Shown piece after piece: positions 1 through 9,004 of a stretch of DNA of 9,004 nt; the stretch's first letter is position 1, and the number at the start of each line of letters is the position of its first letter. Made by a program: the position numbers and the translations under genes. This stretch comes from Candidatus Woesearchaeota archaeon. Its GTDB lineage: Archaea > Nanoarchaeota > Nanoarchaeia > Woesearchaeales > UBA11576. Location: assembly GCA_013331125.1 (NCBI GenBank), contig DUGW01000044.1:1-9004 (forward strand), written 5' to 3'. The notes beneath the pieces are model-generated. The model was not told the DNA's origin, made no database searches, and saw only the letters and a program-made list of their open reading frames with translations.

Positions 1-717
1 GACATAAACGCCAAGGAAGGCGACACTGTCAAGTTCACACCAGTCTGTACAGACCCAGACGGTGACAAGGTCACAATGAAGATAACTGGCTACATGACAA
101 CAGACTCCAAGAACCTTGGATATGATGACGAAGGCCAGCACCAGGTGACAGTCACCTGCACAGACACTGAAGGAGCTTCAGACACTGAGGACTTCATGGT
201 GAATGTGGCAGACCTGAACAGGCCGCCAACACTGGACGTCCCAGAGGTTGTGACAGTCAAGGAAGGCGAGACTGCTCACATCGCAGCTGAGGCATCTGAC
301 CCAGATGGCGACAAGGTGACAATAAGCTTCGAGGAGCCGTTCGACACAGCAGGCAACTGGAAGACCAAGAAAGGAGATGCAGGAACCTACACAATCAGCG
401 TGACTGCATCTGACGGCGCTAAGCAGGTGACCAAGCCTGTCAAGGTAGTCGTCCAGAAGGTCAACAATGCACCAAGCCTGCAGAGCATCAGGGACATAAC
501 AGTCCACGAGGGAGAGACAATCAACCTCAACCCAAGGGCAACTGATGCAGACGGCGACAAGGTGACCTACCAGTACAGCGGATGGATGTCAGGACCTACA
601 AAGACAACCGGCTATGATGACGCTGGAGAATACGACACTACTGTCACAGCAACTGACGGAAGTGACAGCGACACCATACAGGTCCACATCACTGTGCTGA
701 ACACAAACAGGCCACCA
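1..717 (+). repeat. Tandem protein-coding repeats, about 245 bp unit, three copies
   Basis: Three in-frame units cover about 1-228 (5' partial), 229-474 and 475-717. The best conserved block is the DNA for DGDKVT: gacggtgacaaggtcaca at 58-75, with near-identical versions starting near 304 and 550. The units have otherwise diverged at the amino-acid level, so this is an old domain duplication, not a recent tandem expansion. Confidence 0.8.
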
Positions 718-738
718 GTGATCACCAAGATACAGTAA
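1..738 (+). CDS. C-terminal part of a tandem Ig/cadherin-like repeat surface protein (5'-truncated)
   Basis: The frame is open from the first base and ends at TAA 736-738, giving 245 residues of a larger protein whose start lies outside the window. It consists of about three tandem beta-sandwich repeats of 81-82 residues. Each has an EG(D/E)T strand, an acidic D(P/A)DGDKVT motif (visible residues about 18-25, 102-109, 183-190), a Y/G-D-(D/A)-G turn, a TVTxTD strand and an NRPP or NNAP linker (about 73-76, 155-158, 236-239). This pattern is typical of cadherin-like/PKD/tandem-95 extracellular domains, where the acidic loops often bind calcium. The protein probably acts at the cell surface in adhesion or as an S-layer-like component, which is inference. 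It stops six residues after the last NRPP linker, as if at the start of another repeat, and has no C-terminal membrane anchor or sorting tail. Any signal peptide or anchor must lie upstream. The family is fairly certain; the exact role is unknown. Confidence 0.85.
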   Translation, partial: DINAKEGDTVKFTPVCTDPDGDKVTMKITGYMTTDSKNLGYDDEGQHQVTVTCTDTEGASDTEDFMVNVADLNRPPTLDVPEVVTVKEGETAHIAAEASDPDGDKVTISFEEPFDTAGNWKTKKGDAGTYTISVTASDGAKQVTKPVKVVVQKVNNAPSLQSIRDITVHEGETINLNPRATDADGDKVTYQYSGWMSGPTKTTGYDDAGEYDTTVTATDGSDSDTIQVHITVLNTNRPPVITKIQ

Positions 739-786
739 GACTCCGTCTTACTTGATCTAATCTTTTCAATTTTTTTATTATTTTCT
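734..786 (+). terminator. Hairpin plus T-tract terminator overlapping the stop codon
   Basis: A perfect 8-bp stem, AGTAAGAC (734-741) and GTCTTACT (745-752), closes a 3-nt TCC loop. A T-rich stretch follows at about 761-786, including a run of seven T. The TAA stop (736-738) lies inside the left arm. The T-tract alone is a normal archaeal termination signal; the hairpin makes it resemble a bacterial intrinsic terminator. Function is inferred from position and structure. Confidence 0.7.
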
Positions 787-824
787 TGATATTTCCGTGA
801 TAATCACAGTCAATCACCGAAATG

Positions 825-831
825 TTTTAAA
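825..831 (+). promoter_or_regulatory. TATA box for the receiver-domain gene
   Basis: The sequence TTTTAAA lies about 29 nt before ATG 857. This is the expected archaeal TATA-to-start distance if transcription begins at or just before 857 (leaderless). It is the main reason for preferring ATG 857 over the upstream GTG 797, which would lie upstream of this promoter. Confidence 0.5.
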
Positions 832-856
832 GGCCCAAATGCTTGCAGGTGCGATA

Positions 857-1300
857 ATGAATGATATGCCTCAGCTTGGGACCCATCTCATAAGGACTCT
901 TGATTCTCATATACTTGAATGTCATGATATCCTGCATGTAGAAGACGACTCCATGACGGCAGAGATTCTCGAGCTTTCCGCAGCAGGGAGGGAACTCTCC
1001 TACCATAATGTAAAGAGTCTTGAGGGTCTAGAGGAGTATCTTGACACAGGCAAGGCAAGACTATATGTCGTCGATGGAACCTTCTTCATGACAGATGATG
1101 ATGGCTCACCGACACGTAACTATGTCAATGCAGTGCTTCTCATACGCGCCCATGGGTTAAGACATGGATATGCCCCAAAGATTGTCGTCTTCTCAGGTGA
1201 TAACGACCTTAAAGAAGCAGAAGGGCTGGATGTGCGTGTCTACAAGAAAGGAAGGGACCGACCTCTTGAAATCATCGATGAATTCTTTCCGTTGATATGA
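857..1300 (+). CDS. Stand-alone response-regulator receiver (CheY-like) domain protein
   Basis: The protein has 147 residues from ATG 857. It shows the receiver landmarks in order: an ILHVEDD strand with the Mg-binding acidic cluster (E29, D30, D31), YVVDG with the presumed phospho-acceptor D73, VVFSGD with the switch Ser S113, and VYKKG with the conserved Lys K130. No output domain follows, so it is a single-domain receiver that probably works through protein-protein contacts after phosphorylation. The segment between the phospho-Asp and the next helix is longer than usual and contains TDDDG. No histidine kinase is visible in the window. The frame is also open upstream, with GTG 797 and ATG 839 as alternative starts; 857 was chosen because a TATA box lies 29 nt before it. 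It converges on the transketolase gene at 1335. Family assignment is by motif only, but the D/D/S/K set is complete. Confidence 0.75.
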   Translation: MNDMPQLGTHLIRTLDSHILECHDILHVEDDSMTAEILELSAAGRELSYHNVKSLEGLEEYLDTGKARLYVVDGTFFMTDDDGSPTRNYVNAVLLIRAHGLRHGYAPKIVVFSGDNDLKEAEGLDVRVYKKGRDRPLEIIDEFFPLI

Positions 1301-1334
1301 CCTCATCCTGATATTTAATGGTCGATATCCTGCT

Positions 1335-3371
1335 TTATCTCTTATGATGTGCCCTTATCGTAGATATCAGGCTCTCCTTATCCAGGACAGACATGCGGTA
1401 AAGGTCATCAGGTTTACCAGAATGGCTGAAGTTACGGACACCCATGTTCAGGACAAGAGGCTGGTTCCTGGTCCTGTACAATCGCGAGGTGACCACAGGA
1501 GCCATGCCTGTGAATGAACCCCCAAAGTTACCGACATAATGGTCTTCATAGGTCATCACAAACCTTGTGTTCCCGTCGACTGCAGTGTGGAAGATGCCAT
1601 CAGCAGGCTCAAGAGGGGTAGAACAGTTCACGACAGTGCAGTCAATCCCTTCCTTGTGGAGCTCATCAGCTGCAGAGACTGCCTTACCTATCAGGTTGCC
1701 ATAACTGAAGATGACGAACTCACTGCCATACTCACGGAGGACATCGACTTTGCCAGGACGCCACTGATAACTCTCGTCGAAGAAAGGCTCATCAGAGCCC
1801 TGCCGGGTTATGACAGGCATTGTCGAGCGGCCCATGGCCATGTGATGCGTGCCGTGATTCTGCGCCATGTAGTTCACGATGTGCTGCACCTGGTTGGCAT
1901 CAGCAGGGACAAAGGTCTGGATATCAGGAAGTGTAAGAAGATAGTTGATCTCCTGATGGGATGCGCCATCCTCGCCGACATCCAGGCCGCAATGGGTAGA
2001 GACGATCTTCAGGTTGGACCTGTTGAGGGAGTTCATACGCTGCTGACCATATACCTCACTCAAGGTGAGGACGCCGAAATCAGGCCAGAAGACAAGGACG
2101 CCTGGCTCTTGGGTAAGACCTGCGATGGACATCGAGCCAGCCATGGTGGCAGTGTGGTGCTCTGTTATCCCATTCTCGATGTAATTGTCCGGATACCTGT
2201 CCCTGAAACCTGTAAGGCCTACACTGCCTGCGAGGTCACAGTCGATGGCAGCGATCATGCAGCCATCAGGACGGGCTTTCCCGTCGGGAGTCATGTTGGC
2301 ATCTGCCAAGGCCTCAAGGGCAGACTTCCAGGCCTTGCGGCAGGCAGTCGGCTTGGTATAGAGAGTGAAAGGAGCAGGCCGGACCATCATCTTTATGCGA
2401 GGCATCGGATGATATTTCGGCGGAGCCTTCTTGCGTTCTTCCTGCGCATGCGCAAAACTGTCCCTTGCTTCATCCTCAGACATGCCGAGTTCAACCAGGG
2501 CATGGAGGGCATCCTTGCCATCAGCACTCTCAAAAGGAAGAGGCGCACCATGATACGCTGAAGTGTTTTCCATGAACGAGACACCTTGGCCCATGGTAGT
2601 ACGCATGCGCAAGGCATTAGGGCTATTGTTGATCGCGAACTCATACTCCTGGAATATCTCATGCAGGTCATGACCCTCCACATTCACAGGGCGGATGGAT
2701 GCATGCTGGAACAGGGACTGCTTGTCTACATGCATCCTCGAGTCAGTCGTGCCTGTTATCTGATAATTGTTCTCGTCGATGACAGGGATGATGTTGGTGA
2801 ATCTATGATGATTCATGGCCCTGAGGGCCTCCATGAACTGGCCCTTGGCAGTGCCGCCATCACCAGAGAAGACAAGATAAGGGGGAAGGGTTGCGTTCTT
2901 GCCCAGGAAAAGCCTGTCAGCATGGGCCCAGCCCACAGCGTCAGAGACGCCCTGGCCAAGAAGACCGCCATGTCTCGGTATGTGAGGCACTGCAAAAGTT
3001 ATATGACCTTCAAGAGGAGAACCTGCCTGACGGAAATGCCAGAGATCATCCTCAGGGAAGAAACCAAAAGCAGCCATGGTGGAGTACCAACCAGCAGAGT
3101 AATGGGCAGCATCATGGAAGAACTTGGGAGAGCCTTTAGCGAACGGGGACTCACGGTCAAGTCCGTGACGGAGAAGCTCAAACATGCCGACGACATAATG
3201 ATCAGCGGCGCTGAGCGGACCACCAGGATGACCAGACTGAGCAAGAGTGGTCATGAGGATGACATCCTGACGGACCCTTGTCGTAATGTCATGCAGAAGA
3301 CGGAAATCTTCTGTTGTCAGAGAAAAATGCTTATCTTTTGAACGTCCAAGAAGTTCTTCCAATTCAACCAA
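1335..3371 (-). CDS. Full-length, divergent transketolase-family thiamine-diphosphate enzyme
   Basis: The protein has 678 residues, the normal length of a one-chain transketolase. N-terminal half: SGHPGG (H48), AAHYS (H90), EGH (H123), LLGQG (about 137-141), the cofactor loop GDG (170-172) to ENN (200-202), and YHGAPL (H274). C-terminal half: the pyrimidine domain with the catalytic Glu in GITEHH (E404), GEDGASHQ (D468, H472) and MGRS, then a transketolase C-terminal domain from about 545. Such enzymes transfer two-carbon ketol units between sugar phosphates in the cytosol. Odd points: the cofactor loop reads GDGGTAKGQFMEAL, with Lys where transketolases usually have an acidic residue before the Gly, and ENN instead of the D(Y/N)N type, both closer to 2-oxoacid dehydrogenase E1 alpha. 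TTGPLGQG is altered to HGGLLGQG. The start is TTG (3371-3369), preceded by a GGGGGG ribosome site 8 nt away; the first internal ATG (codon 40) would remove conserved sequence. The fold is sure; the substrate is uncertain, because a second transketolase lies divergently next door. Confidence 0.88.
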   Translation of the reverse strand: MVELEELLGRSKDKHFSLTTEDFRLLHDITTRVRQDVILMTTLAQSGHPGGPLSAADHYVVGMFELLRHGLDRESPFAKGSPKFFHDAAHYSAGWYSTMAAFGFFPEDDLWHFRQAGSPLEGHITFAVPHIPRHGGLLGQGVSDAVGWAHADRLFLGKNATLPPYLVFSGDGGTAKGQFMEALRAMNHHRFTNIIPVIDENNYQITGTTDSRMHVDKQSLFQHASIRPVNVEGHDLHEIFQEYEFAINNSPNALRMRTTMGQGVSFMENTSAYHGAPLPFESADGKDALHALVELGMSEDEARDSFAHAQEERKKAPPKYHPMPRIKMMVRPAPFTLYTKPTACRKAWKSALEALADANMTPDGKARPDGCMIAAIDCDLAGSVGLTGFRDRYPDNYIENGITEHHTATMAGSMSIAGLTQEPGVLVFWPDFGVLTLSEVYGQQRMNSLNRSNLKIVSTHCGLDVGEDGASHQEINYLLTLPDIQTFVPADANQVQHIVNYMAQNHGTHHMAMGRSTMPVITRQGSDEPFFDESYQWRPGKVDVLREYGSEFVIFSYGNLIGKAVSAADELHKEGIDCTVVNCSTPLEPADGIFHTAVDGNTRFVMTYEDHYVGNFGGSFTGMAPVVTSRLYRTRNQPLVLNMGVRNFSHSGKPDDLYRMSVLDKESLISTIRAHHKR

Positions 3372-3379
3372 GCTTATCG

Positions 3380-3385
3380 CCCCCC
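3380..3385 (-). promoter_or_regulatory. GGGGGG ribosome-binding site supporting a TTG start
   Basis: On the minus strand, six G lie 8 nt before TTG 3371. The same hexa-G site precedes the histone start at 6921. It decides the start of the fused transketolase, since no ATG or GTG is suitably placed upstream. Confidence 0.5.
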
Positions 3386-3403
3386 TTTGATGAACTTGGT
3401 ATT

Positions 3404-3422
3404 ACTCCAGAAGGCTGGAAGT
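3404..3422 (-). promoter_or_regulatory. Inverted repeat in the transketolase divergent promoter region
   Basis: TCCAG-AAGG-CTGGA (3406-3419) is extended outward by ACT/AGT with one bulged base. It lies 33-51 nt before the TTG start of the minus-strand transketolase and downstream of a TATA-like TTTTTTAAAC (minus strand, 3441-3450). It could be an operator near the transcription start or a 5'-leader hairpin. The promoter assignment is tentative; AAATAAAAAC (minus strand, around 3421-3430) is an alternative TATA. Confidence 0.3.
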
Positions 3423-3479
3423 TTTTATTTGTTGTGATTGTTTAAAAAAGAGCAAGTCTGAGCCAGGTAATAAAACTGA

Positions 3480-3502
3480 TTTATAAGCATAAGATTTAAA
3501 AG
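3480..3502 (+). promoter_or_regulatory. TATA-like elements for the split transketolase operon
   Basis: Two candidates precede the operon: TTTATAAG near 3480-3487 and TTTAAAAG at 3495-3502. The second would start transcription near 3525, leaving a leader of about 10 nt that contains the AGGGGTGA ribosome site. A third TATAAAA at 3521-3527 is too close to the start codon to serve it. Confidence 0.4.
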
Positions 3503-3534
3503 TCAATCATCCTTGGGTCATATAAAAGGGGTGA

Positions 3535-4386
3535 ATGATGCATAGGTTGAATGATATCAAAGACCTGAAGCTGATGGCCAATACTGTCAGGCAGGACCTG
3601 ATAAGGATGCTGGCAGAGGCAGGTTCAGGGCACACAGCAGGCCCACTGGGAATGGCAGACATGATGACTGCACTGCGCCTCCACTTTCTACGCATAGACC
3701 CCAAAAACCCAAAAGACCCAGACAGGGACATACTCATACTCTCGAACGGACATATCTGTCCGCTCCAATATGTATGCATGGCAGAGGCAGGATTCTTCCC
3801 AAAGAAAGAGCTGATGACACTGCGAAAGTTAGGATCCAGGCTGCAGGGACACCCGCACAGGAAGTCATTGCCGGGACTCGAGACCACAAGCGGACCACTG
3901 GGATGCGGGATAAGCCAGGCATGCGGGATTGCTCTGGCGCATCGATATGACAAGAAGAAGAGCAGGATATTCGTCATGACATCAGACGGAGAACACGAAG
4001 AAGGCAACACATGGGAAGGAGTGATGCTCGCCGCAAAGTACGACCTGGATATCATAGCGATAATGGACAGGAACAGGATACAGATAGGAGGAGACACAGA
4101 GAAAGTGATGCCACTGGATCCTGTCAAGGAAAAATACAAGGCATTCAACTGGAAAGTGTATGAGACTGACGGCCATGACATGAAGAAGATAGTCAGCACA
4201 CTGCAGAAGGCCTTGAAGCAGAAAGGGCCTCGGATGATAATAGCACACACAGTGCCGGGAAAAGACATCAGCTGGATTGAAGGAGACCATACCTGGCACG
4301 GAAAGACACCGTCGAAAGAAGAGGCAGAGAAGATGCTCGAAGAGCTGGAGAAAGTAAGGTTCAAGATAATAGCAGACAAGCGCTGA
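3535..4386 (+). CDS. tktA: Transketolase, N-terminal (diphosphate-binding) subunit
   Basis: The protein has 283 residues and is the thiamine-diphosphate PP-domain half of a split transketolase, as in many archaea. Motifs in order: SGHTAGPLGMAD (H33), SNGHICPL (H73), GHPHR (H106), TTSGPLGCG (118-125), SDGEHEEGNTWE (150-161; the Ser-for-Gly SDGE form is familiar in split subunits), DRN (178-180, metal/cofactor Asn N180) and DHTWHG (H255). The active site needs the C-terminal subunit, encoded 7 nt downstream; together they should interconvert pentose, tetrose, triose and hexose phosphates. Start choice: an in-frame TGA (3532-3534) directly precedes ATG 3535, and a second ATG is at 3538. The AGGGGTGA ribosome site (3527-3534) abuts the first ATG, so 3538 or TTG 3547 may be the true start; product length hardly changes. 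SGHT replaces the usual SGHP. The symbol is generic for the split gene and is less certain than the function. Confidence 0.93.
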   Translation: MMHRLNDIKDLKLMANTVRQDLIRMLAEAGSGHTAGPLGMADMMTALRLHFLRIDPKNPKDPDRDILILSNGHICPLQYVCMAEAGFFPKKELMTLRKLGSRLQGHPHRKSLPGLETTSGPLGCGISQACGIALAHRYDKKKSRIFVMTSDGEHEEGNTWEGVMLAAKYDLDIIAIMDRNRIQIGGDTEKVMPLDPVKEKYKAFNWKVYETDGHDMKKIVSTLQKALKQKGPRMIIAHTVPGKDISWIEGDHTWHGKTPSKEEAEKMLEELEKVRFKIIADKR

Positions 4387-4393
4387 GGAAGAG

Positions 4394-5410
4394 ATGGAAA
4401 AAAGAGAGACAAAATCAGGGACGGGAATCAAGCTGGCAAAGCAGCTGAACTCTGGTATCTTTGATAAGCCAGAGCTAGGCTCTACACGTGACGGGTTCGG
4501 AGAGGCGATGCTGGAGCTAGGCGCAAAAGACAAGAGAGTCTGGGCATTATGCGCAGATTTGACAGAGAGTGTCAAACTCCATGCGTTCCAGAACAAGTTC
4601 CCTGAACGGTTCGTCGAATGCGGGGTCGCAGAGCAGAACACAGTCACAGTCGCTTCGGGATTGGCAGCTGTAGGGAAGATACCATACGCAGCAAGCTTCG
4701 CCACATTCATACCAGGAAGATGCTGGGAACAGATAAGGACGACGATATGCTACAATGATGTGCCGGTCAAGATAGTCGGAGGGCATGCAGGGATAACGAC
4801 AGGTGACGACGGGGCAACACACCAGGCGATAGAAGACATAGCGACCATGAGAGCGATACCGAACATGGTCGTCGTGGTTCCATGCGACAAGGAAGAGATG
4901 AGGAAGGCGACCATAGCCGCTGCCAATGTGGACAAGCCGGTATACCTGCGCATGGGAAGAGACAAAGTAGTCACGTTGACGAAAAAGACGACACCATTCA
5001 AGATAGGCAAGGCAGAGATATTCGTCGAGGGAAAAGATGTCGTGCTAGTTGCATGCGGAAGGATGGTCTATGAGGCATTGGTCGCAGCGCGTGAGCTGGC
5101 AGATCAGGGGATAAGCGCGAAGGTGATCAACTGCCACACAGTAAAGCCGCTGGATTCAAAGACACTGGTCGCAGCAGCCAAGAGCTGCGGAGCAGTCGTG
5201 ACATGCGAAGAGCACAACATAATGGGGGGACTTGGCGGAGCAGTGGCAGAGCTGTTGAGCGAGGAATGCCCGGTGCCGATAGTCAGGGTCGGAGTGAGGG
5301 ATGTGTTCGGAGAGAGCGGAAAACCCGGTGAGTTGATGAAGAAATACGGATTGACGAGTTCTGATATTGCCAAGGCAGCTAGAAAAGCGATCGGGAATAA
5401 GAGAAAATAA
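4394..5410 (+). CDS. tktB: Transketolase, C-terminal (pyrimidine-binding and C) subunit
   Basis: The protein has 338 residues and is the partner of the N-terminal subunit. The pyrimidine-binding domain contains CADLTESV (53-60), ECGVAEQN with the catalytic Glu E80 that activates thiamine diphosphate, and TGDDGATHQ (D138/D139, H143), which lines the substrate channel. YLRMGR (184-189) follows, then the transketolase C-terminal domain from about 205 with CEEHNIMGGLGG (271-282) and GVRDVFGESGKP. The fold also matches E1 beta and DXS C-terminal halves, but pairing with a transketolase N-subunit settles the assignment. It starts 7 nt after the upstream stop with GAGG as ribosome site overlapping that stop, so the subunits are co-transcribed and probably made in equal amounts. 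The split is not a frameshift: there are separate start and ribosome sites and no decayed sequence at the junction. Acts in the cytosol in the non-oxidative pentose phosphate pathway. Confidence 0.93.
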   Translation: MEKRETKSGTGIKLAKQLNSGIFDKPELGSTRDGFGEAMLELGAKDKRVWALCADLTESVKLHAFQNKFPERFVECGVAEQNTVTVASGLAAVGKIPYAASFATFIPGRCWEQIRTTICYNDVPVKIVGGHAGITTGDDGATHQAIEDIATMRAIPNMVVVVPCDKEEMRKATIAAANVDKPVYLRMGRDKVVTLTKKTTPFKIGKAEIFVEGKDVVLVACGRMVYEALVAARELADQGISAKVINCHTVKPLDSKTLVAAAKSCGAVVTCEEHNIMGGLGGAVAELLSEECPVPIVRVGVRDVFGESGKPGELMKKYGLTSSDIAKAARKAIGNKRK

Positions 5411-5446
5411 TTCTGATCTGCAGTTATCATCTGTCCTGTCCATACA

Positions 5447-5668
5447 TCATATTATTGACCTGGTCATGAGAAGGCGATATCTGTCCCATGACATCCTGTC
5501 CTTGTCCTTGCAGAAACCTATATCCTTCCTGTAATAGAGATGGGGTCGCATCTGCCTGAATACTTCAGGGTCATTGATATCGCCTTGGTGGAAGCCTGCC
5601 CTTGCCTTCTTCAGCTGAGCCTCCAACCTCAGCATCGTCATCTTGACCGCTCTCTTGCTGTTGTTCAT
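5447..5668 (-). CDS. Small basic hypothetical protein
   Basis: The protein has 73 residues and I do not recognise a family. It is rich in Lys and Arg, with a predicted N-terminal helix (about 3-25) and a second helical part around 57-70 (SWDRYRLLM); the middle contains GDINDPEVF and HLYYRK. There are no membrane segments or cysteine clusters (one Cys), so a small cytosolic nucleic-acid- or protein-binding role is possible, which is inference only. Support for a real gene: a TATA box TTAAAT lies about 27 nt before ATG 5668, the leaderless arrangement seen for other genes here, and the gene fits between the transketolase operon (convergent, 36-nt gap) and the divergent Lrp gene. The reading frame on the opposite strand in the same place looks like a shadow. 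Confidence 0.6.
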   Translation of the reverse strand: MNNSKRAVKMTMLRLEAQLKKARAGFHQGDINDPEVFRQMRPHLYYRKDIGFCKDKDRMSWDRYRLLMTRSII

Positions 5669-5691
5669 GCGGTCTATGTTTCGCTCGTGCG

Positions 5692-5699
5692 ATTTAAGC
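5692..5699 (-). promoter_or_regulatory. TATA box for the small basic protein gene
   Basis: The minus strand reads AGCTTAAATC. The centre lies about 27 nt before ATG 5668, predicting a leaderless transcript divergent from the Lrp gene. Confidence 0.5.
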
Positions 5700-5733
5700 T
5701 CTTTTGTGTTTTTGTCTTAATAATTTAGGTAGA

Positions 5734-5741
5734 TTTAAATA
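5734..5741 (+). promoter_or_regulatory. TATA box of the Lrp/AsnC gene
   Basis: TTTAAATA is centred about 27 nt before ATG 5764, so the transcript probably starts at the initiation codon itself. No ribosome site precedes the ATG, in agreement. Confidence 0.65.
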
Positions 5742-5742
5742 T

Positions 5743-5761
5743 CAGTAGAATAATTCTAGTG
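5743..5761 (+). promoter_or_regulatory. Palindromic operator, probable Lrp autoregulation site
   Basis: TAGAAT-A-ATTCTA (5746-5758) is a perfect inverted repeat. Two further complementary pairs (C-A ... T-G) extend it to 5743-5761 after one mismatch. It fills the space between the TATA box and the predicted start at 5764, where a bound dimer would block RNA polymerase. Both arms fit the arms of the E. coli Lrp consensus YAGHAWATTWTDCTR, but with 1 rather than 3 central bases. Autoregulation is common in this family; the assignment here is inference. Confidence 0.6.
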
Positions 5762-5763
5762 GT

Positions 5764-6225
5764 ATGCTTGACGCAAAAGACAAGAAGATACTGAACCTGC
5801 TGCAGAAGGACGGAAGGATGCTCCTGAAGGACATATCGCGCAAAGTGGGCCTGTCGATAGATGCGGTGCATAACAGGATGAAGAAGATGCAGGAGGCAGG
5901 GGTGTATTATCCTTCTATATTCATAGACCCAAAGGCGATAGGCTATCCCCTGATCATAGATGTCAAGGTGAAACTCAAGGACATAGACAAGAAGAGATAC
6001 GACCAGTTGATTGCGTACCTGAAGGACTATCCCAATGTCATAGAGCTGTTCACGGTCTCTGGAGACTATGACCTCACGTTGCCTATAATCGCGAAGGACT
6101 ATGACCAGCTGAACAGCATAAGCCTCGAGATAAGAAATAACTTCAAGGACATAATCGCAGAATGGAGATCGGGACTGAACCTGAAATTCTTCAAGTTCGA
6201 GGAGTATGATATGGAACGGTTATAG
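5764..6225 (+). CDS. Lrp/AsnC-family transcription regulator
   Basis: The protein has 153 residues, the family's normal length. N-terminal winged helix-turn-helix: LDAKDKKILNLLQKDGR (2-18) followed by the recognition region LKDISRKVGLSIDAVHNRMKK (about 21-41). A RAM/ligand-binding domain follows from about 62, with strands IDVKVKLK, VIELFTVSGDYDLTLPI (residues about 92-108) and a C-terminal FFKFEEYD. The GDYDL element corresponds to the conserved G-x-(Y/F)-D turn where small ligands such as amino acids bind between dimers. It probably works as a dimer, tetramer or octamer on DNA. It has its own promoter with an overlapping palindrome, suggesting autoregulation, and stands between a small divergent gene and a convergent membrane-protein gene. 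Its targets cannot be read from this window; the nearby transketolases are only a guess. Confidence 0.92.
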   Translation: MLDAKDKKILNLLQKDGRMLLKDISRKVGLSIDAVHNRMKKMQEAGVYYPSIFIDPKAIGYPLIIDVKVKLKDIDKKRYDQLIAYLKDYPNVIELFTVSGDYDLTLPIIAKDYDQLNSISLEIRNNFKDIIAEWRSGLNLKFFKFEEYDMERL

Positions 6226-6266
6226 GTCTTCGTGGTATGTGTTGGTGTCGACGAGAAAACAGATCA

Positions 6267-6578
6267 TCACTTCCTGCGCTTTTTCCCTTTCTTCTCAATC
6301 TTGCTACAGATCGTCTCGAAACTCTTGTCCTGGATCCATCGCCAGTTAAGGATGATAAAGAGTATCAGGAATATCGCAAATGTCAGTGAGATGTACCAGT
6401 GGAATATCCTCCAGCTGGTACCGCTGATGCCCCAGAGAAGAGCCTCTTCATTGCCATTGCCTGCAGGGAACGCAAACCTGACTATCCCTGCTGTGGTTAT
6501 GGTGAGAAGAAAAAAGAAAAGGGCAAAACAACAGGTGATGACCTTGCAAGGCCTGAATTGACGGAGCCAGTCCCTCAT
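6267..6578 (-). CDS. Small two-helix membrane protein, DUF4405-like
   Basis: The protein has 103 residues and two hydrophobic segments (about 12-33 and 57-78), followed by a strongly basic tail ending KKGKKRRK that probably stays in the cytoplasm. The second segment, WRIFHWYISLTFAIF then LILFIILNWRWI, resembles DUF4405 domains, which are cytochrome-b-like helices. In those, a His normally also precedes the xxLNW motif; here that position is Phe, and only H60 remains, so haem binding is doubtful. Start at ATG 6578 with a strong GGAGGA ribosome site (6587-6582). The ATG overlaps the stop of the upstream acidic mini-gene as ATGA, indicating translational coupling in one transcript with it and probably the histone. 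It converges on the Lrp gene. Membrane location is well supported; the family link is from memory of the motif. Confidence 0.7.
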   Translation of the reverse strand: MRDWLRQFRPCKVITCCFALFFFLLTITTAGIVRFAFPAGNGNEEALLWGISGTSWRIFHWYISLTFAIFLILFIILNWRWIQDKSFETICSKIEKKGKKRRK

Positions 6579-6667
6579 TCTTCCTCCGAGCCCTCGTCAT
6601 CAGGGTCGAGAAAATCATCAAAGCCTTCAGATTCCCAATCATCATCCTCAAAATCATCCTTGGGCAT
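6575..6667 (-). CDS. Very acidic 30-residue mini-protein between histone and membrane-protein genes
   Basis: This short frame starts at ATG 6667 and ends at TGA 6577-6575, sharing ATGA with the next gene. The product begins MPKDDFEDDDWE and ends DDEGSEEE: 17 of 30 residues are Asp or Glu, one is Lys, and four are aromatic (F6, W11, F16, F19). It has no known fold and is probably disordered. Evidence that it is translated: AGGTGA (6678-6673) lies 5 nt before the ATG, the best ribosome site in this part of the window, and the stop/start overlap with the downstream gene is typical of coupling. The frame is open upstream to ATG 6703 (12 residues more) without a ribosome site, so 6667 is preferred. 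The histone stop lies 41 nt upstream on the same strand. Acidic stretches with spaced aromatics are seen in eukaryotic histone chaperones, so binding to the histone is an attractive but untested inference. Confidence 0.65.
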   Translation of the reverse strand: MPKDDFEDDDWESEGFDDFLDPDDEGSEEE

Positions 6668-6708
6668 GGTGCTCACCTTCTTTGCGCTCTCTTCACAGAG
6701 CATCAATA

Positions 6709-6921
6709 TCAGTATTTCGAAGCCAGCTTCACATCACTTGCCTTGACAGTCACACGGCCGGAATGCTTGGCGAGTGAGACTGCGCGGTCAGCGATCTCAG
6801 AAGCGATATCCTCGACAATATCTTTCAATGCTGCTTTAGCTTTGTCAGAAGCCCTCTCTGCACCGCAGTTCTTCAATATCTTTTCCATTGCAGCCAATGG
6901 AAGCAGTTTTTGTGTTGCCAT
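6709..6921 (-). CDS. Archaeal histone (minimal histone fold)
   Basis: The protein has 70 residues, the standard HMf-type length with no tails. It contains helix 1 (about 5-19, with LPLAAMEKILK), the GAERAS loop (20-25), the long central helix (about 26-53), SGRVTVKASDV (54-64; the second DNA-contacting loop) and the last short helix ending at K69-Y70. It should form dimers and longer polymers that wrap chromosomal DNA. The start ATG 6921 has a GGGGGG ribosome site 6 nt upstream, and a TATA box about 60 nt upstream. The acidic mini-gene and a membrane-protein gene follow on the same strand. The final residues are short (LASKY) compared with the RRFKK-type ends of methanogen histones. Identity is clear from the GAER...SGR.T.KA.D pattern. 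Confidence 0.96.
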   Translation of the reverse strand: MATQKLLPLAAMEKILKNCGAERASDKAKAALKDIVEDIASEIADRAVSLAKHSGRVTVKASDVKLASKY

Positions 6922-6927
6922 TTCATT

Positions 6928-6988
6928 CCCCCCTAATTATTAATTGAATATGAAAACCCACTAAAATAACTGGTTTTAACCATATAAA
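6928..6988 (-). promoter_or_regulatory. Histone promoter (TATA) and ribosome-binding site
   Basis: On the minus strand, TTTATATGG (6988-6980) is a good TATA box, placing transcription start near 6958 with a leader of about 37 nt. GGGGGG at 6933-6928 is 6 nt from the ATG. TGGTT-AA-AACCA (minus strand, 6982-6971), an inverted repeat just downstream of the TATA box, could be an operator. Unlike several neighbours this gene is not leaderless. Confidence 0.55.
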
Positions 6989-6991
6989 CAA

Positions 6992-7108
6992 GGGTTATTT
7001 TTATTGTTTTCGGTTTAAGGGGCGGATTTTTGGTATTTTTGGGTTTTAAGGGCTGTTTTGGGGTTATTTGGGTTATTAGTGGTGGTTCTGTGGGGTGGAA
7101 GTTAGGGG
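6992..7108 (+). other. Strongly G/T-biased strand with G-quadruplex motif and GGGTTA repeats
   Basis: In 7011-7110 I count 42 G, 42 T, 12 A and 4 C. Four G-tracts at 7041-7043, 7050-7052, 7060-7063 and 7070-7072, separated by loops of 6, 7 and 6 nt, satisfy the usual G3+N1-7 quadruplex pattern; more G4 tracts occur at 7092-7095 and 7105-7108. GGGTTA occurs at 6992, 7061 and 7070, and GGTTT(T)AA at 6972, 7012 and 7042. No reading frame or RNA gene is recognisable in it. It lies between the divergent histone and PEP-synthase-like genes, so a regulatory or replication-linked role is possible. Confidence 0.6.
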
Positions 7109-7116
7109 TGTAAAGA

Positions 7117-7137
7117 TTTCACTTTAAAGTAGTGAAA
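7117..7137 (+). promoter_or_regulatory. Palindrome/inverted repeat upstream of the PEP-synthase-like gene
   Basis: ACTTTAAAGT (7121-7130) is a perfect 10-bp palindrome, overlapping a wider inverted repeat TTTCACT (7117-7123) and AGTGAAA (7131-7137). Its central TTTAAA lies 25 bp upstream of the TTTAAAAA TATA box at 7148-7155. It is a candidate regulator-binding site; an alternative is a second, upstream TATA box. Confidence 0.45.
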
Positions 7138-7146
7138 AAACGAAAG

Positions 7147-7155
7147 CTTTAAAAA
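7147..7155 (+). promoter_or_regulatory. TATA box of the PEP-synthase-like gene
   Basis: CTTTAAAAA is preceded by the purine-rich GAAAG that could serve as a BRE. It is centred about 33 nt before ATG 7184, predicting a leader of only about 6 nt. No ribosome site precedes the ATG; the sequence in between is T-rich. Confidence 0.6.
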
Positions 7156-7183
7156 GAGGAGTTTCATCTTTTTTTCCCTTAAT

Positions 7184-8857
7184 ATGGCAAGGAGTCTTAC
7201 AGGGAAGGCAAGGGGATTGGAGCGATTAGTAGAAAGCACTTCTTTAGGCTATACTGTTCCAGAACATAGGACAATAGACCTTACCTATTTTGAGATCATG
7301 GAGAAACAGAAGCAGATGGCAGCACTTGCTTCAGTGCTCAGTGGAAAACCATATGTCCCAACAAGATTACCTTCTCATTTCAATGACATTGTGTCTGACA
7401 TGCTGGCACATTTTGATGGCAGACAGGTCATTGTGAGATCAAGTTCATTGCATGAGGATGGAGAGAATTCATTCGCAGGTATATACGAGTCATTTGTGGT
7501 TTCAGAACCTGATACTGAGAAACTGGCAGAAGCGATATTCAAAGTATATGCTTCAATGAATACCCGGAAAGCGATACAGTACAGAAAGGAGCACGGGGTT
7601 GAAGATGACAAGATGGAAGTGATACTCCAGGAGTATGTTGAACCTGAATGGAAAGGGGTCATGTACACATCCAACCCAAGCTATCCAGACGACCTGACAA
7701 TCGAGTTCACTGACAGCGAAGGTTCTGTTGTGGATGGCACAGGAAACTCATTCATTGTTGATTTTGACAAGAAGACAGGCGAGTGTGTCTTTAGAAGTGA
7801 AAACTATCAAAATGAATTTCTATTTAAACCACCATTTGATGCTGATGAATTGGCACAGATAGGCATCGAGCTAGAAAAATTGAATGGTGCATCAGACATT
7901 GAGTTCGCTGTGAAAGATGGAAAGTTACACTTGTTACAATCAAGACCTATCACTGACCTGGAAGAGCCAGAGGATGTGGAGATCCCTGACTATAAACCAG
8001 AGCAATACATCGGCTCGACAAAAGTAAGAAGGGGTAAGGGAAAGGTGACCTTGCCTGTTGTCCGAGTCGAGGATTTCAGCCAATTTGTGAGAAAAATCGA
8101 TATGTTGCGCGAAATCAATCCAGATATCCATAAGGAGGCATTGGAACACTATTTCCATGGTGTAATGGATGATGATAGGCGTTACAAGAAGGGGTATGTC
8201 CTACTGATGCCACACTTCAGGGAAACAGGGATGGATATGTACTCATTGTTTGTACGGAACATTCCAGATGACCCGACTGCAGATAATCTTACTCCTCATA
8301 AGAAAGCAGTCATAACAACGAATTGCAATCTTCTTGCGTCACATGCAATGACTGTAGCAAGAGAGAAGGGTGTTGCTTATGCAGGTTTTCGATCTTCAGA
8401 GGATATGTTCGGGGACGTAGCAACAGGAGATGTTGTGTCGATCTATTTCAAGGGCAGGGAAGCGCATGTCTATCGTGAAGAAAGGACACTTACAATCAAG
8501 GATACCAGACCAGACGTATCTTTCGAGGTCATTGAAGAAGAGGATGGCACTATACACTTCCGAGGGTCTGAGGATTTCGGTCCTCTTGCTGAACCTTATG
8601 TAGCTGACATGTTGAGATTCCTAAATGAAAGAGGATACTATACCTGGACATACGAGTCAAATCGTGGTGTCATGGGAGGAAGGTTCACAAATGAGCATGG
8701 TGAACAGCTTGTATTGCATATGTCCAGGAGCGTAGGCAGTTCTACAGCATGGCGATTTGCTCCAGTAAGCTATTGTAGAGCCCAAGGGATAGACACATTG
8801 ACAGAAAAGGAATTGGAAGACATAACATTGGAGTATGCAAACTATCTTGATTCGTGA
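7184..8857 (+). CDS. PEP-synthase-like ATP-grasp/phosphohistidine protein lacking the PEP-binding barrel
   Basis: The protein has 557 residues, against nearly 800 for true PEP synthase. Residues about 1-260 are the PPDK_N ATP-grasp: KARGLERL (K8), VIVRSSSLHEDG (R85, E91, D92), SFAGIYESF, ILQEYV...KGVMYTSNP (147-165) and DIEFAV...LLQSRPIT (238-257). Residues about 376-430 are the swivelling PEP-utiliser domain: LLASHAMTVAREKG with the phospho-acceptor H387, then GDVVSI and HVY. Known relatives use the His domain to carry phosphate from ATP to pyruvate, water/AMP or a drug. The C-terminal TIM barrel that binds pyruvate/PEP is absent; instead there is a unique segment of about 115 residues (443-557, with TWTYESNRG and AWRFAPVSYCRAQG). 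About 130 residues separate the LQSRPIT end from H387, so a small extra domain (about 285-370) may hold the acceptor. Rifampicin phosphotransferases show a comparable barrel-less plan. Third codon positions are visibly more A/T-rich than in the transketolase genes. Domains are sure; the substrate is unknown. Confidence 0.85.
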   Translation: MARSLTGKARGLERLVESTSLGYTVPEHRTIDLTYFEIMEKQKQMAALASVLSGKPYVPTRLPSHFNDIVSDMLAHFDGRQVIVRSSSLHEDGENSFAGIYESFVVSEPDTEKLAEAIFKVYASMNTRKAIQYRKEHGVEDDKMEVILQEYVEPEWKGVMYTSNPSYPDDLTIEFTDSEGSVVDGTGNSFIVDFDKKTGECVFRSENYQNEFLFKPPFDADELAQIGIELEKLNGASDIEFAVKDGKLHLLQSRPITDLEEPEDVEIPDYKPEQYIGSTKVRRGKGKVTLPVVRVEDFSQFVRKIDMLREINPDIHKEALEHYFHGVMDDDRRYKKGYVLLMPHFRETGMDMYSLFVRNIPDDPTADNLTPHKKAVITTNCNLLASHAMTVAREKGVAYAGFRSSEDMFGDVATGDVVSIYFKGREAHVYREERTLTIKDTRPDVSFEVIEEEDGTIHFRGSEDFGPLAEPYVADMLRFLNERGYYTWTYESNRGVMGGRFTNEHGEQLVLHMSRSVGSSTAWRFAPVSYCRAQGIDTLTEKELEDITLEYANYLDS

Positions 8858-8890
8858 GTTTATGGTTGATTTGAGTTCTTATGATTGAAT

Positions 8891-8913
8891 AGCGTTTAAA
8901 CGCTTTTTAAAGC
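8891..8913 (+). promoter_or_regulatory. Perfect 14-bp palindrome between genes (operator or terminator)
   Basis: AGCGTTTAAACGCT (8891-8904) is a perfect palindrome, followed by TTTT and overlapping a second inverted repeat GCTTT-TT-AAAGC (8902-8913). It lies 34 nt after the PEP-synthase-like stop and its central TTTAAA is 25 bp upstream of the next gene's TATA box. The T-run after the palindrome fits a terminator; the promoter spacing fits an operator. Both may apply. Confidence 0.5.
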
Positions 8914-8918
8914 AAAAC

Positions 8919-8927
8919 CTTTAAAAA
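8919..8927 (+). promoter_or_regulatory. TATA box of the gene at the window end
   Basis: CTTTAAAAA is centred 29 nt before ATG 8952, predicting a leaderless or nearly leaderless transcript. The element is identical to the TATA box at 7147-7155. Confidence 0.6.
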
Positions 8928-8951
8928 CACCAATTCTCTAGATGTTGTCAT

Positions 8952-9004
8952 ATGGGAAAAGAGGTGGAAATCGTTCTAGATAATGGTAGTTTCAGTAGTA
9001 TCAG
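8952..9004 (+). CDS. Start of an unidentified gene (3'-truncated by the window)
   Basis: The frame from ATG 8952 stays open to the last base and reads MGKEVEIVLDNGSFSSI, 17 complete codons. The beginning looks like a beta-strand, but this is too short to assign a family. The well-placed TATA box supports the start. The earlier ATG at 8942 is in another frame and meets a stop within 14 codons. Confidence 0.5.
   Translation, partial: MGKEVEIVLDNGSFSSI

What the first reader, a model, noticed from the sequence alone, without database searches (positions are those of the whole stretch)
6575..6921. Histone gene followed by a 30-residue acidic/aromatic mini-protein gene
Sequence: the minus-strand mini-gene has a strong AGGTGA ribosome site, an ATGA overlap with the next gene, 17 of 30 acidic residues and four spaced aromatics, 41 nt after the histone stop. 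Known: eukaryotic histone chaperones often bind histones through short acidic segments with anchoring aromatic residues. Inference: this could be a miniature archaeal histone-binding protein, co-produced with the histone. It would be missed by size cut-offs in gene calling.
Basis: partly seen in the sequence, partly recalled or inferred. Interest (0 to 1): 0.8.

Follow-up and report, generated by a model that had tools for sequence, protein, structure and literature searches.

The report
Acidic mini-protein paired with archaeal histone
A tiny, strongly acidic gene sits right behind one histone gene in a small group of uncultured archaea, is kept by natural selection, and may make a miniature histone-handling protein, a kind of helper that papers describe as not yet reported from archaea.

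Summary
A 30-residue frame (17 D/E, 4 aromatics) starts 41 nt after the histone stop, has an AGGTGA ribosome site and an ATGA overlap with the next gene. It is a real gene: four genomes of one DPANN family carry an acidic 27-29 residue frame directly behind the same histone. The next gene and the register to the histone differ, so the link is to the histone. A profile finds it in 4 of 352 genomes of the order, only there; 0 of 164 other histone places have such a frame. The linked histones form one clade (100/99) with a private A24 and a C-terminal aromatic, besides V57 (HMfB residue 53, a DNA-contact position), shared with the sister group. Best explanation: a co-produced acidic micro-protein that masks the histone's DNA-binding face, working like eukaryotic acidic-peptide chaperones without being homologous to them. 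Binding is untested; I put it at about one half.

The parts
6982..7013 (-). promoter-like stretch before the histone: CCGAAAACAATAAAAATAACC (7013 downwards) and TTTATAT (6988-6982)
   Evidence: A near-identical block CCGAAAATATTAAAAATAA stands before the histones of L001, L002 and L003, not seen in L088. By eye; no promoter assay or archaeal promoter model was run.
6709..6921 (-). histone gene, 70 aa, linked clade with A24, V57, Y70
   Evidence: Pfam CBFD_NFYB_HMF E 2.3e-12; nearest solved chains HMfA/HMfB/HPhA; signature residues
6673..6678 (-). ribosome-binding site AGGTGA, 5 nt before the mini-gene ATG
   Evidence: relatives have GGGGGTGA (L088), GAGGGTGG (L001, L002), GGAGG (L003) at a similar place
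6575..6667 (-). acidic mini-gene, 30 aa plus stop
   Evidence: Homologous acidic frames behind the same histone in L088, L001, L002, L003; purifying selection; profile matches only these copies in 352 genomes of the order
6267..6578 (-). DUF4405 membrane protein, 103 aa, start overlaps the mini-gene stop (ATGA)
   Evidence: Pfam DUF4405 E 1.1e-6; same order and overlap in L088; not the next gene in L001-L003. Probably not part of the conserved unit.

Best explanation
The mini-gene makes a stand-alone, disordered, strongly acidic micro-protein from the same message as the histone. Most likely it binds the histone dimer in place of DNA: the acidic run covers the basic L1/L2 DNA-binding face and one or more aromatic side chains anchor it. 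It would keep newly made histone soluble and off DNA until it is loaded, or hold a pool back. Shown here: the gene is real, under purifying selection, and found only beside one histone clade. Inferred: shared transcript, disorder, histone binding, aromatic anchoring, masking of the DNA contacts.
For: Linked to the histone in five of five known cases while the next gene and the reading register change. Purifying selection: NG86 omega 0.031 for L001/L002, against 0.035 for their histones. Only acidic frames of this kind in 169 histone places, and only matches of the profile in 352 genomes of the order. Charges: mini -12 to -16, histone +2 to +4 per chain. All four aromatic positions of the window are aromatic in L088. 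The linked histones are one clade with A24 in 5 of 5 against 0 of 101 and an aromatic residue 70 in 5 of 5 against 1 of 101. Known peptide chaperones have the same chemistry (passages of PMC6544321, PMC10325919, PMC6629675).
Against: No binding evidence. The D/E-D/E-aromatic pattern occurs in 4 of 5 copies but not above shuffled expectation (P 0.08, 0.88, 0.42, 0.54, 1.0). Aromatic positions are not the same between the window/L088 type and the L001-L003 type, and L001 has R where L002 has W. No sequence kinship to any solved chain or Pfam family. A24, V57 and Y70 may be shared by descent only, since the five are one clade; V57 also occurs without the mini-gene (5 of 101). Archaeal histones are described as assembling without dedicated chaperones (PMC6867714, passage), and the other histone paralogue of the same genomes has no such gene.
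Confidence: 0.5

Rival explanations
1. A real acidic micro-protein that rides in the histone operon but acts on another partner (RNA polymerase, ribosome, another DNA-binding protein) or as a general disordered acidic protein.
For: Composition alone does not name a partner; the aromatic pattern is not above chance.
Against: It is found only directly behind this histone clade, never elsewhere in the 352 genomes searched, while the other neighbour changes.
Confidence: 0.28
2. A regulatory frame: its translation couples or tunes the downstream gene (DUF4405) or the stability of the histone message, and the peptide itself matters little.
For: ATGA overlap with DUF4405 in the window and L088; T-rich spacer between histone and mini-gene in L001, L002 and L088 that could attenuate transcription.
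Against: L001-L003 keep the mini-gene with no DUF4405 behind it and with a TTTATATA box before the next gene; selection is on amino acids, including aromatics; the mini-protein is 72% identical between window and L088 but the DUF4405 proteins only 31%.
Confidence: 0.1
3. A small acidic partner of the DUF4405 membrane protein.
For: Adjacent with overlap in 2 of the 5 loci.
Against: In the other 3 of 5 loci the next gene is a 66-aa basic protein, not DUF4405; DUF4405 elsewhere in those genomes was not searched for.
Confidence: 0.05
4. Not a gene: a chance acidic frame, or a tail of the histone made by stop-codon readthrough.
For: It is short; in L001 and L002 the frame is in register with the histone.
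Against: Third-position-biased change in two independent pairs; own ribosome site in all five; spacers of 41, 67, 33, 33 and 16 nt give three registers.
Confidence: 0.02

Closest known systems
Eukaryotic acidic-peptide H2A-H2B chaperone segments with a DEF/Y motif or aromatic anchor (Chz1, Swr1, YL1/Swc2, Anp32e, Spt16 acidic segment, APLF, MIER1)
   Same: Short acidic stretch with aromatics; in the known cases acids cover the DNA-binding surface and an aromatic enters a shallow pocket; Chz1 is unstructured when free (passages).
   Different: Here the whole protein is 27-30 residues, encoded beside an archaeal homodimeric histone; no sequence kinship; the known ones are segments of larger proteins; binding here is untested.
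Archaeal histones of the HMf type (partner gene)
   Same: 70-aa histone fold; residues aligned with R19, T54, H49, D59, L46 and L62 of HMf are kept (alignment, numbered by hand; roles from PMC6136690, PMC7776873 passages).
   Different: Residue 53 is V, not K; residue 20 is A, not V; C-terminal aromatic.
DNA-mimic proteins that sequester DNA-binding proteins (recalled, no call)
   Same: A small acidic chain competing with DNA for a basic protein.
   Different: Known ones are folded and mostly of phage or bacterial origin; this one is too short to fold alone.

Membership tests
Archaeal histone (partner gene) | Histone fold | tested here: met
   Pfam PF00808 47.4 bits against cut-off 21.4; phmmer to HMfA E 6.7e-17
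Acidic-peptide histone chaperones (DEF/Y or aromatic-anchor type) | Short, highly acidic segment | tested here: met
   46-57% D/E in the five copies
Acidic-peptide histone chaperones (DEF/Y or aromatic-anchor type) | Consecutive D/E followed by an aromatic residue | tested here: inconclusive
   [DE][DE][FYW] in 4 of 5 copies (not L003), but not above shuffled expectation
Acidic-peptide histone chaperones (DEF/Y or aromatic-anchor type) | Sequence kinship to a known chaperone | tested here: not met
   No Pfam match of the 30-mer; profile of five against solved chains: 0 matches up to E 10. The known members are themselves described as ancestrally unrelated (PMC6544321 passage).
Acidic-peptide histone chaperones (DEF/Y or aromatic-anchor type) | Binds histone dimer and keeps DNA off | not testable with these tools
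   No two-chain prediction or assay on hand
DUF4405-associated small protein | Always beside a DUF4405 gene | tested here: not met
   2 of 5 loci: window and L088 yes; L001, L002, L003 no

The most novel reading that the evidence does not exclude
The first archaeal histone chaperone: a 27-30 residue protein dedicated to one histone variant, arisen once in a DPANN lineage together with changes in the histone's L1 loop and C-terminus, and convergent with the acid-plus-aromatic peptides by which eukaryotes keep H2A-H2B off DNA.
Probability: 0.33. Interest if true: 0.9.

Novelty: new variant of a known kind. Interest (0 to 1): 0.72.

Why it matters
[quoted passage not shown] A 30-residue gene beside its histone, both small enough to synthesise, makes the question testable in one binding experiment. 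If true it shows how little sequence a histone chaperone needs and that the acidic-peptide solution arose more than once.

Tried and rejected
Viral contigs: no relative with the window histone alone, one distant histone, L081, with the alignment, without an acidic frame. Rfam and tRNA scans of the window: nothing. The mini-protein profile against solved structures: nothing. Structure prediction was not run: only single chains are offered, and a lone histone chain with its dimer face open would not give a meaningful docking.

Chance, readthrough, DUF4405 coupling and a leader frame were considered and ranked low, as given under the rivals. Literature searches for prior reports listed no paper whose title or abstract start tells of an acidic small protein beside an archaeal histone gene; they cover open-licence PMC papers only, with few terms, and the lists were capped. 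The equation of histone A24 with a pocket residue of H2B (named in PMC6544321) was made by eye against a recalled H2B sequence; it is a lead, not a test, and no score rests on it.

Full report
What is in the window. On the minus strand a 70-aa histone gene (6921-6709; Pfam CBFD_NFYB_HMF; nearest solved chains HMfA, HMfB and HPhA) is followed after 41 nt by ATG 6667, MPKDDFEDDDWESEGFDDFLDPDDEGSEEE, stop ending at 6575, with AGGTGA five bases before the ATG and an ATGA overlap with a 103-aa DUF4405 membrane protein. The frame also runs open upstream to an ATG at 6703 (42 aa, the form held in the protein database). L088's copy has only four in-frame residues between a stop and its ATG, and the ribosome site stands before 6667, so the 30-aa form is the likely product.

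Relatives. The three closest, L001 (89%), L002 (87%) and L003 (81%), have a short acidic frame directly behind the histone stop: MGMLDDGRDDDFGGGIEDPFDDDNNEEE, MGMLDDGWDDDFGGGIEDPFDDDNNEEE and MGIFDDKGPADFDDPFESDDTEEEEEE. Relatives of these genomes gave a fourth, L088 in G006 (histone 90%): MFREFEDDDWDSDGYGDFEDPDDEGSEEE. Window and L088 agree in 21 of 30 aligned columns; the window's four aromatic positions are all aromatic in L088 (F16 is Y), and the ATGA overlap with a DUF4405 gene is kept. The titles of the three named records say Nanoarchaeota archaeon, Candidatus Woesearchaeota archaeon and archaeon. No whole genome is held for the window.

Is it selected? Between L001 and L002, 6 of 28 codons differ (plus TAA/TAG): 5 synonymous, 1 not (R8W). 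NG86 omega is 0.031, against 0.035 for the two histones; random changes give at most one non-synonymous of six with P 0.0017. Between window and L088 the 22 base changes fall 2, 5 and 15 on codon positions 1, 2 and 3; 10.5 are non-synonymous, pN 0.14, pS 0.85 (saturated, so no omega); the neutral simulation gives P 0.00025, and 0 of 20,000 draws for codons 6-30, where conservation is best. The first five codons of this pair are not conserved. The numbers are small because the gene is.

To what is it linked? The next gene differs: DUF4405 in the window and L088, a 66-aa basic protein behind a TTTATATA box in L001-L003. Spacers to the histone are 41 (window), 67 (L088), 33, 33 (L001, L002) and 16 nt (L003), giving three registers, so readthrough is not the shared mechanism. 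Of ten window genes compared with L001-L003 and a 12-kb region of G006 (L126), only histone (all four) and DUF4405 (L126) had matches; flanks held differ in length and L001 and L002 have little DNA upstream (the mini-gene was not put to that test). Among 169 distinct histone places held (28 duplicates dropped), a frame of 18-80 aa with at least 35% D/E starting within 200 nt occurs behind 5, the five named, and behind 0 of 164 others; 64 of these come from samples around two other archaea, the class of G353 and the phylum of G354. A profile of the five mini-proteins matches only these copies: 4 of 10 genomes in the family (E up to 1), 4 of 352 in the order (E up to 0.01), 2 of 371 in an even sample of the phylum (E up to 0.1); the samples overlap. 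In the family of ten, G005, G007, G009 and G010 have a histone of this general type without an acidic frame, and in G004 and G008 only the other paralogue was found, so absence there may be gaps in assembly. The other paralogue has no acidic frame in any of the ten loci seen (L085-L087, L115-L121; for L086 only 130 nt were held).

The histone side. The five linked histones form one clade (100/99) with a stem of 0.64 changes per column; other inner branches reach 0.66, so the stem is long but not unique. The tree has 72 rows and only 70 columns, many forks are open and the bootstrap had not settled. Of 106 distinct histones compared (duplicates and rows over 110 aa dropped), A24 is in 5 of 5 linked and 0 of 101 others, an aromatic residue 70 in 5 of 5 and 1 of 101 (L039), V57 in 5 of 5 and 5 of 101, four of these in the sister group (L004, L005, L014, L015). 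V57 is HMf residue 53 by the alignment. Residues 10, 19, 53 and 54 are said to contribute much to DNA binding (PMC7776873, passages), and E18 of one monomer salt-bridges K53 of the other (PMC8775648, passages), so the L1-L2 DNA face is altered in this clade. As all five share one stem, this is correlation without independent repeats. The linked histones are nearer to L004, L005, L014 and L015 than to those of G005, G007, G009 and G010 of the same family, so transfer or hidden paralogy is possible. In L004 and L005 the gene behind the histone is the translation factor IF5A.

Mechanism. A chain of 27-30 residues with 46-57% D/E and two to five aromatics is unlikely to fold alone. Its constant neighbour and probable co-product is a DNA-binding histone (net +2 to +4 per chain against -12 to -16). 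No TATA-like stretch was seen by eye between histone and mini-gene, and a shared upstream block precedes the histones of the window and L001-L003. Several eukaryotic proteins bind H2A-H2B through such segments: acids cover the DNA-binding surface and an aromatic enters a shallow pocket (passages of PMC6544321, PMC10325919, PMC6629675); Chz1 is described as unstructured when free and as relieving aggregation of free histone. I therefore think it most likely that the micro-protein shields newly made histone and tunes its loading on DNA. Against over-reading: the D/E-D/E-aromatic pattern is in 4 of 5 copies but at the frequency that shuffling gives, aromatic positions shift between the two sub-types and L001 lacks the W of L002, no sequence kinship was found, and archaeal nucleosomes are described as assembling without dedicated chaperones (PMC6867714, passage). 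I put the gene's reality at about 0.97 and histone binding at about 0.5.

Novelty. Two papers state that archaeal histone chaperones were not known (PMC10796010, PMC7990501; passages). The searches listed no report of an acidic small protein beside an archaeal histone. By mechanism it would be a new variant of the acidic-peptide chaperone; by sequence it is a new gene family limited, as far as searched, to one lineage.

Noticed in passing
window 1335-3371 (-) and 3535-5410 (+): Two transketolase-type enzymes side by side: one full-length, 678 aa, and one split into an N-terminal and a C-terminal gene.
   Followed up: no
window 7184-8857 (+): A 557-aa protein with only the ATP-binding domain of pyruvate phosphate dikinase (PPDK_N), divergent from the histone gene.
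   Followed up: no
L001:652-843, L002 and L003:6364-6555 (+): A conserved 63-66 aa basic protein (MGSIYFTKRLL...) directly behind the mini-gene, with only sub-threshold Pfam matches.
   Followed up: partly
L004 and L005, behind the histone: The histone is followed by a gene for translation factor IF5A; similar frames stand behind many other histones of this order by eye. The mini-gene takes that place in the linked clade.
   Followed up: partly
L001, L002 and L088, spacer between histone and mini-gene: T-rich runs between histone stop and mini-gene, absent in L003 and the window; possible partial terminators setting the histone to mini-protein ratio.
   Followed up: no
L081:4257-4457: A histone-fold frame (37% identity) on a contig of the viral collection.
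   Followed up: no
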